Source: Caulobacter sp. 73W
Lineage (GTDB): Bacteria > Pseudomonadota > Alphaproteobacteria > Caulobacterales > Caulobacteraceae
DNA length: 64,000 nt
Assembly: GCF_041021955.1 (NCBI RefSeq)
Contig: NZ_CP158375.1
Coordinates: 2,728,001-2,792,000 of the forward strand
Direction of reading: 5' to 3'
In this document: positions 1 to 64,000 of the stretch, piece by piece
Layout of the letters: each line of letters starts with the position of its first letter
Numbering within the stretch: position 1 is the stretch's first letter
Translations under genes and position numbers: made by a program
Notes under the pieces: generated by a model
Seen by the model: only the letters and a program-made list of their open reading frames with translations
Database searches by the model: none
Told to the model about the DNA's origin: nothing

Positions 1-14
1 CGTCCGAAAGCAAA

Positions 15-40
15 ATGGGGCCTCCTTCCGGAGACCCCAT
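15..40 (-). terminator. Rho-independent terminator
   Basis: Hairpin with arms ATGGGG-C-CTCC and GGAG-A-CCCCAT around a TTCC loop, with one C/A mismatch. On the minus strand it is followed by TTTTGCTTT. It sits about 30 bases past the stop of the minus-strand gene ending at 72 and probably ends that transcript. Confidence 0.75.
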
Positions 41-71
41 ATAAACTGCGCCATGAACCGGCGGCAATTCG

Positions 72-428
72 TCAGGCGGCTTGCGTCTCGACGGCGCGCA
101 GGTCGCGGCCGGCCAGGCGGGCGCTCGGCGGCTTCTCGGGGCCGGTGCCGACCATCACCGCGCCCAGGCCGATGTCGTGCTGGGCGACGGTCAGCTCCTT
201 GTGGGTCTCGACGATGGAGCGGCGGGCCAGGCCCAGGGCGCTCACGGTCTCGATGGCCTTCTCGATGGCGCTTTGACCGATCAGCGCCGACAGGTTGGCG
301 TCGCTGCGGATGGCCGGCATCAGGCCCGCCAGCTTGGCGGTCGCGGCCAGGGCCGCGTCGATGGCGGCTTCGGATTCGTACAGGCTTTCAGCCACCTTCT
401 CGGCGACCATGCGGCGTTGCTTGAGCAT
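72..428 (-). CDS. Conserved hypothetical protein, 118 aa
   Basis: A short, mostly helical soluble protein that begins MLKQRRMVAEKV and carries an alanine-rich amphipathic middle. I recognise no domain, signal peptide or membrane segment. The ATG at 428 is chosen because GGAGGGA lies just upstream; the longer open frame above it has unnatural composition. Third codon positions are GC-rich, which supports real coding. It lies downstream of the LuxR-type gene on the same strand, about 90 bases away, and is followed by a clear terminator at 15-40. The function is unknown. Confidence 0.7.
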   Translation of the reverse strand: MLKQRRMVAEKVAESLYESEAAIDAALAATAKLAGLMPAIRSDANLSALIGQSAIEKAIETVSALGLARRSIVETHKELTVAQHDIGLGAVMVGTGPEKPPSARLAGRDLRAVETQAA

Positions 429-517
429 GAGTGGTCCCTCCGCGCCGGACGTGCCCCGGCGAGTTGTTGGATTGCTGCTTCCGATAGACGCCGCGGGACC
501 TTGCGGCGCCGCAGCGG

Positions 518-1285
518 TTACATGAGTTCCTTCAGGGCGTGGAGGCCGGCTAGAATGCCCCCGAAGCCCACGGCCGCACCGATGGCGATCGCCGCGATCC
601 AGCCGAGTCTCGCGAAGAGACCTAGGTCGTTTCGCTCTCCCCAAGCCGGGGCTGGAACCCATCGTCCAGCACCGTCGAGGCGAGGCACAAAATCTCCCGC
701 AGGACCATTTCTGGAGGCTTCCAGCGGGCCAGTTTGCGCGTGGCTGAAACCATCCCCGCGATGAAGTCCGCCTTCTCCCCGCCAGCCAGGTCGTTCAGCT
801 GGCGTTCGAGTTGCTCCCAGGTGAAACCCGGCAGCGCGGTCTGCATCGAGGGCTGTTCCACCCACCTGCTCTCGAACGAGCGGACCTCGTTCCTCAGCCA
901 GAGCGCGTCCATGATGACCTGCGCCGAGCCCGTGCTCTGGGTGTTGATCGAACCGTCGTCCATGAGTGTCGCCTCCATGTCCCCCAGAAGGCGGGACGCT
1001 CGGCGGCGGCGACAGTCGGGCCGATTCCCATGGGGGATTTTCCCCACCCCCGGGAAGGACCTCGGCGACGTCGGAAGACGTGAAGGCGAGCATGCGGACG
1101 GCGTCGCGACGGCTGCTGGCGCCCAGGCGCTTGCAGGCCTTCTCCACATGGGTGTCGACGGTCTTGGCGCTGATGCCCAGCTGCCGACCGATCTCCTTGG
1201 AGTTCATGTATTGCGCGGCCAACTGCAGGCACTCGCGCTCGCGCGGCGTCAGTCGCTCCATACCGTCGGGTTCCAGCTCGTTCAT
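518..1285 (-). CDS. LuxR-type HTH protein with C-terminal membrane helix, reading frame split in the middle
   Basis: From the ATG at 1285 the frame encodes a LuxR/GerE helix-turn-helix (about residues 10-66, with LTPRERECLQLAA and GISAKTVDTHV). At the far C-terminus it encodes one hydrophobic helix (LGWIAAIAIGAAVGFGGIL). The roughly 110 codons between are rich in G, R, H and P and look like out-of-frame translation. Over the same bases the frame at 622-963 has typical codon usage. The simplest reading is one membrane-anchored regulator with two compensating frameshifts, so the frame stays open but the middle is scrambled. A genuine two-gene overlap is also possible. The start could instead be the ATG at 1261. 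The DNA-binding role is inferred from the HTH. Confidence 0.6.
   Translation of the reverse strand: MNELEPDGMERLTPRERECLQLAAQYMNSKEIGRQLGISAKTVDTHVEKACKRLGASSRRDAVRMLAFTSSDVAEVLPGGGENPPWESARLSPPPSVPPSGGHGGDTHGRRFDQHPEHGLGAGHHGRALAEERGPLVREQVGGTALDADRAAGFHLGATRTPAERPGWRGEGGLHRGDGFSHAQTGPLEASRNGPAGDFVPRLDGAGRWVPAPAWGERNDLGLFARLGWIAAIAIGAAVGFGGILAGLHALKELM
622..963 (-). CDS. Middle segment of the LuxR-type gene, or an overlapping 113-aa gene
   Basis: This frame lies entirely inside the LuxR-type frame and shows strongly GC-biased third positions and protein-like composition (TWEQLERQLNDLAGGEKADFI, then VLREILCLASTVLDDGF). GGAGG lies 8 bases before the ATG at 963, so independent translation is plausible. 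A further ATG at 978 would add five residues. It stops at TAG (622-624), within a few codons of where the other frame resumes a sensible transmembrane segment. It is either a separate small protein or the authentic central domain of the regulator, displaced by frameshifts. I recognise no named domain. Confidence 0.45.
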   Translation of the reverse strand: MDDGSINTQSTGSAQVIMDALWLRNEVRSFESRWVEQPSMQTALPGFTWEQLERQLNDLAGGEKADFIAGMVSATRKLARWKPPEMVLREILCLASTVLDDGFQPRLGESETT

Positions 1286-1385
1286 GCGCGTATGAGTAAA
1301 CGTCCAAAGACTCGCTACGCCAAGTAGAATTGCTGGCGGCGGAATCAAGCGATCTCGGGATTTTCTCGCGTGCGGCGGGGTGGGG

Positions 1386-2651
1386 TCAGGCCCCATCTCC
1401 CTTTGGGGCGTTGCCCCATATCACCAGGTTGGTGACAACATTTTGCAGGCTGGCGCCCTCGACGGCGGCGCCCGTGAAGTCAGCGCCGCGCAGGTCGGCG
1501 TCGTCCAGAATGGCGGCGGTGAAGTCCGCGCCCAGGGCGTCCAGATAGCGCGCGCGGACCTCCGACAGGTCCGCCGCCGCGTTTCGGTCGCGCAGGTTCA
1601 ACGGGCCCAGCGTGGCGTCTCTCAGCACCGCCTTGCTCAGGTTCGCCCCGCGCAGGCGCACGCCCCGCAGGTCGGCCCCGCGTAGATCGGCGGCCCGCAG
1701 GTCGGCGCCGTCCAGCCTGGCGCCCTGCATCTCGGCCCCGGCCAGCTTCACCCCGACCATGCAGGCGCGGCGGGCGGAGATCGCCGTCAGCTTCAGCCCG
1801 CTCAGCGCGTCGCCCAGGGGGCGCAGATCCTCGCCGTCGATGATGGCCGGCGCGCCTTCGCGGCCGTCGCTGCGGCACCAGCGGTCATGTTCGACCAGCG
1901 CCGCGTGAACGACGCGTGCGCGCTCGATGGTCTCCCGCGTCGGGTCGGTCAGGCAGCCGCCCATCTTGGTGGCCACGGTCTTGGCCCCGGTCAGGTTGAC
2001 GTTCATCAGCACCGCGCCGTCGAAATCGGCCCGGTCCAGATCGGCGTTGGTGAAGTCGGCGTTGACCAGGATCGCCCCGGAGAACTTGGCGCCACGCAAG
2101 GTCGCTCCCTGCAGCGTCACGCCGCGCAGGGCCGCGTCGGTGAAGTCGGCCGAGATCGCCGAGACGTCGGAGAACTGCGCGTCGTTCAGCACCGCGCCGC
2201 CGAAATCGGCGTCCTCGGCGTCGGCGGGTTTCAGTTGGTCCTCGCCGGAACGGTTGCGGCTGGCGCCGGGGGCGGTGACGACCGCCGGGCGCAGGTCCGC
2301 GCGGGTCAGGTTGACGGAGCTGAGGGTCGCGCCGCGCAGGACCACCCCGCGCATGTCGGCGTCCACCAGGCTGGCGCCGCGCATGTCGGCCCGCCGCAAG
2401 TCGCAGCCGAACAGGTTGGCCCCGTCCAGCTTGGAGCCCTGCATCTTGCAGCCCTCCAGAACCGAGGCGGAAAGGTCGACGCCCGACAGGTCGCGCCGGG
2501 AAAGATCGAGGCCGCTGAGATGGGTGAACCGCAGGATCGCGCGCCGGCCGCCGGCCTGGCGCCCCACGAGGCGTTCGTGAGCGGTCAGGATCATGTCGAG
2601 TTCCGGCTGCGTCAGACGCCGGCGGCCCGAAAGCTCCATGTCAGCCCGCAA
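1386..2651 (-). CDS. Pentapeptide repeat protein
   Basis: A 421-aa protein built almost entirely from A(D/N)LXX pentapeptides (examples: ADLRGADLRGVRLRGANL, ADFTNADLDRADFDGA). These predict a right-handed quadrilateral beta-helix in at least two blocks, about residues 45-125 and 155-405, with a non-repeat linker near residues 225-275. There is no signal peptide. Such proteins act as protein-binding scaffolds or DNA mimics; nothing here says which. The start is uncertain: TTG at 2651 has GGAGG at 8 bases, while ATG at 2639 gives MELSGRRR with a less well spaced SD. It stands alone, between the LuxR-type gene and tRNA-Ser. Confidence 0.85.
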   Translation of the reverse strand: MRADMELSGRRRLTQPELDMILTAHERLVGRQAGGRRAILRFTHLSGLDLSRRDLSGVDLSASVLEGCKMQGSKLDGANLFGCDLRRADMRGASLVDADMRGVVLRGATLSSVNLTRADLRPAVVTAPGASRNRSGEDQLKPADAEDADFGGAVLNDAQFSDVSAISADFTDAALRGVTLQGATLRGAKFSGAILVNADFTNADLDRADFDGAVLMNVNLTGAKTVATKMGGCLTDPTRETIERARVVHAALVEHDRWCRSDGREGAPAIIDGEDLRPLGDALSGLKLTAISARRACMVGVKLAGAEMQGARLDGADLRAADLRGADLRGVRLRGANLSKAVLRDATLGPLNLRDRNAAADLSEVRARYLDALGADFTAAILDDADLRGADFTGAAVEGASLQNVVTNLVIWGNAPKGDGA

Positions 2652-2796
2652 ACCCTTGCCCTCCCCAGGAAGCTGCGCCTTGTGCGTGCCTTCTAAACAC
2701 GCTCAATCGCCGCGACGCCAGACCCGCCGCCGCGATTCTGCGTCGCAGGTGCGGACTGCTCGGCCTTGCGGCGTCGGGTTCAGATTATCAGGGAAG

Positions 2797-2886
2797 TGGC
2801 GGAGAGGGTGGGATTCGAACCCACGATACCCTTGCAGGTATGCCGCATTTCGAGTGCGGTGCATTCGACCACTCTGCCACCTCTCC
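2797..2886 (-). tRNA. tRNA-Ser(CGA)
   Basis: On the minus strand the sequence folds as a class II tRNA. The acceptor stem is GGAGAGG/CCTCTCC, the anticodon loop CTCGAAA gives anticodon CGA, there is a long variable arm (CATACCTGCAAGGGTATCG), and the T arm is GGGTTCGAATCCC. The discriminator is G and CCA is encoded at 2797-2799. It reads UCG serine codons. Confidence 0.95.
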
Positions 2887-2983
2887 TAAGCCGGGTGTGG
2901 AGCCCCTTTAAGGGCCCCCGTGATCGAGGCGCGGAAACTAGCGGCGAGGTCCCGCTTTCGCAAGCCCGTCTTACAGGACTTTT

Positions 2984-3412
2984 TCAACCCGGGTTTTTGG
3001 GGTGCAGAACCATTTGGGTGCAGCGGAACAGGGCGATGGTCCTGCCGGTCACCTCGTGGGTGACGACGGCGTCCCACACCTGGGTCATACGGCCCCCGTG
3101 GGCGAGCCTGGCCTCCACCGCCACCGCGCCGTCGCGGGCGGTGCCCAGGAAGTTGGATTTCAGCTCGATGGTGGTGAAGCTGGCCGCGCCCTCGGGCAGG
3201 GACACCATGCAGCCATAGCCGCAGGCGCTGTCGGCCAGGGCGATGACGCTGGCGGCGTGCAGGAAGCCGTTGGGCGCCATGTGGTGCGGCTGCACCTCGA
3301 AGCGGCCCTTCACCAGGCCAGGCTGCGCCTCCAGCCATTGAAGGCCGAGCAGGGCGGGCAGGGAGCCAGCCTGGGCCTGGGTCAGCTGTTGCGAAAAATC
3401 TATATCGGACAT
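2984..3412 (-). CDS. PaaI-family hotdog thioesterase
   Basis: A 142-aa single hotdog domain. The active-site region APNGFLHAASVIALAD (residues 46-61) resembles the PaaI pattern, with Asn48, His52 and Asp61 in place of the usual HN...HGG...D. It is predicted to hydrolyse an acyl-CoA thioester in the cytoplasm; the substrate is unknown. It lies directly downstream of a second PaaI-type gene on the same strand with a 12-base gap, so the two are probably cotranscribed. The variant HAA instead of HGG may alter substrate choice. Confidence 0.85.
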   Translation of the reverse strand: MSDIDFSQQLTQAQAGSLPALLGLQWLEAQPGLVKGRFEVQPHHMAPNGFLHAASVIALADSACGYGCMVSLPEGAASFTTIELKSNFLGTARDGAVAVEARLAHGGRMTQVWDAVVTHEVTGRTIALFRCTQMVLHPKNPG

Positions 3413-3424
3413 GCTTTTCGATCC

Positions 3425-3883
3425 TCAGGCGGCGACGCGTTCAGCGGTCACCACCGCCATGGTGGCCAGTCCCACGGCGACCAGCCGCTCGGTCCCATTG
3501 TCGCCGACGGCGTAGACCTTGGCCTCCACCGGTATCAGCGAACGGCCTGGCTTGACCACCGTGGCCCGGCAGACCAGCCGGCCGCGACGGGCGGGGGCGA
3601 CGATGTTGAGCTTGTACTCGGCGGTCAGCACCGTGCTGCCCGGCTGGCGCAGGGCCGAGCCCCCGGCCGCCGCGCAGGCCACATCGACCAGAAAGCCGAC
3701 GGCCCCGCCGTGAAAGAAGCCGTTGTGCTGCGCCACCTCGTCCCGATAGGCGAGGGCGACGACCGCGTTCCCGCGGCTCAGCTCCACGATCTCCGCGCCC
3801 ATGTGGCGAAACAGGCCCTGGTCGTTCAGCGCCTTTCGGATCAGCGCGTCGACGGGGGCGAAGTCGGAATCAGGCTCGCTCAT
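3425..3883 (-). CDS. PaaI-family hotdog thioesterase
   Basis: A 152-aa hotdog protein with the canonical motif QHNGFFHGGAVGFLVD (residues 52-67), where Asn54, His58 and Asp67 match the PaaI catalytic set. The ATG at 3883 is preceded by AAGGAG at 6 bases, which decides the start. It is predicted to act as an acyl-CoA thioesterase. It is the first gene of a two-thioesterase pair with the gene at 2984-3412. The two proteins are clearly diverged, so this is not a recent duplication. Confidence 0.88.
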   Translation of the reverse strand: MSEPDSDFAPVDALIRKALNDQGLFRHMGAEIVELSRGNAVVALAYRDEVAQHNGFFHGGAVGFLVDVACAAAGGSALRQPGSTVLTAEYKLNIVAPARRGRLVCRATVVKPGRSLIPVEAKVYAVGDNGTERLVAVGLATMAVVTAERVAA

Positions 3884-3969
3884 GCAAACTCCTTCGTATG
3901 CGAAGAAGCTAGTCAGGCGACGTTGCGGCAGGCAAGACGTTTCGTGTGTGAAATTACTCGGGCGCCAGA

Positions 3970-4791
3970 TTACTTGGGCGCCAGGCGCCCGGCGCTGAGA
4001 TTGACCTTCAGCGCGAATTTCTGGACCGGGCTGAGGGTCATGGGGGCCAGGCCGCGAATGGCGGCGAAGGCGGTCTCGTTCAACTCGTCGCCCACGTCCG
4101 CATTGTTCTTGCGGTGATCGGCGATGGTGGTCTCGTGGACCAGCGTCCCGTCCGCGGCCCGCACGGCCTGGCTGTGATACAGCCTTGTGCCTTCCGGCAG
4201 CTTGGTCAGCAGGCGGCGCAGCGACTGGTGCAGTTGGGCGGGATTGGCGGTCGGCAGATCGGTCGAGCCCGCGCTCTTGGCGTCCGCGCTCAGGGCCGTG
4301 CCCACAAACACCGCGTTGCCGACGCGATAGGCCACGGCCTCGGGCGTGCGGCCGGGGATCGGCAGGGCGTACAGCTTCAGCGAGCCCATCGGCATGGGAT
4401 CGCCGCCGCGGGCCAGCTTGTCGAAGTCGTAGCCCATGGAGTCGACGCCCGAGACGCTGACCTCGATGCCCGCCAGGGGGCACAGGGCGGCGATGGTCTT
4501 GGGGACTTCGGCGCCGATGCAGGTGGAGCCGCCCGTCAGGTACTTGATGCGCCCCGCGGCGGTGATGCGGTCGCCCTCGATGCCGGTCTGCAGGACCCAG
4601 GTGGGACCCATGTCGCGTTCACGGATCTTGGCGACGATTCCCTCGACGAAGGCGCTGGAGACCTTCTTGGCGACGGGGTCGATGTCCAGCGTCGGGTCCA
4701 CGAACGCACACAGCCCGGTGGACGGGTCGACGATCAGATACGTGACGGCGAGGCTGTCCGGATTTACGAACGCCTGGATTTCCGGCTGCAT
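3970..4791 (-). CDS. Metallo-beta-lactamase-fold protein of the persulfide-dioxygenase type, metal ligands lost
   Basis: The 273-aa protein aligns by pattern to ETHE1/persulfide-dioxygenase-like MBL proteins: an N-terminal AVTYLIVDPSTGLCAFVDP strand pair, then the metal-site region. The usual THVHADH reads TGIEGDR (residues 69-75), the usual PGHTPG region reads PGRTPE (146-151), and the later metal Asp is Thr165. Nearly all metal-binding residues are therefore replaced, so a hydrolase or dioxygenase reaction is unlikely. A structural, binding or heme-style role is possible. The ATG at 4791 is preferred over the upstream TTG at 4827. It is followed on the same strand by the thioesterase pair. 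Confidence 0.65.
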   Translation of the reverse strand: MQPEIQAFVNPDSLAVTYLIVDPSTGLCAFVDPTLDIDPVAKKVSSAFVEGIVAKIRERDMGPTWVLQTGIEGDRITAAGRIKYLTGGSTCIGAEVPKTIAALCPLAGIEVSVSGVDSMGYDFDKLARGGDPMPMGSLKLYALPIPGRTPEAVAYRVGNAVFVGTALSADAKSAGSTDLPTANPAQLHQSLRRLLTKLPEGTRLYHSQAVRAADGTLVHETTIADHRKNNADVGDELNETAFAAIRGLAPMTLSPVQKFALKVNLSAGRLAPK

Positions 4792-4883
4792 GCGGTTCCC
4801 GCCGCTTCCCCAACTAACAAACGTCAAAGTGACGCAAGCGTCTTAAAGCAATACGAACAAGAAGCGCTTTTGCAGCAAGGGCC

Positions 4884-5987
4884 TCAGCTTCTCCATTTCA
4901 GGATCGCCGGCTCGACCGGATTGCGGAAGGCCCGTCCTTCCGTGCGGCTGGCGGTCCATTCGCGCTTAAGCTGCTGATACCACTTGGCTTGGCGGTCGGC
5001 GTCGTCCAGCCAGATCAGGGCCGGATCGTAGCGCAGCCCCTCGTTCTGCAGGTTCACCATTGCGGCGTCTTGACGCAGGAATATGCGCGCGGCCTTACGG
5101 ATCAAGGGCCGCAGCAGCACGAACGCCGGGTGATCGGACCACATGATCTGGGTGATCCGGGTGCGCTTTTCGTCGATTGGCGTCAGGCAGGTCAGGGACA
5201 GCACCTGCCGCTGGCCCACCGTCACATGCTCCCAGCGCAGGCCCGGCAGGCGGAAGGTGATCTCGGTCAGCGGCTCGCCGCCCAAGATGGCGTAGGCGCG
5301 GCTGTTCTTGGACGGCTCGTGCCGGACCATGGCGAAGCCGGCCTCGCGGGGCTCGAACTTCTTGGCCTTCTCGTGCTGGCTCTTGGCCGAGCGCCACCAC
5401 CACTGCTGATGCACATAGGGGCCGTGGGCCGGGTCCATCAGCCCGACCACCGCGTGGTCGATGTGGCTGTCGAAATCCATGCGGTCGACCAGCTTGGGCC
5501 CGCCGCCGACCACGCCCGGGAACACCGGCGGCGGCTCCGGCGGCTCGCCGGTGAAGCGCGGGTCGGACGAGATCCAGACGAACACCATCCCCTGGCTCTC
5601 GGCGGCGGGATAGCGCCGCACCCGGATGCGCTCCACTTCCGTGGCCTGGTTGTCCACCAGCGACGGGACGGTGGTGCAGATCCCCTCGTCGGTGGAGAAG
5701 CGCCAGCCGTGATAGGGGCACTCGACGCTCTCGCGCCCGTCGCACTCGCGCTTCAGCTTGCCCGCCGACAGCGGCGCGGCCCGGTGCGGGCAGATGTCCT
5801 TCAGCGCATAGACGCCGCCGTCCCGCTGGCGGCCCAGCAGAACGGGCTCGCCCAGCAGCTCATAGCGCTGCAGCTTGCCGCGCTTCAGGTCGCCCGACAG
5901 GGCGGCGAAGTACCAGCAGTCGAGCAGGAAGCCCTGTCCGAACTTCTGCACGGGAGCCTTGCGGGTGGGAGCGTCGCCTTCAGCCAT
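4884..5987 (-). CDS. Rieske [2Fe-2S] non-heme iron oxygenase, alpha-subunit type
   Basis: A 367-aa protein with an N-terminal Rieske domain, ligands in CPHR (66-69) and CPYHGW (90-95). Its C-terminal catalytic domain has the mononuclear iron site D185-x2-H188-x4-H193 (DPAHGPYVH). This is the architecture of aromatic-ring and sterol-type oxygenases that take electrons from a separate reductase. No reductase or ferredoxin is adjacent, so the partner and substrate are unknown. SD AAAGGGG precedes the ATG. It starts 16 bases after the stop of the upstream M20 peptidase, suggesting an operon. Confidence 0.88.
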   Translation of the reverse strand: MAEGDAPTRKAPVQKFGQGFLLDCWYFAALSGDLKRGKLQRYELLGEPVLLGRQRDGGVYALKDICPHRAAPLSAGKLKRECDGRESVECPYHGWRFSTDEGICTTVPSLVDNQATEVERIRVRRYPAAESQGMVFVWISSDPRFTGEPPEPPPVFPGVVGGGPKLVDRMDFDSHIDHAVVGLMDPAHGPYVHQQWWWRSAKSQHEKAKKFEPREAGFAMVRHEPSKNSRAYAILGGEPLTEITFRLPGLRWEHVTVGQRQVLSLTCLTPIDEKRTRITQIMWSDHPAFVLLRPLIRKAARIFLRQDAAMVNLQNEGLRYDPALIWLDDADRQAKWYQQLKREWTASRTEGRAFRNPVEPAILKWRS

Positions 5988-6003
5988 GAGCCCCTTTAGC
6001 TTT

Positions 6004-7476
6004 TCAGCGCGCCGCCGTCTCCACCAGCCGCATGTAGAAACGCGCCATCTTGCCCACGTCCGCGATGGCGATGTGTTCGTTGGTGCCGTGGATCATGGCC
6101 AGGTCCTTCTGACCCAGAGTGATCGGCTGGAAGCGATAGGTCGCGTCCGACACGGGGGTCATGTAGCGGCTGTCGGTGCCGGCCACGACCAGGCTGGGGG
6201 CCACCGGCGCGCCGGTCTCGGCCGCCGCGACGCCGGCGATGGTCTTCCAGGCTTCGGAGTCCGTGGCGGCGACGCCCGAAGGCTCCACCGGCGTGTTGAT
6301 CCACGACAACGCCACCGGCAGGTCGCCCACCGCCGCCTTGGCCCGCGCCATGACCGAGGCCGAGGTGTCCCCCGGCGCGATGCGGTAGTTGATCCACGCC
6401 GTGGCGTCCTGCGGCAGGACGTTCTCCTTGGGCGAGCCCTTCAGCATGGTCGGGGCGATGGTGGTGTGCAGCATGGCCGCCCCCGCCGGGGTCTTGGCCG
6501 TCTCGCTGACCAACAGTGGCGAGAACAGCCAGGTGTTGGCCGCCGCCACCTTCACGATGGGCGAGGCCAGCGGCGCCAGCGCCTTCAGCATGTCCGCCCC
6601 CGGGCCGACGAAGCGAAGGGGGAAAGGATCGCTAGTGATCGCCAGCACCGCCTTGGACAGGGTCTCGACCCCCGTCTCCTTGGGCGGGGTGGACGAGTGG
6701 CCGCCCGGCGCCTTGGCCGTCACCGTCAGGGTGGCGTAACCCTTTTCCGCCGTGCCGATCAGGGCGACCGGACCGCCGGTCACCGGATGGTCGGTGATCA
6801 CCGCCATGCCCTCGTCCAGGACGAAGTGCGCCTGCACGCCACGGGCCTTCAGCAGCGCCGCCGCCGCCTTGGCGCCCGATCCGCCGGCCTCCTCGTCATG
6901 GCCGCTGACCAAGATCACCGTGCGCCGGGGCTGGTAGCCGCCGGCCGCCAGGGTCTCCATCGCCTCGAACAGCGCGACCAGCGAGCCCTTGTCGTCGATC
7001 GCGCCCCGGCCCCACACCGCGCCGTCGGCGATCAGGCCGTCGAACGGCGCATGCTTCCAGTCGCTTTCGGTCCCGGCGGTGACCGGCACCACGTCCTGGT
7101 GCGCCATCAGGATCGCCGGCCGCAGGCTCGGATCGCTGCCCCGCCAGGTGTAGATCAGGGCATGGCCGGCCACCGTCTCGCGAGTCATCACCGCATGGGC
7201 GGCGGGATAGGTGGTCTGCAGCCAGGCGTGCAGCTTGTCCCATTCGGCCGGCTGGTTCTCCGCCGGGTTCTGGTGGCTGACGGTCTGGAAGCGGATGGCC
7301 TGGGCCAGGTGCTCGGCCGCGCGGGCGGCGTCCACATCGTGCGCCGCGGGCAGGTTCAGCGACGCCGGATCGACCGCCGCCGGCGGCTTGAAGGTCACGG
7401 TCCTCAACGCCACGACGGCGCCGACAACCACCACCACGCCCAGACCCGCCAAGGCCGTATTGCGAACCCAACCCAT
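6004..7476 (-). CDS. Membrane-anchored M20 family metallopeptidase (carboxypeptidase S / PM20D1-like)
   Basis: A 490-aa protein with one N-terminal transmembrane helix (about residues 7-24), then an M20 dizinc peptidase domain. Metal and catalytic residues are visible in MAHQDVVP (His126), GRGAIDDKG (Asp161/162), GHDEEAGG (Glu195/196) and, near the end, HGTNEH. The dimerisation lid domain lies between. The N-terminal anchor suggests a periplasmic orientation. The ATG at 7476 is chosen because GGGGAG lies 6 bases upstream; an ATG at 7512 without an SD would add 12 residues. It probably shares a transcript with the Rieske oxygenase downstream. Confidence 0.88.
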   Translation of the reverse strand: MGWVRNTALAGLGVVVVVGAVVALRTVTFKPPAAVDPASLNLPAAHDVDAARAAEHLAQAIRFQTVSHQNPAENQPAEWDKLHAWLQTTYPAAHAVMTRETVAGHALIYTWRGSDPSLRPAILMAHQDVVPVTAGTESDWKHAPFDGLIADGAVWGRGAIDDKGSLVALFEAMETLAAGGYQPRRTVILVSGHDEEAGGSGAKAAAALLKARGVQAHFVLDEGMAVITDHPVTGGPVALIGTAEKGYATLTVTAKAPGGHSSTPPKETGVETLSKAVLAITSDPFPLRFVGPGADMLKALAPLASPIVKVAAANTWLFSPLLVSETAKTPAGAAMLHTTIAPTMLKGSPKENVLPQDATAWINYRIAPGDTSASVMARAKAAVGDLPVALSWINTPVEPSGVAATDSEAWKTIAGVAAAETGAPVAPSLVVAGTDSRYMTPVSDATYRFQPITLGQKDLAMIHGTNEHIAIADVGKMARFYMRLVETAAR

Positions 7477-7554
7477 GCGCCGCTCCCCGTGTTTTGCCCG
7501 AGCTTGGCTCATCGCGCGGCGACCGGCTAGGGCGCCCTAGGGTAAGCTAGCGCT

Positions 7555-9150
7555 TCAGTGCAGACGCAGGATGACTGCCGCATAGGCGCCCAGCCGCCAG
7601 GAGCCGGCCTCCGTCGTGACCTCCCCGCTCGTCGCCAACGCCTCGCCGGACAGGTCCGCGGCCCAGTCGATCGCCTCGGTCCCCAGGTTGAAGACGCAGG
7701 CGATCCGTTCGTCGTCCTCGCGCCGCTCATAGGCCAGGATCGGCGCCGGCGCGTCGATAAAGCTCAGCGTCCCCAACCGCAGGGCGGGGGAGGCGCTTCG
7801 CAGCTTCATCAGATGGCGCGCGAAGTTCAGGGTGGAGGCCTCATCGCCCTCCTGCTCCGCCACCGTCAGGCCCACATGCTCCTTGGCCGCCGGCAGCCAC
7901 GGCGCGCCGGTGGTGAAGCCGAAATGCGGCTCCGTGGTCCAGGGCATCGGCGTGCGGCAGCCGTCCCGCCCCTTGGCCACGGGGTAGTAGAGATCGCCCA
8001 TAGGATCGCGCAGCTGGTCGCGGGTCAGGTCGGCTTCGGGCAAGCCCAGCTCCTCCCCCTGGTACAGCAGGATCGTGCCGCGCAGGCTCAGCAGCAGCGC
8101 CAGCATCAGCCGCGCCAGTTCCGGCCCCGCGTCCGGCCCCCCGAACCGGGTCACGGTCCGCAGGATGTCGTGGTTGGAGAACGCCACGCAGGGCCAGTGG
8201 TCGGCATGCTGCGACAGCAGCTGGTAGTGCTGGGTCAGGAAGGTCCGCTCCAGCTCCGAGGCGATCAGCAGCGGAAAGCTGTAGCCGGAATGCAGGCCGG
8301 CATCGGGCGCCGCCAGTCCGCCGGACAGGGCCGCCTCCTCGAAGAACTCGCCGAAGACGAAGCGGTCGGGATGACGCTCCACCGTCCGGCGCACCGCATC
8401 CATTGCGGTGATGTTGTCTGGCCGGTTGCTGTCGTGCAGGTGCCGCTGAAGATTGGGCGCGTGGCCCCAGTGCCAGGGCGTCCGCGACTCCGCCGGCTCG
8501 GCCGGATTGTCGGTCAGCTCCGGGTCGTGGAGGTAGCAGTTGGTGGTGTCCAGGCGAAAACCGTCCGCCCCGCGCTTCAGCCAGAAATCCAGCACATCCA
8601 GGGCCGCCTGCCGGGCGTCGGTATTGTGCCAGTTCAGCTTCGGCTGCTGGCGCAGGAAGCGGTGGTGGAAATGCTGCCGCCGCGCCGGCTGATAGGACCA
8701 GGCCGCCCCGCCGAACGCCGCCAGCCAGTTGTTCGGCGGCGTGCCGTCGGCCTTGGGCTCGGCCCAGACGTACCAGTCGGACTTCGGGTTATCCCGGCTG
8801 CGCAGGCTTTCCTGGAACCAGGGGTGCTCGTCGCTGGTGTGCGCCAGCACCTCGTCCAGCAGCACCTTGATCCCCCGCCCGTGCGCCGCCTCCAGCAGGG
8901 CGTCGAAGTCGGCCAGGGTCCCGTAGTCGGGATGGACCTCCTCATAGTCGCTGACGTCATAGCCCCAGTCGCGGTTGGGAGAGGGATGGATCGGCGACAG
9001 CCAGATCGCATCGACCCCCAGGCTCTTGATGTAGTCCAGCTTGCCGATCAGCCCCGGCAGGTCGCCGTGCCCATCCCCGTCGCTGTCGAAGAAGCTGCGC
9101 ACATAGACCTGATAGACCACCGCGCCACGCCACCAGGGGGTATTCGCCAT
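7555..9150 (-). CDS. GH13 alpha-glucosidase
   Basis: A 531-aa alpha-amylase-family enzyme. The TIM-barrel motifs are in order: DEVLAHTSDEHPWF (99-112), GADGFRLD with nucleophile Asp201, FGEFF with acid/base Glu268, and FSNHD (324-328). A C-terminal beta-sandwich follows. The HPWFQES and GRDGCRTPMPW segments are typical of oligo-1,6-glucosidase/alpha-glucosidase subfamilies that split alpha-glucosyl ends of short oligosaccharides. There is no signal peptide, so it is cytoplasmic. The ATG at 9150 is picked for GGAGG five bases upstream; ATG 9162 is in frame but overlaps a repeat. It is preceded by REP element A1. Confidence 0.9.
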   Translation of the reverse strand: MANTPWWRGAVVYQVYVRSFFDSDGDGHGDLPGLIGKLDYIKSLGVDAIWLSPIHPSPNRDWGYDVSDYEEVHPDYGTLADFDALLEAAHGRGIKVLLDEVLAHTSDEHPWFQESLRSRDNPKSDWYVWAEPKADGTPPNNWLAAFGGAAWSYQPARRQHFHHRFLRQQPKLNWHNTDARQAALDVLDFWLKRGADGFRLDTTNCYLHDPELTDNPAEPAESRTPWHWGHAPNLQRHLHDSNRPDNITAMDAVRRTVERHPDRFVFGEFFEEAALSGGLAAPDAGLHSGYSFPLLIASELERTFLTQHYQLLSQHADHWPCVAFSNHDILRTVTRFGGPDAGPELARLMLALLLSLRGTILLYQGEELGLPEADLTRDQLRDPMGDLYYPVAKGRDGCRTPMPWTTEPHFGFTTGAPWLPAAKEHVGLTVAEQEGDEASTLNFARHLMKLRSASPALRLGTLSFIDAPAPILAYERREDDERIACVFNLGTEAIDWAADLSGEALATSGEVTTEAGSWRLGAYAAVILRLH

Positions 9151-9161
9151 GTCATCCTCCA

Positions 9162-9269
9162 TGCGTGCTTCGAGACGCGCCTGCGGCGCTCCTCAGCATG
9201 ACGGATTCAGTATGCCCCGACCTTCGTCATCCTGAGGAGCCGGCGCGGCCGGCGTCTCGAAGGACGCAC
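9162..9269. repeat. REP-like inverted repeat, family A copy 1
   Basis: Two imperfectly complementary arms of about 40 bases flank a roughly 25-base centre. The left arm contains GTGCTTCGAGAC...CTCAGCATGAC. The right arm contains GTCATCCTGAGG...GTCTCGAAGGAC. Five similar elements occur elsewhere in the window. Confidence 0.85.
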
Positions 9270-9329
9270 GACGCTCCAGCTCGGCTGACTAGCGATTGAG
9301 AAGCCCAGGCGTTCCCGCGAACGCGAGTG

Positions 9330-10718
9330 TCACCGCTTCATCCCGCCCAGCCGCCATCCGGCCAGCCAGCCGATCAGCGACAGCGGGATCAGCGCCCCGA
9401 ATAGCCATGAGCCCACGGCGGTCGCCGTGGCCGGCTCGATCCCGTGGGCGAAGCCCAGCGCGTTGGCCGCCGCGCCGACCCCGGCCGCGCCCGCGGCGCC
9501 GCCGATCATCTGGGCGGTGGGGATGGAGGACGAGCCCATGGCCGTCTCGTCGCTGGGCAGGGCGCTGATGATCCGCTTGGCCGCCGGCCCCCAGGTCAGG
9601 CCGAAGCCGCAACCGACCAGCAGCAGCGACAGGAAGATCTCCGCTGTCGACCGATGCGGCAGGGTCCAGGCGCTCCACACAGTGCCGACCATCACGCAGG
9701 TCGCGCCCAGGCGGATCATCACGCTGTCCAGGCGCTGCGGCACGACCGCCGCCAGCAGGGCGGTGACCGTCCAGCCGCCGGCGATGGCGCTGACCACATA
9801 GCCCGCGAACAGGGGCGAGGCGTCGTGCTGCCGCTGGATGAAGGCCGGGCCATAGACCGATAGGCCGATGGCCGCCGCCTCCAGGGCGAAGATCATCAGA
9901 TAGCCCGCGCCCGCCGCCCGCCGCAGGTCCCCCGCCGAGCGGGGCAGCAGCGGCGTCCGCGCTACGGCGTTCACCCGCAGCAGGCTGGCCATGACCAGCA
10001 CCCCGAACAGGGCCAGCACCCCGCCCATCACCGGCGAGGCGACGATCCCGGCCGAGGCGATCATCACCACCGCCACGGTCAGCACCAGAAGCTGCGGGAC
10101 CGGCACGCCGCCCGACCGCTCCGACCGCTCACCCTTCTCCATCAGCAGGACCGAGGCGGCGACGAACACCATCCCCTGGACGACGAACATCCAGAACGCG
10201 CCGCGCCAGAAGTCCAGCTCGGCGAACACCCCGCCGACCAGCGGGCCCAGCACCGTGGCCACGCCCCACACCGCGCTGATCGCGCCGAAAACCTTGCCCC
10301 ACAGGCGCTGGGGGAACATCACCGCGATGGCTACGTAGCACAGGGCCACGATCCCGCCCGCGCCAAGCCCCTGCACCAGACGGCCCAGGACGAAGGTCAG
10401 GAAATCCGGCGCGACCGCGCTGGCCAGGCAGCCGATCACATAGGCCGCGCCCGCCACCAGCGTCGCCTGCCGCAGGCCCAGCACCATGGACAGCCGGCCC
10501 GCCGCCGCCCCGGCGATGATCGAGCCCAGCAGATACGCCGCCACGGCCCAGCCGAAATACTGATACCCGCCCAGGTCCTCGCCCACGCTGGGCATGATGG
10601 TCACGGTCACCAGCGTGTCGGCGGCGTTCAGCCAGATGCCCAGGCACAGCAGGCCAAAGCGCAGGGCCAGCCCCGGCGCCATCAGGTCGCGCCAACTGGC
10701 GGGAGTCTCGGTGCTCAT
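9330..10718 (-). CDS. MFS transporter, DHA2-like drug/H+ antiporter
   Basis: A 462-aa integral membrane protein with about 12-14 hydrophobic helices. The helix 1 region LNAADTLVTVTIMPSVGEDLGG resembles the LD(x)TIVNVALP motif of the 14-TM DHA2 branch. The helix 4-5 region has GRLVQGLGAGG (RxxQGxG). A basic loop (MEKGERSERSG) divides the two halves. It is predicted to export a hydrophobic compound using the proton gradient; the substrate is unknown. It is a monocistronic gene, divergent from the extensin-like gene at 10757. Confidence 0.85.
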   Translation of the reverse strand: MSTETPASWRDLMAPGLALRFGLLCLGIWLNAADTLVTVTIMPSVGEDLGGYQYFGWAVAAYLLGSIIAGAAAGRLSMVLGLRQATLVAGAAYVIGCLASAVAPDFLTFVLGRLVQGLGAGGIVALCYVAIAVMFPQRLWGKVFGAISAVWGVATVLGPLVGGVFAELDFWRGAFWMFVVQGMVFVAASVLLMEKGERSERSGGVPVPQLLVLTVAVVMIASAGIVASPVMGGVLALFGVLVMASLLRVNAVARTPLLPRSAGDLRRAAGAGYLMIFALEAAAIGLSVYGPAFIQRQHDASPLFAGYVVSAIAGGWTVTALLAAVVPQRLDSVMIRLGATCVMVGTVWSAWTLPHRSTAEIFLSLLLVGCGFGLTWGPAAKRIISALPSDETAMGSSSIPTAQMIGGAAGAAGVGAAANALGFAHGIEPATATAVGSWLFGALIPLSLIGWLAGWRLGGMKR

Positions 10719-10756
10719 GCGCGCGGTCTAGCCCGGTCGGCGGTGAAAGCCCACCC

Positions 10757-11512
10757 GTGAACCCCGGGGACGTCTGCGCCGTTGCCCTCTGTGTGAAGCC
10801 CGCTTCTCCCGAAACCCTAGCCCTCGCCGGCCTTGGCGCGGCCCTCCTCGATTTCGCCCTCGTGGCGATCGTCGTGTTCGCGGGCGTGGACCGCTATGCG
10901 CCGCCGCAGGATCTGCCGTGGAAGCCGTTCAGCCTGGCGCAGCCTATCGGCATGGCGACCGCGACCAAGCTCGCGCGCCTCACGGACGACCCTGCAGCCT
11001 GCCGCGCGGCCCTGACCGAAGGCGGCCTGACCTTCCGCGACGCCGAGGTGCGAGAGGAGGGCTTTTGCTCCACCGCCGACACGCTTCGACTGTCCTCCGG
11101 CGCCAGCCTGGCGCCGACCGGCCCGCTGATGACCTGCGGCCTCGCCCTGACCTACGCCTTGTGGGAGCGGCAGGTGGCCGCCCCCGCCGCCCAGATCGCC
11201 TTCGGCCAGCCGCTGGGTCGTGTCGAGCATCTGGGGACCTATGCCTGCCGCACCGTCTATGGCCGCGAGGGCGGCCGCCCCAGCAACCATGCCACCGCCA
11301 ACGCCCTGGACGTCTCCGGTTTCCGCCTACCGGACGGTCGCCGTGTCACCATCGCCGCCGATTTCCGCGAAGAGAGCGCAGAGGGCCGTTTCCTGCGCGC
11401 CGTCCGCGACGGGGCCTGCAAGCTGTTCGGCTCCACCCTCAGCCCCGACTATAACGCCGCCCACGCCGACCACCTGCACCTGGACCGAAGCCGGTATCGG
11501 ATTTGTCGGTAG
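10757..11512 (+). CDS. Extensin-like family protein with N-terminal membrane anchor
   Basis: A 251-aa protein with one transmembrane helix (about residues 21-44) and a C-terminal extensin-like domain. Conserved residues resemble a LAS-type metallopeptidase site: SNHATANALD (His178, Asp185) and HADHLHLD (His236, Asp238, His239, His241). Several cysteines (83, 104, 127, 164, 221, 250) probably form disulfides in the periplasm. The family is common in alphaproteobacteria and is thought to act on peptidoglycan. The GTG start at 10757 lacks a good SD; GTG 10793 is an alternative that keeps the anchor. Confidence 0.78.
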   Translation: MNPGDVCAVALCVKPASPETLALAGLGAALLDFALVAIVVFAGVDRYAPPQDLPWKPFSLAQPIGMATATKLARLTDDPAACRAALTEGGLTFRDAEVREEGFCSTADTLRLSSGASLAPTGPLMTCGLALTYALWERQVAAPAAQIAFGQPLGRVEHLGTYACRTVYGREGGRPSNHATANALDVSGFRLPDGRRVTIAADFREESAEGRFLRAVRDGACKLFGSTLSPDYNAAHADHLHLDRSRYRICR

Positions 11513-12036
11513 AGCCTCTAGAAAACAGCCGAAAGCCAGAAGCTCCCCCTCTCCCTCGGCGGGAGAGGGCAAGGGTGAGGGGGCGCTGAGGGTCAGCGGG
11601 CAAGGCGCCGCAAGTCAAAGCTCGATCTCTCTCTCATCGAGGGAGAAAGGGGATTTGCGAAGACTTATCCGCCCCCTCTGCACCTCCCGTAAGCTCCTGA
11701 CCGTCCCCATCACGGGAAGGGCGCGCGGCCAGCGCTGTGTCGTGGGGGATGCGGTCGAGCGGGTAGCGCGACCGTCGGTGGTGAGAACGAGGGGCTTCGG
11801 CCCTGTCTGGACACTGCTCTTGCCCCAAAGCGGCAAGAATGACCGTGCGGAGCGGAAAGACCTTCGTCGAACCCGGGGCCCCAAAACTCACCTCGCCTGA
11901 CGCAGGTCAGGGCGCTCCGCCGCCCTTCCAACCTTTCGGGAGTTTCCCGTGGGGTGATTTCGCGCGCCGCTTGACCCAGCGTCCATCTCCGCTCAACTTC
12001 ACGCTCAAATCAAACAAACGTTTAAGGGAGCGCGTC
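11513..12036. other. Intergenic region of 524 bases, no supported gene
   Basis: The stretch begins with a family C repeat (11541-11584, a CTCCCCCTCTCCC / GGGAGAGGG inverted repeat). It then holds AT-poor sequence with short frames of implausible composition. The last 40 bases contain the SD of the SDR gene and AAACGTTT (a palindrome, 12015-12022) that could be a TetR-type operator. I see no RNA gene. Confidence 0.5.
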
Positions 12037-12804
12037 ATGGCCCACCTCTTTGATCTGACCGGCAAGGTGGCGATCATCACCGGCTCCTCGCGCGGCATCG
12101 GCAAGGCCATCGCCGAACGCATGGCCGAGCAGGGGGCCAAGGTCGTCATCTCCTCGCGCAAGGCCGGGCCCTGCGAGGAGGTGGCCGAGGCGCTCAACGC
12201 CGCCCACGGCGCCGGGACCGCCGTCGCCATTCCCGCCAATATCTCGTCGAAGGAGGACCTGCAGCGCCTGGTGGACGACACCCGCAAGGCGTTCGGCAGG
12301 ATCGACGTCCTGGTCTGCAACGCCGCGACCAATCCCTATTACGGCCCCATGGGCGGGATCGAGGACGACCAGTTCCGCAAGATCTTCGAGAACAACGTCC
12401 TGGCCAACCACTGGCTGATCGGCATGGTCGCGCCCGAGATGCGCCAGCGCAAGGACGGGGCGATCATCGTGGTGTCGTCCATCGGCGGCCTGCGCGGCTC
12501 GCCGATCATCGGCGCCTACAACGTCTCCAAGGCCGCCGACTTCCAGCTCGCCCGCAACTACGCCCACGAGTTCGGGCCCGACAATGTCCGCGTGAACTGC
12601 ATCGCCCCCGGCCTGATCCGCACCGATTTCGCCAAAGCCCTGTGGGAGAACCCCGACACCCTGCGCCGCGCCACCGAGGGCGTGCCCCTGCGCCGCATCG
12701 GCGAGCCGGACGAGATCGCCGGCGCGGCGGTGTTCCTCGCCTCGGCCGCCGGCAACTTCGTCACCGGCCAGGCCATCGTCTGCGACGGCGGGGCGACGAT
12801 CTAA
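12037..12804 (+). CDS. SDR-family NAD(P)-dependent oxidoreductase
   Basis: A 255-aa classical short-chain dehydrogenase. It has the Rossmann motif TGSSRGIG (15-22), NAA at 95-97, the catalytic Ser in VVSSIGG (147/148), and YNVSK (Tyr161, Lys165). The C-terminal GGATI ending is typical. The pattern resembles DHRS4-like ketoreductases and those of fatty-acid or xenobiotic metabolism. GGGAG lies 6 bases before the ATG at 12037. A short palindrome AAACGTTT sits just upstream; in this group TetR-controlled acyl-CoA genes often have such sites, but no regulator is adjacent. The substrate is unknown. Confidence 0.9.
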   Translation: MAHLFDLTGKVAIITGSSRGIGKAIAERMAEQGAKVVISSRKAGPCEEVAEALNAAHGAGTAVAIPANISSKEDLQRLVDDTRKAFGRIDVLVCNAATNPYYGPMGGIEDDQFRKIFENNVLANHWLIGMVAPEMRQRKDGAIIVVSSIGGLRGSPIIGAYNVSKAADFQLARNYAHEFGPDNVRVNCIAPGLIRTDFAKALWENPDTLRRATEGVPLRRIGEPDEIAGAAVFLASAAGNFVTGQAIVCDGGATI

Positions 12805-12806
12805 TT

Positions 12807-12838
12807 TTTCTCCTGCCCCGCTTGCGGGGGAGGGGGCG
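12807..12838. repeat. Family C intergenic repeat, short copy
   Basis: TTCTCCTGCCCCGC-TTGC-GGGGGAGGGGG: a pyrimidine arm and a purine arm around a TTGC loop. The same end sequence borders the longer copies at 33575, 40702 and 54021. Confidence 0.6.
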
Positions 12839-12856
12839 CAGAGCTCAACCCTTCAA

Positions 12857-12945
12857 CCGCTCATCCCGGCGAAGGCCGGGACGCAGATACATCCAGAGCG
12901 TCAGCAGGGTTTCACCTAGGCCCCGGCCTTCGCCGGGGTGAGCGG
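12857..12945. repeat. Family B intergenic repeat, copy 1
   Basis: The ends CCGCTCATCCCGGCGAAGG and CCTTCGCCGGGGTGAGCGG are inverted copies. The core carries ATCCAGAGCGTCAGCAGGG. Related copies are at 48874, 61894 and 63221. Confidence 0.8.
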
Positions 12946-12999
12946 ATTTAGGAGCCCAAGGCTCTTGCTGGACTTAGCCGGGCCCGGCAAACACCACCC

Positions 13000-13452
13000 A
13001 TGACCATCGTCGATTTCGAGCCCCGTCACGCCGAGGCCTGGCGCCGCCTCAACGAAGCCTGGCTGACCAAGTTCTTCGTCATCGAGGCAAAAGACCGGCT
13101 GGTGCTCGACAATCCCGGCTCGGTCATCCTCGACAAGGGCGGCCATATCTTCATGGCCGAGGCGGACGGCGAGACCGTCGGCTGCGTCGCCCTGATCCCC
13201 ATGGACGATGGCGGATACGAAGTCGGCAAGATGGCCGTGGATGAGCGGATGCAGGGTCGCGGCTACGCCCGCAAGCTCATGCTGGCCTGCATCGAAAAGG
13301 CCCGCGCCCTGGGCGCGCGGCGCCTCTATCTGGAAAGCAGCTCGCACCTGACGCCGGCCCTGACCCTCTACGAGTTGGTCGGCTTCCAGCACCTGCCGCC
13401 GTCCCCATCGCCCTATGTCCGCGCCGACGTGTGGATGGAGTTGAAGCTCTAG
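13000..13452 (+). CDS. GNAT-family N-acetyltransferase
   Basis: A 150-aa single GNAT domain. The acetyl-CoA pyrophosphate-binding motif A is MQGRGYARKLM (about residues 85-95), preceded by the beta4 strand YEVGKMAVDE and followed by ARRLYLESSSHLTPALTLYELVGF. The start ATG directly follows the family B repeat. It transfers acetyl from acetyl-CoA to an amine on an unknown small molecule or protein. Confidence 0.85.
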   Translation: MTIVDFEPRHAEAWRRLNEAWLTKFFVIEAKDRLVLDNPGSVILDKGGHIFMAEADGETVGCVALIPMDDGGYEVGKMAVDERMQGRGYARKLMLACIEKARALGARRLYLESSSHLTPALTLYELVGFQHLPPSPSPYVRADVWMELKL

Positions 13453-13518
13453 CCGCAACCTTGGCCGCAGCTCGCGCATTCCTGCCTCGGGTTTCAGGAA
13501 ACGCGGGAGCGAACTCAC

Positions 13519-13767
13519 ATGAGCGGCGTAGGCATTATCGGCGCGATCATCATCGGCATCCTTGCCGGCTGGATCGCCGAACAGATCATGAAGCGCGAGC
13601 ACGGCCTGCTGACCAATCTGATCGTCGGTCTGGTCGGCTCCTTCCTCGGCGCCTTCATCGCCAACGTGCTGGGCATCAGCTGGGGCGGCTGGATCGGCAG
13701 CCTGGTGATCTCCACCCTCGGCGCCATCGTGCTGCTGGCGCTTCTGGGTCTGTTCCGCCGCCGCTAA
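13519..13767 (+). CDS. GlsB/YeaQ/YmgE-family small membrane protein
   Basis: An 82-aa inner-membrane protein with three hydrophobic helices and the family pattern: G-rich first helix (IIGAIIIGILAGWIAEQIM), then GLLTNLIVGLVGSFLGAFIANVLG and a final ISTLGAIVLLALLGLFRRR. Family members are linked to general stress or transglycosylase-associated functions, but the mechanism is unclear. The SD is weak (GGGAGCG upstream). It lies between the GNAT and Ogt genes on the same strand. Confidence 0.88.
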   Translation: MSGVGIIGAIIIGILAGWIAEQIMKREHGLLTNLIVGLVGSFLGAFIANVLGISWGGWIGSLVISTLGAIVLLALLGLFRRR

Positions 13768-13839
13768 GGCGGCTGACGGAGTCCGAAAACCGCAACTTGC
13801 GGGCGGCGGGGGACGGGCGAGGGGTGTAGGCTCCTCGTC

Positions 13840-14388
13840 ATGTCCGGCATCGCCTACGCCTTCTTCGACACCGCCATCGGCCGCTGCGCCATCGCCTGGG
13901 GCGAGGGCGGCATCAAGGGGCTGCGTCTGCCGGACGATGATCCGGCCTACGTCCTGCGGCGAATGCTGGCCCGCTTTCCCGAGGCGGAGGAGGGCGCGCC
14001 GCCGCCGCATATCCAGGCGGTGATCGACGACATCGTGCGCCTGATGCTGGGCGAACGGGTGGACCTGTCCGCTGCGCCGCTCGACATGTCCGATGTCCCG
14101 GACTTCCACCGTCAGGTCTATGACCGGGTGCTCCAGATCCAGCCGGGCCAGATCCGCACCTATGGCGACGTGGCCCGCGACCTGGGCGACATCACCCTGT
14201 CCCGCGCCATCGGCCAGGCCATGGGCGCTAATCCGTTCCCCATCGTCATGCCCTGTCACCGCGTCATGGCGGCAGGCGGCAAGCTGGGCGGCTTCTCCGC
14301 CCCCGGCGGCTCGGACACCAAGCGCAGGATGCTGATCATCGAAGGCGGCAAGCCTGACGCCGGGCCGCAAGGCGACCTCTTCGGCTAG
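13840..14388 (+). CDS. ogt: Methylated-DNA--[protein]-cysteine S-methyltransferase
   Basis: A 182-aa suicide DNA-repair protein. The acceptor cysteine is Cys139 in PFPIVMPCHRV, the HTH helix region is GQIRTYGDVARDLG, and the Asn/GlyGly segment GGKLGGFSAPGG follows. It removes methyl groups from O6-methylguanine. The N-terminal part lacks an AdaA-like domain, so it is an Ogt type and not Ada. Its TAG stop (14386-14388) overlaps the TAG stop of the converging LysR gene (14385-14387) through the palindrome CTAG. Confidence 0.92.
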   Translation: MSGIAYAFFDTAIGRCAIAWGEGGIKGLRLPDDDPAYVLRRMLARFPEAEEGAPPPHIQAVIDDIVRLMLGERVDLSAAPLDMSDVPDFHRQVYDRVLQIQPGQIRTYGDVARDLGDITLSRAIGQAMGANPFPIVMPCHRVMAAGGKLGGFSAPGGSDTKRRMLIIEGGKPDAGPQGDLFG

Positions 14389-15293
14389 AACCGCGCCTCT
14401 TCCGCCAGGAAGTCGATGAAAGCCCGCACCCGAGCCGGCAGGCGGCCGTCCTGACCGATGAACACTGCGAACATCTCCTCGGTGTCGCCGGGGTTCAGGT
14501 GCTCCAGGATCGGGACCAGCCGCCCGGCGGCCAGGTCGGGTCCGATGTGGAAGTGCGACAGCCGCGCCACCCCTGCCCCCGCCACGGCCAGTTGCCTCAG
14601 GGATTCGCCGTCGCTTATCCGCAGGTTTCCGGACACCGCCATACTGACGGAGCCGCCTTGCCCATCAAGGAATGGCCATCCGCTGAGAATGCGGTTGAAG
14701 TTGAAGCCCAGCCGATTGTGCTCTTCCAGCTCCGCCAGGGTCTTCGGTTCGCCATGGCGGGCCAGGTAGTCGGGCGAGGCGACCACCGACAGCCTGCTGG
14801 TCCCCAGCTTGCGGGCCACCAGCTGCAACTCCTTCAAGGGGCCGGTGCGGATCGCCACGTCGGCCCGCTCTTGCATCAGATCGACCATCACGTGGTCGAT
14901 CAGGGTCACGTCCAGCTGGACCTGCGGATGCGCGTCCAGGAAGCGGGGGATCAGGGGCAGCAGATAATGCTGGCCGAAAGGGATGTTGCAGTTGACCCGC
15001 ACCCGGCCCCGCGGCGCCGCACCGACGCCGGCCTCCAGTTCCGCCTCGGCGATGTCGGCCAGCACCTTGATCGCCCGTTGATAGAAGGCGTCCCCCTCCG
15101 CCGTCAGCTGCAGCTTGCGGGTGGAGCGGTTGATCAGTCGGGCGCCCAGGCGCGTCTCCAGCCGGCTCATCAGCTTGCTTACCGCGGAGGGGGTCATGCC
15201 CAGGCTGCGGCCGGCGGCTGAAAAGCCGTCCTGCTCCACCACCCGGACGAAGACCTCCATCTCCCCCGATCGATTCAGGTCCTGCCGCGCCAT
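14385..15293 (-). CDS. LysR-family transcriptional regulator
   Basis: A 302-aa LTTR. The N-terminal winged HTH (about residues 10-65) includes GFSAAGRSLGMTPSAVSKLMSRLE. The C-terminal periplasmic-binding-like effector domain follows, with the usual hinge. The ATG at 15293 is preferred to the GTG at 15308. It is divergent from the MFS gene at 15391; the 97-base gap contains GTGAACTGAACTCAC-like dyads suited to a T-N11-A site. It therefore probably autoregulates and controls the pump. The effector is unknown. Confidence 0.9.
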   Translation of the reverse strand: MARQDLNRSGEMEVFVRVVEQDGFSAAGRSLGMTPSAVSKLMSRLETRLGARLINRSTRKLQLTAEGDAFYQRAIKVLADIAEAELEAGVGAAPRGRVRVNCNIPFGQHYLLPLIPRFLDAHPQVQLDVTLIDHVMVDLMQERADVAIRTGPLKELQLVARKLGTSRLSVVASPDYLARHGEPKTLAELEEHNRLGFNFNRILSGWPFLDGQGGSVSMAVSGNLRISDGESLRQLAVAGAGVARLSHFHIGPDLAAGRLVPILEHLNPGDTEEMFAVFIGQDGRLPARVRAFIDFLAEEARF

Positions 15294-15390
15294 GTGAACT
15301 GAACTCACAGATGGTTTTCCGATCGGCAGTCTAGTTCACAAGCGCCCGAGGCTCCACCTGCGACGGACTTCGCTGTTTCAGGAGGCCGTC

Positions 15391-16560
15391 GTGCCCATAG
15401 CTCTCTTCGCCCTGACCGCCGGCGCCTTCGGCATCGGGGTCACCGAATTCGTCATCATGGGCCTGCTCTTGCAGGTCTCCGCCGACCTCGGCGTCAGCAT
15501 CTCGCAGGCCGGCCTGCTGATCTCCGGCTACGCCTTCGGGGTGTTCCTGGGCGCGCCGCTGCTGACCATCGCCACCCGGGGCATGCCGCGAAAGGCGGTG
15601 CTGATCGCCCTGATGCTGATCTTCACCCTCGGCAACATCGCCTGCGCCGTCGCGCCGTCCTACGGCCTGCTGATGGGCGCGCGGATCCTCACCTCCCTGG
15701 CCCACGGCACCTTCTTCGGCGTCGGGGCGGTGGTGGCCACCAGCCTGGTGCCGCCGGAGCGCAAGGCCTCGGCCATCTCGATCATGTTCACCGGCCTGAC
15801 CATCGCGACCCTGATGGGCGTGCCGTTCGGCGCGTGGCTAGGTCTGCAATACGGCTGGCGCTCGACCTTCTGGGCCGTGGCCGCCATCGGCCTGGCCTCC
15901 GCCGCCGTGCTGGCTGTCTTCGTGCCCGCCGACAAGGAAAAGCCCCAGCCCACGCCGCTGAAGAATGAGTTCGCCGTCCTGGCCCGGCCGCAGGTGCTGC
16001 TCGGCCTGCTGATGACGGTGCTGGGCTTCGCCGGCGTGTTCGCGGTCTTCACCTACATCCAGCCGATCCTGACTCGGATCACCGGCTTCTCGGAGGCCGC
16101 CGTCTCGCCGATCCTGCTGGTGTTCGGCGGCGGGCTGGCCGTGGGCAACCTGCTGGGCGGCCGTCTGGCGGACAAGCGGCTGATGCCGGCCCTGATGGGC
16201 GCCTTAGCCCTGCTGGCGTTGGTGCTGGTCGCCCTGACCTTCGCCTTCCAGGCCAAGGTCCCGGCGGTGCTGTTCACCGGCCTGTTCGGCATCGCCGCCT
16301 TCGCCACCGTCGCGCCCCTGCAGCTTCGCGTGCTGGAGCAGGCGGGCGGCGCGGGCCAGAGCCTGGCCTCCAGCCTCAATATCGGCGCCTTCAATCTCGG
16401 CAACGCCTTCGGCGCCTGGCTGGGCGGGGCGGTGATCGACCACGGTCCCGGCCTGGGCGCGGTCACCTGGGTGGCGGCCCTGGTCCCGCTCGCCGGCCTG
16501 CTGGTCGCGGCGTGGAGCGTGGCGCTGGAACGCCGCGCGCCCCGACTGGCGGCGGCTTGA
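15391..16560 (+). CDS. MFS transporter, DHA1-type (AraJ/SotB-like)
   Basis: A 389-aa protein with 12 predicted helices. The first helix GAFGIGVTEFVIMGLLLQVSADLGVS is characteristic of the sugar-efflux/arabinose-efflux (AraJ, YdhP) branch. The start is GTG at 15391, with AGGAGG six bases upstream. It is divergent from the LysR gene and probably under its control. It ends in a strong bidirectional hairpin at 16568. It is likely an efflux carrier; the substrate cannot be read from sequence. Confidence 0.88.
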   Translation: MPIALFALTAGAFGIGVTEFVIMGLLLQVSADLGVSISQAGLLISGYAFGVFLGAPLLTIATRGMPRKAVLIALMLIFTLGNIACAVAPSYGLLMGARILTSLAHGTFFGVGAVVATSLVPPERKASAISIMFTGLTIATLMGVPFGAWLGLQYGWRSTFWAVAAIGLASAAVLAVFVPADKEKPQPTPLKNEFAVLARPQVLLGLLMTVLGFAGVFAVFTYIQPILTRITGFSEAAVSPILLVFGGGLAVGNLLGGRLADKRLMPALMGALALLALVLVALTFAFQAKVPAVLFTGLFGIAAFATVAPLQLRVLEQAGGAGQSLASSLNIGAFNLGNAFGAWLGGAVIDHGPGLGAVTWVAALVPLAGLLVAAWSVALERRAPRLAAA

Positions 16561-16567
16561 ACGAAAA

Positions 16568-16591
16568 AGGCCCCGGCTTTCGCCGGGGCCT
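16568..16591. terminator. Bidirectional terminator between MFS gene and typA
   Basis: A perfect 10-bp stem AGGCCCCGGC/GCCGGGGCCT with a TTTC loop. On the minus strand it is followed by TTTTTCGT, a proper U-tract for typA. On the plus strand the tail is weaker (CTGCTCTT). Confidence 0.85.
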
Positions 16592-16597
16592 CTGCTC

Positions 16598-18430
16598 TTA
16601 GTCGTCCTTGGCGCGACGCTTGCGGAAGGACGGGTTCAGCACTTGCTTGCGCAGGCGGATCGACTTCGGCGTCACCTCGACCAGCTCGTCGCTCTCGATA
16701 TAGGCGATGGCCTGCTCCAGGGACGGACGGCGCGGCGGGGTCAGGCGAACGGCTTCGTCCTTGCCCGAGGCGCGGACGTTGGTCAGCTGCTTGCCCTTGA
16801 TAGGGTTCACGTCCAGGTCGTCCGAACGCGAGTTCTCGCCGATGATCATGCCCAGATAGGTCTTCTCGCCAGCGCCGACGAACATTACGCCGCGCTCCTC
16901 CAGGTTCCACAGGGCGTAGGCCGCCGTGTCGCCGTCGGAGTTGGAGACCAGCACGCCCTTCGGGCGGCCGTCGATCGCGCCCTTGTAAGGCTCATAGTGG
17001 CTGAACACGCGGTTCAGCACGCCTGAACCGCGCGTGTCGGTCAGGAACTCGCCCTGGTAGCCGATCAGCGAACGCGACGGGCAGGCCAGCTGGATGCGGG
17101 TCTTGCCGGCGCCCGACGGACCCATGTCCTTCAGCTCGGCCTTGCGGGTGGACAGCTTCTCGATGACCACGCCGGTGAACTCGTCGTCCACGTCGATGAC
17201 CACGTCTTCGATCGGCTCCAGACGCTCGCCGTTCTCGCCCGTCTGATAGACCACGCGCGGACGCGAGATCGACAGTTCGAAGCCTTCGCGGCGCATGTTC
17301 TCGATCAGCACGCCCAGCTGCAGTTCGCCACGGCCGGCGACTTCATAGGCGTCGGCGCCCGGGGTCTCGCTCACGCGGATGGCGACGTTGGCCTCGGCTT
17401 CCTTCAGCAGGCGGTCACGGATGACGCGGCTTTGGACCTTGTCGCCTTCGCGGCCGGCCAGCGGGCTGTCGTTGACGCCCACGGTCATGGAGATGGTCGG
17501 CGGATCGATCGGCTGGGCGTCCAGCGGCTCCATCACTTCCAGGGCGCACAGGGTGTCGGCCACGGTCGCCTTGGACATGCCCGCGATGGCGACGATGTCG
17601 CCGGCTTCCGAGCCCTCGTCCAGCGGCTGACGCTTCAGGCCGCGGAAGGCCAGGACCTTGGTGATGCGGCCCTGTTCGATCTGCTTGCCGTCGCGGTCCA
17701 GCGCCTTGATGGCCATGCCGGGGACGGCCTTGCCGCTCTCGATGCGGCCGGTGAGGATGCGGCCCAGGAACGGATCGCTCTCGATCAGCACGTTCAGGAT
17801 GCGGAACGGCTTGTCCTTGTTCTCGGCCACGGCCGGCGGCGGAACGTGGTCGACGATCAGGTCGAACAGCGGCGCCAGGGTGTCGGACTTCTCGTTCAGG
17901 TCCATCGTCGCCCAGCCGTTGCGGCCCGAGGCGTAGATGTGCGGGAAGTCCAGCTGCTCCGGCGTGGCGCCGATGGCTTCGAACAGGTCGATCGTCTCCA
18001 GGTGAACCCGATCCGGATCGGCGTGCGGGCGGTCGACCTTGTTGATGCAGAGGATCGGGCGCAGGCCCATCTTCAGCGCCTTGGTCAGCACGAACTTGGT
18101 CTGGGGCATGACGCCCTCTTCGGCGTCCACCAGGATGACGCAGCCGTCCACCATGCCCAGGATCCGCTCGACCTCGCCGCCGAAGTCGGCGTGGCCGGGG
18201 GTGTCGATGATATTGATGCGGGTCTCGCCGGCCTTGCCGTTCCACATGACCGAGGTGCACTTGGCCAGGATGGTGATCCCGCGCTCGCGCTCCTGGTCGT
18301 TGGAGTCCATCGCGCGCTCGGTCGTCGCCTCGTTGGCTCGGAACACGCCGGATTGGGCAAGCAGCTGGTCGACCAGAGTTGTCTTGCCATGGTCGACGTG
18401 CGCGATGATGGCGATGTTTCGCATAGACAT
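16598..18430 (-). CDS. typA: GTP-binding protein TypA/BipA
   Basis: A 610-aa ribosome-binding translational GTPase, full family length. The G domain has G1 [11 protein letters not shown]3 [14 protein letters not shown] and G4 [10 protein letters not shown]. These are followed by the beta-barrel domain, two EF-G-like alpha/beta domains and the TypA-specific C-terminus ([21 protein letters not shown]). It assists 50S assembly and stress or cold adaptation by acting on the ribosome. It starts MSMRNIAII at 18430; the SD is weak. It ends at a strong terminator (16568-16591). A putative promoter with an internal palindrome lies at 18513-18542. Confidence 0.96.
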
Positions 18431-18512
18431 AAGAGTGCGGACTTTCAGGGAGCGCAGAGGGGAGAAGGCGCGGGCTTCTACCTGAAAGCGCGGAGATACG
18501 CCAGTGCGGCGC

Positions 18513-18542
18513 CTATAACGATGACAGCGCTGTCTATTGCAA
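18513..18542 (-). promoter_or_regulatory. Putative typA promoter with internal operator-like palindrome
   Basis: On the minus strand TTGCAA (18537-18542) and TTATAG (18513-18518) are 18 bases apart. The spacer contains the perfect palindrome GACAGCGCTGTC (18523-18534), positioned where a repressor would block RNA polymerase. This comes from inspection only. Confidence 0.4.
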
Positions 18543-18735
18543 TGCCACCGGTGTCATACAGAAAGCGCTTATTTTTCAGGCGCTTCCGCTTCTTGCTTTA
18601 GATTTGGGCAAATGCTGCGGTGCAGCAAAATCCTTCGAATCCGGTGGGATAACGCCGTCCCGGATATAACCATTGGTGCGTAAGGGTTTTCGAAAGTGTC
18701 CGAAGAATTTTCTGCATTCGAGTGCAAAAAAGCGC

Positions 18736-18764
18736 TTGATGCTTTGTGCGCCGCACCCTATAAA
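18736..18764 (+). promoter_or_regulatory. Housekeeping-type promoter of the small RNA
   Basis: TTGATG at 18736-18741 and TATAAA at 18759-18764, spaced by exactly 17 bases. This is unusually close to consensus for this GC-rich genome. It points at the 18771-18853 transcript and at no protein gene. Confidence 0.8.
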
Positions 18765-18770
18765 CATCCT

Positions 18771-18853
18771 TGTGAGGCGGCGCTGTCGCCTCTGCCCTTC
18801 CTGGGCGTTTCCTCCCTAATGAACTGCGGCGCCGTTTGGCGCCGCTTTTTTTT
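18771..18853 (+). ncRNA. Candidate trans-acting small RNA, suhB/MmgR-like
   Basis: A free-standing unit of about 83 nt. It begins about 7 bases after the TATAAA box. It then has a 5' hairpin (GAGGCG/CGCCTC, 18774-18792), a single-stranded linker containing TTTCCTCCCT (18808-18817), and an intrinsic terminator GCGGCGCC-GTTT-GGCGCCGC followed by eight T (18826-18853). No SD or open frame is present. The UUUCCUCCCU element is, as I recall, the conserved unpaired core of the alphaproteobacterial suhB/MmgR (alpha-r8) sRNA family, and it could pair with ribosome-binding sites. Promoter, architecture and motif all agree. Family membership needs a covariance-model check. Confidence 0.72.
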
Positions 18854-18898
18854 GGTCTGAATCCAGCCTGGGGCCTGGAAATAGCGAAATTGCGGCGA

Positions 18899-19780
18899 TT
18901 AGCGCAGTTTCGACCAGTCGACCGCCGCGACCGCCTCGGTCAGCCGGCCGATATCGCGGCGCAGGCGCTTCAGCCCGTCTGTCGCCGTCAGGGTCTTCTC
19001 GTCCATATAGAGCGCGCGGCTCAGCTCGATCTGCAGCGCATGGGTCCGCAGGTGCGGCCGCCCGTAGTGCTCGGTGGTCCAGCCCCCGGCATAGGGCGCG
19101 TTGCGCGCCACCCGGTAGCCCAGGGCGGTCAGGGTCTTCTCCGCCAGCCGCGTCAGCTCCGGCGCGCAGGACGAGCCGTAGCGGTCGCCCAGCACGATGT
19201 CGGTGGGCTTGGCGCCCTTCACCTCGCCCGCCGCCGCGGCCGCCGACGGCATGGAGTGCCAGTCGATCAGCACCGCCACGCCGTGAGCCGCCCGCGATTC
19301 GGCCAGCAGATGTCCCAGGGCGTCGTGATACGGGCCGTGGGCGGTCTCGATCCGCCGCTTGGCCTCGGCGAAGCTCAGCTTGCGCGAATAGATCTCGCGC
19401 CCCTCGGCCACCACGCGGGCGATGGAGCCCAGCCCCGCCGCCACCCGGGCCGACCGGCCGCGGGCGAATTCCGGCAGCTCGTCCTCGAACATCGCCGGGT
19501 CCAGCTCCCAGGCTTCGCGGTTCAGGTCCACATAGGCCCGCGCGTATGTGGCCTGGATCACCGTCGCGCCCTTGGCCGGGGCCGGGGCGATCAGTTCGTC
19601 CACGAAGGCGTCCTCGGACACCCGGATGTCGTGCGGCCCCAGGGCGGAAGCGGCCATCATCTCGGCGGGATAGACCCGGCCGGAGTGGGGCGAGGCGAAA
19701 ACCAGCGGCGTCGGTGGCGGCGATCCCGCGCGCAGGACCTTGAACGGCGCCTCGGAGGGCGCGTTCGCATCCGCGGTCAT
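18899..19780 (-). CDS. N-formylglutamate amidohydrolase family protein
   Basis: A 293-aa protein of the FGase family. It has SPHSGRVYP near the N-terminus, YARAYVDLNR, the metal or active-site segment LIDWHSMPS, and GGWTTEHYGRP. Family members hydrolyse N-formylglutamate to glutamate and formate in histidine degradation; no hut genes are adjacent. The ATG at 19780 is chosen over an upstream TTG at 19795. It is divergent from cpdR. Confidence 0.88.
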   Translation of the reverse strand: MTADANAPSEAPFKVLRAGSPPPTPLVFASPHSGRVYPAEMMAASALGPHDIRVSEDAFVDELIAPAPAKGATVIQATYARAYVDLNREAWELDPAMFEDELPEFARGRSARVAAGLGSIARVVAEGREIYSRKLSFAEAKRRIETAHGPYHDALGHLLAESRAAHGVAVLIDWHSMPSAAAAAGEVKGAKPTDIVLGDRYGSSCAPELTRLAEKTLTALGYRVARNAPYAGGWTTEHYGRPHLRTHALQIELSRALYMDEKTLTATDGLKRLRRDIGRLTEAVAAVDWSKLR

Positions 19781-19918
19781 CGGGGCCGTGCTCAAGGTGC
19801 GTTCGCGTCCGTTAAGGTTAAAGAGTCGCGGGCCTGTGGATAGCCGCTGGGCTTTATGGGCGATTTAAGGACCGTGGCCTAGAATAGCCTGCGAATCTCT
19901 CATCGAGCCCACATAGCC

Positions 19919-20275
19919 ATGCCCAAGATCCTCCTCGCCGAAGACGACAACTCCCTGCGCGGCTTTCTCGCCCGCGCCCTGGAGCGCGCCGGCTACGAAG
20001 TCACCGCCTGCGCCGACGGCGAGGAAGCGGTCACCCACCTCGGTGAGAACTGGGACCTGCTGCTGACCGACATCGTCATGCCCGGCATGGACGGGATCGA
20101 GGTCGCCCGCCAGGCCGCCGCCCGCCAGCCCGACATGCGCATCATGTTCATCACCGGTTTCGCCGCCGTGGCCCTGGCGGCCGCTGACCGAACGCCGGCT
20201 GGCGCCAAGGTCCTGTCCAAGCCGATTCACCTGCGCGAAATCGTGGGCGAGGTCGAACGGATGATGGCGGCTTAA
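19919..20275 (+). CDS. cpdR: Single-domain response regulator CpdR, ClpXP adaptor
   Basis: A 118-aa stand-alone receiver domain: acidic pocket AEDD (7-10), phospho-acceptor Asp51 in LLTDIVMPG, Thr in FITGFAA, and Lys in VLSKPIHL. There is no output domain. The length, the Asp51 position and the C-terminal VLSKPxHLREIVxEVxRMMAA match Caulobacter CpdR. When unphosphorylated, CpdR docks on ClpX at the cell pole and primes degradation of cell-cycle substrates such as PdeA, and, with RcdA, TacA and CtrA. Phosphate arrives through CckA-ChpT. It is transcribed alone, followed by tRNA-Val. Confidence 0.9.
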   Translation: MPKILLAEDDNSLRGFLARALERAGYEVTACADGEEAVTHLGENWDLLLTDIVMPGMDGIEVARQAAARQPDMRIMFITGFAAVALAAADRTPAGAKVLSKPIHLREIVGEVERMMAA

Positions 20276-20344
20276 AACACGCTTGCCACGGCAAAAGGCG
20301 GGGGCTATATCCCCCGCCTCCCGCAGCCTTTTGGTTGCTCCGGC

Positions 20345-20419
20345 GGACGCGTAGCTCAGCGGGAGAGCACCTCGTTGACATCGAGGGGGTCACAGGTTCA
20401 ATCCCTGTCGCGTCCACCA
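20345..20419 (+). tRNA. tRNA-Val(GAC)
   Basis: Complete cloverleaf. The acceptor is GGACGCG/CGCGTCC, the D arm is GCTCAGCGGGAGAGC, and the anticodon loop TTGACAT gives anticodon GAC. The T arm is ACAGG-TTCAATC-CCTGT, the discriminator is A, and CCA is encoded (20417-20419). It reads GUC and GUU valine codons. Confidence 0.95.
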
Positions 20420-20478
20420 TTCTCCCTTACAGATTTTGATTTGTCGGCTGTCCGTCAGGGCGGGCTCGGAGTTGACGG

Positions 20479-20772
20479 CTACACGTCGTCCTCGAGGTAG
20501 CCGCTGACGGCATGGCCGCCAGATGAGGCGCTGAGCACCGATCCGCCAGGCCGTACGACTGGCATCATAGAGTCATCTCCGACAAACGGGCCGCCATTGA
20601 GCTGAAGGGCGCCTCCGGAGGATACGGCCCCGATATGGCCGACGAACCTCTTGCCGGTTGGTACGGTAAAGGTCGTGCCGTTTAAGATCCGAACCGCCAC
20701 GGCGGTGCGAGGCGAGCTACCTCCGCCACCACCCTGGCCGCCGGCGACGTTTCCCCATGAGTACTCCCCCAT
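20479..20772 (-). CDS. Small phage-like structural protein, 97 aa
   Basis: A glycine-rich N-terminus (MGEYSWGNVAGGQGGGGG) is followed by a beta-strand-rich segment (TAVAVRILNGTTFTVPTGKRFVGHIGAV) of the kind seen in small phage virion or tail-associated proteins. Its ATG overlaps the TGA of the upstream gene by one base (TGATG), which implies translational coupling. It lies about 60 bases past tRNA-Val. There is no signal peptide. The assignment to phage origin is inferred from composition, gene pairing and position; no specific family is named. Confidence 0.6.
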   Translation of the reverse strand: MGEYSWGNVAGGQGGGGGSSPRTAVAVRILNGTTFTVPTGKRFVGHIGAVSSGGALQLNGGPFVGDDSMMPVVRPGGSVLSASSGGHAVSGYLEDDV

Positions 20773-21116
20773 CAGACGTTGTCCTCTTGCAGGCCGTCGA
20801 TGCGGAAGGCGATGCCGCCGTCGCTCGAGGGGACCATGACATGTTCGCCGGGCTTGAGGAACTTGCAGGTGCGCTCCAGGCAGCCGCCGTTGCTGGCCAG
20901 TTCGTCGCCGTATCTGATCCAGTCGGCGCCCGGGTTCGACGGGTCGCTGTTCTGGCTGACGGCAATATAAACCTTGGCGGTGCTGGCCGCGCCCTGGTTC
21001 ACGGCCGAGATGGTGACCGAGGCGCGCAGGCATTCGGGCACGGGGCCGAAGAGGACGGCGTCCGGATTGGCGCCGGCTTGGCCGTCTGGGAAATCGCTGT
21101 TGAGATCGTCATTCAC
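20772..21116 (-). CDS. Small phage-like virion-associated protein, 114 aa
   Basis: An all-beta protein with the pattern ASVTISAVNQGAASTAKVYIAVSQ, later LKPGEHVMVPSSDGGIAFRIDGL. This resembles small phage decoration or tail accessory proteins that occur in pairs. The GTG start at 21116 has GGGG close upstream. It is coupled to the 97-aa gene downstream through TGATG. No integrase, capsid or terminase is nearby, so if phage-derived this is a remnant or a domesticated cassette beside tRNA-Val. Confidence 0.6.
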   Translation of the reverse strand: MNDDLNSDFPDGQAGANPDAVLFGPVPECLRASVTISAVNQGAASTAKVYIAVSQNSDPSNPGADWIRYGDELASNGGCLERTCKFLKPGEHVMVPSSDGGIAFRIDGLQEDNV

Positions 21117-21240
21117 TGTCCCCGTTGAAGGGGAGAGCAGATTTTGACGTCACCCAGCGCAGCGCTGATTTTGCGCCGATGGAAACTTAGAAGCGCCCGA
21201 TAAGCTTGGGCTTTGTCGTCTTTACGACGCGCAGAAGGCC

Positions 21241-21585
21241 CTAGGCCGCGTCCGCTTCGATCGACGCGCGCATGCGCTCGGCCACTTCGCCCAGGGTGAT
21301 GGTCGACAGGGCGGCGTTGACGTCCAGGCCGCTCTCCTGGCCCAGGGACTGCGACAGTTTGTGGGTGAAGTCGGCCATGGCGGTGATCCGCTGGGCCAAC
21401 ATGTCCACGGTGTGCAGTTCTTGCATCACGGCCATGCGGCCTTCGACCGGCGTGGCCTCCAGGATGCGGCCCAGGGCGTCGTCCAGGTGGCAGCAGGACT
21501 GGGAGGCGATGGCCATCTCCCCGGTCAGGGCCTTCAGGATGGCGCTGACGGTGTCGGCGGTGATCGGCGGCTGTGTAGCGGACAT
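21241..21585 (-). CDS. Hypothetical helical protein, 114 aa
   Basis: A soluble, strongly helical protein (TADTVSAILKALTGEMAIASQ, LHTVDMLAQRITAMADFTHKL) with a paired cysteine CCHLDD near residue 38. The ATG at 21585 is chosen with AAGG just upstream; the 21 extra codons above it look non-coding. No domain is recognised. The heptad-like pattern suggests a coiled-coil or four-helix bundle. It sits between the phage-like pair and mnmC on the same strand. Confidence 0.6.
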   Translation of the reverse strand: MSATQPPITADTVSAILKALTGEMAIASQSCCHLDDALGRILEATPVEGRMAVMQELHTVDMLAQRITAMADFTHKLSQSLGQESGLDVNAALSTITLGEVAERMRASIEADAA

Positions 21586-21700
21586 TGGCCTTACCCCAGA
21601 AGGCGGTGATCGAATCGAGCCTGACCATAGGGCGCCGATGGCGCCCATTGTCTTAACTACGTGCGGCGCCCCTGCGACAAAATCGCGTGACGTCAGAGGC

Positions 21701-23485
21701 TTAGGCGCGGCGCGCGGCGAAGCGGGCAGGATCGACCGCCGCCGCCAGGTCGCGCGGCAAGGGCGAGGGGGCGTTCAGGATCAGGGCCGCCACATGCTCG
21801 GCCAGCAGCGGCGCGGCGCAGAACCCGCGCGACCCCATGCCTGTCAACAGATAGAGCCCATCCTCCGCCGCTCCCGCAGACGGCAGGCGGTCCGGCGTCG
21901 TCGCCCGGATCGCGGCGCGCGACTGCAAGGGCGCGCCCGTCAGCCGCTCGGCCAGGCGTGGCGCGCGGGTCGCCAGGGCGGCTAGGTTGCGGGCGTCGTC
22001 CTCGGTCCGGCGATCCTCGTCAGTCACGTCGCGGTCGTGGGTGGCGCCGAACAGCACGCCGCCCTCCCGCGTGGGAATCACATACCCGCCGAACGCCGCC
22101 GCGGCGGGGGCGGGAACCGCGTCGGTGAATGTCGCCTGTCCCCGCACGGGTTGCAGCGCCGTCTGCGGATGCAACGTGCTCACCCCCATGCCGGCCGCCA
22201 GGATCACCGCGTCGGCGCGCAGGATCTCCGCGCCCGTCTCGTCCAGCAGCCGCCAGCCGTCGCCGTCGCGCTCCAGCGCCGCGACCTGCGTGCCCGCCGC
22301 GTCCCCGGCCCAGGCGGCCAGGGCGGTCGCTGGCTGGATCACCAGGGCGTCCTCCATCCGCAGCGCGCCGGGGGCCTCGGCCTCGCCCAGTGCGTCCGCC
22401 GTCGCCGCGCCGTCCAGCCGCGTCAGGGCGCCGGGCTCGAACAGGGGAGAGGCGGCGATGCGGTCGAACCGGCCGGCGTCCTTCTCCTTGGCCTCCAGCT
22501 GCAGCACGCCCTTGGCGATGATCGCGCCCGGCACCTGCGCATAGAGCGCCGTCGCCCGCCGGATGGCCTGGGCGAACAGCCGCCCCGCCGGGCCGTCGCC
22601 GGCGTCGAGGCGCGGGGTCACCAGGGCCGCCGGATTGCCCGACGCCGCTCCGCCCAGTCCGCGAGGGTCCAGCACGGTCGCCGCGCCGCCAAGGGCCCGC
22701 ACCGCCCGCGCCGCGCAGGCGCCGGCGACGCCGCCGCCGATGATCGCCACATGCGGCCGCGCTCTAGGCTCTGCGACCGGCGCCGGCGGCAGATACGCCT
22801 CCAGCCGTTCGCGCTTGCGGCCATAGCCGGGCTTCTTCTCCACGGCGAATCCCGCCGCAGTCAGGCCGCGCCGAACCTGCCCCGCGACGGTGAAGGTGGC
22901 GGCGCGCGCCCCGGCCGCCGAACGTTGCGCCACCAGGGCCAGGACCTCGTCGCTCCACATGGCGGGGTTGAGGGCGGGGGAGAAGCCGTCCAGGAACCAG
23001 GCGTCGGCCATGCCGCTCCAGCTCGTCAGCGCCGCCGAGGCGTCCATGACGGCCAGGTCCAGCACCGCGTTGAATTCGGGCAACTCCACGCGATGGAAAC
23101 CCGCCGCCTGGCCGGGCCAGCGGTCGATCAGCGCCTGGGCCGCCTCAGCGATCCGAGGCCACCGCGACAGGGCGCGAGCGGCTTCCTCCGCGGTGATCGG
23201 ATGGGCCTCGATGGAGAAGAAATGCAGCTGGCCGTCCGCTGGCCGTTCGCGCCGCCACAGATCCAGCAGGGCGGCGATGTTCAGCCCGGTGCCGAAGCCC
23301 AGCTCTCCCACCACGAAGCGGTCGCGGCCGCGCCAGCCCTCCGGCAGGCCGCAGCCTTGCATGAACACCGCCTCGGTTTCGGCCAAGCCGTCGTCGCTGG
23401 AAAAATAGACGTCGCCGTAGAGCCGCGAGGCCGGCAGGCCGTCGTCGCGCCAGGAAAGCGGCGAGGAAGGGAGCGTTTCAGTCAT
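21701..23485 (-). CDS. mnmC: Bifunctional tRNA (mnm5s2U34) methyltransferase/FAD-dependent cmnm5s2U34 oxidoreductase
   Basis: A 594-aa two-domain enzyme. The N-terminal SAM-dependent methyltransferase (about 1-245) has GELGFGTGLN (60-69) and AWFLDGFSPALNPAMW. The C-terminal FAD oxidoreductase (about 250-594) has the dinucleotide motif HVAIIGGGVAGACAA and a late GLYLLTGMGSRGFCAAPL. The two activities complete 5-methylaminomethyl-2-thiouridine at the wobble position of tRNAs for Lys, Glu and Gln. It is full length and transcribed alone. Confidence 0.93.
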   Translation of the reverse strand: MTETLPSSPLSWRDDGLPASRLYGDVYFSSDDGLAETEAVFMQGCGLPEGWRGRDRFVVGELGFGTGLNIAALLDLWRRERPADGQLHFFSIEAHPITAEEAARALSRWPRIAEAAQALIDRWPGQAAGFHRVELPEFNAVLDLAVMDASAALTSWSGMADAWFLDGFSPALNPAMWSDEVLALVAQRSAAGARAATFTVAGQVRRGLTAAGFAVEKKPGYGRKRERLEAYLPPAPVAEPRARPHVAIIGGGVAGACAARAVRALGGAATVLDPRGLGGAASGNPAALVTPRLDAGDGPAGRLFAQAIRRATALYAQVPGAIIAKGVLQLEAKEKDAGRFDRIAASPLFEPGALTRLDGAATADALGEAEAPGALRMEDALVIQPATALAAWAGDAAGTQVAALERDGDGWRLLDETGAEILRADAVILAAGMGVSTLHPQTALQPVRGQATFTDAVPAPAAAAFGGYVIPTREGGVLFGATHDRDVTDEDRRTEDDARNLAALATRAPRLAERLTGAPLQSRAAIRATTPDRLPSAGAAEDGLYLLTGMGSRGFCAAPLLAEHVAALILNAPSPLPRDLAAAVDPARFAARRA

Positions 23486-23605
23486 TTCGCGCCCGACTTT
23501 TAAACTATGAGGCCCGCAAACGCCTATGGCGTCACGGTTTCATGATGAACACGTGCTTAACCATGCTAGCCTCTCGCCATTCCTGTTAGGGGCGGGAGTT
23601 GAGAC

Positions 23606-23749
23606 GTGAACCTATCTCTTGCGATCCTTGTGATGCTGGGCTTCGTCGCCCTGATCGCCTGGCCGAGCCTGGAGCCGCATGCGCGGCGCTGGCTGCGAGG
23701 CCAGAGGCGCTCCAGACGCGCGCGCCTGGAGCGTATTGAAGACCTGTAG
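23606..23749 (+). CDS. Small membrane protein, 47 aa
   Basis: A GTG at 23606 with GGGAG eight bases upstream opens 47 codons: a single hydrophobic helix (LSLAILVMLGFVALIAWPSL) and then a strongly basic tail (HARRWLRGQRRSRRARLERIEDL). Codon third positions are mixed. It is divergent from mnmC and converges with the lipoprotein gene at 23751, one base apart. The layout is that of a small inner-membrane protein with a cytoplasmic basic tail. The function is unknown. Confidence 0.5.
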   Translation: MNLSLAILVMLGFVALIAWPSLEPHARRWLRGQRRSRRARLERIEDL

Positions 23750-23750
23750 G

Positions 23751-24047
23751 CTAGTGAGCGCCCTCGGCGTGGGGCTTGTCTTCCGCCGGCTTCTCGGCGG
23801 CGGCGGGCGCATCGGCCGGCGCCTGGGCGTCGGTCGGCGCGTCGGAGGGGGCGGCCACGGTGCTGGCGTCCTCGGCGGCGGCGCGGGCGGCGGCGGCGGC
23901 TTCCTCGGTGGTGGTGCCGGCGGGCTGCTGCGTGGCCGAATGGCCCTCGCCGCCCTCGGAATGTTCCTTCTTCCCGCAGGCCGACAGGCCCAGGGCGGCC
24001 GCAACGGCGCCGACGACGGCCAGCTTGCGGATCAGTTCGGTGGTCAT
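23751..24047 (-). CDS. Small lipoprotein with Ala/Pro/Asp-rich tail
   Basis: A 98-aa protein with a type II signal peptide (RKLAVVGAVAAALGLSAC; lipobox LSAC with Cys about residue 24). The rest is a low-complexity, acidic, Ala-Pro-Glu-rich chain (EEAAAAARAAAEDA, DAPTDAQAPADAPAAAEK) that is probably unstructured. It is predicted to be exported and lipid-anchored. It is about 100 bases downstream of motA on the same strand and has AGGGG upstream of the ATG. The function is unknown. Confidence 0.75.
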   Translation of the reverse strand: MTTELIRKLAVVGAVAAALGLSACGKKEHSEGGEGHSATQQPAGTTTEEAAAAARAAAEDASTVAAPSDAPTDAQAPADAPAAAEKPAEDKPHAEGAH

Positions 24048-24151
24048 GGACGTCAGCCCCTGTCTGTTATGACTTGAGGCGACGATTGCCCCGTTTGATG
24101 GGCCGCGCAAGTTAGAGACTCTTAATGCGGCGCCAGCCTGGACCAGAGCCC

Positions 24152-25021
24152 TTAGGCCTCGGTCGGCAGGGCCTGCAGGGCGGCTTCCAGCTCCAGGAAG
24201 CTCGGCTGGGCGGCGGTCGGGATGTCGCCGCGGCCGATCTCGACCGAGATCTGGGCGGCGTTGCCGTGCAGGTGCGCGACGAGGACCGACTGGATGATCT
24301 TGTAGAAGGCGCCTTCCTCCTCGATCACGTCCTTCATGCGGGCCGCGAACGGACCCACCAGGCCATAGGCCAGGAACACGCCGAGGAAGGTGCCGACCAG
24401 GGCGCCGCCGATCATGCCGCCCAGGACGGCCGGCGGTTCGGTGATCGAGCCCATGGTCTTGATGACCCCCAGCACGGCGGCCACGATGCCCAGGGCGGGC
24501 AGGGCGTCGGCCATGTTCTGCAGGGCGTGCGAGGGCGCCAGCGCCTCGTGGTGGTGCTTCTCCAGCTGCTTTTCCATCGCGTCCTCGACCTGGTGAGGAT
24601 CCTCCAGGTTCATGGTCATCATGCGAAGCGTGTCGCAGATGAAGTCGATGGCGAAGTGGTCCTTCATCAGCTTGGGGTAGCGCGAGAAGATGGTGCTGTC
24701 GGCCGGCTTTTCGATGTGCGCTTCCAGGGCGATGACGCCCTTGGACTTCATCGTCTTGGTCAGCTGGAACAGCAGGCTCAGCAGGTCGCGATAGTCGGCC
24801 GGCTTCCACTTCGGGCCGGCGAAGACCTTGGCCATGCCGCCGCCGCAACCCTTGATCACGGTCATCGAGTTCGAGATCAGGAACGCGGCCACGCCGGCGC
24901 CGCCGATGGCCATCATCTCGTGGGGCAGGGCGTGCATGATCACGTCCATCTTGCCGCCGGAGATGATGTAGCTGCCGAAGACCAGCGCGAACAGCAGGAC
25001 GATGCCGATGATCTGGAACAT
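24152..25021 (-). CDS. motA: Flagellar motor stator protein MotA
   Basis: A 289-aa protein of full MotA length. It has two N-terminal helices (IIGIVLLFALVFGSYIISGG and MMAIGGAGVAAFLISN), a large cytoplasmic loop with charged residues that contact FliG, and two C-terminal helices. These contain the conserved PALGIVAAVLGVIKTMGSI and GGALVGTFLGVFLAYGLVGP. With MotB it forms the proton-driven stator. No motB is adjacent, as in Caulobacter, where the two genes are unlinked. Confidence 0.96.
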   Translation of the reverse strand: MFQIIGIVLLFALVFGSYIISGGKMDVIMHALPHEMMAIGGAGVAAFLISNSMTVIKGCGGGMAKVFAGPKWKPADYRDLLSLLFQLTKTMKSKGVIALEAHIEKPADSTIFSRYPKLMKDHFAIDFICDTLRMMTMNLEDPHQVEDAMEKQLEKHHHEALAPSHALQNMADALPALGIVAAVLGVIKTMGSITEPPAVLGGMIGGALVGTFLGVFLAYGLVGPFAARMKDVIEEEGAFYKIIQSVLVAHLHGNAAQISVEIGRGDIPTAAQPSFLELEAALQALPTEA

Positions 25022-25145
25022 GGGTGGAGGACGCCTTTGGGCCGGATTTCAGGCGCTCAACATGCCGATTAATGCTTAATCCAAGGTGAGCGGGCCTCAG
25101 GCGGCCATTGCGCGACCCCGGGGAACGGGCCTAACAACCGTTCGC

Positions 25146-26447
25146 ATGACCGAACAGAAGCTGCCCAAACGCATCTTCGCTCTGCTGTTCTCGGCCTCGA
25201 TCGTGGTCGCGATCGGCAATACCGGCCTGCTTTCGGTTCTTCCCGCAATCGGCCGCGAGATCGGCATTCCCGATCCCATGGTGGCGGCGATCTTCTCGCT
25301 TTCGGCCCTTTTGTGGGCGGTCGGCTCGCCGTTCTGGGCGCGGCAGTCGGATATCCGTGGCCGCAAGCCCATGATTTTGCTGGGCCTTGGCGGCTTCACC
25401 CTGTCGATGACCTTGTGCGGCATGGTGGTCAGCGCCGGGCTGAACCACTGGGCGCCGGTGATGACCATCTTCGTCATGTTCCTGCTGGCGCGGGCGATCT
25501 TCGGCATGATCGGCTCGGCCTCGAACCCCGCTATCCAGGCCTATGTGGCCGAGCGCACCGGGCGCGGCGAGAGGACGCAGGCCATGGCGGGCCTGGCCAG
25601 CGCCTTTGGCCTGGGCACCATCGTCGGTCCGGCCCTGGCGCCGCTGTTCGTCCTGCCTTTCGTGACCCTGGCGGGGCCGCTCTACGGCTTCGCCATCCTG
25701 GCCTTCATCGCCCTGATCGCGATCCTGAAGTACCTGCCCAACGACGAGCCCAAGCCCGTCGCCCAGCGCGACAAGAAGCCCTTCAGCCTGTTCGCCCGCT
25801 CGGGCGAGGCGCCGCTGTGGCGCGACCCGCGCCTGCTGCCGTTCCTGATCTTCGGCTTCATGGCCGCCCTGTGCCAGACCGTGCAGACCCAGACCCTGGG
25901 CTTCATGATCATCGACAAGCTCCACGTCTCGCCGCTGCAGGCCCAGGGCTTCACCGCCGTGGCCATGATGGCCGGGGCGGCGGCGGGCCTGCTCGCCCAG
26001 TGGTCGCTGATCCGCATGTTCAACATGTCGCCCCGCGACCTGATGCGTTGGGGCGTGGCCCTGGCCTGCGGGGCGAACCTCGCCACCGCCTTCGCCCCGA
26101 CCTACAGCGTGGTGGTCATCGCCTTCGCCGTGGCCAGCCTGGGCTACGGCTTCCTGCGTCCGGGCTTCACGGCGGGCGCGTCCCTGTCGGTGATGATGCA
26201 CGAGCAGGCGCGGGCCGCCGGCGCGATCGGGGCGATCAACGGCCTGAACGTGATCTTCGCCCCGTTCTTCGTCTGGCTGTACGAGGCCGTGCATCCCGCC
26301 CCGTTCCTGCTGAACGCGGCGATTCTGGGCGGCCTGCTGATCTACGCCCTCAAGAACGCGGTGCTGCGTGAGGCGGGGACCAAGGGCTCCCCCGACGACG
26401 AGGCCACCCTGTCGATGCTCGAGCGCAGCGACGAGGGCGGGGTTTAG
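25146..26447 (+). CDS. MFS transporter, TetA-like
   Basis: A 433-aa, 12-helix transporter. The loop 2-3 motif RQSDIRGRKPMIL fits the GxLSDRxGRR(K) pattern and lies after ALLWAVGSPFWA. In the TetA-like branch, helix 5 carries LGTIVGPALAPLF (the G-x8-G-x3-GP antiporter motif C). It is likely a proton-coupled exporter. The ATG at 26146-equivalent alternatives are less likely; the ATG at 25146 is used although the SD is poor. It is divergent from motA and ends at REP element A2. Confidence 0.86.
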   Translation: MTEQKLPKRIFALLFSASIVVAIGNTGLLSVLPAIGREIGIPDPMVAAIFSLSALLWAVGSPFWARQSDIRGRKPMILLGLGGFTLSMTLCGMVVSAGLNHWAPVMTIFVMFLLARAIFGMIGSASNPAIQAYVAERTGRGERTQAMAGLASAFGLGTIVGPALAPLFVLPFVTLAGPLYGFAILAFIALIAILKYLPNDEPKPVAQRDKKPFSLFARSGEAPLWRDPRLLPFLIFGFMAALCQTVQTQTLGFMIIDKLHVSPLQAQGFTAVAMMAGAAAGLLAQWSLIRMFNMSPRDLMRWGVALACGANLATAFAPTYSVVVIAFAVASLGYGFLRPGFTAGASLSVMMHEQARAAGAIGAINGLNVIFAPFFVWLYEAVHPAPFLLNAAILGGLLIYALKNAVLREAGTKGSPDDEATLSMLERSDEGGV

Positions 26448-26452
26448 ATCTG

Positions 26453-26555
26453 TGCGTCCGTCGAGACGGCCTGTCGGCCTCCCCAGGATGACGAAATCAA
26501 CAGCAAACCAAGCTCGTCATGCTGAGGAGCGCGGTAGCGCGTCTCGAAGCACGCA
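26453..26555. repeat. REP-like inverted repeat, family A copy 2
   Basis: The left arm reads GTCCGTCGAGAC...CCCAGGATGAC and the right arm GTCATGCTGAGG...GTCTCGAAGCAC, around an A-rich centre. It lies between the converging MFS and transglycosylase genes. Confidence 0.85.
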
Positions 26556-26560
26556 AAGCC

Positions 26561-27820
26561 TCACCGCGGAGGCGGCGGGACCGCCACGCCGAAGTTCGCC
26601 GCCGCCTGCAGCCGGCGCACCATGTCCGCCGACAGGTAGCCGTCCGCCGGCACGCCCGCCGTCTTCTGCCAGGCGCGCAGGGCCTTGCGGGTGCCGGCCC
26701 CGATCACCCCGTCCGGCGCGCCTGGGTCGAAGCCCAGGTTGGACAGGGCCACCTGCGCCGCCTGGCGGTCAGCCAGGGACATCGGCGCCTCCACCGGCCA
26801 CGGGGTGCGCAGCGGGCCGTCGCCGCCCATGCGGTCGGCCAGCAGGCCGATGCCCAGGGCGTAGGAGGTGGAGTTGTTGTACTTGCGGATCGCATAGTGG
26901 TTGGGCAGCGCCAGGAACGCTGGCCCCGCCGCGCCGGCCGGCAGCAGCAGGTTGGCGTCCGCCGCCGAGTCCGCGCTGCTGAACGCCAGGCCGTCGGCCC
27001 GGCGCACGCCCTGCGATAGCCATTGTCTCACGGGTATCCGGGTTTCTTCCGTCTGACCGTAGTCGAAATCGTCCGGGAGAATCACCTCGCGGGCCCAGCC
27101 CACGCCGCGCTGCCAGCCGCCCTTGGCCAGCAGGCTGGCGGCCGAGGCCAGGGCGTCGGCGTCGGAGCTCCAGATGTCGCGCTTGCCGTCGCCGTCCTCG
27201 TCGACCGCCACGTTCAGATAGTTGCTGGGCAGGAACTGGGTCTGGCCCATGGCGCCGGCCCACGAGCCCTTCAGGCGCTCTCGCGTCACCTCGCCCGAGG
27301 CGATGATCTTCAGGCAGGCGTAAAGCTCGCCCTCGGCCCAGGAACGGCGACGCCCCTGCGCCGCCAGGGTGGCCAGGGACCGCAGGACGTCCTTGGTCCC
27401 CTGGATCTTGCCGAAGGCCGATTCCATGGCCCACACGGCCACCAGAATCTCCTTGGGCACGCCGAAGCGCTGCTCCACATGCGGCAGGAAACTCAGGGTC
27501 TGCAGCTTGCCGCGCCCGATGGAGACCCGCTCGTCGCTGACCACGCCGCGCAGGTAGTCGCTGACGGGGCGAGAGAATTCCGGCTGCTTGGCGTCAGAGC
27601 TCGACACGCCCGGATCGGGCGTCAGGCCCGTCAGCTGCGTCTGCAGCAGGTCCGCCGGCCAGCCGGCCTGGACCGAGCGGTCGAAGAAGTCGCTCCGCCA
27701 GGCGTCGAACAGCGGATCGCCCGAGCTTTCGAAGGCGCGCCCCTGCGAACGGGCGGAGGTGAGAGACACGCCGGTCCCGGCGAGGGCGGCTGCGGAAAAG
27801 ACGAACGAACGACGAAGCAT
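26561..27820 (-). CDS. Lytic murein transglycosylase, MltB-like, with peptidoglycan-binding domain
   Basis: A 419-aa exported protein. It has an RR-containing signal region (MLRRSFVFSAAALAGTGVSLTSA) and an SLT_2/MltB catalytic domain with Glu133 in VAVWAMESAFG and the GAMGQTQFLPSNYL motif. The C-terminal PG_binding_1 domain (about 355-410; VALSNLGFDPGAPDGVIGAGTRKALRAWQ) follows. It cleaves the glycan strand to anhydro-muropeptides in the periplasm. It has no lipobox, unlike E. coli MltB. Confidence 0.92.
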   Translation of the reverse strand: MLRRSFVFSAAALAGTGVSLTSARSQGRAFESSGDPLFDAWRSDFFDRSVQAGWPADLLQTQLTGLTPDPGVSSSDAKQPEFSRPVSDYLRGVVSDERVSIGRGKLQTLSFLPHVEQRFGVPKEILVAVWAMESAFGKIQGTKDVLRSLATLAAQGRRRSWAEGELYACLKIIASGEVTRERLKGSWAGAMGQTQFLPSNYLNVAVDEDGDGKRDIWSSDADALASAASLLAKGGWQRGVGWAREVILPDDFDYGQTEETRIPVRQWLSQGVRRADGLAFSSADSAADANLLLPAGAAGPAFLALPNHYAIRKYNNSTSYALGIGLLADRMGGDGPLRTPWPVEAPMSLADRQAAQVALSNLGFDPGAPDGVIGAGTRKALRAWQKTAGVPADGYLSADMVRRLQAAANFGVAVPPPPR

Positions 27821-27896
27821 GCGGACAAGGCTAGCGGCTTCGCGCGAAATCCTTCAATCACAAGGACGACAGCGGCGCGCCGAAGTCCCGCCGCAA

Positions 27897-27925
27897 TTGA
27901 CTCCCGCCCAATGTCCGCCTATACG
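27897..27925 (+). promoter_or_regulatory. Likely rpmJ promoter
   Basis: TTGACT at 27897-27902 and TATACG at 27920-27925, with a 17-base spacer. This predicts a leader of about 85 bases before the rpmJ ATG. The leader is GC-rich and contains short dyads, but no clear attenuator. Confidence 0.6.
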
Positions 27926-28015
27926 CCCGCCCTCTGGATTTAACCGGGAAGCCTCGGCAGCGCCTTGTCGCTGGCCGGGGGCGTTCCCCGAAGTAGCAAC
28001 AAGACGGTCGAGATC

Positions 28016-28141
28016 ATGAAGGTTCGTAGCTCGCTGAAGTCGCTGAAGTCGCGTCACCGCGATTGCAAGCTGGTCCGCCGCAAGGGCCGCATCTACGTGA
28101 TCAACAAGACCGATCCGCGCTTCAAGGCCAAGCAAGGCTAA
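28016..28141 (+). CDS. rpmJ: 50S ribosomal protein L36 (bL36)
   Basis: A 41-aa protein starting [17 protein letters not shown] and ending DPRFKAKQG. This is the longer alphaproteobacterial L36 form, lacking the full zinc-binding CxxC...H set (only one cysteine, Cys17). A terminator at 28190-28217 closes the gene and a consensus-like promoter lies at 27897. It is a stand-alone ribosomal gene. Confidence 0.96.
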
Positions 28142-28189
28142 GAAAGCCGCCGTCGGCGCTTCGACGCGCCGAGCGCAGAATTCGACTGA

Positions 28190-28217
28190 GAACCGGCCGG
28201 CGACGGCCGGTTCTTTT
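28190..28217 (+). terminator. rpmJ terminator
   Basis: A perfect 10-bp stem GAACCGGCCG/CGGCCGGTTC with a GCGA loop, followed by TTTT (28214-28217). Confidence 0.88.
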
Positions 28218-28235
28218 CGTTTGTCTGGACTCCTG

Positions 28236-28264
28236 TTGTGAGCGGCCCGCCGGGCGACTATGGT
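28236..28264 (+). promoter_or_regulatory. Likely gapR promoter
   Basis: TTGTGA at 28236-28241 and TATGGT at 28259-28264, with a 17-base spacer. It lies directly after the rpmJ terminator and 44 bases before the gapR ATG. Confidence 0.5.
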
Positions 28265-28307
28265 CCGCCGCCTTCCGACGACTTCTGACTTATGAGAGCA
28301 TCCCTCC

Positions 28308-28574
28308 ATGGCCGACGACTCCGCTTCCGTTGACGTTCTGAACTCCACCGCTCAGGGCCAGCTGAAGAGCATCATCGATCGCATCGAGCGCCTTGAGGTC
28401 GAGAAGGCCGAGGTCGCCGAGCAGATCAAGGAAGTCTACGCCGAGGCCAAGGGCAACGGCTTCGACGTCAAGATTCTCCGCAAGGTCGTCCGCCTGCTGA
28501 AGCAGGACCGCGCCAAGCGTCAGGAAGAAGAGGCGATTCTCGACCTCTACCTGTCCGCGCTCGGCGGTCTCTAA
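28308..28574 (+). CDS. gapR: GapR-type nucleoid-associated protein (DUF2312)
   Basis: An 88-aa coiled-coil protein whose central block ([26 protein letters not shown]...[24 protein letters not shown]) closely matches Caulobacter GapR. GapR binds overtwisted, AT-rich DNA ahead of replication and transcription forks and stimulates type II topoisomerases. Basic residues in the [18 protein letters not shown] segment contact DNA. It sits near tacA, as in C. crescentus. DUF2312 paralogs exist, so strict orthology is not proven. The SD is poor. Confidence 0.82.
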
Positions 28575-28583
28575 GGACGGGTT

Positions 28584-28901
28584 CTGAAGCGCAAGCTTCC
28601 AGACCGGTACGAGGCGGCCAGACGGGCCGCCCTCAACGCTTTGAAGCGCGCCCGCCGCACGGCTGACAAGGCGGGCGTCGAGCTTTCCGAATGGGAAGGC
28701 GAATTCCTCGGATCGGTGACCGACCGGGTGAAGACCTATGGCCGCGCCTTCGGCGATCCCGAAAAGGGCGCGCCGGGCCAGGCCCTGTCGGCCATGCAGG
28801 CGATCAAGCTGAAGGAGATCGCCGCCAAGGCCAAGGGCGAGAAGCCCAGGGCCGAGAAGGCCGCCAGAACATTTCGCCGTAAGAAGCCGTCTGACGACTA
28901 G
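28584..28901 (+). CDS. Conserved hypothetical basic protein downstream of gapR, probable CTG start
   Basis: The frame continues directly after the gapR TAA in the same phase. Protein-like sequence (KRKLPDRYEAARRAALNALKRARRTADKAGVELSEWEGEFLGSV) begins at CTG 28584, with AAGGA six bases upstream. The first usual alternative start is TTG at 28641, which would drop the conserved-looking N-terminus. The 105-aa product is basic and helical, with a lysine-rich tail (KAKGEKPRAEKAART). The function is unknown. It is probably cotranscribed with gapR, 9 bases apart. The 3' end overlaps the converging gene at 28804-29034. Confidence 0.65.
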   Translation: MKRKLPDRYEAARRAALNALKRARRTADKAGVELSEWEGEFLGSVTDRVKTYGRAFGDPEKGAPGQALSAMQAIKLKEIAAKAKGEKPRAEKAARTFRRKKPSDD

Positions 28902-29034
28902 CCCGCTCGACCGCGCCCAGGCGGCGGCCCAGCTCATAGATCTCGGCCATCGGCACCGACATGGGCGGGCGCGGGATGTCCAGCTCGGCGTCGAACATCG
29001 GACGCGGAACGGGGCGGCGGATGGTCATGCTCAC
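28804..29034 (-). CDS. Small hypothetical protein downstream of tacA, 76 aa
   Basis: A GTG at 29034 overlaps the tacA stop (GTGA). An ATG at 29028 is the alternative. The first 45 codons (TIRRPVPRPMFDAELDIPRPPMSVPMAEIYELGRRLGAVERA) have good codon bias. The remaining codons run antisense to the end of the gene at 28584-28901 and look poorer. It is probably translated together with tacA. No domain is recognised. The real end might differ if there is a base error near the overlap. Confidence 0.5.
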   Translation of the reverse strand: MSMTIRRPVPRPMFDAELDIPRPPMSVPMAEIYELGRRLGAVERASRQTASYGEMFWRPSRPWASRPWPWRRSPSA

Positions 29035-30479
29035 GACGCCTTCACGAGTTCTTCCAGGCCCTGCTCGCGCACCTTGCGGTACAGGGTCGAGCGACCGATG
29101 CCGAGGCGGCGGGCCACCTCGCTCATGTGGCCGGCATAGACCTCGATGGCGTGCTGGATCAGGTCGCGCTCGATCTCTTCCAGGGTCCGCAGGTGACCGC
29201 GGCCGTCCAGGATCCGCACCGGCTGCTCGCCGACCGGGGCCGAGGCGATGGCTTCGGCCAGGATCGACGGGACCTGGGCGGGGGCGGCTTCCGGCGGGGG
29301 AACCGAGACGCCCGAAATGGCGGGGAAGTCGTGCAGCTGCAGGTACGGCGCGTCCGACAGCACGATGGCGCGGTACACGGTGTTCTCCAGCTGGCGCACG
29401 TTGCCGGGCCAGTCGAAGCTCGCCAGGCAGGCCAGGGCCTCCGGCGCGCAGCCGATGACGCTCTTGCCTTCTTCCACGTTGAAGCGGCGCACGAAGGCGT
29501 CGATCAGGGCGGGGATGTCCTCGCGGCGCTCGCGCAGGGACGGGGCCTCCATTGGGAACACGTTCAGGCGGTAGAACAGGTCCTCGCGGAACCGGCCCTC
29601 GGCCACGGCCGTGGCCAGGTCGCGGTTGGTGGCCGAGACGATGCGCACGTCCACCTTCACTGACCGCTTGGCGCCGATGGGGTCGATCTCGCCTTCCTGC
29701 AGGGCGCGCAGCAGCTTGACCTGCATGTCCAGCGGCAGTTCGCCAACCTCGTCCAGGAACAGGGTGCCGCCGTCGGCTTCCTTGAACTTGCCCGAATGCT
29801 GGGCCGTGGCGCCGGTGAAGCTACCCTTTTCGTGGCCGAACAGGATCGATTCCACGAGGTTCTCGGGGATCGCGCCGCAGTTCACCGCCACGAACGGCTT
29901 GCCGGCCCGGTCGGACCCGCCATGCACGGCGCGGGCGATCAGCTCCTTGCCGACGCCGCTTTCGCCGGTGACCAGGATCGGGATCGCCGACTTGGCGGCC
30001 CGCGCGCCCATGCGCTTGACCAGGGTCATGGCCGGACCGTCGCCGATCAGGTCGTCGAAGGTGGTGCGGTTGCTGGCCCGCTTGGAAAGTCTGTCCACCT
30101 CGCCCTTCAGGGCGCCGATGGACAGGGCGTTGCGGATCGAAACGATGATCCGCTCGGGGGACGCCGGTTTGATGAAGAAGTCGGTGGCGCCGGCCTGCAT
30201 GGCCTTGACCACGGTGTCGACGCCGCCCGTGGCGGTCAGCACGATCACCGGCTGGACAAAGCCGCGCTGGCGGATCTGCACCAGGGTGTCCTGGCCCGTC
30301 ATGCCCGGCATGACGAGATCCAGCAGCACCACGTCGGCGCTCTTGCCGCCGATCAGGTGACCGAGCGCCTCATCGCCGTTTTCGGCGTGCGCGACGGCGA
30401 AGCCCTCGCGTTCGAGAACCGCCTGAATGAGCCGACGCTGAGTCGGATCGTCGTCGACGACGAGAACCGTCTTGGTCAT
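29031..30479 (-). CDS. tacA: Sigma-54-dependent response regulator TacA
   Basis: A 482-aa NtrC-type regulator. The receiver domain has Asp54 in VLLDLVMPG. The AAA+ sigma-54 activation domain has Walker A GESGVGKE, the GSFTGA sigma-54 contact loop and Walker [13 protein letters not shown]. The Fis-type HTH is at the C-terminus ([23 protein letters not shown]). The length, the Asp54 site and proximity to gapR match Caulobacter TacA, which acts below ShkA-ShpA and drives stalk and swarmer-to-stalked genes such as spmX and staR. TacA is itself degraded by ClpXP with CpdR and RcdA, both encoded in this window. Confidence 0.88.
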
Positions 30480-30637
30480 CTTGAAGACACCTACCTGTAT
30501 CGGCTTCTCCCTGCCCGATTGCGCGGGGGAAGAAGCTCGTTGTGGTTCGTATTGATACAGGTGACGGGTAAAGGCGTGGTTTCGGAGACCTGAGTCGCGG
30601 GTTAACGAGCCTGACTGTTGGTGGGAACTTGGAAACC

Positions 30638-31609
30638 ATGATCTCGAAGATTCGGACGTTGTTCTTCGGCCTTGCCGCCGTTCTCTTTTCAGGAGCCGCC
30701 ATGGCCGCCCCGGTCGATCCGCTCGCCGATCCGTCGTTCGAAAAAATCGCCCTGTGGCCGGGCCTGCCGCCCGGCTCGGTCGGCGCGACCGCCAAGGCCA
30801 GGATCGTCGAGCGCAGCCAGGACGTCTCGGTCATCCGCGACCGCTATATCGAGCAGGTCGAACGCCCCGACATGGTGGTCTTCAAGCCGAAGACGCCGAA
30901 CGGGACCTCCCTGCTGATGGCGCCGGGCGGTGGTTACATTCGCGTGGTCATGGACAAGGAAGGCTACGAGACGGCCGAGCGTTTCGCCGCCGCCGGGGTC
31001 ACCGTCTATGTCATGACCTACCGCCTGCCGGGCGACCACTGGGGCGCGGGCCCCGACGTGGTGATCCAGGACATGCAGCGCGCCCTGCGCCTGGTGCGCC
31101 AGCGCGCGATGAAGGACGGCCTCGATCCGAAGAAGGTTGGCGTCATCGGCTTCTCCGCCGGCGGCCACGCGGCCGGCTCCCTGACCTTCCGTTTCGACGA
31201 GGCGGTCTACAAGGCGGTCGACGCCGCCGACCAGCTGTCGGCCCGGCCGGACTTCTCGATCCTCATGTACCCGGTCGCCACCATGGCCGAGCCCTTCGTC
31301 CATGCGGGCTCGCGCCAGCAGTTGCTGGGGGCGGAGCAGACCTCGCGGATGATCGCCAAGTACTCCCTGGAGAAGGAAGTCCGCCCCGACGCCCCGCCGG
31401 TGATCTTCATCCACGCCGCCGACGACGCCTCGGTTCCGGTCGAGAACAGTCTCCAGGTCTTCGCCGCCCTCAAGGCCGCCAAGGTCCCCGCCGAGATGCA
31501 CATCTACGAGGAAGGCGGCCACGGCTTCGGCCTCCGCGCCGTCCACGGCAAACCCGTCGCGGCCTGGCCGGACGCGGTGCTGAGCTGGATGAAGCGCAAG
31601 GGGTTCTAG
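30638..31609 (+). CDS. Secreted alpha/beta-hydrolase esterase (BD-FAE/HSL-like)
   Basis: A 323-aa protein with a Sec signal peptide (MISKIRTLFFGLAAVLFSGAAMA). The hydrolase fold has an oxyanion GGGY (97-100), the nucleophile Ser173 in GFSAGG, an acid in HAADDASVP, and a His in EEGGHGFGL. This layout is typical of periplasmic esterases that remove acetyl or feruloyl groups from plant polysaccharides. The ATG at 30638 is chosen, with GGA just upstream. REP element A3 follows its stop immediately. Confidence 0.88.
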   Translation: MISKIRTLFFGLAAVLFSGAAMAAPVDPLADPSFEKIALWPGLPPGSVGATAKARIVERSQDVSVIRDRYIEQVERPDMVVFKPKTPNGTSLLMAPGGGYIRVVMDKEGYETAERFAAAGVTVYVMTYRLPGDHWGAGPDVVIQDMQRALRLVRQRAMKDGLDPKKVGVIGFSAGGHAAGSLTFRFDEAVYKAVDAADQLSARPDFSILMYPVATMAEPFVHAGSRQQLLGAEQTSRMIAKYSLEKEVRPDAPPVIFIHAADDASVPVENSLQVFAALKAAKVPAEMHIYEEGGHGFGLRAVHGKPVAAWPDAVLSWMKRKGF

Positions 31610-31711
31610 TGCGTCCTTCGAGACGGCCTTCGGCCTCCTCAGGATGACGAATTCAGAGCACAACAAAGCTCGTCATGCTGAGGAGCGCGCTAGCGCGTCT
31701 CGAAGCACGCA
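31610..31711. repeat. REP-like inverted repeat, family A copy 3
   Basis: The left arm reads GTCCTTCGAGAC...CTCAGGATGAC and the right arm GTCATGCTGAGG...GTCTCGAAGCAC. It starts at the stop codon of the esterase gene. Confidence 0.88.
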
Positions 31712-31769
31712 ACTTCGCATCCGCCCCCGCCTTCCTATATTCGCTCCCTGACTTCCTCCGAGACGACCC

Positions 31770-33569
31770 ATGAACGCTCCCATCCGCACGCCCAAGACCG
31801 ACATCCCGCAATGGCGCCTCGACGACCTGTACGTCGGGCGTGACGATCCGCGGATCGAGGCGGATCTCGCCGCCGCCTCCGTCGCCAACGGCAAGCTGGT
31901 GGCGCTCAAGGGCCAGTTCGTCGCCGCCCGCGCCGAGCCGGCCAAGCTCGGCGCCCTGATCGACGAGGGGCTGGGCTATTACGAGGACGCCACCAACGCC
32001 CTGTGGGGCGTCGGGGCCTACGCCTCGCTGGCCGCCTCCACCGCCCGCGACGACGCCGGCTGGGCCAAGTTCGAGGGCGACGTCCGTGCCAAGGCCGCCG
32101 GCATCGGCGCCGAGAGCCTGTTCTTCACCCTGGAGCTGAACGAACTGGAGGACGCCGAGCTCGACGCCGCGCTCAAGGCCCATCCCGCCGCCGCCAAGTG
32201 GACGCCGTGGCTGCGCCGCCTGCGCCTGTCGCGCCCGCACGAGCTGTCGGCCGAGCTGGAGCACCTGCTGATCGACCGCGCGCCCGCCGTCGGAAACTGG
32301 ACCCGTCTGTGGGACGAGACCCTGGCCCGCCTGACCGCCAAGGTCGGCCGCGAGAGTCTGACCCTGCCCGAGGCGCTGAACCGCCTCACCGACCCGTCCG
32401 CCGCCAACCGCAAGGCGGCCGCCAACGGCCTGGCCAAGGCCCTTGAGGAGCGCGCCTCCACCCAGGCCCTGGTGCTCAACACCCTGGCCTTCGAAAAGCA
32501 GGTCGAGGACCGCTGGCGCCGCTACGCCACGCCCGCCCAGTCGCGCCACCTGGCCAACGAGGTCGACGCCGAGTCGGTGGCGGCGCTCGAGGCGGCGGTG
32601 GTCGAATCCTATCCCTCGATCAGCCACCGCTATTACGCGCTGAAGGCCCGGGCCATGGGCCGCAAGACTCTGGACTACTGGGACCGCAACGCCCCCCTCG
32701 ACGCCGCCGCGCCCCGCCAGTACGGCTGGGACGAGGCCAAGGGCCTGGTGCTGGAAAGCTTCCAGGACCTGGCGCCCAAGTTCGCCGACGTGGCCCGCAC
32801 CTTCTTCACCCAGCCGTGGATCGACGCCGCCCCGCGTCCGGGCAAGCAGTCGGGCGCCTATTCGCACCCGGTCTCGGCCAACCGCCACCCCTATGTCTTC
32901 ATGAACTACATGGGCGAGCGGCGGGACGTCCTGACCCTGGCCCACGAGCTGGGTCACGCCGTCCACCAGACCCTGTGCTCTCCGCTGGGCACCCTGCTGG
33001 CCGACACGCCCCTGACCCTGGCCGAGACCGCTTCCATCTTCGGCGAGGGCCTGGTGTTCGAGCGCCTGCTGGCCGAGGCGTCCAAGGCCGACCGCATGGC
33101 GCTGCTGGCGGGCAAGATCGAGGACGGGCTCAACACCGTTATCCGCCAGATCGCCTTCCACCGCTTCGAGACCCGTTTCCACGACGCCCGCCAGGAGGGT
33201 GAGCTGGCCCCCGACCAGATCGCCGAGCTGTGGCTGGAGGTGATGGCCGAGAGCCTCGGTCCGGCCGTGAAGCTGAACCCCGGTTACGAGCACTACTGGG
33301 CCTATGTCAGCCACTTCGCCCACGCGCCGTTCTACGTTTACGCCTACGCGTTCGGGGACCTGCTGGTGCGCGGCCTGATGGCAAAGCGGGCGGAGAACCC
33401 CGCCGCCTTCGCGCCGCTGTACGAAGACCTGCTCGCCGCCGGCGGGACCAGGACCTACGTCGAGGCCCTGGCCCCCTTCGGCCTAGATCCGCGCCAGAAA
33501 GCCTTCTGGGCCGCGGGCTGTTCGCAACTGGAAAAGCTGGTCGACGAGTTCGACGATCTGGTGGGCTGA
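31770..33569 (+). CDS. pepF: Oligoendopeptidase F, M3 family
   Basis: A 599-aa cytoplasmic metallopeptidase. The zinc motif HELGH is at residues 392-396, and the third ligand Glu is in LAETASIFGE about 28 residues downstream. The N-terminal helical lobe and the C-terminal HFAHAPFYVYAYAFGDLLV segment match PepF. It degrades oligopeptides of roughly 7-17 residues. The full family length is present. It lies between REP A3 and a family C repeat, with no operon partner. Confidence 0.94.
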   Translation: MNAPIRTPKTDIPQWRLDDLYVGRDDPRIEADLAAASVANGKLVALKGQFVAARAEPAKLGALIDEGLGYYEDATNALWGVGAYASLAASTARDDAGWAKFEGDVRAKAAGIGAESLFFTLELNELEDAELDAALKAHPAAAKWTPWLRRLRLSRPHELSAELEHLLIDRAPAVGNWTRLWDETLARLTAKVGRESLTLPEALNRLTDPSAANRKAAANGLAKALEERASTQALVLNTLAFEKQVEDRWRRYATPAQSRHLANEVDAESVAALEAAVVESYPSISHRYYALKARAMGRKTLDYWDRNAPLDAAAPRQYGWDEAKGLVLESFQDLAPKFADVARTFFTQPWIDAAPRPGKQSGAYSHPVSANRHPYVFMNYMGERRDVLTLAHELGHAVHQTLCSPLGTLLADTPLTLAETASIFGEGLVFERLLAEASKADRMALLAGKIEDGLNTVIRQIAFHRFETRFHDARQEGELAPDQIAELWLEVMAESLGPAVKLNPGYEHYWAYVSHFAHAPFYVYAYAFGDLLVRGLMAKRAENPAAFAPLYEDLLAAGGTRTYVEALAPFGLDPRQKAFWAAGCSQLEKLVDEFDDLVG

Positions 33570-33574
33570 CCTCG

Positions 33575-33687
33575 TTTCTCCTGCCCCGTAGCGAAGCGTA
33601 CGGAGGGGGCGCTCGTCTGAACGTCAGCAGAGCGCCCCTCCACCATACGTCGCATTGTCCCCCTCCCCCGCAAGCGGGGCAGGAGAA
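33575..33687. repeat. Family C intergenic repeat
   Basis: The ends TTTCTCCTGCCCC and GGGGCAGGAGAA are inverted copies. The core contains an inner dyad (GAGGGGGCGCTC... / ...GAGCGCCCCTC). Confidence 0.75.
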
Positions 33688-33745
33688 GATCGCACGCCAA
33701 CCTACGCCCTTTCCTCCGACCTCAAACGCTTGTTAGAATCATCGG

Positions 33746-34210
33746 ATGTCCGATGACCTGACAGAGGCCCAGGCGGCCGTGATCCCGGAAGGCTATCGCC
33801 AGCTCAACTGGTCGCGCGGCTTCGGCGTGCAGATCGGTCCGCTGTTCGAGCGGAGCGGCGAGCGCTCCCTGCTGGCCTTCCGCGTGGAGCAGCACCACAC
33901 CAACGGCCTGGGCAATTGCCACGGCGGCATGCTGATGAGCTTCGCCGACATGGCCTGGGGGCGGATCATCTCCATCGAGCGGTCCAGCCGCTGGGTGACC
34001 GTGCGCCTGACCTGCGACTTCCTCTCCGGCGCCCAGCTGGGCGACTGGGTCGAAGGCGAGAGCGAACTGGTCTCGGAGGTCGAGGGCCTGTTCACCGTGC
34101 GCGGCCGCATCTGGTGCGGCGACCGCACCCTGATGACCGGCTCCGGCGTGTTCAAGTCGCTGGGCGCGCGCGACCCGCGCCCCGGCGAGAAGGCGTTCAA
34201 GAATGGCTGA
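33746..34210 (+). CDS. PaaI-family hotdog thioesterase
   Basis: A 154-aa hotdog protein. The active-site motif is [19 protein letters not shown] (about residues 50-68), with Asn, His-Gly-Gly and Asp as in PaaI. It overlaps the following alpha/beta-hydrolase gene by 8 bases, so the two are translated from one message and may act on the same pathway. This is the third PaaI-type protein in the window. The acyl-CoA substrate is unknown. Confidence 0.86.
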
Positions 34211-35141
34211 CGACGCCCCCCTGCCGCCCGAGATCGGCACGCCCCTGGCCGCCTTCGCCGGCGACAAGCCCGCCGCCCCCGAATGGTTCGACGCGGCCGT
34301 CGCCCGCGAGCCGGAGCGATCCACCATCGAGGTCGACGGCGCGCCCATCGAGCTGCTGACCTGGGGCGAGGTCGGCAAGCCCGGCCTGATGTTCCTGCAC
34401 GGCAACGGCGCCCACGCCGACTGGTGGAGCTTCATCGCCCCGTTCTTCGCCGACGACTGGCGGGTGGCGGCCATTTCCTGGTCCGGCATGGGCGGGTCCG
34501 GCTGGCGCGAGAAGTATGACGGCGACCAGTTCGTGCGCGAGGCCTTCGCCGCCGCCGAGGCCGCCGGTCTCTACGCCGACGGCGGCAAGCCGGTGTTCGT
34601 GGGCCACTCCTTCGGCTCCTATCCGACCATGCTGGCGGCGGCCAAGGGCGGCGACCGCCTGCGCGCGGCGGTCAGCGTCGACTCCCCGATCCGTCCGCCC
34701 AGCCGCGAGTGGAAGGGGCCGCCGTCCCGCAACGGCCCCAACCGCATCTATGCGACCCTGAACGACGCCCTGGCCCGCTTCCGCCTGGCGCCGCCGCAGC
34801 CGTGCGAGAACCTCTACATCGTTGACTTCATCGCCCGCCGCTCGGTGCGCGAGGTCGAGGGCGGCCTGACCTGGAAGTTCGACCCGAACCTGTGGAGGCA
34901 CTTCAGCTTCAACGAGCGCCCCGGCCGGCCCAGGTGTCCGACCGCCTTCATGTGGGGCCAGAACTCCGCCCTGATCGACGCGGAGGTGCTGGCCTATATG
35001 CATACCCTGGTTCCGCCGGGCACGCCGATGATCGAGCTGCCCCAGGCGCATCACCACGTGATGCTGGACCAGCCGTTGGCCTTCGTCGGCGCCCTGCGCG
35101 GCCTTCTGGCCGGATGGCCGCGAAAAGCCGCGCAGACCTGA
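34203..35141 (+). CDS. Alpha/beta-hydrolase
   Basis: A 312-aa cytoplasmic hydrolase. It has the oxyanion motif [11 protein letters not shown], the nucleophile Ser136 in VGHSFGSY, an acid probably in the WGQNSALID region, and a His in [11 protein letters not shown]. The ATG lies inside the end of the thioesterase gene (8-base overlap). The substrate is unknown. Confidence 0.86.
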
Positions 35142-35206
35142 GCTTGAGCCGGGCGGCGCGGCGTTGTATCTGCCGACCCAACTTAGTTTCCACGCAAGGG
35201 CGCGAC

Positions 35207-35431
35207 ATGGCCGACTATCACCGCGGTGAGATGGATATCCAGGAACAGGCGTCGACCTTCCACGCCTTCAACCAGATGACCAAGTGGGGCTCGCTGGCCC
35301 TGTCGGCGGCCCTCACCGCCCTGGTTCTGTGGTTCTGCACCAGCGCCGGCTTCATGGCCGGCCTGATCGCCGCGGTTGTGGTCGCGGTGGCTGGCTTTTT
35401 CTTCCTCAAGGAAAAGCCCCAGCAACGCTAA
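35207..35431 (+). CDS. aa3-type cytochrome c oxidase subunit IV
   Basis: A 74-aa protein. The N-terminal pattern MADYHRGEMDIQEQASTFHAFNQMTKWG (soluble, with conserved MDI..Q..TF..F) is followed by one or two membrane helices (SLALSAALTALVLWFC and GLIAAVVVAVAGFFFL). This is the bacterial aa3 oxidase subunit IV family. AAGGG lies 7 bases before the ATG. It precedes the pnt operon by 113 bases. Confidence 0.88.
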   Translation: MADYHRGEMDIQEQASTFHAFNQMTKWGSLALSAALTALVLWFCTSAGFMAGLIAAVVVAVAGFFFLKEKPQQR

Positions 35432-35544
35432 CGGCTGTTCGAGAATAATTTTGCGCGAGCTGGCGTGATCGGCTCGACAAAGGGCAAGTTTCTCCCCTAA
35501 ACGGGCTGCAACCATAGGGCAGTCCGTTGAGGGGGAGGCGCTGC

Positions 35545-36678
35545 ATGGCCGTCATTGCGGTCACCAAGGAACGTCGTGCGGGCGAGACCCGCGTCGCCGC
35601 CACACCCGAGAGCGTCAAGAAGCTTATCGCCGCCGGTTTCGCCGTCACGGTGGAAGAGGGCGCGGGCCTCTCGGCCGCGATTCCCGACGGCGACTACGCC
35701 GCCGCCGGCGCCAAGCTGGCCAAGACCGCCAAGGTCGCCGTCGCCGACGCCGACATCCTGTTCAAGGTCCGAGGCCCCGAGGCCGAAGAGATCGCGGCGC
35801 TGAAGTCCGGCGCCCTGGTCGCGGCCCTGCTCAATCCGCATCAGGACAAGGCCACCCTGGACGCCCTGGCCAAGAAGGGCTGCACCGCCCTGGCCATGGA
35901 GTTCATCCCGCGTATCACGCGGGCCCAGGTGATGGACGCCCTGTCGTCCCAGGCCAACCTCGCCGGCTATCGCGCCGTGATCGAAGGGGCCCACGTCTAC
36001 GGCAAGGCCCTGCCGATGATGATGACCGCCGCCGGCACCGTCGCCGCGGCCAAGGTGTTCATCATGGGCGTCGGCGTCGCCGGCCTGCAGGCAATCGCCA
36101 CGGCCCGTCGCCTCGGCGCGGTGGTCACCGCCACCGACGTTCGTCCCGCCACCAAGGAGCAGGTGGAGTCCTTGGGCGCCAAGTTCCTGGCGGTCGAGGA
36201 CGAGGAGTTCAAGAACGCCCAGACCGCCGGCGGCTACGCCAAGGAGATGTCCAAGGAATACCAGGCCAAGCAGGCCGAGCTGGTTTCCGGCCACATCGCC
36301 AAGCAGGACATCGTCATCACCACGGCCCTGATCCCGGGCCGCCCCGCGCCGCGTCTCGTCACCGCTGCCCAGGTCGCCTCCATGCGTCCGGGCTCGGTGC
36401 TGATCGACCTGGCCATCGAGCAAGGCGGCAACGTCGAGGGCGCCAAGCTGAACGAAATCGTCGAGACCGCCAATGGCGCGAAGATCGTCGGCATCGCCAA
36501 CCTGCCCGGCCGCATCGCCGCCGACGCCAGCGCGCTCTATTCGCGCAACTTGGTCTCCCTGTCGGCCCTGTTGCTGAACAAGGAAGGCGCCTACGCCCCG
36601 GACTTCGAGGACGAGATCCTCAAGGCCGCCGTGGTCTGCCAGAGCGGCGCCGTCGTCCATCCGGCTCTCAAGAGCTGA
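35545..36678 (+). CDS. pntAA: Proton-translocating NAD(P) transhydrogenase subunit alpha part 1
   Basis: A 377-aa cytosolic NAD(H)-binding domain I. It begins AVIAVTKERRAGETRVAATPESV. The Rossmann region (VFIMGVGVAGLQAIATARRLGAVVTATDVR) and the mobile-loop AGYRAVIEGAHVYGKALPMMMTAAGT match split transhydrogenases. GGAGG lies 6 bases before the ATG at 35545. It is the first gene of pntAA-pntAB-pntB. The enzyme couples hydride transfer from NADH to NADP+ with inward proton movement. Confidence 0.95.
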   Translation: MAVIAVTKERRAGETRVAATPESVKKLIAAGFAVTVEEGAGLSAAIPDGDYAAAGAKLAKTAKVAVADADILFKVRGPEAEEIAALKSGALVAALLNPHQDKATLDALAKKGCTALAMEFIPRITRAQVMDALSSQANLAGYRAVIEGAHVYGKALPMMMTAAGTVAAAKVFIMGVGVAGLQAIATARRLGAVVTATDVRPATKEQVESLGAKFLAVEDEEFKNAQTAGGYAKEMSKEYQAKQAELVSGHIAKQDIVITTALIPGRPAPRLVTAAQVASMRPGSVLIDLAIEQGGNVEGAKLNEIVETANGAKIVGIANLPGRIAADASALYSRNLVSLSALLLNKEGAYAPDFEDEILKAAVVCQSGAVVHPALKS

Positions 36679-36718
36679 TCGCGGCCGAGCCGCGCACCGA
36701 ACAACTGGGAGGCCCGAT

Positions 36719-37045
36719 ATGGAAGCCGTCGACCCCACCATCTTCCGCTTGGCGATCTTCGTGCTCGCCATCTTCGTTGGCTACTACGTGGTGTGGAGCG
36801 TCACGCCCGCTCTGCACACGCCGCTGATGGCGGTGACCAACGCCATCTCGTCCGTGATCATCGTCGGCGCCCTGCTGGCCGCCGCCGCCCACGGCGCGGC
36901 GGCGCAGGACGCCGAGACCGCGACGAACGTCTGGATTTCAAAGGGGGCCGGCGCCATCGCCGCCGCCTTCGCCGCCGTGAACATCTTCGGGGGCTTCCTC
37001 GTCACCCAGCGGATGCTGGCCATGTACAAGAAGAAGCAGAAGTAG
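36719..37045 (+). CDS. pntAB: Proton-translocating NAD(P) transhydrogenase subunit alpha part 2
   Basis: A 108-aa membrane subunit with about four helices (FRLAIFVLAIFVGYYVVWSV; LMAVTNAISSVIIVGALLAAAAHG; AIAAAFAAVNIFGGFLVTQRML). It has the conserved HTPLMAVTNAISS segment and a basic tail MYKKKQK. It is spaced 40 bases after pntAA and 22 before pntB. Confidence 0.94.
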   Translation: MEAVDPTIFRLAIFVLAIFVGYYVVWSVTPALHTPLMAVTNAISSVIIVGALLAAAAHGAAAQDAETATNVWISKGAGAIAAAFAAVNIFGGFLVTQRMLAMYKKKQK

Positions 37046-37067
37046 AGCGGGACCCGGGGGACATCAC

Positions 37068-38486
37068 ATGAACGCCAATCTCGCCGCCATCCTGTACCTC
37101 GTCTCGGGGGTGCTGTTCATCCTGGCCCTGCGCGGGCTTTCCAGCCCCGAGACCAGCCGCAAGGGCAACACCTACGGCATGGTCGGCATGGCCATCGCCG
37201 TGTTCACCGTCATGGCCACCCTGTGGAGCCAGGGCGCGCTCGATCCCATCACCATCGGCCTGATCGTGGCCGGCGTCGCCGTCGGCGGCGGCGTCGGCGC
37301 CGTCATCGCCCGCAAGGTGCCGATGACCTCCATGCCGCAGCTGGTCGCCGCCTTCCATAGCCTGGTCGGCATGGCCGCCTGCCTGGTCGCCGTGGCCGCC
37401 ATCTACACCCCTGCCGCCTACGGCATCGTCGGGGCCGACGGGCACATCCACGTCAACAGCCTGATCGAGCTGTCCCTGGGCCTGGCCATCGGCGCCATCA
37501 CCTTCACCGGCTCGGTCATCGCCTTCGCCAAGCTGAACGGCAACATGGGCGGCGCGCCGATCCTGCTGCCGGCCCGTCACCTGCTGAACATCGCCATCGC
37601 CGCCGGCATCGTCGCCCTGATCGTGGTGCTGGTCGCCACCGGCGGCCAGGCCAAGTGGGCCTTCTGGGGCATCTTCGCCCTCAGCCTGCTGATCGGCGTC
37701 ACCCTGATCATTCCCATTGGCGGCGCCGACATGCCCGTCGTGGTGTCGATGCTGAACAGCTATTCCGGCTGGGCGGCGGCGGCCCTGGGCTTCACCCTCG
37801 AGAACACCACCCTGATCATCACCGGGGCCCTGGTCGGCTCTTCGGGCGCGATCCTGTCCTACATAATGTGCAAGGGCATGAACCGCAGCTTCGTCTCGGT
37901 GATCCTGGGCGGCTTCGGCGCCGACGCGGCGGCCGCTGACGCGGGCGGCAAGGTCGAGACCCGCCCCGTCAAGCAGGGCTCCGCCGACGACGCGGCCTTC
38001 ATCATGAAGAACGCCTCCAAGGTCATCATCGTCCCGGGCTACGGCATGGCCGTGTCCCAGGCCCAGCACGCCCTGCGCGAGATGGCCGACAAGCTGAAGG
38101 AAGAGGGGGTCGAGGTGAAATACGCCATCCACCCCGTCGCCGGCCGCATGCCCGGCCACATGAACGTCCTGCTGGCCGAGGCCAACGTGCCTTACGACGA
38201 GGTGTTCGAACTGGAGGACATCAACAGCGAGTTCTCCACGGCAGACGTGGCCTTTGTCATCGGGGCCAACGACGTCACCAACCCGGCCGCCAAGACCGAC
38301 CCCACCAGCGCCATCTTCGGCATGCCGATCCTGGACGTGGAAAAGGCCCGCACGGTCCTGTTCGTCAAACGCGGCATGGCGTCCGGCTATGCCGGCGTCG
38401 AGAACGAGCTGTTCTTCCGCGACAACACCATGATGCTCTTCGCCGACGCCAAGAAGATGGTCGAAGGCATCGTGAAGGGGCTTTGA
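37068..38486 (+). CDS. pntB: Proton-translocating NAD(P) transhydrogenase subunit beta
   Basis: A 472-aa protein. Its membrane domain II has about nine helices, with SLVGMAA and the conserved AFHS region. The C-terminal NADP(H)-binding domain III has VIIVPGYGMAVSQAQH, HPVAGRMPGHMNVLLAEA and VIGANDVTNP. It is the last gene of the pnt operon and is followed by REP element A4, with no obvious terminator. Confidence 0.95.
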   Translation: MNANLAAILYLVSGVLFILALRGLSSPETSRKGNTYGMVGMAIAVFTVMATLWSQGALDPITIGLIVAGVAVGGGVGAVIARKVPMTSMPQLVAAFHSLVGMAACLVAVAAIYTPAAYGIVGADGHIHVNSLIELSLGLAIGAITFTGSVIAFAKLNGNMGGAPILLPARHLLNIAIAAGIVALIVVLVATGGQAKWAFWGIFALSLLIGVTLIIPIGGADMPVVVSMLNSYSGWAAAALGFTLENTTLIITGALVGSSGAILSYIMCKGMNRSFVSVILGGFGADAAAADAGGKVETRPVKQGSADDAAFIMKNASKVIIVPGYGMAVSQAQHALREMADKLKEEGVEVKYAIHPVAGRMPGHMNVLLAEANVPYDEVFELEDINSEFSTADVAFVIGANDVTNPAAKTDPTSAIFGMPILDVEKARTVLFVKRGMASGYAGVENELFFRDNTMMLFADAKKMVEGIVKGL

Positions 38487-38491
38487 GGTTT

Positions 38492-38596
38492 TGCGTCCTT
38501 CGAGACGCGGCCCTTCGGCCGCTCCTCAGGATGACGATCGTGGTTTGCTGACATCGTCATCCTGAGGAGCCGCAAAGCGGCGTCTCGAAGGACGCA
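38492..38596. repeat. REP-like inverted repeat, family A copy 4 (homotypic arms)
   Basis: Both arms are the CCT/AGG class: GTCCTTCGAGAC...CTCAGGATGAC and GTCATCCTGAGG...GTCTCGAAGGAC. The inner stems are CGCGGCC/GGCCGC-like. Confidence 0.88.
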
Positions 38597-38608
38597 CACA
38601 CCTTCCCG

Positions 38609-38720
38609 CCGCCTCCCTGGGCCTTGTGCCCAGGGTCACTGCATCCGCCGACGCGGCGCTGGACGATCATGCTCAATGCAAGCCCATGCAGGACCCTCGC
38701 CACAAGGGCGAGGGAGGCGG
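38609..38720. repeat. Intergenic inverted-repeat element in the pntB-M23 gap
   Basis: The outer arms CCGCCTCCCT (38609-38618) and AGGGAGGCGG (38711-38720) are perfect inverted copies. Inside are two smaller hairpins (CCTGGGCCTTGTGCCCAGG and CCCTCGCCACAAGGGCGAGGG). Only one copy occurs in this window. Together with REP A4 it fills most of the 424-base gap; the rest (38721-38910) shows no gene. Confidence 0.65.
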
Positions 38721-38910
38721 ATTTAGGTCTTGAGGAAACGCTGTGAGTTGTGTGGGGTCTAAGTCTCAGCTCCTACAGCCAAGCTGAGCCCTATTCCGGT
38801 CAATAATCCTAACTAACTCTTCGACCTCATCATCGAAGAACGTCGTCGCGCGGCCGTCTGATCTCGGCGGGCCGCATAGAAAAGCGCGACATCCAGACGA
38901 GGTCTAAGAA

Positions 38911-39675
38911 TTGTCCACCGACGTCATTGACGGACGGGTCCCGTACATGGGCCTCGCCGCCATCCTGGGCTCCTGCGCCCTGTGGGGCGTGTTCGCCCTG
39001 ACCGCCATCGGCGCCGCGCGCCCGGATGCGGACCTGTCCTTCATCTCCCGGCCCGAGCCGGCGCCCGTCTCGGTCGCCAAGGTCGAGCCCGCGCCTCCGC
39101 CGCCGCCCGCCTACAGCTTCGTCACGCCCCTGCCGGGCCAGCAGGTCAACTCGCCCTTCGGCATGCGCCAGATGCCGTGGGAAGAGGCCGGCCGCCTGCA
39201 CAAGGGCGTCGATATCGCCGCCCCCGGCGGCGCGCCGGTCCTGGCCACCCTGCCAGGCACGGTCCTGCGCTCGGGCGAGGACGCCGCCTATGGCCGCTTC
39301 ATCGAGGTGGCGCACAAGGACGGCCTGTCGTCGCTCTACGCCCACCTGGGCCGCAAGGCGAAGGGCATCCGCAAGGGCGCGGCGATCGAGGCCGGCCAGG
39401 TCATCGGCCATGTGGGCTCGTCGGGCCGCTCCACCGGCTCGCACCTGCATTTCGAGATCCGCAATGACGGCGAGCCGGTCAATCCGACCTTCTTCATGGG
39501 CAAGCAGTTCGCCACGGCCGAAGACCTGCCCCTGACCGCCGCCGCCCGCGTCTCGCGCAAGGTGCGCATGGCCACCGTGTCCAAGTGGCCGGCCCATGTC
39601 CGCAAGGGCGAGGTGCGCAAGAAAGCGGCGGCGACGGGTGAGCGGCCGCGCGGGGTGATCCGTCTGGCGGAATGA
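38911..39675 (+). CDS. M23/LytM-family peptidoglycan endopeptidase
   Basis: A 254-aa protein with one N-terminal transmembrane helix (about 14-34), a Pro-rich linker (PAPVSVAKVEPAPPPPPA), and a LytM domain. The zinc ligands are His97 and Asp101 (HKGVD) and His180 in SHLHFE, with His145 in the YAHLG segment. The TTG start at 38911 has GAGG nine bases upstream; ATG 38947 is an alternative that trims 12 residues. It is predicted to be periplasm-facing and to cut cross-linked peptidoglycan. Confidence 0.88.
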   Translation: MSTDVIDGRVPYMGLAAILGSCALWGVFALTAIGAARPDADLSFISRPEPAPVSVAKVEPAPPPPPAYSFVTPLPGQQVNSPFGMRQMPWEEAGRLHKGVDIAAPGGAPVLATLPGTVLRSGEDAAYGRFIEVAHKDGLSSLYAHLGRKAKGIRKGAAIEAGQVIGHVGSSGRSTGSHLHFEIRNDGEPVNPTFFMGKQFATAEDLPLTAAARVSRKVRMATVSKWPAHVRKGEVRKKAAATGERPRGVIRLAE

Positions 39676-39735
39676 TCTTCGCCGCGTTGCGCGTTTGTAA
39701 TTCGCCAAAGCCGTAAGCCTGCTTATCTAGGCGAC

Positions 39736-40698
39736 ATGCTCAGCTTCACCGTTCGCGCCGTCTCCTGTCTCGTTCTCGCCTTCGTCGCCTGGATCGCCCT
39801 TGGCGGCGCCATGTCGATCGCCGCGCCGCAGCCGCGCGGCAAGTTCTATGACGTGGGCGGGCGCAAGATGCGCCTCGTCTGCGAAGGCCCGTCCACGGCC
39901 TCGCCCACCGTCCTGCTGGAGGCCGGCGCCTTCGGCTTCGCCGCCGACTGGGGCGCGGTGCAGGAAGCCCTGACCGCCGAGGGCATCCGCTCCTGCGCCT
40001 ATGACCGCGCGGGCATGGGCTTTTCCGATCCAAACCCGTCGCCGCTCACCGGGGGCTCCGCCCTGGCCGATCTGGAGAAGCTGCTCGACGCCGCCGGCGA
40101 GAAGGGGCCCTTCGTCCTCGTCGGCCACTCGATGGCCGGCCTGCGCATGCCTCAGTTCGCCGGCGCCCGGCCGGAGCAGGTGAGGGGCGTGGTGTTCGTC
40201 GACGCCTCTCCCCCGCCGCCCAAGGTCGACAACGCGATGCTGGAGCGCAACAGCCGCTTCGCCAAGCGCTTCACCGTCATGTCCCGCTGGGCCGCCCGCG
40301 GGGCCGCCCTGGGCCTCTACAAGCCGCTGAAGGGCACGCGCCTGGCCGACAAGATCGGACTGCCGCCCGAGGCTTCGGCCGAAAAGCGCTGGGCCTTCGC
40401 CAACGCCGGCCACAACCGCGCCGCCGCCCGCGAGATCGCCGGCTGGCGGCCCCTGGTGATGCAGTCCATGGAGGCCCCGCCCTTCCCAAAGGACTGGCCC
40501 GTGGCGGTGGTGACCGCCGGCGGCGCCACGCCCGAACGCGCCGAGCGCAAGAAGTCCCAGGCCGGCCCCGCGGACCGCTCCGAGCACGGCTATGTCCGCC
40601 ACGTGGACGGCGCCGGCCACAACACCCTGCTTGGCCGCACCTACGCCCACGAGATCGTCACGGCGGTGAAGTTCGTGATCGAGAACGCTAAGGGGTGA
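39736..40698 (+). CDS. Alpha/beta-hydrolase with N-terminal membrane anchor or signal
   Basis: A 320-aa protein. The N-terminal hydrophobic helix (VRAVSCLVLAFVAWIALGGAMSIAA) may be a signal peptide or anchor. The fold has Ser132 in LVGHSMAG and a His in HVDGAGHNTLLG. The GMGFSD region is typical. The substrate is unknown. It is followed by a family C repeat. Confidence 0.85.
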   Translation: MLSFTVRAVSCLVLAFVAWIALGGAMSIAAPQPRGKFYDVGGRKMRLVCEGPSTASPTVLLEAGAFGFAADWGAVQEALTAEGIRSCAYDRAGMGFSDPNPSPLTGGSALADLEKLLDAAGEKGPFVLVGHSMAGLRMPQFAGARPEQVRGVVFVDASPPPPKVDNAMLERNSRFAKRFTVMSRWAARGAALGLYKPLKGTRLADKIGLPPEASAEKRWAFANAGHNRAAAREIAGWRPLVMQSMEAPPFPKDWPVAVVTAGGATPERAERKKSQAGPADRSEHGYVRHVDGAGHNTLLGRTYAHEIVTAVKFVIENAKG

Positions 40699-40701
40699 GC
40701 C

Positions 40702-40845
40702 CTTCTCCTCCCCTGCGAAGCGGGGGAGGGGGACCACGAAGTGGTGGAGGGGGGCGAGACTGGGCTCGGAGCGCGCGGACGCCCCCTCCGTCTCGGCTTC
40801 GCCGATCCACCTCCCTTGTACGCTTCGTTACAGGGGAGGAGAAGA
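40702..40845. repeat. Family C intergenic repeat, long copy
   Basis: The ends TTCTCCTCCCCTGCGAAGCG and TACAGGGGAGGAGAA are near-inverted. Internal dyads include ACCACGAAGTGGT. The core segment ACTGGGCTCGGAGCGCGCGG appears in opposite orientation in the copy at 54021. Confidence 0.75.
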
Positions 40846-40860
40846 AAGCCCCCAAACGCC

Positions 40861-40896
40861 AAAAAGGCCGCGCACCGGAGAGTGCGCGGCCTTTTC
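40861..40896 (-). terminator. rpsU terminator
   Basis: A stem of about 15 bp (AAAAGGCCGCGCAC / GTGCGCGGCCTTTT) with a CGGAGA loop and a poly-T tail on the minus strand. It lies 33 bases past the rpsU stop. Confidence 0.88.
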
Positions 40897-40929
40897 GATG
40901 TCTAGCGAGCCGATCGGCCCGCCGAAGAT

Positions 40930-41163
40930 TTAGCGCGAGGGCTTCTTCGGCGCGGCGATCAGGCCTTCGCGCTGGGCGCGCTTGCGGGCCAGCTTGCGAG
41001 CGCGACGGACGGCTTCAGCCTTTTGGCGAGCGCGTTTTTCCGACGGCTTTTCGTAGTGCACGTGGCGCTTCATCTCGCGGAACGAGCCTTCGCGCTGCAT
41101 TTTCTTCTTCAGAGCCTTGAGGGCCTGATCGACGTTGTTGTCGCGGACAAAAATCTGAACCAG
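40930..41163 (-). CDS. rpsU: 30S ribosomal protein S21 (bS21), apparent CTG start
   Basis: A 77-aa protein reading (M)[27 protein letters not shown] and ending APKKPSR, typical of the longer alphaproteobacterial bS21 with its basic C-terminal tail. The codon before GTT-CAG-ATT is CTG (41161-41163). GGAGAG lies six bases upstream, and no ATG, GTG or TTG is in frame upstream over at least 50 bases. The only in-frame ATG downstream would remove the conserved first 21 residues. Translation from CTG is therefore the best reading. A strong terminator closes the gene. Confidence 0.9.
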
Positions 41164-41327
41164 GGGACTCTCTCCGGTCGGTTGGTCGGCCCCCTGATAC
41201 GGGCGCGCGAAGAATAATGATTGGGGTCGGCAAGACGGGCCCGGCCGACGTGAGGCGGGCGAAATAGCAGAACCCTACCTGCTTGTCCATGCGCGACGGC
41301 TGTTTCGGCGCGATGTATCATGCGCCC

Positions 41328-41984
41328 ATGACTGATCGTGACGCCAACGCCACCGACTGGGCCTCACAGGCCGAGCAACGCCTTCTGGACGCGGCCCTGG
41401 CCCTGGCTCCCCGCCTGGGCTGGAGCGGTCCGCTCGTCCCCGCCGCCGCCCGCGAGATCGGCCTTTCCGCCGCCGAGGCGGGGCTTTTGCTGCCGCATGG
41501 CGCGCGCGATCTGGCCGCCCTGCTGTCGCGCCGGCACGATTCCCTGGCGCTGGCGGCCCTGCCCGACGGCGCGACCCTGAAGATTCGCGAGCGCATCCGC
41601 TCCGGCGTCGTCGCCCGTCTGGACGCCGCCGCCGCCGATCGCGAGGCGGTCCGCCGCTGGGCCGGCTTCCTAGCCTTTCCGACCAACTTCCCCCTGGCCC
41701 TGAAACTGGTCTGGGAAAGCGCCGATTCCATCTGGCGCTGGGCCGGCGACATCGCCACGGACGAGAACCACTATTCCAAGCGGGCCATCGTCTCGGGAAT
41801 CCTGATCTCGACCCTGGCGCTCGACCTGACCAACGGCCGCGACGCCGCCCTGACGGCGCTGGACGCGCGCATCGACAACGTCATGGCTTTCGAGAAGTGG
41901 AAGGCGACCACCAAGCTGAAGCCGTCGGAGCTGGCCCGCGAAGTGGCGGCCGCGCTGGGTCGGTTAAGGTACGGGGCGGCCTAA
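41328..41984 (+). CDS. COQ9 family ubiquinone biosynthesis protein
   Basis: A 218-aa protein with a TetR-like N-terminal helical part (WASQAEQRLLDAALALAPRLGWSGPLVPAAAREIGLS). The COQ9 hallmark C-terminal section follows (WAGFLAFPTNFPLALKLVWESADSIWRWAGDIATDENHYSKRAIVSGIL). COQ9 is a lipid-binding helper of the COQ7 hydroxylase. ubiX, a further ubiquinone gene, lies 2.5 kb away. The ATG at 41328 is selected over upstream GUG/ATG frames that look non-coding. Confidence 0.88.
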   Translation: MTDRDANATDWASQAEQRLLDAALALAPRLGWSGPLVPAAAREIGLSAAEAGLLLPHGARDLAALLSRRHDSLALAALPDGATLKIRERIRSGVVARLDAAAADREAVRRWAGFLAFPTNFPLALKLVWESADSIWRWAGDIATDENHYSKRAIVSGILISTLALDLTNGRDAALTALDARIDNVMAFEKWKATTKLKPSELAREVAAALGRLRYGAA

Positions 41985-41988
41985 GCCC

Positions 41989-42089
41989 TGCGTGCTTGGA
42001 GACGCGCTGCGCGCTCCTCAGCATGACGAGGTTTGTGATCTACTGAATCCGTCATCCTGAGGAGGCCGAAGGCCGTCTCGAAGGATGCA
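41989..42089. repeat. REP-like inverted repeat, family A copy 5
   Basis: The left arm is GTGCTTGGAGAC...CTCAGCATGAC and the right arm GTCATCCTGAGG...GTCTCGAAGGAT. It sits between the converging COQ9 and purK genes. The centre holds GAATC, a GANTC-type CcrM site. Confidence 0.85.
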
Positions 42090-42096
42090 CCAAGCT

Positions 42097-43182
42097 TCAG
42101 AGCGCCCGCAGCCGGTTCACGTGGCCCATCTTGCGGCCCGCCTTCACCTCGCGCTTGCCGTAGAGGTGGACGCGGGTCTCGGGCTCGGCGGCCAGCTTGG
42201 CCCAGGCCAGGACCTCGTCGCCCAGCAGGTTGATCATCTCAACATGCGCCAGGGCGTGGGTGGGCCCCAGCGGCCAGCCGGCGACGGCGCGGATGTGCTG
42301 CTCGAACTGGTCGACCTCGCAGCCGTCCTGGGTCCAGTGGCCGGTGTTGTGGACGCGGGGCGCGATCTCGTTGACCAGCAGCCGGCCGTCCTTCAGCTCG
42401 AACAGCTCGACCCCCATCACGCCCACATAGTCCAGGCCCGACAGGATCTGGGCGGCGATGCGCTCGGCCTGCTCGCGCAGCTTGGGCGAGACCTGGGCCG
42501 GGGCCGAGGTGCGGCGCAGGACGCCGTTCTCGTGGTGGTTCTCGGCCAGGGGATAGACGGCGATCTCGCCGTCGCGGCCGCGGGCGGCGATCACCGACAG
42601 CTCGCGCACGAAGTCGGCGCGGCCCTCGACGATGGCGGGCTTGCCGCCGATGGCGGCGAAGGCTTCGGCGGCGGCGTGGTCGGTGGCGTGCTCGACCCAG
42701 GCTTGGCCCTTGCCGTCATAGCCGTCGCGGCGGGTCTTCAGCAGGACCGGCGCGCCCAGCTCGGCGGCGGCGGCCTTCACGTCGTCGGGGGTCTCGGCGG
42801 CGGCGAAGGGCACGGTGCCCACGCCCACGCCGTTCAGGAAGCTCTTCTCAGTCACCCGGTCCTGGGCCGCGGCCAGGGCGGCGGCGGAGGGGGCCACGGG
42901 CAGGCCGGCCTCGGCCAGCAGGCGCAGCACCTCGGCGGGGACATTCTCGAACTCGGTTGTCACCACCTGGGCGACGGCGGCCAGCGCCTTCAGCGCGGCG
43001 GGGTCGTCATACGGGGCGACGATGGTGTGGGCCGCGACGCGCGAGGCCGGGGAATCCTCGTCCGGGGTCAGGATGGCGACGTCGAAACCCAGCCGCGCCG
43101 CCGCCTGGGCCAGCATGCGGCCCAGCTGTCCGCCCCCGAGGATGCCGATGGTCGAACCGGGGGGGAGGGGGAAAGTCGTCAC
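42097..43182 (-). CDS. purK: 5-(carboxyamino)imidazole ribonucleotide synthase
   Basis: A 361-aa ATP-grasp enzyme. The N-terminal GSTIGILGGGQLGRMLAQAAARLGF, the ATP-grasp GYDGKGQAWV segment and the C-terminal NEIAPRVHNTGHWTQDGC are all present. It converts AIR, ATP and bicarbonate to N5-CAIR in purine synthesis. The start is GTG at 43182, 5 bases after the purE stop, so the pair is one operon. REP A5 follows. Confidence 0.95.
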   Translation of the reverse strand: MTTFPLPPGSTIGILGGGQLGRMLAQAAARLGFDVAILTPDEDSPASRVAAHTIVAPYDDPAALKALAAVAQVVTTEFENVPAEVLRLLAEAGLPVAPSAAALAAAQDRVTEKSFLNGVGVGTVPFAAAETPDDVKAAAAELGAPVLLKTRRDGYDGKGQAWVEHATDHAAAEAFAAIGGKPAIVEGRADFVRELSVIAARGRDGEIAVYPLAENHHENGVLRRTSAPAQVSPKLREQAERIAAQILSGLDYVGVMGVELFELKDGRLLVNEIAPRVHNTGHWTQDGCEVDQFEQHIRAVAGWPLGPTHALAHVEMINLLGDEVLAWAKLAAEPETRVHLYGKREVKAGRKMGHVNRLRAL

Positions 43183-43187
43183 TTGGA

Positions 43188-43679
43188 TCAGTCCTCGACC
43201 GTCTCGGCCACGCTGTCAGTCTGCGCCGCGCGGAAGGCGGAAAGACGGCCGGCCAGGGCCTCGTCCGACAGGGCCAGGATCTGCGCCGCCAGGATGCCGG
43301 CGTTCTTGGCGCCCGCCACGCCCACGGCCAGGGTGCCGACCGGCACGCCGCCTGGCATCTGGACGATGGACAGCAGGGAATCCAGGCCGTTCTGCAGCTT
43401 GGACTCCACCGGCACGCCCAGCACCGGCAGGTCGGTCATCGAGGCTGCCATGCCCGGCAGGTGCGCCGCGCCGCCGGCTCCGGCGATGATCACCTTGAAT
43501 CCAGCGGCCTTGGCCCCCTTGGCGAAGGCGAACAGGCGGTCCGGCGTGCGGTGTGCGGAGACGACCTTGGCCTCATAGGCCACGCCCAGCGCGTCCAGGT
43601 TGTCGGCGGCCCACTTCATGGTGGGCCAGTCCGAGCGGCTGCCCATGATGATGGCGACGGGCGGCTTTGCGGCGCTCAT
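43188..43679 (-). CDS. purE: 5-(carboxyamino)imidazole ribonucleotide mutase
   Basis: A 163-aa class I PurE. The motif [26 protein letters not shown], the [10 protein letters not shown] loop and [15 protein letters not shown] form the active site that moves the carboxyl of N5-CAIR to give CAIR. The ATG at 43679 is preferred; ATG 43706 would add 9 residues. It is first in the purE-purK operon. Confidence 0.95.
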
Positions 43680-43770
43680 GGCGTCTTCGATCCCCTTTGG
43701 GGCCATTGGAAACGGGGCCCCGGAAGGGCGCGGAGTATAGGCGCCGCTTGCGCGGCGGCAACCATACGGA

Positions 43771-43986
43771 TCAAGCGATGATGTCGGGGGTCAGCAGGCC
43801 TTCCAGATGCGTGATCTGGTCCCGCAGGGCCAGCTTGCGCTTCTTCAGGCGCGCGATCAGCAGCTGGTTGGGCAGGGGCTGGGCCTCGATGGCGTCGATC
43901 GAGGAGTCGAGGTCGGCGTGCTCCTGGCGCAGCTCGGCCAGTTTCTCCAGCACCACGCTGTCGAGAAGCGGTTCGTCATCGTTCAT
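43771..43986 (-). CDS. YdcH/DUF465-type small coiled-coil protein
   Basis: A 71-aa helical protein: [52 protein letters not shown]. The LxxEHxxLDxxI and LKKRKLxLRDxI pattern marks DUF465 (YdcH). A similar protein is at 45204. The function is unknown in general. It is monocistronic, upstream of purE on the same strand. Confidence 0.85.
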
Positions 43987-44048
43987 GTGCGCCCCCCTAC
44001 AGGCAGCCGTCGGTTCAACATCAAAGCACGCGCCTCGTTAAAGACGCC

Positions 44049-44495
44049 TCAAGACAACAGCGTGGCGAGGCGGGTCATTTTCGCCTCGGGCGCGCCGCCG
44101 AACGCCATGGAGGCGGCGATCAGGGCCTCGCCCATCGGCCGCTCCGGTCCCGGCTCGCCGGCCATGGCCTGCAGGCTTTCCATCAGCAGGCGCTCGGCTC
44201 CGAACTCCACGCCCTTGACCTGCTCGCGCAGGGCCAGGCGCGAGGCGTCGGGCGTGCCGGGCATCTCGGTCTTCAGGCGGCGGCGGGCAGCCCGCAGCGG
44301 GGCGACCACCTCGGCCTCCCAGGCGCGGGCGGCCGCCACGGCGCGGATCGCCTCGACCCGGCGGCCTTCCTGGGCGGCCCAGGCGGCGAACAGCAGATAG
44401 GGCACGCTCTGGCCGTGCTCGTCCTGCAGCTCGACGCAGGCCTCGCTCACGCCCGCACGCTCATAGACCGACAGCGCCCAGGTCCACAGGCTCAT
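44049..44495 (-). CDS. TIGR02444 (DUF2390) family protein
   Basis: A 148-aa protein with the family signature near the N-terminus (LWTWALSVYERAGVSEACVELQDEHGQSVPYLLFAAWAAQEGRR) and a helical remainder. The role is unknown. Its ATG overlaps the ubiX stop (ATGA, 4 bases), so the two are translationally coupled; this links it to ubiquinone biosynthesis only by context. Confidence 0.85.
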   Translation of the reverse strand: MSLWTWALSVYERAGVSEACVELQDEHGQSVPYLLFAAWAAQEGRRVEAIRAVAAARAWEAEVVAPLRAARRRLKTEMPGTPDASRLALREQVKGVEFGAERLLMESLQAMAGEPGPERPMGEALIAASMAFGGAPEAKMTRLATLLS

Positions 44496-45079
44496 GCCTC
44501 GCCGCTCCCGATCACCGGCGACAGGTCCTCGCCCCAGCGTTTCACTGGCTCCCAGGACACGCCGAACAGATCCAGCGCCCGGCCCACCGACTGGTCGACC
44601 ATCTCCTCGATGGTCTTCGGCTTGGCGTAGAAGGCGGGCAGGGGCGGGGCGATCACCGCGCCCATCTCGGCCAGTTTGGTCAGGGTCCGCAGGTGGCCCA
44701 GGTGCAGCGGGGTCTCGCGCACCATCAGCACCAGGTTGCGGCGCTCCTTGAGGGTCACGTCGGCGGCGCGGGTCAGCAGGGACGAGGTCACGCCCGTGGC
44801 GATCTCGCTCATGGTCCGCACCGAGCAGGGGGCGATGATCATGCCCAGCGTCTGGAAGGAGCCCGAGGCGATCGAGGCGCCGATATCCGACACCCGGTGG
44901 ACCACGTCGGCCCGGGCGTTGACGTCCGCCGGCGACAGGCCGGTTTCCTGGCTCAGGGTCAGGACCGCGGACTTGGACAGGATCAGGTGGCTTTCGACGC
45001 CCATCTCGCGACAGGCGTCCAGGGCGCGCAGGCCATAGACCACGCCAGATGCGCCGGAAATACCGACCACGAGCCGCAT
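44492..45079 (-). CDS. ubiX: Flavin prenyltransferase UbiX
   Basis: A 195-aa Rossmann-like flavoprotein. The motif RLVVGISGASGVVYGLRAL, the SIASGSFQTLGMIIAPCSVRTMSEIATG segment and the RRNLVLMVRETPLHLGHLR block match UbiX. It prenylates FMN to make the cofactor of UbiD decarboxylase. The ATG at 45079 is chosen since GGAGG lies 5 bases upstream; ATGs at 45097 and the longer frame above are less likely. It is coupled to the TIGR02444 gene. Confidence 0.93.
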   Translation of the reverse strand: MRLVVGISGASGVVYGLRALDACREMGVESHLILSKSAVLTLSQETGLSPADVNARADVVHRVSDIGASIASGSFQTLGMIIAPCSVRTMSEIATGVTSSLLTRAADVTLKERRNLVLMVRETPLHLGHLRTLTKLAEMGAVIAPPLPAFYAKPKTIEEMVDQSVGRALDLFGVSWEPVKRWGEDLSPVIGSGEA

Positions 45080-45203
45080 GCGCCCCTCCGTCGTCATGGT
45101 TCCGTCACCCTTCGGACTCATGCCTGCAACCATATGTGATCTGACAGCCCCGCAAAGCGGGTGTTCACTGTCTTCGTCACAGCAAATTTAGGAGCCGAGA
45201 GCC

Positions 45204-45377
45204 ATGGCCATCGAATCCCGTATCCGCGAATTGGGCGTCCGACATCAGACGCTGGACCGCACGATCGAGGACGAGATGCGCCGCCCGGTATTCGACGAGG
45301 TTCGCCTCAGGGCCTTAAAGCGGCAGAAACTCCGACTTAAGGAAGAGATAGAGACTCTTAAGTCTCGAGCCCACTGA
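45204..45377 (+). CDS. YdcH/DUF465-type small protein, 57 aa
   Basis: A 57-aa helical basic protein: MAIESRIRELGVRHQTLDRT then RRPVFDEVRLRALKRQKLRLKEEIETL. The RxxELGxRHxxLDxxI and LKRQKLxLKEEI pattern fits DUF465. AGGAG lies upstream of the ATG. It is a stand-alone gene followed by a hairpin at 45389-45421. The function is unknown. Confidence 0.85.
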   Translation: MAIESRIRELGVRHQTLDRTIEDEMRRPVFDEVRLRALKRQKLRLKEEIETLKSRAH

Positions 45378-45388
45378 CGAGCCCGTCG

Positions 45389-45421
45389 CTTCGCCCCCGC
45401 CTCTTGAAGGCGGGGGCGAAG
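45389..45421 (+). terminator. Hairpin between convergent DUF465 and trcR genes
   Basis: A 13-bp stem CTTCGCCCCCGCC/GGCGGGGGCGAAG with a 7-base loop. The downstream tail on the plus strand is TTCATTTC, an imperfect U-tract. It may serve both converging genes. Confidence 0.65.
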
Positions 45422-45434
45422 TTCATTTCGGGGT

Positions 45435-46148
45435 CTAGTCTTCGTCTTCGTCCGCGACGGGCGTCGACTTGCCGAACACGTCCTCGGCCGACAGGCCGCT
45501 GCCGCGACGGTAGTCGACTTCCTCGACTTCCGGTTCCGGCTCGGGAGCCTCGACCTCGCCGGCCGGGCGCAGGGTCGCGCCGTCCGGATCGGTGATGCCG
45601 CGCTTGGCGTCGTCCTTGGCCTTCTTCTCGGCGGCCTTCTTGACCAGGGCGTCCAGCTCCAGCTGGCCGACCAGGCCCAGGGTCACCGGATCGACCGGCT
45701 TGATGTTGGCCGCGTTCCAGTGGGTGCGGTTGCGGACCTGCTCGATCGTGGCCTTGGTGGTGCCGAGGATCTTGGCGATCTGGGCGTCGGTCACTTCCGG
45801 GTGGTTGCGCACAAACCAGGCGATGGCGTCCGGACGGTCCTGGCGGCGCGACACCGGGGTGTAGCGCGGGGCCTTCTTCGTCGGCTTCAGCAGCTCGGCG
45901 TGACGGCTCACCAGGGCCTTCATGCGGTACTTGTCGCTGGCCTGGGCCTTGTCGAGCTCTTCACGCGACAGCTGGCCGTTGGCGATCGGGTCGGCGCCGC
46001 GGATGTCGCGCGCCACTTCGCCGTCGGCGATGCCGCGAACTTCCAGCGGGTGCAGGCCGCAGAAGTCGGCGATCTGCTCGAAGGTCAGCGAAGTGTTGTC
46101 CACGAGCCAGACGGCGGTCGCCTTCGGCATCAGGATTTGGTCGGCCAT
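45435..46148 (-). CDS. trcR: Cell-cycle transcriptional regulator TrcR (DUF1013)
   Basis: A 237-aa protein, first part (MADQILMPKATAVWLVDNTSLTFEQIADFCGLHPLEVRGIADGE) characteristic of DUF1013. It contains two HTH-like segments (TFEQIADFCGLHPLEV and TDAQIAKILGTTKATIEQVR) and an acidic C-terminal tail (EPEPEVEEVDYRR...PVADEDED). In Caulobacter this family, named TrcR, is associated with RNA polymerase and the cell cycle, as I recall. GGAGGG lies 6 bases before the ATG. The leader contains a 9-bp hairpin (46170-46191). Confidence 0.88.
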   Translation of the reverse strand: MADQILMPKATAVWLVDNTSLTFEQIADFCGLHPLEVRGIADGEVARDIRGADPIANGQLSREELDKAQASDKYRMKALVSRHAELLKPTKKAPRYTPVSRRQDRPDAIAWFVRNHPEVTDAQIAKILGTTKATIEQVRNRTHWNAANIKPVDPVTLGLVGQLELDALVKKAAEKKAKDDAKRGITDPDGATLRPAGEVEAPEPEPEVEEVDYRRGSGLSAEDVFGKSTPVADEDED

Positions 46149-46169
46149 GAGACCCTCCAGAAATGACGG

Positions 46170-46191
46170 CGCCCGGCCTTTCGGCCGGGCG
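46170..46191 (-). other. 5'-leader hairpin of trcR
   Basis: CGCCCGGCC-TTTC-GGCCGGGCG is a perfect 9-bp stem with a 4-base loop. It sits 22 bases before the trcR ATG and starts within about 10 bases of the predicted transcription start. It may stabilise the message or terminate the upstream DUF72 transcript; no U-tract follows. Confidence 0.55.
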
Positions 46192-46205
46192 GGTATTGGA
46201 CCACA

Positions 46206-46233
46206 CATATACTGAGCTTCAGTGACGAAGCAA
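46206..46233 (-). promoter_or_regulatory. Possible trcR promoter
   Basis: On the minus strand TTGCTT (46228-46233) and TATATG (46206-46211) are separated by 16 bases. It lies in the gap between the DUF72 gene and trcR. Confidence 0.45.
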
Positions 46234-46238
46234 AGGGT

Positions 46239-46967
46239 TCAGGCAGGCTCGGTCAGCTTTTTCAACACCTTGGCGTCCTGGGGCGCGGCGCTCTTCTGGT
46301 CGTTGTCGAAGTACACATGCACGTCGCGCCTGCCGCGCCGCCATCCCCTGACCCGTTCGGCCAGCGTCTCCAGCTCCGCCCGGGGATAACGACCATGATA
46401 ATGGCCGCCCGGCCCATGCATCCGCACATAGACCAGGTCGGAGGTCGCCTCCCAGGGCGATGGGGCGTCATGGTGGTCGCTGATGCAGAAGGCGGCGCCA
46501 TGATCCTCCAGGATCTTCAGCACCGCCGGCTCGTACCAGGTCGGATGCCGAAACTCGACCGTGACGCGCGGGGTCTTCGGCAGCCAGCCCAGGAACCGCT
46601 TCAGCCGCTCATCGTCCCGCTTCAGCATCGGCGGCAGCTGCACCAGGGCCGGACCCTGCCGGTCGCCAAGGTTGCTCATCACCCCGAACACCAGCTTCAC
46701 CGAATCCTCGCACTCCTTCAGCTTCTTGTTGTGGCTGATGTAGCGCGAGACCTTCCAGGCGAAGCAGAAGCCGTCCGGCGCGCCCTCCGCCCAGGCCTTC
46801 ACGGCCTTCTCGGTCGGCAGGCGATAGAAGCTGCCGTTGATCTCGCAGGCGTCGAACTGCGTGGCGTAGAAGGCCAGCCGGTCCTTCAGCCGCAGGTCGT
46901 CCGGATAGAACGGCCCCTTCCAGTCGTCATAGGTCCAGCCGGAACAGCCGATGCGAAGGTCGGTCAT
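46239..46967 (-). CDS. DUF72 (YecE) family protein
   Basis: A 242-aa TIM-barrel-like protein. It has IGCSGWTYDDWKGPFYP at the N-terminus, FDACEINGSFYRLP, and FCFAWKVSRYISHNKKL. Near the C-terminus VYVRMHGPGGHYHGRYPRAEL is the conserved RxHG block. The biochemical role is unknown in general. It is upstream of trcR on the same strand and 25 bases from the quinone oxidoreductase stop. Confidence 0.88.
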   Translation of the reverse strand: MTDLRIGCSGWTYDDWKGPFYPDDLRLKDRLAFYATQFDACEINGSFYRLPTEKAVKAWAEGAPDGFCFAWKVSRYISHNKKLKECEDSVKLVFGVMSNLGDRQGPALVQLPPMLKRDDERLKRFLGWLPKTPRVTVEFRHPTWYEPAVLKILEDHGAAFCISDHHDAPSPWEATSDLVYVRMHGPGGHYHGRYPRAELETLAERVRGWRRGRRDVHVYFDNDQKSAAPQDAKVLKKLTEPA

Positions 46968-46992
46968 GCGGGCTGAACGCGTGGCGGCGGGT

Positions 46993-47970
46993 TTAGGTCG
47001 TCAGCACGATCTTCCCCACATGGCTCCCCCCCTCCAGATGCGCGTGAGCCTTGTCGGCCTCGCCCAGGGGGAAGGTCGCGTCGATCAGCGGCTTCAGCGC
47101 GCCCGCCTCCACCCACGGCCAGACCCGGCGCTCCACCTCCGCCGTCAGTCGCGCCTTCTCGTCGGCGTCGCGGGGGCGAAGGGTGGAGCCGGTCAGCACC
47201 GCGCGCTTGCGCATCAGCCCGAAGACCGGGACGTTCAGCGTCCCCCCGCCGAGGCTGGCGATATAGACGATCCGCCCGCCGGTCTTCAGGGCGTCCAGGT
47301 TCTGGTCGAAGTAGCTGGCGCCGACCATGTCCAGCACCACGTCGACCCCGCCGGCCGCCTTGGCGGCCTCCGCGAAGTCTTCCTTGGAGGCGTCAACCGC
47401 GATGTCCGCGCCCAGGGTCTTGGCCTGGGCCGCCTTGTCCGCCCCGCGCGCGGTGGCGATCACCTTGGCTCCCGCCGCCTTGGCCATCTGGATCGCCGTG
47501 GTGCCGATGCCCGAGGTGGCGCCATGCACCAGCAGGGTCTCGCCTTCCTTCAGCGCCCCATGCTCAAACACATTGGCGAAGACCGTGAACACCGTCTCCG
47601 GCAGGGCCGCCGCCTCGGTCAGGCTGAGCCCCTTGGGGATCGGCAGGGCATGGCGGGCGTCGACCACGGCGTATTCGGCGTAGCCGCCCCCGCCCAGCAG
47701 GGCGCAAACCTTGTCGCCGGCGCTCCAGCGCCCGGCCCCGACCACCACCTCGCCGGCGACCTCCAGGCCCAGGGTGTCCGGCGCGCCCGGCGGCGGCGGA
47801 TAGGCGCCCAGCCGCTGTAGCAGATCGGGACGGTTCACCCCGGCGGCGGCGACCCGGATCAGGATCTCTCCCGCTTTGGGAACAGGGCGGGCCACGGTGA
47901 CCGGCTTCAGCGCCTCGGCGGGGCCGGAACCGTTCTCCACCGCGATCGCGGTCATGGTCTCGTTGTTCAC
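46993..47970 (-). CDS. NAD(P)H-quinone oxidoreductase, PIG3/zeta-crystallin type
   Basis: A 325-aa medium-chain dehydrogenase without the catalytic zinc. It has the N-terminal GroES-like domain with GVNRPDLLQRLGAYPPPPG, and the nucleotide-binding LLVHGATSGIGTTAIQMAKAAGAKVIAT. The C-terminus is HAHLEGGSHVGKIVL. This pattern marks the PIG3-like NAD(P)H quinone oxidoreductase group. The start GTG at 47970 has GGAGGG five bases upstream; TTG 47982 and ATG 47955 are alternatives. Confidence 0.9.
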   Translation of the reverse strand: MNNETMTAIAVENGSGPAEALKPVTVARPVPKAGEILIRVAAAGVNRPDLLQRLGAYPPPPGAPDTLGLEVAGEVVVGAGRWSAGDKVCALLGGGGYAEYAVVDARHALPIPKGLSLTEAAALPETVFTVFANVFEHGALKEGETLLVHGATSGIGTTAIQMAKAAGAKVIATARGADKAAQAKTLGADIAVDASKEDFAEAAKAAGGVDVVLDMVGASYFDQNLDALKTGGRIVYIASLGGGTLNVPVFGLMRKRAVLTGSTLRPRDADEKARLTAEVERRVWPWVEAGALKPLIDATFPLGEADKAHAHLEGGSHVGKIVLTT

Positions 47971-48040
47971 GGCGCCCTCCAAAGCTTGCGTTCGACCCTA
48001 GCTAGGGCTCTGATGACGCCCCCACAAGCGGAGGCGAGCC

Positions 48041-48250
48041 ATGGACGAACCGGTCGAACCCCGTCGCGGACGCGGAGACGCCCTGAACGAGCTTCTCAGA
48101 GAGGATCTCGAGCTGCAGGGCGTCACCGAACTGCAGGACCGCATCGCCACGCTGGAGACGGAAATCGCGCGAACGCGGCTGCATCTCGAAAAGAAACAGG
48201 CCGGCCGCGCCGCCGCCGACGCCCTGTTCGGCGGCTTCCGCGACGATTGA
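48041..48250 (+). CDS. DUF1192 family protein
   Basis: A 69-aa helical protein (LQGVTELQDRIATLETEIARTRLHLEKKQAGRAAADALFGGF). The LxxRIxxLExEIxR and KxxxRxAAxxLF pattern is the alphaproteobacterial DUF1192. It sits 89 bases before rcdA on the same strand. The role is unknown. Confidence 0.86.
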   Translation: MDEPVEPRRGRGDALNELLREDLELQGVTELQDRIATLETEIARTRLHLEKKQAGRAAADALFGGFRDD

Positions 48251-48265
48251 ACCTCTGGATAGTTC

Positions 48266-48281
48266 TGGCACGGGCGTTGCA
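48266..48281 (+). promoter_or_regulatory. Full-consensus sigma-54 (-24/-12) promoter upstream of rcdA
   Basis: TGGCACG-GGCG-TTGCA at 48266-48281, preceded by C. The -24 GG (48267-48268) and -12 GC (48279-48280) are in the canonical 12-base register, and every position of the YTGGCACGRNNNTTGCW consensus is met. It lies in the 89-base gap after the DUF1192 stop and would start transcription near 48292, about 48 bases before the rcdA ATG. It needs RpoN and an enhancer-binding protein; TacA is one candidate. Confidence 0.75.
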
Positions 48282-48339
48282 CCCAGGGGGCCGATGCGGC
48301 CATTAGTGTGCCGCGACCCGGTTGAAGGCGATGATTCCA

Positions 48340-48867
48340 ATGAGTGACGTGCCCATGGCGGCGTCGACGGTCTGGCGGGCTGGCGTGATCGAGGATTTCG
48401 CCCGCTCCGAACTGTTCGACAAGACCTTCGAGGAAGGCATGGAGCTGGTCGAGGTCTGCGCCGCCTATCTGGACGGCGTCGGCCGCCAGGACTCCCGCCT
48501 GCTGTCGCGCAACGCCGCCCTGGCCTACGCGGCCGAGAGCATGCGCCTGACCACCCGCCTGATGCAGGTGGCCTCGTGGCTGCTGGTGCAGCGCGCGGTG
48601 CGCGAGGGCGACATGGAGCCGTCCGCCGCCTGCGAGTCCCGTTATCGTGTGGGTGAAGAAGCCGCGGCCCCTACCGCCGAGGCGGAGGCCCACGAAGGCC
48701 TGCCCTCCAGCCTGCTCGAACTCGTCGGCCGCTCCGAGCGCCTTTACGAGCGCGTCCGCCATCTGGACCAGCGCATGTACGTGGACGGCGAAACCGCCGT
48801 CGAGGCCCCGAACCCGGTCCTGTCCCAGTTCACCCGCCTGCAGGACGTGTTCGGCAAGGCGTCCTGA
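48340..48867 (+). CDS. rcdA: RcdA, adaptor for ClpXP-dependent degradation of cell-cycle regulators (DUF1465)
   Basis: A 175-aa protein. The DUF1465 core (VWRAGVIEDFARSELFDKTFEEGMELVEVCAAYLDGVGR...LSRNAALAYAAESMRLTTRLMQVASWLLVQRAVREGDM) is almost diagnostic for RcdA. It is a helical bundle with a variable, disordered C-terminal tail. RcdA joins CpdR-primed ClpX and tethers substrates including TacA, and contributes to CtrA turnover with PopA. The start is taken as ATG 48340; ATG 48331 is possible. A strong sigma-54 promoter lies upstream and the DUF1192 gene precedes it. Confidence 0.92.
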   Translation: MSDVPMAASTVWRAGVIEDFARSELFDKTFEEGMELVEVCAAYLDGVGRQDSRLLSRNAALAYAAESMRLTTRLMQVASWLLVQRAVREGDMEPSAACESRYRVGEEAAAPTAEAEAHEGLPSSLLELVGRSERLYERVRHLDQRMYVDGETAVEAPNPVLSQFTRLQDVFGKAS

Positions 48868-48873
48868 GTTCAT

Positions 48874-48962
48874 CCGCTCATCCCCGCGAAGGCGGGGACC
48901 CAAGCTGACTTTCAGACACGGCAAGCACCGTATGGATCCCCGCCTTCGCGGGGATGAGCGGG
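48874..48962. repeat. Family B intergenic repeat, variant core
   Basis: The ends CCGCTCATCCCCGCGAAGG and CCTTCGCGGGGATGAGCGG match the other family B copies. The core (AGCTGACTTTCAGACACGGC) is unrelated to theirs. It lies between rcdA and the rpmE terminator. Confidence 0.8.
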
Positions 48963-48985
48963 TTTGGCTGAACCCCAAACACGAA

Positions 48986-49018
48986 AAAGCCGGCGCGCTT
49001 TCCCAGCGCGCCGGCTTT
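48986..49018 (-). terminator. rpmE terminator
   Basis: A 14-bp stem AAAGCCGGCGCGCT/AGCGCGCCGGCTTT with a TTCCC loop, followed on the minus strand by TT-CG. It lies 33 bases past the rpmE stop. Confidence 0.88.
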
Positions 49019-49050
49019 CCAGCCCCAGGGCGTTTCCGCCCTTACCGGAT

Positions 49051-49278
49051 TTATTTCTTGGTCGTGAAGCCGGCGAACTTCGCGTTGAAGCGCGAAACGC
49101 GGCCGCCGCGGTCCAGCAGGTGGGCGTTGCCGCCGGTCCATGCCGGATGGGTCTTCGGGTCGATGTCGAGGTTCAGGGTGGCGCCCTCTTTCCCGTAGGT
49201 CGAACGGGTCTGGTAGGTCGTGCCATCCGTCATGACGACGTTGATGAAGTGATAGTCGGGGTGCGTGTCTTGTTTCAT
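49051..49278 (-). CDS. rpmE: 50S ribosomal protein L31 (bL31)
   Basis: A 75-aa protein beginning [29 protein letters not shown] and containing [11 protein letters not shown] and [13 protein letters not shown]. It lacks the CxxC pair, so it is the non-zinc (C-minus) form. A strong terminator follows. It is a stand-alone ribosomal gene next to the divergent ABC exporter gene. Confidence 0.96.
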
Positions 49279-49393
49279 CGGGCGATCCAACCGACTAAGC
49301 GGCGTGAAAATTTGTGTCGTGTCGGCCCCGAGAGGCTGACCGCGAAGACGCGCGGCTATACAGAAGGCCCGGCGTATTGGCAAGAGGTTGGTC

Positions 49394-51247
<1,854 letters not shown>

Positions 51248-51252
51248 GTACA

Positions 51253-51352
51253 GCGTGCTTCGAGACGCGCTGCGCGCTCCTCAACATGACGAAGCCGGGT
51301 TGCTCCTGAATACGTCATCCTGAGGAGGCCGAAGGCCGTCTCGAAGGACGCA
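51253..51352. repeat. REP-like inverted repeat, family A copy 6
   Basis: The left arm is GTGCTTCGAGAC...CTCAACATGAC and the right arm GTCATCCTGAGG...GTCTCGAAGGAC. It lies between the converging ABC and glpQ genes. Confidence 0.85.
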
Positions 51353-51358
51353 AAGCAT

Positions 51359-52426
51359 TTAACCCCGCGCCTGAACCGCCAGGCCGGGGAAGTCGCTGAA
51401 CACCCCGTCGACACCGGCGGCGTACAGGGCCTTCAGCACCGGGATCACGTCGCCCTTCAGGCGCCGATAGTCGGGGCGGATGGCCATGCCCTTCTTCAGG
51501 GACTTGGGCAGGAAGTAGTTCTCGGCCCGCACGGTCCAGGGATGGACCACCAGGCCGGCCGCGTGGGCGCCCTTCACCAGGCTCGTGGCCGGCAGCAGGG
51601 TCTCTTCGTCCTGCGGCACGACCAGGGTCCTTTCCGGACCCAGACCGCTGGCGTAGCTGGCGATGGCCTTCAGGCCCTCCGGCGTCAGCATCTGGGCGTA
51701 GGTCGTGGACGGCGCGTCGGCCGGGCCGCCCTCGGACGAGACCAGCTGCACCAACCGAGCGCTGGTGCGCCGGCGGATGGTCTTCAGGGGCGCCACCTCG
51801 AAGCATTGGACGAAGACCGGCGCGTCCGGGCTGTCCAGCCCCGTCTCGCGCAGGGCGGCGGCCATGCGGTCCTCGATCGGCAGGCCGATGGAGGCCAGGA
51901 ACGTCGGGTGCTTCATTTCGGGATAGACCCCGATGACGCGGCCGACCCGCTGGCTCTCGGCGCGGGCCAGGGCGACCACTTCTTGGAAGGTCATGATCTG
52001 GGCCTGGCCGTCGAACTTGGCGCTGGCCGGGCGCAGCTGCGGCAGCCGCTCGCGGGCGCGCAGGCTCTTCAGCTCCGCCAGGGTGAAGTCCTCGGCGAAC
52101 CAGCCGGTCAGGGTCTCGCCGTCGATCAGCTTGGTCGCCTTGCGGGTGGCGAATTCCGGGCGGGCGGCCACGTCGGTGGTGCCGCCGATCTCGTTCTCAT
52201 GGCGGACGACCAGATGGCCGTCCTTGCTGACCACCAGATCCGGCTCGATGAAGTCAGCGCCCTGATCCACCGCCAGGCGATAGGCGAGCTCGGTGTGTTC
52301 CGGCCGCTCGCCGCTGGCGCCGCGATGGGCGATGACGATGGGTTTTTTTGGAGCGGCCTTCGCCCCCTGCGCGATGAAGGGCAGGGCGAGGGCGGAGGCG
52401 GCGAGCGCGCGGCGTGTCAGCGTCAT
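51359..52426 (-). CDS. glpQ: Periplasmic glycerophosphodiester phosphodiesterase
   Basis: A 355-aa GDPD TIM barrel. It has an N-terminal signal peptide with RR (MTLTRRALAASALALPFIAQGAKA). The catalytic motif is VIAHRGASGERPEHT, with metal ligands and His in EPDLVVSKDGHLVVRHE. Later are VYPEMKHPTFLASIG and a C-terminal FSDFPGLA. It hydrolyses glycerophosphodiesters to glycerol-3-phosphate and an alcohol. No glpT is adjacent. Confidence 0.92.
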   Translation of the reverse strand: MTLTRRALAASALALPFIAQGAKAAPKKPIVIAHRGASGERPEHTELAYRLAVDQGADFIEPDLVVSKDGHLVVRHENEIGGTTDVAARPEFATRKATKLIDGETLTGWFAEDFTLAELKSLRARERLPQLRPASAKFDGQAQIMTFQEVVALARAESQRVGRVIGVYPEMKHPTFLASIGLPIEDRMAAALRETGLDSPDAPVFVQCFEVAPLKTIRRRTSARLVQLVSSEGGPADAPSTTYAQMLTPEGLKAIASYASGLGPERTLVVPQDEETLLPATSLVKGAHAAGLVVHPWTVRAENYFLPKSLKKGMAIRPDYRRLKGDVIPVLKALYAAGVDGVFSDFPGLAVQARG

Positions 52427-52469
52427 GACCGCCAGCTTAGCCGGCGATCATGACAGCTGAACAGCAAGC

Positions 52470-53267
52470 TTAGGCGGCTTGCAGCTTCTCCAGCACCAGC
52501 GGGTGCAGGTCGAGGTTGGACGCCAGGATCGAGGCGCCGCCGGTCACGTTGGTTTCCTCGCCGGACAGGTCGGTGACCTTGCCGCCGGCTTCACGGACCA
52601 TGAGGATCCCGGCCGCGACGTCCCAGCTATTCAGGTTGCGCTCCCAGTAGCCGTCGTAACGGCCGGCCGCGACCCAGGCCAGGTCCAGGGCCGCCGAACC
52701 GAAGCGGCGCACGCCGGCGACCCGTTGGGTCATCTGGTGCAGCTCCTTCAGGAACGTGGCGTGGCCCGTCTTGCCCGCGAACGGGATGCCGGTGGCCAGG
52801 AGCGAGTCTTCGAGGGTGCGGCGGGCGGCGACGCGCAGGCGCTTCTCCATGCCCAGGTACGCGCCCTTGCCCTTCTCAGCCCAGAACAGGTCGTTGCTGA
52901 TCGGGTTGTAGGTGACGCCGGCCACGACCTCGCCCTCGCGCTCCAGCGCGATGTTCACCGCGAAGTGCGGGATGGCGTGCAGGAAGTTGGTGGTGCCGTC
53001 CAGGGGGTCGACGATCCAGGTGTGGGTCTTGTCGGTGCCCTCGATCACGCCGCGCTCTTCACCGATGAAGGTGTAGCCGGGGCGCGCCTTGGTCAGGGCT
53101 TCGAAGATCACCTGCTCGGCCTTCAGGTCGGCGGCCGACACGAAGTCGGCCGTGCCCTTGCGCGAGACCTGCAGTTCGCCCAGCTCGCCGAAATCGCGCG
53201 AGAGGCCTCGCGCGGCCTTGCGGGCCGCGTCGATCATGACGGAGACGACGGCGGAAGGTGTAGCCAC
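52470..53267 (-). CDS. suhB: Inositol monophosphatase family protein (SuhB)
   Basis: A 265-aa lithium-sensitive phosphatase-fold enzyme. It has the metal sites FIGEERG and WIVDPLDGTTNF (motif A), and GSAALDLAWVAAGRYDGYWERNLNSWDVAAGILMVREAGG (motif B). The start is GTG at 53267, 5 bases after the efp stop. It hydrolyses myo-inositol phosphates. In E. coli, SuhB also binds NusA and rRNA complexes; whether that holds here is unknown. Confidence 0.93.
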   Translation of the reverse strand: MATPSAVVSVMIDAARKAARGLSRDFGELGELQVSRKGTADFVSAADLKAEQVIFEALTKARPGYTFIGEERGVIEGTDKTHTWIVDPLDGTTNFLHAIPHFAVNIALEREGEVVAGVTYNPISNDLFWAEKGKGAYLGMEKRLRVAARRTLEDSLLATGIPFAGKTGHATFLKELHQMTQRVAGVRRFGSAALDLAWVAAGRYDGYWERNLNSWDVAAGILMVREAGGKVTDLSGEETNVTGGASILASNLDLHPLVLEKLQAA

Positions 53268-53272
53268 GCCGA

Positions 53273-53839
53273 TTAGTCCGCGCGGCGGACGTACTCGCCC
53301 GTCTCGGTGGAGACGATCACGCGCTCGCCGGCTTCCATGTACGGCGGGATCATGACGCGCACGCCGTTGTCAGCCTTGGCCGGCTTGTAGGACGACGAAG
53401 CGGTCTGGCCCTTCACCGTGGCTTCCGCCTCGACGATGGTGACGACGACGTGTTCCGGCAACTCGATGCCGATGGCGCGCTCTTCGTGGAACTCGACCAC
53501 GACGGTCATGCCGTCCTGCAGCCACGGCACGCGGTCTTCGCCGACGAAATCCTCATGCAGGGTGATCTGCTCGTAGGACTGGCCGTCCATGAACACCAGC
53601 ATCTCGCCTTCGCGGTACAGGAAGGTGTGATCCTTCTGTTCCAGGGTGACGCGCTCGACCTTGTCTTCCGAACGGAAGCGCTCGTTCAGCTTGCGGCCGT
53701 CGATCAGGTTCTTCAGCTCGACCTGGGCGAAGGCGCCGCCCTTGCCCGGCTTCACGTGGGAAGCCTTGACGCAAGCCCACAGGCCGCCTTCGTGCTGGAT
53801 CACCATGCCGGGTTTGATGGTGTTGCCGTTGATTTTCAT
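53273..53839 (-). CDS. efp: Elongation factor P
   Basis: A 188-aa protein with the three-domain EF-P layout. It has N-terminal [20 protein letters not shown] and the modification site Lys33 in [15 protein letters not shown]. The signature is [30 protein letters not shown], with C-terminal RAD. It relieves ribosome stalling at consecutive prolines. suhB follows after 5 bases. The message leader (53875-53985) has two large hairpins. Confidence 0.96.
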
Positions 53840-53874
53840 GTGTTCGGAGTCCGGGAAATTTGGCCGCGGAAACT

Positions 53875-53985
53875 AGAGGGTGGCAGTCGAAAGTGGAAGC
53901 CGGTTTCGGCGGCTGTCACCCTCTAACCTCAAGAAGCGAGCCTGTTGTTCGCGTTCGGGCGTCCCGCCCGAGAAGCGACAGGCTC
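53875..53985 (-). other. Two tandem hairpins in the efp leader
   Basis: Hairpin 1 has arms 53875-53886 (AGAGGGTGGCAG) and 53913-53924 (CTGTCACCCTCT), with one mismatch and a 26-base loop. Hairpin 2 spans 53938-53985 with outer arms GAGCCTGT/ACAGGCTC and inner arms TTCGGGCG/CGCCCGA. Both lie within about 150 bases 5' of the efp ATG. I see no known riboswitch or T-box sequence. The promoter position is not clear, so whether they are transcribed is open. Confidence 0.5.
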
Positions 53986-54020
53986 TAGCGGCGAGGCCTC
54001 CTGAAAGCAAGGTAGCGCCG

Positions 54021-54149
54021 TTTTCTCCTCCCCTGCGAAGCGGTGGAGGGGGCGTCCGCAAGCTCGGAGCCCAGTCCGCGCGCCCTCCGTCTCGTCGCTG
54101 ACGCGCCGATCCACCTCCCCTGTACGCTTCGCTACAGGGGAGGAGAAAC
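54021..54149. repeat. Family C intergenic repeat, long copy with inverted core
   Basis: The ends TTTTCTCCTCCCCTGCGAAG and CTACAGGGGAGGAGAAA are inverted copies. The core GCTCGGAGCCCAGTCCGCGC is the reverse-complement form of the core in the copy at 40702. Confidence 0.75.
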
Positions 54150-54154
54150 AGGCC

Positions 54155-54562
54155 CTACTGCGCGGCCTTCGGCAGGGTGTCTTTCTTCTCGCAGGCCATC
54201 TTGCCGGCCGGGCCGACCATGGCGGAGATGCCGGTGTCCTTCTGGCCCGCGCGCCAGTTCTTGGGCAGCTTGCCGTCGCCCTTGTAGTCGAGGCCCAGGT
54301 CGATCACCGCGTCCGCCGCGCAATCGATGGCGAACATCATGATCGGCGACTTGGACGCCGCCCAGGTCGCATAGGGCGCGGCCTTGCCGCCCGACGCATA
54401 GCGCAGCACCACCATGCCGCTCTGCTCGTCCAGCTTCATGAAGTCGGCGTCGTACCGGAACGTGGGATCGCCGGGGACGGGCTGCCAGTTCTCGGCCGTG
54501 GCCCCGGACGCAAACGGCGCGCTGAGCGCCAAGCCAACTAGACACACTACGAGCCGTCTCAT
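54155..54562 (-). CDS. Secreted hypothetical protein, 135 aa
   Basis: A Sec signal peptide (MRRLVVCLVGLALSAPFASGATA) is followed by a small globular domain (WQPVPGDPTFRYDADFMKLDE, ASKSPIMMFAIDCAADAVIDLGL, and a C-terminal AGKMACEKKDT). Two cysteines may form a disulfide. It resembles the small periplasmic proteins of the surface-adhesin-E/DUF-type group, but I cannot name a family. It is bounded by the family C repeat and thiE. Confidence 0.72.
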   Translation of the reverse strand: MRRLVVCLVGLALSAPFASGATAENWQPVPGDPTFRYDADFMKLDEQSGMVVLRYASGGKAAPYATWAASKSPIMMFAIDCAADAVIDLGLDYKGDGKLPKNWRAGQKDTGISAMVGPAGKMACEKKDTLPKAAQ

Positions 54563-54672
54563 GGACCGCTCCCTCCCAAGTCTTGTTGTTATGGGAGGAC
54601 GCTACGCCCGGTCGTGGAACCGCGCAATAAATGTGTCTGAATTGTGTCTGAAGGCTTGACCGTGAAGGCGGC

Positions 54673-55317
54673 TCAGCGCCGCGCCAGGCCTTCGGCGATG
54701 GCGGCGTTCAGGGCCTTCACCCCGGCGGCCGGACCGTAGGCGTGCCTCCAGACCCCGGCGCTCACCGCCAGAAAGTCCGCGCCGGCGGCGGCCAGATCGG
54801 CGGCGTTGTCCGCCGTGATCCCGCCGATGGCGACGCAGGGGATCTCCATCGTCTCTTGCCAGATGGTCAGGATGTCCAGCGCGGCGCGGGTCGAGGCGTC
54901 CTTGGTCTCGGTGGGGAAGAAGGCGCCGAACGCCACATAGTCGGCGCCGGCCTCGGCGGCCTCCATAGCCAGGTGGCGGCTGTCGTGGCAGGTGACGCCG
55001 ACCATGGCCTTGGCGCCCATCAGTCGGCGGGCCTCGGCGCAGCTGGCATCGTCCTGGCCCACATGCACGCCGTCGCAACCGAGGCGGGCGGCCAGGTCCG
55101 GGCGGTCATTGAGGATCACCGCCACGCCGCGCGCCTGGGCGATGGGGGACAGGGCGTGGACCGCCGCCTCGATCACCGTGTCGGGCGCATCCTTCAGGCG
55201 AATCTGCAGGGCGGCCACGTCGCCGGCGTCCAGCGCCTCGGCCAGCAGCCGGCCGAAGGCGGCCAGGTCGTCGATGACGGGCGGGGTGATGAGATAGAGG
55301 CGGCATTCGGCGGTCAT
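54673..55317 (-). CDS. thiE: Thiamine phosphate synthase
   Basis: A 214-aa TIM barrel. The conserved sections [47 protein letters not shown] and [21 protein letters not shown] are present, as are the phosphate loop [26 protein letters not shown] and a late Gly-rich end. It joins HMP-PP and thiazole phosphate to thiamine phosphate. GGAG lies 5 bases before the ATG at 55317. The other thi genes are not in the window. Confidence 0.93.
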
Positions 55318-55411
55318 GGCCGCTCCGTAGCCCATTTCGGCGCTGACGACGACCTGCGACGAGCGGGCGCAGGTGCAAATGACTTGCAGAGTCAGTCCGA
55401 CCGATATTAGA

Positions 55412-55428
55412 TGCGAATGATAATCACT
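55412..55428 (+). promoter_or_regulatory. Fur-like box upstream of bfd
   Basis: GCGAATGATAATCACT (55413-55428) matches the NATNAT-rich Fur consensus (GATAATGATAATCATTATC) over its core. It lies 20 bases before the bfd start and thus fits iron-dependent control. Confidence 0.5.
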
Positions 55429-55447
55429 TGGTTGGGTCTCGCGTCCT

Positions 55448-55633
55448 TTGTACGTCTGCAACTGCAACGGCATCCGTGAACGTCAGGTCCGCGCGGCGAT
55501 CGACGCCGGCGCGTCCCGTCCGGCTGAAATCTTCCGCGCGCACCAGTGCCAGGCCCAGTGCGCCAAGTGTGTCTGCGAGATGCGCCAGATGATCGAAGAA
55601 TCCCGCCAGGCCCTGCGTTTCGCGGCCGAATAG
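55448..55633 (+). CDS. bfd: Bacterioferritin-associated ferredoxin
   Basis: A 61-aa [2Fe-2S] protein. It has [19 protein letters not shown] and [14 protein letters not shown]. The four cluster cysteines are Cys4, Cys6, Cys38 and Cys41 (Cys34 and Cys43 are extra). It donates electrons to bacterioferritin to release stored iron. The start is TTG at 55448; a Fur-like box sits upstream. bfr follows 131 bases downstream on the same strand, as expected. Confidence 0.9.
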
Positions 55634-55764
55634 AGCGGGTTTTCAGCAACTGCGAAGCGCTCGCGAAGAAAAGCGTGCGCCTGCGAAACACTTGCACACA
55701 AAGCAGTTGAAGCTCTGATCCTGATCAATCAGGTTCCGCCCGAACCCGCGATCAGGAGAGACCA

Positions 55765-56262
55765 ATGCAGGGCGACAAGACCATCATCAACCTGCTCAAC
55801 GCCGTTCTCACGAACGAGCTGACGGCGGTGAACCAGTACTTCCTGCATGCTCGCGTCTACCAGCATTGGGGCTTTGCGCGTCTGGGCAAGATCACCTACG
55901 ACGAGAGCATCGGCGAGATGAAGCATGCCGACATGCTCATCAAGCGCATCCTGTTCCTGGACGGCCTGCCCAACCTGCAGGACCTGCACAAGCTGAAGAT
56001 CGGCGAGACGGTGCCTGAATGCATGGCCGCCGACCTGGCGGTCGAGCAGGTCGGCCACGCCACCCTGGTCCCCGGCATCGCAGCCTGCGAAGCGGCCAAG
56101 GACTATGTCAGCCGCGACCTGCTGCTGAAGATCCTGGAAGACACCGAGAACCACATTGACTTCCTGGAGACCCAGCTTGGCCTGGTGAAGGCCTTGGGCG
56201 AGCAGAACTACCTGCAGAGCGCGCTCGGCGAACTGGTCGGCGAAGGCCACGCGGACGGCTAG
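55765..56262 (+). CDS. bfr: Bacterioferritin
   Basis: A 165-aa ferritin-like four-helix protein. The ferroxidase ligands Glu18, Glu51 and His54 are in ETAVNQ-type and ESIGEMKHAD segments. Met52 is the heme-binding ligand, and ENHIDFLETQLGLV holds Glu/His ligands. It stores iron in 24-mer shells. GGAGAG lies 6 bases before the ATG. It pairs with bfd upstream. Confidence 0.94.
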   Translation: MQGDKTIINLLNAVLTNELTAVNQYFLHARVYQHWGFARLGKITYDESIGEMKHADMLIKRILFLDGLPNLQDLHKLKIGETVPECMAADLAVEQVGHATLVPGIAACEAAKDYVSRDLLLKILEDTENHIDFLETQLGLVKALGEQNYLQSALGELVGEGHADG

Positions 56263-56265
56263 GAA

Positions 56266-56396
56266 TCCCCTCGCCCCCACTTGCGGGGGAGAGGGTTGGG
56301 GAGGGGGCTCCTGGGCCTCAACCTGCCACACGGTTGAAGCGGAAACGCCGAAGGCCCCTCACCCTCGCCCTCTCCCCACAGGGGGGAGAGGGGATC
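56266..56396. repeat. Family C intergenic repeat, variant
   Basis: Contains CTCGCCCCCACTTGCGGGGGAGAGG and CCTCACCCTCGCCCTCTCCCCACA with opposite strand bias, plus an internal CTTCAACC/GGTTGAAG dyad. It is related to the copies at 11541 and 12807. Confidence 0.65.
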
Positions 56397-56453
56397 GTCC
56401 TGCGGAACCGCTCTAGGTTCCGCCTGTTTTCCTTGCTTAGCAGGGAGGACGCC

Positions 56454-57012
56454 ATGGGACTGGTCGACACGGCCCAGGACAAGATCGAGGATCAGCTGAA
56501 CAGCCACGGGCGCGGCCTCGGGCACGTGGCTCTTGGCGTCGCCGTCTGCGCCGCCGTCGCCGGCGGCACGGCGCTGCTGGCCATCAAACGCGCGCCGCCT
56601 CCCGCCGTGGTCGAAGAGGCCGTCGCGGCGGACGGCGCCACGGTGAAGCCGTCCAAGCAGAACTTTGTCCTTGCTCCTGCCGGCCCTGTTCTCGCTGTCC
56701 AGCCTGTCGGCCTTGCGGATCTGGAACGCCCCGGCCAGCCCGCGCCGCACCCGGGCGCTGGCCCTGTGGGGCGTGATGCAGGGGGTCAACGCGGCCCTGG
56801 TCTGGATCGCGCCCAAGCGCCGCTCGGCCCAACTTGTCGGCACGCTCGCCACCGCGGGGATCACCGCCGCCTATTCCGAAACCGCCAAGCGCATCGACAC
56901 CAAGGCCGCCGGCATGGTGGCCCCCTATGCGGGCCTGATGAGCTTCACCAGCGCCATGGCCGGCGACATCCGCCGCTCCCGCGAACAGTCCGAGACGCCC
57001 ACGGTTCACTGA
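56454..57012 (+). pseudogene. TspO/MBR-like membrane protein, frameshifted
   Basis: A good SD (GGGAGG, 6 bases before ATG 56454) opens a frame that runs to about 56664: MGLVDTAQDKIEDQL, then a helix (LGHVALGVAVCAAVAGGTALLAI). The sensible frame then jumps by one base at AACTTTGTCC (56661-56670). It continues as SLLLPALFSLSSLSALRIWNAP, LALWGVMQGVNAALVW, QLVGTLATAGITAAYSETAKRIDTKAAGMVAPYAGLMSF. Those last parts follow the TspO/MBR helix 4-5 pattern. One extra T explains everything. The second half alone could start at TTG 56665 (115 aa). It is a recent mutation or a read error. Confidence 0.7.
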
Positions 57013-57091
57013 CGCGCATCCGGCCCTTGTGCCCGGCCTCGGACTGCCTCAACCATAGCGTCAAAGCCGAGGACAGGCTGGGGGAACGCAT

Positions 57092-58723
57092 ATGGCGCAA
57101 GGGCGCAAGCATGGGCTGGTGATCGGGGCCGCTTCGGCTGGCACGGTCTTCGAGTGGTACGATTTCTATCTGTACGGCTCGCTGGCGACTTTCATCACCA
57201 GGCACTTCTTTTCGGGCGTCAACGAGACGACCGGCTACATCTTCGCCCTGTTGGCCTTCGCCGCCGGCTTCGCGGTGCGCCCGCTCGGCGCGCTGGTCTT
57301 CGGTCGCCTGGGCGACCTGTGGGGCCGCAAGAACACCTTCCTGGTGACCATGATGCTGATGGGCGGCTCGACCTTCGCGGTCGGCCTGCTGCCCAGCTAT
57401 GACGCCATCGGCGTCGCCGCCCCGATCCTGCTGGTGCTGATGCGCCTGCTGCAAGGCCTGGCCCTGGGCGGGGAGTATGGCGGCGCGGCGACCTACGTGG
57501 CCGAACACGCGCCCCCCGGACGGCGCGGCCTCTACACGAGCTTCATCCAGACCACGGCGACCCTTGGCCTGTTCCTCAGTCTGGCGGTGATCCTGCTGGT
57601 GCGCGGCCAGACCGGTGAGGCCGCCTTCGCCGAATGGGGCTGGCGCGCACCGTTCCTGATCTCGGTCCTGCTGCTGGGCGTGTCCCTGTGGATCCGCCTG
57701 CAGCTGAACGAGAGCCCGATCTTCCAGAAGATGGTCGACGAGGGAAAGACCGCCAAGCAGCCATTGGCTGAGGCCTTCGGCAAGTGGCCGAACCTGAAGC
57801 TGGTGATCTTCGCCCTTCTGGGTCTCACCGCCGGCCAGGCGGTGGTCTGGTACACGGGCCAGTTCTACGCCCTGTTCTTCCTGGAGAAGGTGCTCAAGGT
57901 CGACGGCGCCCTGACCAACACTCTGGTGGCGGTGGCCCTGATCCTGGGCACGCCGTTCTTCATCGTCTTCGGCTGGCTGTCGGACAAGATCGGCCGCAAG
58001 CCGGTGATCCTGACCGGCTGCCTGCTGGCGGCGGTGCTGTACTTCCCGCTATTCAAGACCCTGACCGCCGCCGCCAACCCTGAACTGGCCGCCGCCAGCC
58101 AGCGGGCGCCGGTGGTGGTCATCGCCGACCCGTCCGAGTGCGCCTTCCAGTTCGACCCAGTGGGCAAGACGGCCTTCACCACCAGTTGCGACGTGGCCAA
58201 GTCGGCCCTGGCCTCGGCCGGCGTCTCCTACGAGAACCGCACCGCGCCCAAGGGCGAAATCGCCAGCATCGAGGTGGGCGGCGTCAGCGTCCCATCCTTC
58301 CGGGGCGAGGGGATGAGCACAGCCGATTTCACCGCCAAGCAGACCGCCTGGCGCAAGGCCCTGAACGCCGAGCTGCAGACCGCCGGCTATCCGGCCAAGG
58401 CCGACCCGGCCAAGGTCAATAAGCCGCTGGTGGTCGGGGTGCTGTTCGTCCTCGTCCTGCTGGTGACCATGGTCTACGGCCCGATCGCCGCGGCCCTGGT
58501 CGAGATGTTCCCCGCCCGCATCCGCTACACCTCCATGTCGCTGCCCTATCACCTGGGCAACGGTTGGTTCGGGGGCTTCCTGCCGACCACGGCCTTCGCC
58601 ATGTCCGCGGCCACGGGCAACATCTATTTCGGCCTCTGGTACCCGGTGGTGGTGGCCGCCGCGACGGTGGTGATCGGCGCCTTCTTCGTTCATGAAATGC
58701 GCGGTGCGCACACCGAGGACTGA
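57092..58723 (+). CDS. MFS transporter, MHS (metabolite:H+ symporter) family, with inserted extramembrane domain
   Basis: A 543-aa protein. The N-terminal half (GAASAGTVFEWYDFYLYGSLAT, RPLGALVFGRLGDLWGRKNTF, GLALGGEYGGAATYVAEHAP) is typical MHS (ProP/ShiA-like). Between helices 8 and 9 an insert of about 110 residues (ANPELAAASQRAPVVVIADPSECAFQFDP to PAKADPAKVNKP) contains two cysteines and sits in an extracytoplasmic loop. Helices 9-12 follow (LVVGVLFVLVLLVTMVYGPIAA, PYHLGNGWFGGFLPT). The substrate is unknown. Confidence 0.88.
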   Translation: MAQGRKHGLVIGAASAGTVFEWYDFYLYGSLATFITRHFFSGVNETTGYIFALLAFAAGFAVRPLGALVFGRLGDLWGRKNTFLVTMMLMGGSTFAVGLLPSYDAIGVAAPILLVLMRLLQGLALGGEYGGAATYVAEHAPPGRRGLYTSFIQTTATLGLFLSLAVILLVRGQTGEAAFAEWGWRAPFLISVLLLGVSLWIRLQLNESPIFQKMVDEGKTAKQPLAEAFGKWPNLKLVIFALLGLTAGQAVVWYTGQFYALFFLEKVLKVDGALTNTLVAVALILGTPFFIVFGWLSDKIGRKPVILTGCLLAAVLYFPLFKTLTAAANPELAAASQRAPVVVIADPSECAFQFDPVGKTAFTTSCDVAKSALASAGVSYENRTAPKGEIASIEVGGVSVPSFRGEGMSTADFTAKQTAWRKALNAELQTAGYPAKADPAKVNKPLVVGVLFVLVLLVTMVYGPIAAALVEMFPARIRYTSMSLPYHLGNGWFGGFLPTTAFAMSAATGNIYFGLWYPVVVAAATVVIGAFFVHEMRGAHTED

Positions 58724-58729
58724 GGCCTC

Positions 58730-59030
58730 GGTGCGGGCCGGCGAAGATCCGCGAGGCGTCCCCCTTCGGATGGGCGGCCAGGGTGTCGGCCATCGCCCGG
58801 CGCAGCACCTTTCCGACGGCGCAGGCCGTCAGGAAAGCCGCTCCGGCCGGCGCGATCATCCCGCGTCTCGATCCCCGCCGACGGGCGGGTGAACTGCAGG
58901 GCCCGGGCCGCATCGGCGATCTCCAGCCGCGTCTCCTCGGCGCGGCTGGCCAGCCACAGGCTGGGCGGTCCCAGGATTCCGCCCAGCGCACCGGCGGATG
59001 CAGGCGCACCCGCAGGAACGGCAGTCGTGC
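58730..59030 (-). pseudogene. Possible decayed gene fragment
   Basis: On the minus strand two short frames look protein-like but are out of phase: LGGILGPPSLWLASRAEETRLEIADAARALQF, and further on MIAPAGAAFLTACAVGKVLRRAMADTLAAHPKGDASRIFAG. I do not recognise a family. Together with the NrsF remnant it suggests a degenerating region between the MHS transporter and fba. Confidence 0.3.
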
Positions 59031-59443
59031 CGGCGCGATAGCGGCAAGTCGCAGGTGTTCTTGGGCGGCGGCCGCCCTGGTCCTGCCCTTCGCGGCGGCC
59101 GGGCTGGAGCTAGTCTCGACCGAAAGCAGCCACAACGCCCCCATGATCCGCGGCCACTTGTTCAGCTCCCGCCTGAGCGCCATCGTCATGCTCAGCATTC
59201 CGGTCCTGAGCGTCATGCTGCAGGCCATGCGCGCCTTCGCGCCGACGCGGCGGCCTGGAGGGGCTGGCCGCGGGCGTGGGCAGCGGCGCCGTGGGGCGAC
59301 GGTCTTTGGGCTGTCTTGCGAAGGGCGCGGCCACCTTCGTGGCGACCTGGCGCACCCCGGGCACGGTCCTGAGCGGCGCTCTGAGCGCGGCGGCCGGCCG
59401 CGGGGTGCTGAAGTGGGTGGCCGGACGGCCCGGACCCCGCTGA
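59031..59443 (+). pseudogene. Remnant of an NrsF/DUF1109-type anti-sigma factor
   Basis: On the plus strand, PFAAAGLELVSTESSHNAPMIRGHLFSSRLSAIVMLSIPVLSVMLQAMRAFAPTR is followed, after a one-base shift near 59252, by LEGLAAGVGSGAVGRRSLGCLAKGAATFVATWRTPGTVLSGALSAAAGRGVLKW and a TGA at 59441-59443. The second piece matches the C-terminal consensus of DUF1109/NrsF membrane anti-sigma factors (AATFVATWxxxGxVLxGALxAxxGRxVLKW). The N-terminal helices are not recognisable and no ECF sigma gene is adjacent. It is a decayed copy. Confidence 0.55.
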
Positions 59444-59465
59444 GCGGAGCCCGGGCCAGCCTGGA

Positions 59466-60557
59466 TCAGGCCGCGGCGTTGGCCGCCTTGGGCGCGCCGA
59501 TCTTCGGGTTCAGTTCACCCGTCAGGTAGCGCTTGGCCATATTGGCGGTCGACACGGCGCGGATGCGCGAAGCGTGGCCGGCGGCCCCGAACTCCTCGTA
59601 GCGCTGCTGGCAGACCTTGCGCATGGCTTCCTTGGCCGGCTTCAGATAGGCGCGCGGGTCGAACTCTTGCGGCTTCTCGATCAGCAGCTTGCGGATAGCG
59701 CCGGTGATGGCCATGCGGTTGTCGGTGTCGACATTGACCTTGCGCACGCCGTGCTTGATGCCGCGCTGGATCTCTTCGACGGGCACGCCCCAGGTCTGGG
59801 GCATCTCGCCGCCGTACTGGTTGATGATGTCCTGAAGGTCCTGCGGCACCGACGACGAGCCGTGCATCACCAGGTGGGTGTTGGGCAGGCGGCGGTGGAT
59901 CTCCTCGATCACGTTCATGGCCAGGACGTCGCCGTCCGGCTTGCGCGTGAACTTGTAGGCCCCGTGGCTGGTGCCCATGGCGATGGCCAGGGCGTCGACG
60001 CCGGTCTTCTGCACGAAGTCCACGGCCTGGTCCGGATCGGTCAGCAACTCGTCATGCGACAGCTTGCCTTCGAAGCCGTGGCCGTCCTCGGCCTCGCCCA
60101 TGCCGGTCTCCAGCGAGCCCAGCACGCCCAGCTCGCCCTCGACCGAGACGCCGCAGGCGTGCGCCATCTCGACCACCCGGCGGGTGACCTCGACGTTGTA
60201 CTCGTAGGACGCCGGGGTCTTGGCGTCTTCCATCAGCGAGCCGTCCATCATCACCGAGGTGAAGCCGTACTGGATCGCCGTGGCGCAGGTCGCCGGGCCG
60301 TTGCCGTGGTCCTGGTGCATGCACACCGGGATATGCGGGTACAGCTCGACCAGCCCGTCGATCAGGCGGGTCAGGATGATGTCGTTGGCGTAGTTCCGCG
60401 CACCGCGGCTGGCCTGGATGATGACCGGCGCGTCGACGGCGTCAGCCGCCTCCATGATCGCCAGGCCCTGCTCCATGTTGTTGATGTTGAAGGCCGGCAG
60501 GCCGTAGTTGTCCTCGGCTGCATGGTCGAGCAGCTGTCTGAGGGTGATCCTCGCCAC
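59466..60557 (-). CDS. fba: Class II fructose-bisphosphate aldolase
   Basis: A 363-aa zinc-dependent aldolase (class II, Calvin-cycle subtype). It has [16 protein letters not shown], the zinc motif [30 protein letters not shown] and the conserved [22 protein letters not shown], then [14 protein letters not shown]-like VNVDTDNR. It cleaves fructose-1,6-bisphosphate. The start is GTG at 60557 with GGAG 8 bases upstream. It lies 59 bases downstream of pgk on the same strand. Confidence 0.95.
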
Positions 60558-60616
60558 CGTTGTATCTCCGTCTGCGTGTGTCGTTTTTTGTGTTTTTTGG
60601 TCGTCTTGTTACCGGC

Positions 60617-61810
60617 TTAGCCGACTTCGAGAGCCGCGACCCCCGGCAGGGTCTTGCCTTCCATCCACTCCAGGAACGCGCCGCCGGCGGTCGACACGAA
60701 GGTCAGATCCGCCGCGACTCCCGCGTGGTTCAATGCCGCCACCGTATCACCACCGCCGGCCACCGCCACGATCTTCCCCGCTTTGGCGAGTTCTCCGGCA
60801 TGTTTCGCCGCTTTTACAGTCGCTTCGTCGAAGGGCGGGACTTCAAATACGCCAAGCGGGCCATTCCAGATGAGCGTCTTGGATCCGTCCATGGCGGCCA
60901 GCAGGATTTCCGTGGTCTTGGGGCCGGCGTCGAAAATCTTGTCGTCCCCCTGAACTTCGTTCAGCGCGCGAACCTCGCCCTTCGTTCCCGGCTTCAGGTC
61001 TTGGGCGACCACCACGTCCACCGGCAGCAGCAGTTCGCAGCCGCTGGCCTTCGCCTTGGCCATGATCTCGCGCGCGGTGTCCGCCAGGTCCTTCTCGCAC
61101 AGGGATGCGCCGATCTCGTGACCTTGAGCATGGAGGAAGGTGTTGGCCATGCCGCCGCCGATGGACAGCTTGTCCAGCTTGGCCACCAGGTTGTTGAGCA
61201 GGTCCAGCTTGGTCGACACCTTGGAGCCGCCGACGATGCCGATCACCGGCTTCCGCGGCTTGCCCAGGGCGGCGTCCAGCGCCTCCAGCTCACGCTGCAT
61301 GGCCAGGCCCGGATAGGCCGGCAGGTTGCGGGCCAAGCCCTCGGTCGAGGCGTGAGCGCGGTGCGCCGCCGAGAAGGCGTCGTTGACGTAAAGGTCGCCC
61401 AGGGCGGCCAGGGCCTCGGCGAAGGCCGGGTCGTTCTTCTCTTCGCCGGCATGGTAGCGGACGTTCTCCAGCAGGGCGACGCCGCCCGCCTCCAGCCCGT
61501 CGATCACCGCCTTGGCCTCGTCGCCGATGCAGTCGTCGGCGAAGGCCACCGGCTGCTCCAGCAGGGCCGACAGCGGACCGACCACCGGCTTCAGGCTCAT
61601 CTCGGGCACGCGCTTGCCCTTGGGCCGGTCGAAGTGGGCTAGCAGCACCACCTTGGCCCCGCGCAGGCTAAGCGCGTGGATGGTCGGCAGGGCGGCGCGC
61701 AGGCGGGTGTCGTCGGTGACCTTGCCCTCCTCCATCGGGACGTTGAAGTCCACGCGAACGAGAGCGGTCTTGCCTTCAAGGTCGGCGTCGGCGAGCGGGC
61801 GGAAGGTCAT
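60617..61810 (-). CDS. pgk: Phosphoglycerate kinase
   Basis: A 397-aa two-lobed kinase. It has [37 protein letters not shown], the hinge and [22 protein letters not shown], and C-terminal [38 protein letters not shown]. It transfers phosphate between 1,3-bisphosphoglycerate and ADP. fba follows after 59 bases. gap lies upstream but is separated by a terminator and a repeat. Confidence 0.96.
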
Positions 61811-61893
61811 TGCGGAGCGTCCTTATTGTCCCTTCTCCCCTCGTGGAAGAAGGTGGCTCGCGAAGCGAGACGGATGAGGAATTCTACCCTTGT

Positions 61894-61982
61894 CCGCTCA
61901 TCCCGGCGAAGGCCGGGATCCAGATTCATCCAGAGCGTCAGCAGGGCTTCACCTGGACCCCGGCCTTCGCCGGGGAGAGCGG
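61894..61982. repeat. Family B intergenic repeat
   Basis: The ends CCGCTCATCCCGGCGAAGG and CCTTCGCCGGGGAGAGCGG are inverted copies. The core contains GATTCATCCAGAGCGTCAGC, with a GATTC (GANTC) site. It lies between the gap terminator and pgk. Confidence 0.8.
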
Positions 61983-62004
61983 CTGAATATACGCGGAAAG
62001 CAAA

Positions 62005-62030
62005 ACACCCCGGCGCGAGGGCCGGGGTGT
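62005..62030 (-). terminator. gap terminator
   Basis: A 10-bp stem ACACCCCGGC/GCCGGGGTGT with a GCGAGG loop, followed on the minus strand by TTTTGCTTTCC. It lies 18 bases past the gap stop and would separate gap from pgk-fba. Confidence 0.85.
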
Positions 62031-62047
62031 CTGAAAGGCGGGTCGGC

Positions 62048-63055
62048 TTAGAGGAACTTGGCCATCACGAGCGCGGTGTCGCTCATGCGCGTGGCGAAGC
62101 CCCATTCGTTGTCGTACCAGCTCAGCACGCGGGCCAGCTTGCCGTCGATGACCTGGGTCTGCGGCAGGGCGGCGGTCGAGCTGGCGGCGATGTGGTTCAG
62201 GTCCGACGAGACCAGCGGGTCGGTGGTGGTCGCCAGGACGCCGTTCATCGGGCCGTCGGCGGCGGCCTGCAGGGCGGCGTTGATCTCTTCCACGGTCACT
62301 TCACGGCCGGCCACGACCTTCAGGTCGACGACGGAGACGTTCGGGGTCGGGACGCGGATCGACGAGCCGTCCAGCTTGCCCTTCAGTTCCGGCAGGACCA
62401 GGCCCAGGGCCTTAGCGGCGCCGGTCGAGGTCGGGATCATGCTCAGGCCGGCCGCGCGGGCGCGGTAGAGGTCCTTGTGCATGGTGTCGAGGGTCGGCTG
62501 GTCGCCGGTGTAGGCGTGGATCGTGGTCATGTAGCCACGCTCGATGCCGAACAGGTCGTGCAGGACCTTGGCCACCGGGGCCAGGGCGTTGGTGGTGCAG
62601 CTGCCGTTGGACACGACGATGTCGTCGGCCGTCAGGGTCTCATGGTTGACCTTGAAGACGATGGTCTTGTCGGCGCCGTCGGCCGGAGCCGAGACCAGGA
62701 CGCGCTTGGCGCCGGCGGCCAGGTGGGCGGCGGCCTTGTCCTTGGACGTGAAGATGCCGGTGCACTCGAACGCGATGTCGACGTTCAGTTCCTTGTGCGG
62801 CAGGTCCTTCGGGTCGCGGATGGCCGTGACCTTGATCTTGCCCATGCCCACGTCGATCCAGTCCTCGCCGGACGTGACCGTGCCGGGGAAGCGGCCGTGG
62901 ACGCTGTCGTAGCGCAGCAGGTGGGCGTTGGTCTCCACCGGGCCCAGGTCGTTGATCGCGACGACCTCGATATCGCGGCGCGCGTGCTCGGCGATGGAAC
63001 GCAGAACCAGGCGGCCGATGCGGCCGAACCCGTTGATGGCGACGCGAATAGCCAT
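62048..63055 (-). CDS. gap: Type I glyceraldehyde-3-phosphate dehydrogenase
   Basis: A 335-aa enzyme. The Rossmann motif is [15 protein letters not shown] (7-21). The catalytic Cys153 is in SNGSCTTN, and the late part has [37 protein letters not shown] and ASSTAALP. It oxidises glyceraldehyde-3-phosphate with NAD+ and phosphate. It is the first gene of the gap-pgk-fba order but is isolated by a terminator. Confidence 0.97.
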
Positions 63056-63422
63056 AGTGGTGCTCTCCTACGAATTCGCACGCTCAAGGACGAGCGGCGT
63101 TCTTGATTTTGCGACGCGTTTTGAAGGCGGGGGCAGGGAAGTCAACCCCAGGCTACCTTCACAAGACATGAGTGTTTGTGACGAGATCCGATTTCTCCTC
63201 CCCCGCGAATGCTCCAAACTCCGTTCACCCCGGCGAAGGCCGGGGTCCAGATTCATCCAGAGCCTCAGCAGGGTTTCACCTGGATGCCGGCCTTCGCCAG
63301 GATGAGCGGATTGGGGGAGCTCGGTCAGAAGTCCCGCACCGCAAGTCTCAAAGGCGCCAAGATCGCTTGCGAGGGGCTTGTGTGACTGGCGATAAGCGTC
63401 GCGATCTATATGTTTGGAGCCC
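63056..63422. other. Intergenic region of 367 bases
   Basis: Holds a family B repeat at 63221-63309 (CCGTTCACCCCGGCGAAGG and CCTTCGCCAGGATGAGCGG, core with GATTCATCCAGAGCCTCAGC). The outer parts probably carry the divergent promoters of gap and the DUF4164-type gene. I see no RNA gene or extra frame that I can support. Confidence 0.6.
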
Positions 63423-63710
63423 ATGAGCGGAACTCCCCCGATGAACGGCGAGACCAGCGCCCTCGATCTGGCGGCCAAGCGGCTGGAACGCGCCGTCGCC
63501 CTGCTGGAGCAGAAGTTCGCCGCCCGCCCGGCCGCGAACGGCGACGACCTGTTCGCCCAGGACCGTGACAAGCTGGCCGCCGAGCTCGACGCCGCCCGCG
63601 CCCGTGAGAAGGCGCTGGAGGAAGCCGGCGCCCAGGCGTCCGCCGCCCTGGGCCGCGCCATCACCGAAATCCGCGCCGCCCTTGGCGACAGCGACGGCGC
63701 GAAGGAATAG
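63423..63710 (+). CDS. DUF4164-type small coiled-coil protein upstream of zapA
   Basis: A 95-aa helical protein (TSALDLAAKRLERAVALLEQKFAARPAANGDDLFAQDRDKLAAELDAARAREKALEEAGAQASAALGRAITEIRAAL) with long heptads. Such a protein regularly precedes zapA in alphaproteobacteria. GGAG lies just before the ATG at 63423. It is followed by zapA with three bases between the stop and the GTG. Confidence 0.8.
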   Translation: MSGTPPMNGETSALDLAAKRLERAVALLEQKFAARPAANGDDLFAQDRDKLAAELDAARAREKALEEAGAQASAALGRAITEIRAALGDSDGAKE

Positions 63711-63713
63711 CCC

Positions 63714-64000
63714 GTGGCCCAGCTGACCATCGACATCAACGGCCGCCCCTACACCGTCGGCTGCGAGGACGGGCAGGAAGCCCACCTGCGCGAGCTGGCC
63801 AAGGCCTTCGACCGCCAAGTCCGCCATGTGTCCCAGGACATGGGGCAACTGGGCGAGACGCGCCTGTTCCTGATGGGCGCCCTGCTGCTGGCCGACGAGC
63901 TGGCCGACCTGAAACTGCGCTACGCCGCCCTGCAGGCCGACCAGATGCGCCTGCAGAACGGCCAGTCCGGCGCCGAGGCCAAGGCCGTCCAGGCGCTGGA
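63714..64000 (+). CDS. zapA: Cell division protein ZapA, truncated by the window edge
   Basis: The start is GTG at 63714 with AAGGA 8 bases upstream. The 95 residues visible read AQLTIDINGRPYTVGCEDGQEAHLRELAKAFDRQVRHVSQDMG, then TRLFLMGALLLADELADLKLRYAALQ. These are typical of alphaproteobacterial ZapA, which cross-links FtsZ protofilaments. The gene is open at the right edge, so length and end are unknown. Confidence 0.92.
   Translation, partial: MAQLTIDINGRPYTVGCEDGQEAHLRELAKAFDRQVRHVSQDMGQLGETRLFLMGALLLADELADLKLRYAALQADQMRLQNGQSGAEAKAVQAL

What the first reader, a model, noticed from the sequence alone, without database searches (positions are those of the whole stretch)
18736..18853. Orphan small RNA with textbook promoter, UUUCCUCCCU core and intrinsic terminator
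TTGATG-N17-TATAAA leads directly to an 83-nt unit made of a 5' hairpin, an unpaired TTTCCTCCCT stretch and a GCGGCGCC terminator with eight T. No protein gene uses this promoter. The pyrimidine core could pair with Shine-Dalgarno sequences, and it matches what I recall as the conserved core of the alphaproteobacterial suhB/MmgR family, best known from rhizobia.
Basis: partly seen in the sequence, partly recalled or inferred. Interest (0 to 1): 0.75.

Follow-up and report, generated by a model that had tools for sequence, protein, structure and literature searches.

The report
SisA-type (alphaR8) small regulatory RNA
This is a Caulobacter version of a known small RNA (SisA/MmgR) that blocks ribosome-binding sites of many messages, and its promoter carries what looks like a switch worked by the cell's storage-polymer sensor.

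Summary
Window 18736-18853 (+) has TTGATG-N17-TATAAA, then an RNA of about 82 nt: two hairpins, unpaired UUUCCUCCCU, GC-rich terminator with U8. It scores 57.3 bits against Rfam RF00519 suhB/MmgR (cut-off 41). It is not an orphan: it lies beside an N-formylglutamate amidohydrolase (FGase) gene, as published for SisA of Caulobacter crescentus (PMC12559287), and published SisA residue numbers fit its letters. An RNA that looks like its antagonist CrfA is in the same genome, with a 14-nt complement. Most likely function: Hfq-dependent RNA that masks Shine-Dalgarno sites and is sponged by CrfA in carbon starvation, as shown in C. crescentus.

What my searches did not find in print: a conserved PhaR/AniA-type operator (TGCGCCGCA, 18747-18755) between -35 and -10. 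It is in 50 of 53 FGase-linked relatives (4.1 expected). Similar sites precede phasin, PHB depolymerase and phaR genes in this genome. Of 29 best-scoring genus copies read, 7 have this motif and 21 another palindrome instead. Siblings with one targeting core may thus be wired to different sensors. Family membership is near certain; the operator's function is inferred.

The parts
18736..18741 (+). -35 element TTGATG
   Evidence: sequence
18746..18756 (+). palindrome GTGCGCCGCAC holding a PhaR/AniA-type site TGCGCCGCA (18747-18755), centre at -21
   Evidence: sequence; fits YGCRNYGCR of PMC12542648; such a motif in 50 of 53 FGase-linked relatives; binding not tested
18759..18764 (+). -10 element TATAAA
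   Evidence: sequence
18772..18853 (+). SisA-type alphaR8 sRNA (about 82 nt)
   Evidence: Rfam RF00519 at 18787-18860, 57.3 bits; start inferred from published SisA residue numbers G33, C40, C45
18774..18792 (+). 5' hairpin, 8 pairs, changes on both sides at 5 pairs
18793..18807 (+). second, weak hairpin UGCCCUUCCUGGGCG, never varies in the alignment
18808..18817 (+). single-stranded core UUUCCUCCCU (anti-Shine-Dalgarno)
18804..18816 (+). stretch matching SisA G33-C45, covered by CrfA in the published probing; exact complement in this genome's CrfA-like RNA
18826..18853 (+). intrinsic terminator, 8 G-C pairs and T8, changes on both sides at 7 of 8 pairs
18899..19795 (-). N-formylglutamate amidohydrolase gene (FGase), convergent neighbour, published neighbour of sisA
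   Evidence: PF05013, E 1.6e-74
16598..18430 (-). TypA/BipA GTPase gene, divergent neighbour
   Evidence: ORF; BipA_C PF21018, E 7.2e-46

Best explanation
The feature is the orthologue of SisA, an alphaR8 (MmgR/suhB) small RNA, in a Caulobacter-related genome. It is transcribed from its own sigma-70-like promoter, is held on Hfq, and pairs through the unpaired core UUUCCUCCCU with Shine-Dalgarno regions, lowering expression of many mRNAs (in C. crescentus several TonB-dependent receptors among them). When carbon runs out, the sponge RNA CrfA offers the same purine-rich bait (GGGGAGGAAACGCCC) and removes it. Transcription is probably also gated by PhaR/AniA: the repressor would sit between -35 and -10 and be pulled off when it binds PHB granules, so that the RNA is made when carbon is stored. 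Shown here by computation: family, locus, structure, CrfA complement, operator-like site and its conservation, phaR gene. Shown by others in C. crescentus: Hfq, targets, CrfA. Inferred: that this orthologue does the same, and that PhaR binds here.
For: RF00519 57.3 bits over cut-off 41. FGase neighbour, the published place of sisA. Published residues G33, C40, C45 all fit with start 18772, while starts 18771 and 18773 each contradict one (my reading). CrfA-type hairpin with exact complement at C1:2363607 in the same genome; its region found in 41 of 41 genus-sample genomes, own included, loop identical in 20 of 20 loci read. Operator: YGCRNYGCR in 50 of 53 FGase-linked loci against 4.1 expected, mostly 60-61 bases before the core; 25 of 30 loci of the best matches of the class sample (24, expectation 3.2, plus L112 put right). 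phaR gene in own genome, 106.8 bits, and in 30 of 30 of those class genomes. Own-genome TTGTGCRNYGCA: 11 matches at 10 places against 2 for the reversed control, some before Phasin_2 and PHB_depo_C genes, with two further sites read between a thiolase gene and phaR. In S. meliloti PhaR binds the mmgR promoter in vitro, site CAATTGTGCACCGCAGCATTA (PMC12542648).
Against: No expression data for this strain. The TonB-receptor test was weak: 7 of 28 scored receptors had p <= 0.05 (30 of 80 Plug hits were loaded, 2 had no ATG). Of 10 places with GGGAGGAA before an ATG, 8 frames were scanned and none is a TonB receptor. The published work calls SisA nearly constitutive and reports no shared motif upstream of sisA-D, which does not speak for strong PhaR repression under its conditions. 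3 of 53 FGase-linked loci and 5 of 30 class loci lack the motif. Loci are related by descent, so shuffles overstate independence.
Confidence: 0.87

Rival explanations
1. SisA-type sRNA as above, but the promoter palindrome is bound by a regulator other than PhaR, or is a promoter feature without a repressor.
For: The site's centre is at -21, while the S. meliloti mmgR site is listed at 13 from the start; SisA was called nearly constitutive; binding was not tested.
Against: The motif agrees with YGCRNYGCR exactly, similar sites lie before phasin, PHB depolymerase and phaR genes in the same genome, and PhaR binds the mmgR promoter in S. meliloti.
Confidence: 0.2
2. The element is only a terminator or 3' processing product of the FGase or typA transcript.
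For: It ends 45 bases from the FGase stop codon.
Against: It is on the opposite strand to both genes and has its own promoter; hairpins are kept by paired changes in relatives.
Confidence: 0.02
3. A leaderless micro-ORF (GTG at +1 to TAA after the core, 15 codons) is the product, alone or besides the RNA.
For: Frame open in the window; GTG or ATG at that place in 33 of 41 aligned loci.
Against: Start plus stop at codon 16 in only 14 of 41; many orthologues stop at codon 5; changes follow base pairing instead.
Confidence: 0.02

Closest known systems
SisA (CCNA_R0014) of Caulobacter crescentus, Vogt et al. 2025, PMC12559287
   Same: Family, core UUUCCUCCCU, FGase neighbour, residue numbering, CrfA partner with matching loop.
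   Different: NA1000 has four siblings SisA-D that share the core; this genome has two copies by model and by exact core. No expression data here. The operator is not described in that main text (AniA, PhaR 0 occurrences). SisA's own letters were not available for comparison.
MmgR of Sinorhizobium meliloti (Rfam RF00519)
   Same: Same covariance model, core, terminator; PhaR-type site in the promoter.
   Different: Single copy there; the PhaR site is listed 13 from the start, here its centre is at -21; phasins are the suspected targets there.
Qrr siblings and sponge QrrX (Vibrio)
   Same: Several sibling RNAs sharing one core and one sponge, as compared in PMC12559287.
   Different: Qrrs are co-regulated; alphaR8 copies fall into different promoter classes.

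Membership tests
alphaR8 / suhB / MmgR (RF00519) | score above Rfam gathering threshold over the full model | tested here: met
   57.3 against 41 bits, positions 1-77 of 77
alphaR8 / suhB / MmgR (RF00519) | single-stranded 10-mer UUUCCUCCCU after a weak hairpin | tested here: met
   18808-18817; predicted unpaired probability 0.92-1.0
alphaR8 / suhB / MmgR (RF00519) | Rho-independent terminator | tested here: met
alphaR8 / suhB / MmgR (RF00519) | neighbouring FGase gene (usual, not required) | tested here: met
   PF05013 at 18899-19795
SisA orthologue | residues G33, C40, C45 as published | tested here: met
   fits start 18772, not 18771 or 18773 (compared by hand)
SisA orthologue | pairing partner CrfA in the genome | tested here: met
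   L119, exact 13-nt complement and 14 consecutive Watson-Crick pairs by reading; CrfA named from structure and from the published G49-C63 numbering, not from its published sequence
SisA orthologue | Hfq binding and repression of targets | not testable with these tools
   needs co-immunoprecipitation and reporters
PhaR/AniA regulon | promoter site YGCRNYGCR | tested here: met
   TGCGCCGCA 18747-18755; conservation
PhaR/AniA regulon | phaR gene in the genome | tested here: met
   PF07879 106.8 bits; PHB_acc_N and PHB_acc
PhaR/AniA regulon | binding of PhaR and response to PHB | not testable with these tools
   needs gel shift and mutants

The most novel reading that the evidence does not exclude
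AlphaR8 RNAs in Caulobacter are one targeting core copied behind different metabolic sensors. The FGase-linked copy (SisA, this one) is gated by the PHB sensor PhaR, so that full carbon stores shut down nutrient receptors; other copies are gated by a sugar-type (LacI-like) repressor at TGTTAGCGCTAACA; all are silenced together by one CrfA sponge at carbon starvation. Store status, sugar status and starvation thus meet on a single 10-nt core.
Probability: 0.55. Interest if true: 0.65.

Novelty: new member of a known kind. Interest (0 to 1): 0.45.

Why it matters
The RNA itself is known. What would be new is the input side. Why bacteria keep several nearly equal sibling RNAs is an open question that PMC12559287 raises for SisA-D. 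The partition of promoter motifs among copies suggests a testable answer: one output, separate inputs. The PhaR site would tie the PHB store directly to a network that controls TonB-dependent uptake in Caulobacter, and would extend the PhaR-alphaR8 link, known from S. meliloti, to other parts of the class.

Tried and rejected
A leaderless micro-ORF was considered and rejected. TonB-receptor targeting was tested with a rough start-codon rule and gave only weak support; I do not rely on it, and the full-length duplex energy is not used because it ignores internal structure. One search scanned 30 class loci without turning minus-strand ones; its result (16 of 30) is void and was redone with strands (24 of 30). 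still misplaced L112, whose contig begins too near; one search reads it in place and finds the motif, so 25 of 30 (strict form 20 of 30). One search's list omitted the window's own exact 13-mer; one search shows that it is there. The alignment A1 used 41 of 46 distinct sequences (window plus 40 of 45): L054, L064, L077, L081 and L086, which looked most distant, were left out before counting. All rows were picked for holding the core, so that the core's invariance in A1 is by construction. In one search two of 55 segments without the core were dropped (one of L014, one of L035). The second palindrome pattern was written after looking, so its low chance figure is descriptive. Literature searches: MmgR/sRNA, alphaR8, Sm8RNA, mmgR-AniA-PhaR (15 of 2,727 listed), Caulobacter-PhaR-polyhydroxybutyrate (12 of 17 listed), SisA-CrfA, TAGCGCTA-Caulobacter, Caulobacter-polyhydroxybutyrate-sRNA-Hfq. 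No listed title or abstract start ties PhaR to SisA; most of these papers I saw as listings only, and subscription journals are mostly not held.

Full report
Observation. The stretch folds much better than shuffles (z -5.3). It has three stem-loops in all: an 8-pair hairpin at 18774-18792, a weak one at 18793-18807, and the terminator. Across 41 aligned sequences (window and 40 FGase-linked relatives) the first hairpin and the terminator change in a compensatory way (12 of 20 pairs with changes on both sides, 62 cells against 15.1 in shuffles, 0 of 500). The middle hairpin does not vary; the core does not either, but the rows were chosen for holding it.

Identity. Rfam places 18787-18860 in RF00519 suhB/MmgR with 57.3 bits (cut-off 41). 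The genome holds one more copy at C1:846218-846294, 47.7 bits. The exact 10-mer occurs at five places: the two copies; two where its complement lies on a Shine-Dalgarno site before a start codon; and one that I take to be coding, in a long open frame. In the class sample 159 of 289 genomes have a match and 126 of 289 one over the cut-off; in the genus sample 40 of 41 have one to eight matches.

SisA. Vogt et al. 2025 (PMC12559287; I read the abstract, parts 1-3 of 4 of the results, part 1 of 2 of the discussion, and found passages) describe four alphaR8 siblings SisA-D in C. crescentus. SisA sits downstream of an FGase gene, shares the 10-mer, acts with Hfq, represses many mRNAs and is sponged by CrfA in carbon starvation. 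Here the FGase gene is the convergent neighbour (PF05013, E 1.6e-74) and a TypA/BipA gene the divergent one (typA and bipA are not mentioned in that paper). Published residues G33, C40 and C45 match the window with a start at 18772, seven bases after the -10, and not with 18771 or 18773. R0014 (SisA) was enriched 51.7-fold with Hfq in PMC11005374 (passages seen). A CrfA-like RNA is present in this genome: at C1:2363607 a hairpin GGCGTTTC-GGGGAGGA-AACGCC followed by a strong hairpin and T run. The published CrfA residues G49-C63 fit its GGGGAGGAAACGCCC if it starts at the A of ACCGGGAG (my fit; the CrfA paper PMC2937403 is not held). A like stretch is found in 41 of 41 genus-sample genomes, own included, and the loop is identical in 20 of 20 loci read. 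As the exact core occurs in only two such RNAs here and NA1000 has four, this is probably another species; no tool named the organism. Named loci with the nearest FGase (93% identity) are labelled Caulobacter.

Relatives. Using the FGase protein, 80 loci from named records were fetched, the best of 158. In 53 of 80 an RNA with GTTTCCTCCCT lies within 500 bases of the FGase match end on the opposite strand. The other 27 include contigs that end too soon (L028, L044, L076) and loci with the core further away or absent.

The operator. Between -35 and -10 the window has GTGCGCCGCAC (18746-18756). Lagares et al. 2025 (PMC12542648; abstract, part 1 of 2 of the motif section, and found passages read) give the S. 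meliloti PhaR (AniA) motif as WNWD2NYGCRNYGCRNH2WNW and show PhaR binding to the mmgR promoter. The word Caulobacter does not occur in that text, and PhaR or AniA do not occur in Vogt et al.. The window site fits YGCRNYGCR exactly. Of the 53 FGase-linked promoters, 50 have it (4.1 expected from shuffles), 41 have the stricter TGCN3GCA (2.5 expected), and the places cluster at 60-61 bases before the core. Of the 30 loci of best matches of the class sample, 25 have it (with the L112 correction; expectation was 3.2): 19 of 22 with FGase in the fetched stretch, 6 of 8 without. These loci are related by descent, so the shuffles overstate independence.

The regulator. The genome encodes PhaR (PF07879 106.8 bits; both PhaR domains). 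The pattern TTGTGCRNYGCA occurs 11 times at 10 places, sisA included, against 2 for the reversed pattern. Judging by open frames and Pfam, sites lie before a phasin (L149), a PHB depolymerase (L156), an ExbB-type protein (L151, about 240 bases upstream) and two bacterial sugar transferases (L152, L153). Of the rest, the frame that starts after the L154 site has no Pfam family (an O-antigen-ligase-like gene ends beside it), L158's frame has none, L155 lies inside a long frame, and L157 was not scanned. Two further YGCRNYGCR sites lie between a thiolase gene and phaR (read by eye). This resembles the S. meliloti list of phasins, depolymerase, exopolysaccharide genes and mmgR.

Siblings. In the genus sample I read one locus per genome for 29 of 41 genomes, the best-scoring copy each, so the numbers are not copy frequencies. 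Seven have the PhaR-type motif and no second palindrome: six with FGase in the stretch, and L223, whose contig is cut but shows a TypA-like frame. Twenty-one have a palindrome of the type TGTTAGCGCTAACA near the -10 and no PhaR motif; one (L225) has neither. None of the 53 FGase-linked loci has the second palindrome, and this genome's second copy has neither. I recall such palindromes as LacI-family operators; no call shows that. Around three such copies six frames were scanned: TonB receptor and Band 7 protein (L200), GDSL lipase and signal peptidase (L202), family 2 glycosidase and aldose epimerase (L216).

Mechanism. Best supported: an Hfq-bound RNA that masks Shine-Dalgarno sites with its core and is silenced by CrfA. 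In this genome ten places fit GGGAGGAA-N3-9-ATG against one for the reversed pattern, including a short-chain dehydrogenase and a DUF3309 protein with the full ten bases. Any strong SD of this spelling would score here, so these are candidates only; none of the eight frames scanned is a TonB receptor. Receptor targeting, shown in C. crescentus, got weak support (7 of 28). PhaR control of transcription is an inference from sequence and from S. meliloti; SisA's nearly constitutive level in the published growth conditions speaks for modest repression at most.

Verdict. The added value is the conserved PhaR-type site and the partition of promoter motifs among siblings.

Noticed in passing
L200-L214, L216-L220, L226 (54-56 bases upstream of the core): Palindrome TGTTAGCGCTAACA / TGGTAGCGCTAAC in promoters of 21 of 29 genus alphaR8 loci read, none of them FGase-linked; absent from 53 of 53 FGase-linked loci.
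   Followed up: partly
L002/L004 (genome C1:846218-846294, minus): Second alphaR8 copy of this genome, with neither promoter motif; its upstream resembles that of L225 by eye.
   Followed up: partly
L119/L229 (genome C1:2363526-2363691, plus): CrfA-like RNA; loop identical in 20 of 20 genus loci read.
   Followed up: yes
L161 and L166 (genome C1:658375 and C1:2081007): Two perfect ten-base complements of the core lie on Shine-Dalgarno sites, of a DUF3309 protein and a short-chain dehydrogenase.
   Followed up: partly
L188 (genome C1:1451501-1451824, minus): TonB-dependent receptor with UAGGGAGGGGCGC before its assumed start, the best of 28 receptors scored.
   Followed up: no
L151 (genome C1:357847-357858): PhaR-type site upstream of an ExbB-type gene, a possible link from PHB state to TonB energy supply.
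   Followed up: no
G000 and G289-G328: alphaR8 matches vary from one to eight among the 40 genus genomes that have any; this genome has two.
   Followed up: partly
window 20345-20416: tRNA gene (RF00005, 67.6 bits) shortly after an ORF that looks like a single-domain response regulator (19919-20275, my reading).
   Followed up: no
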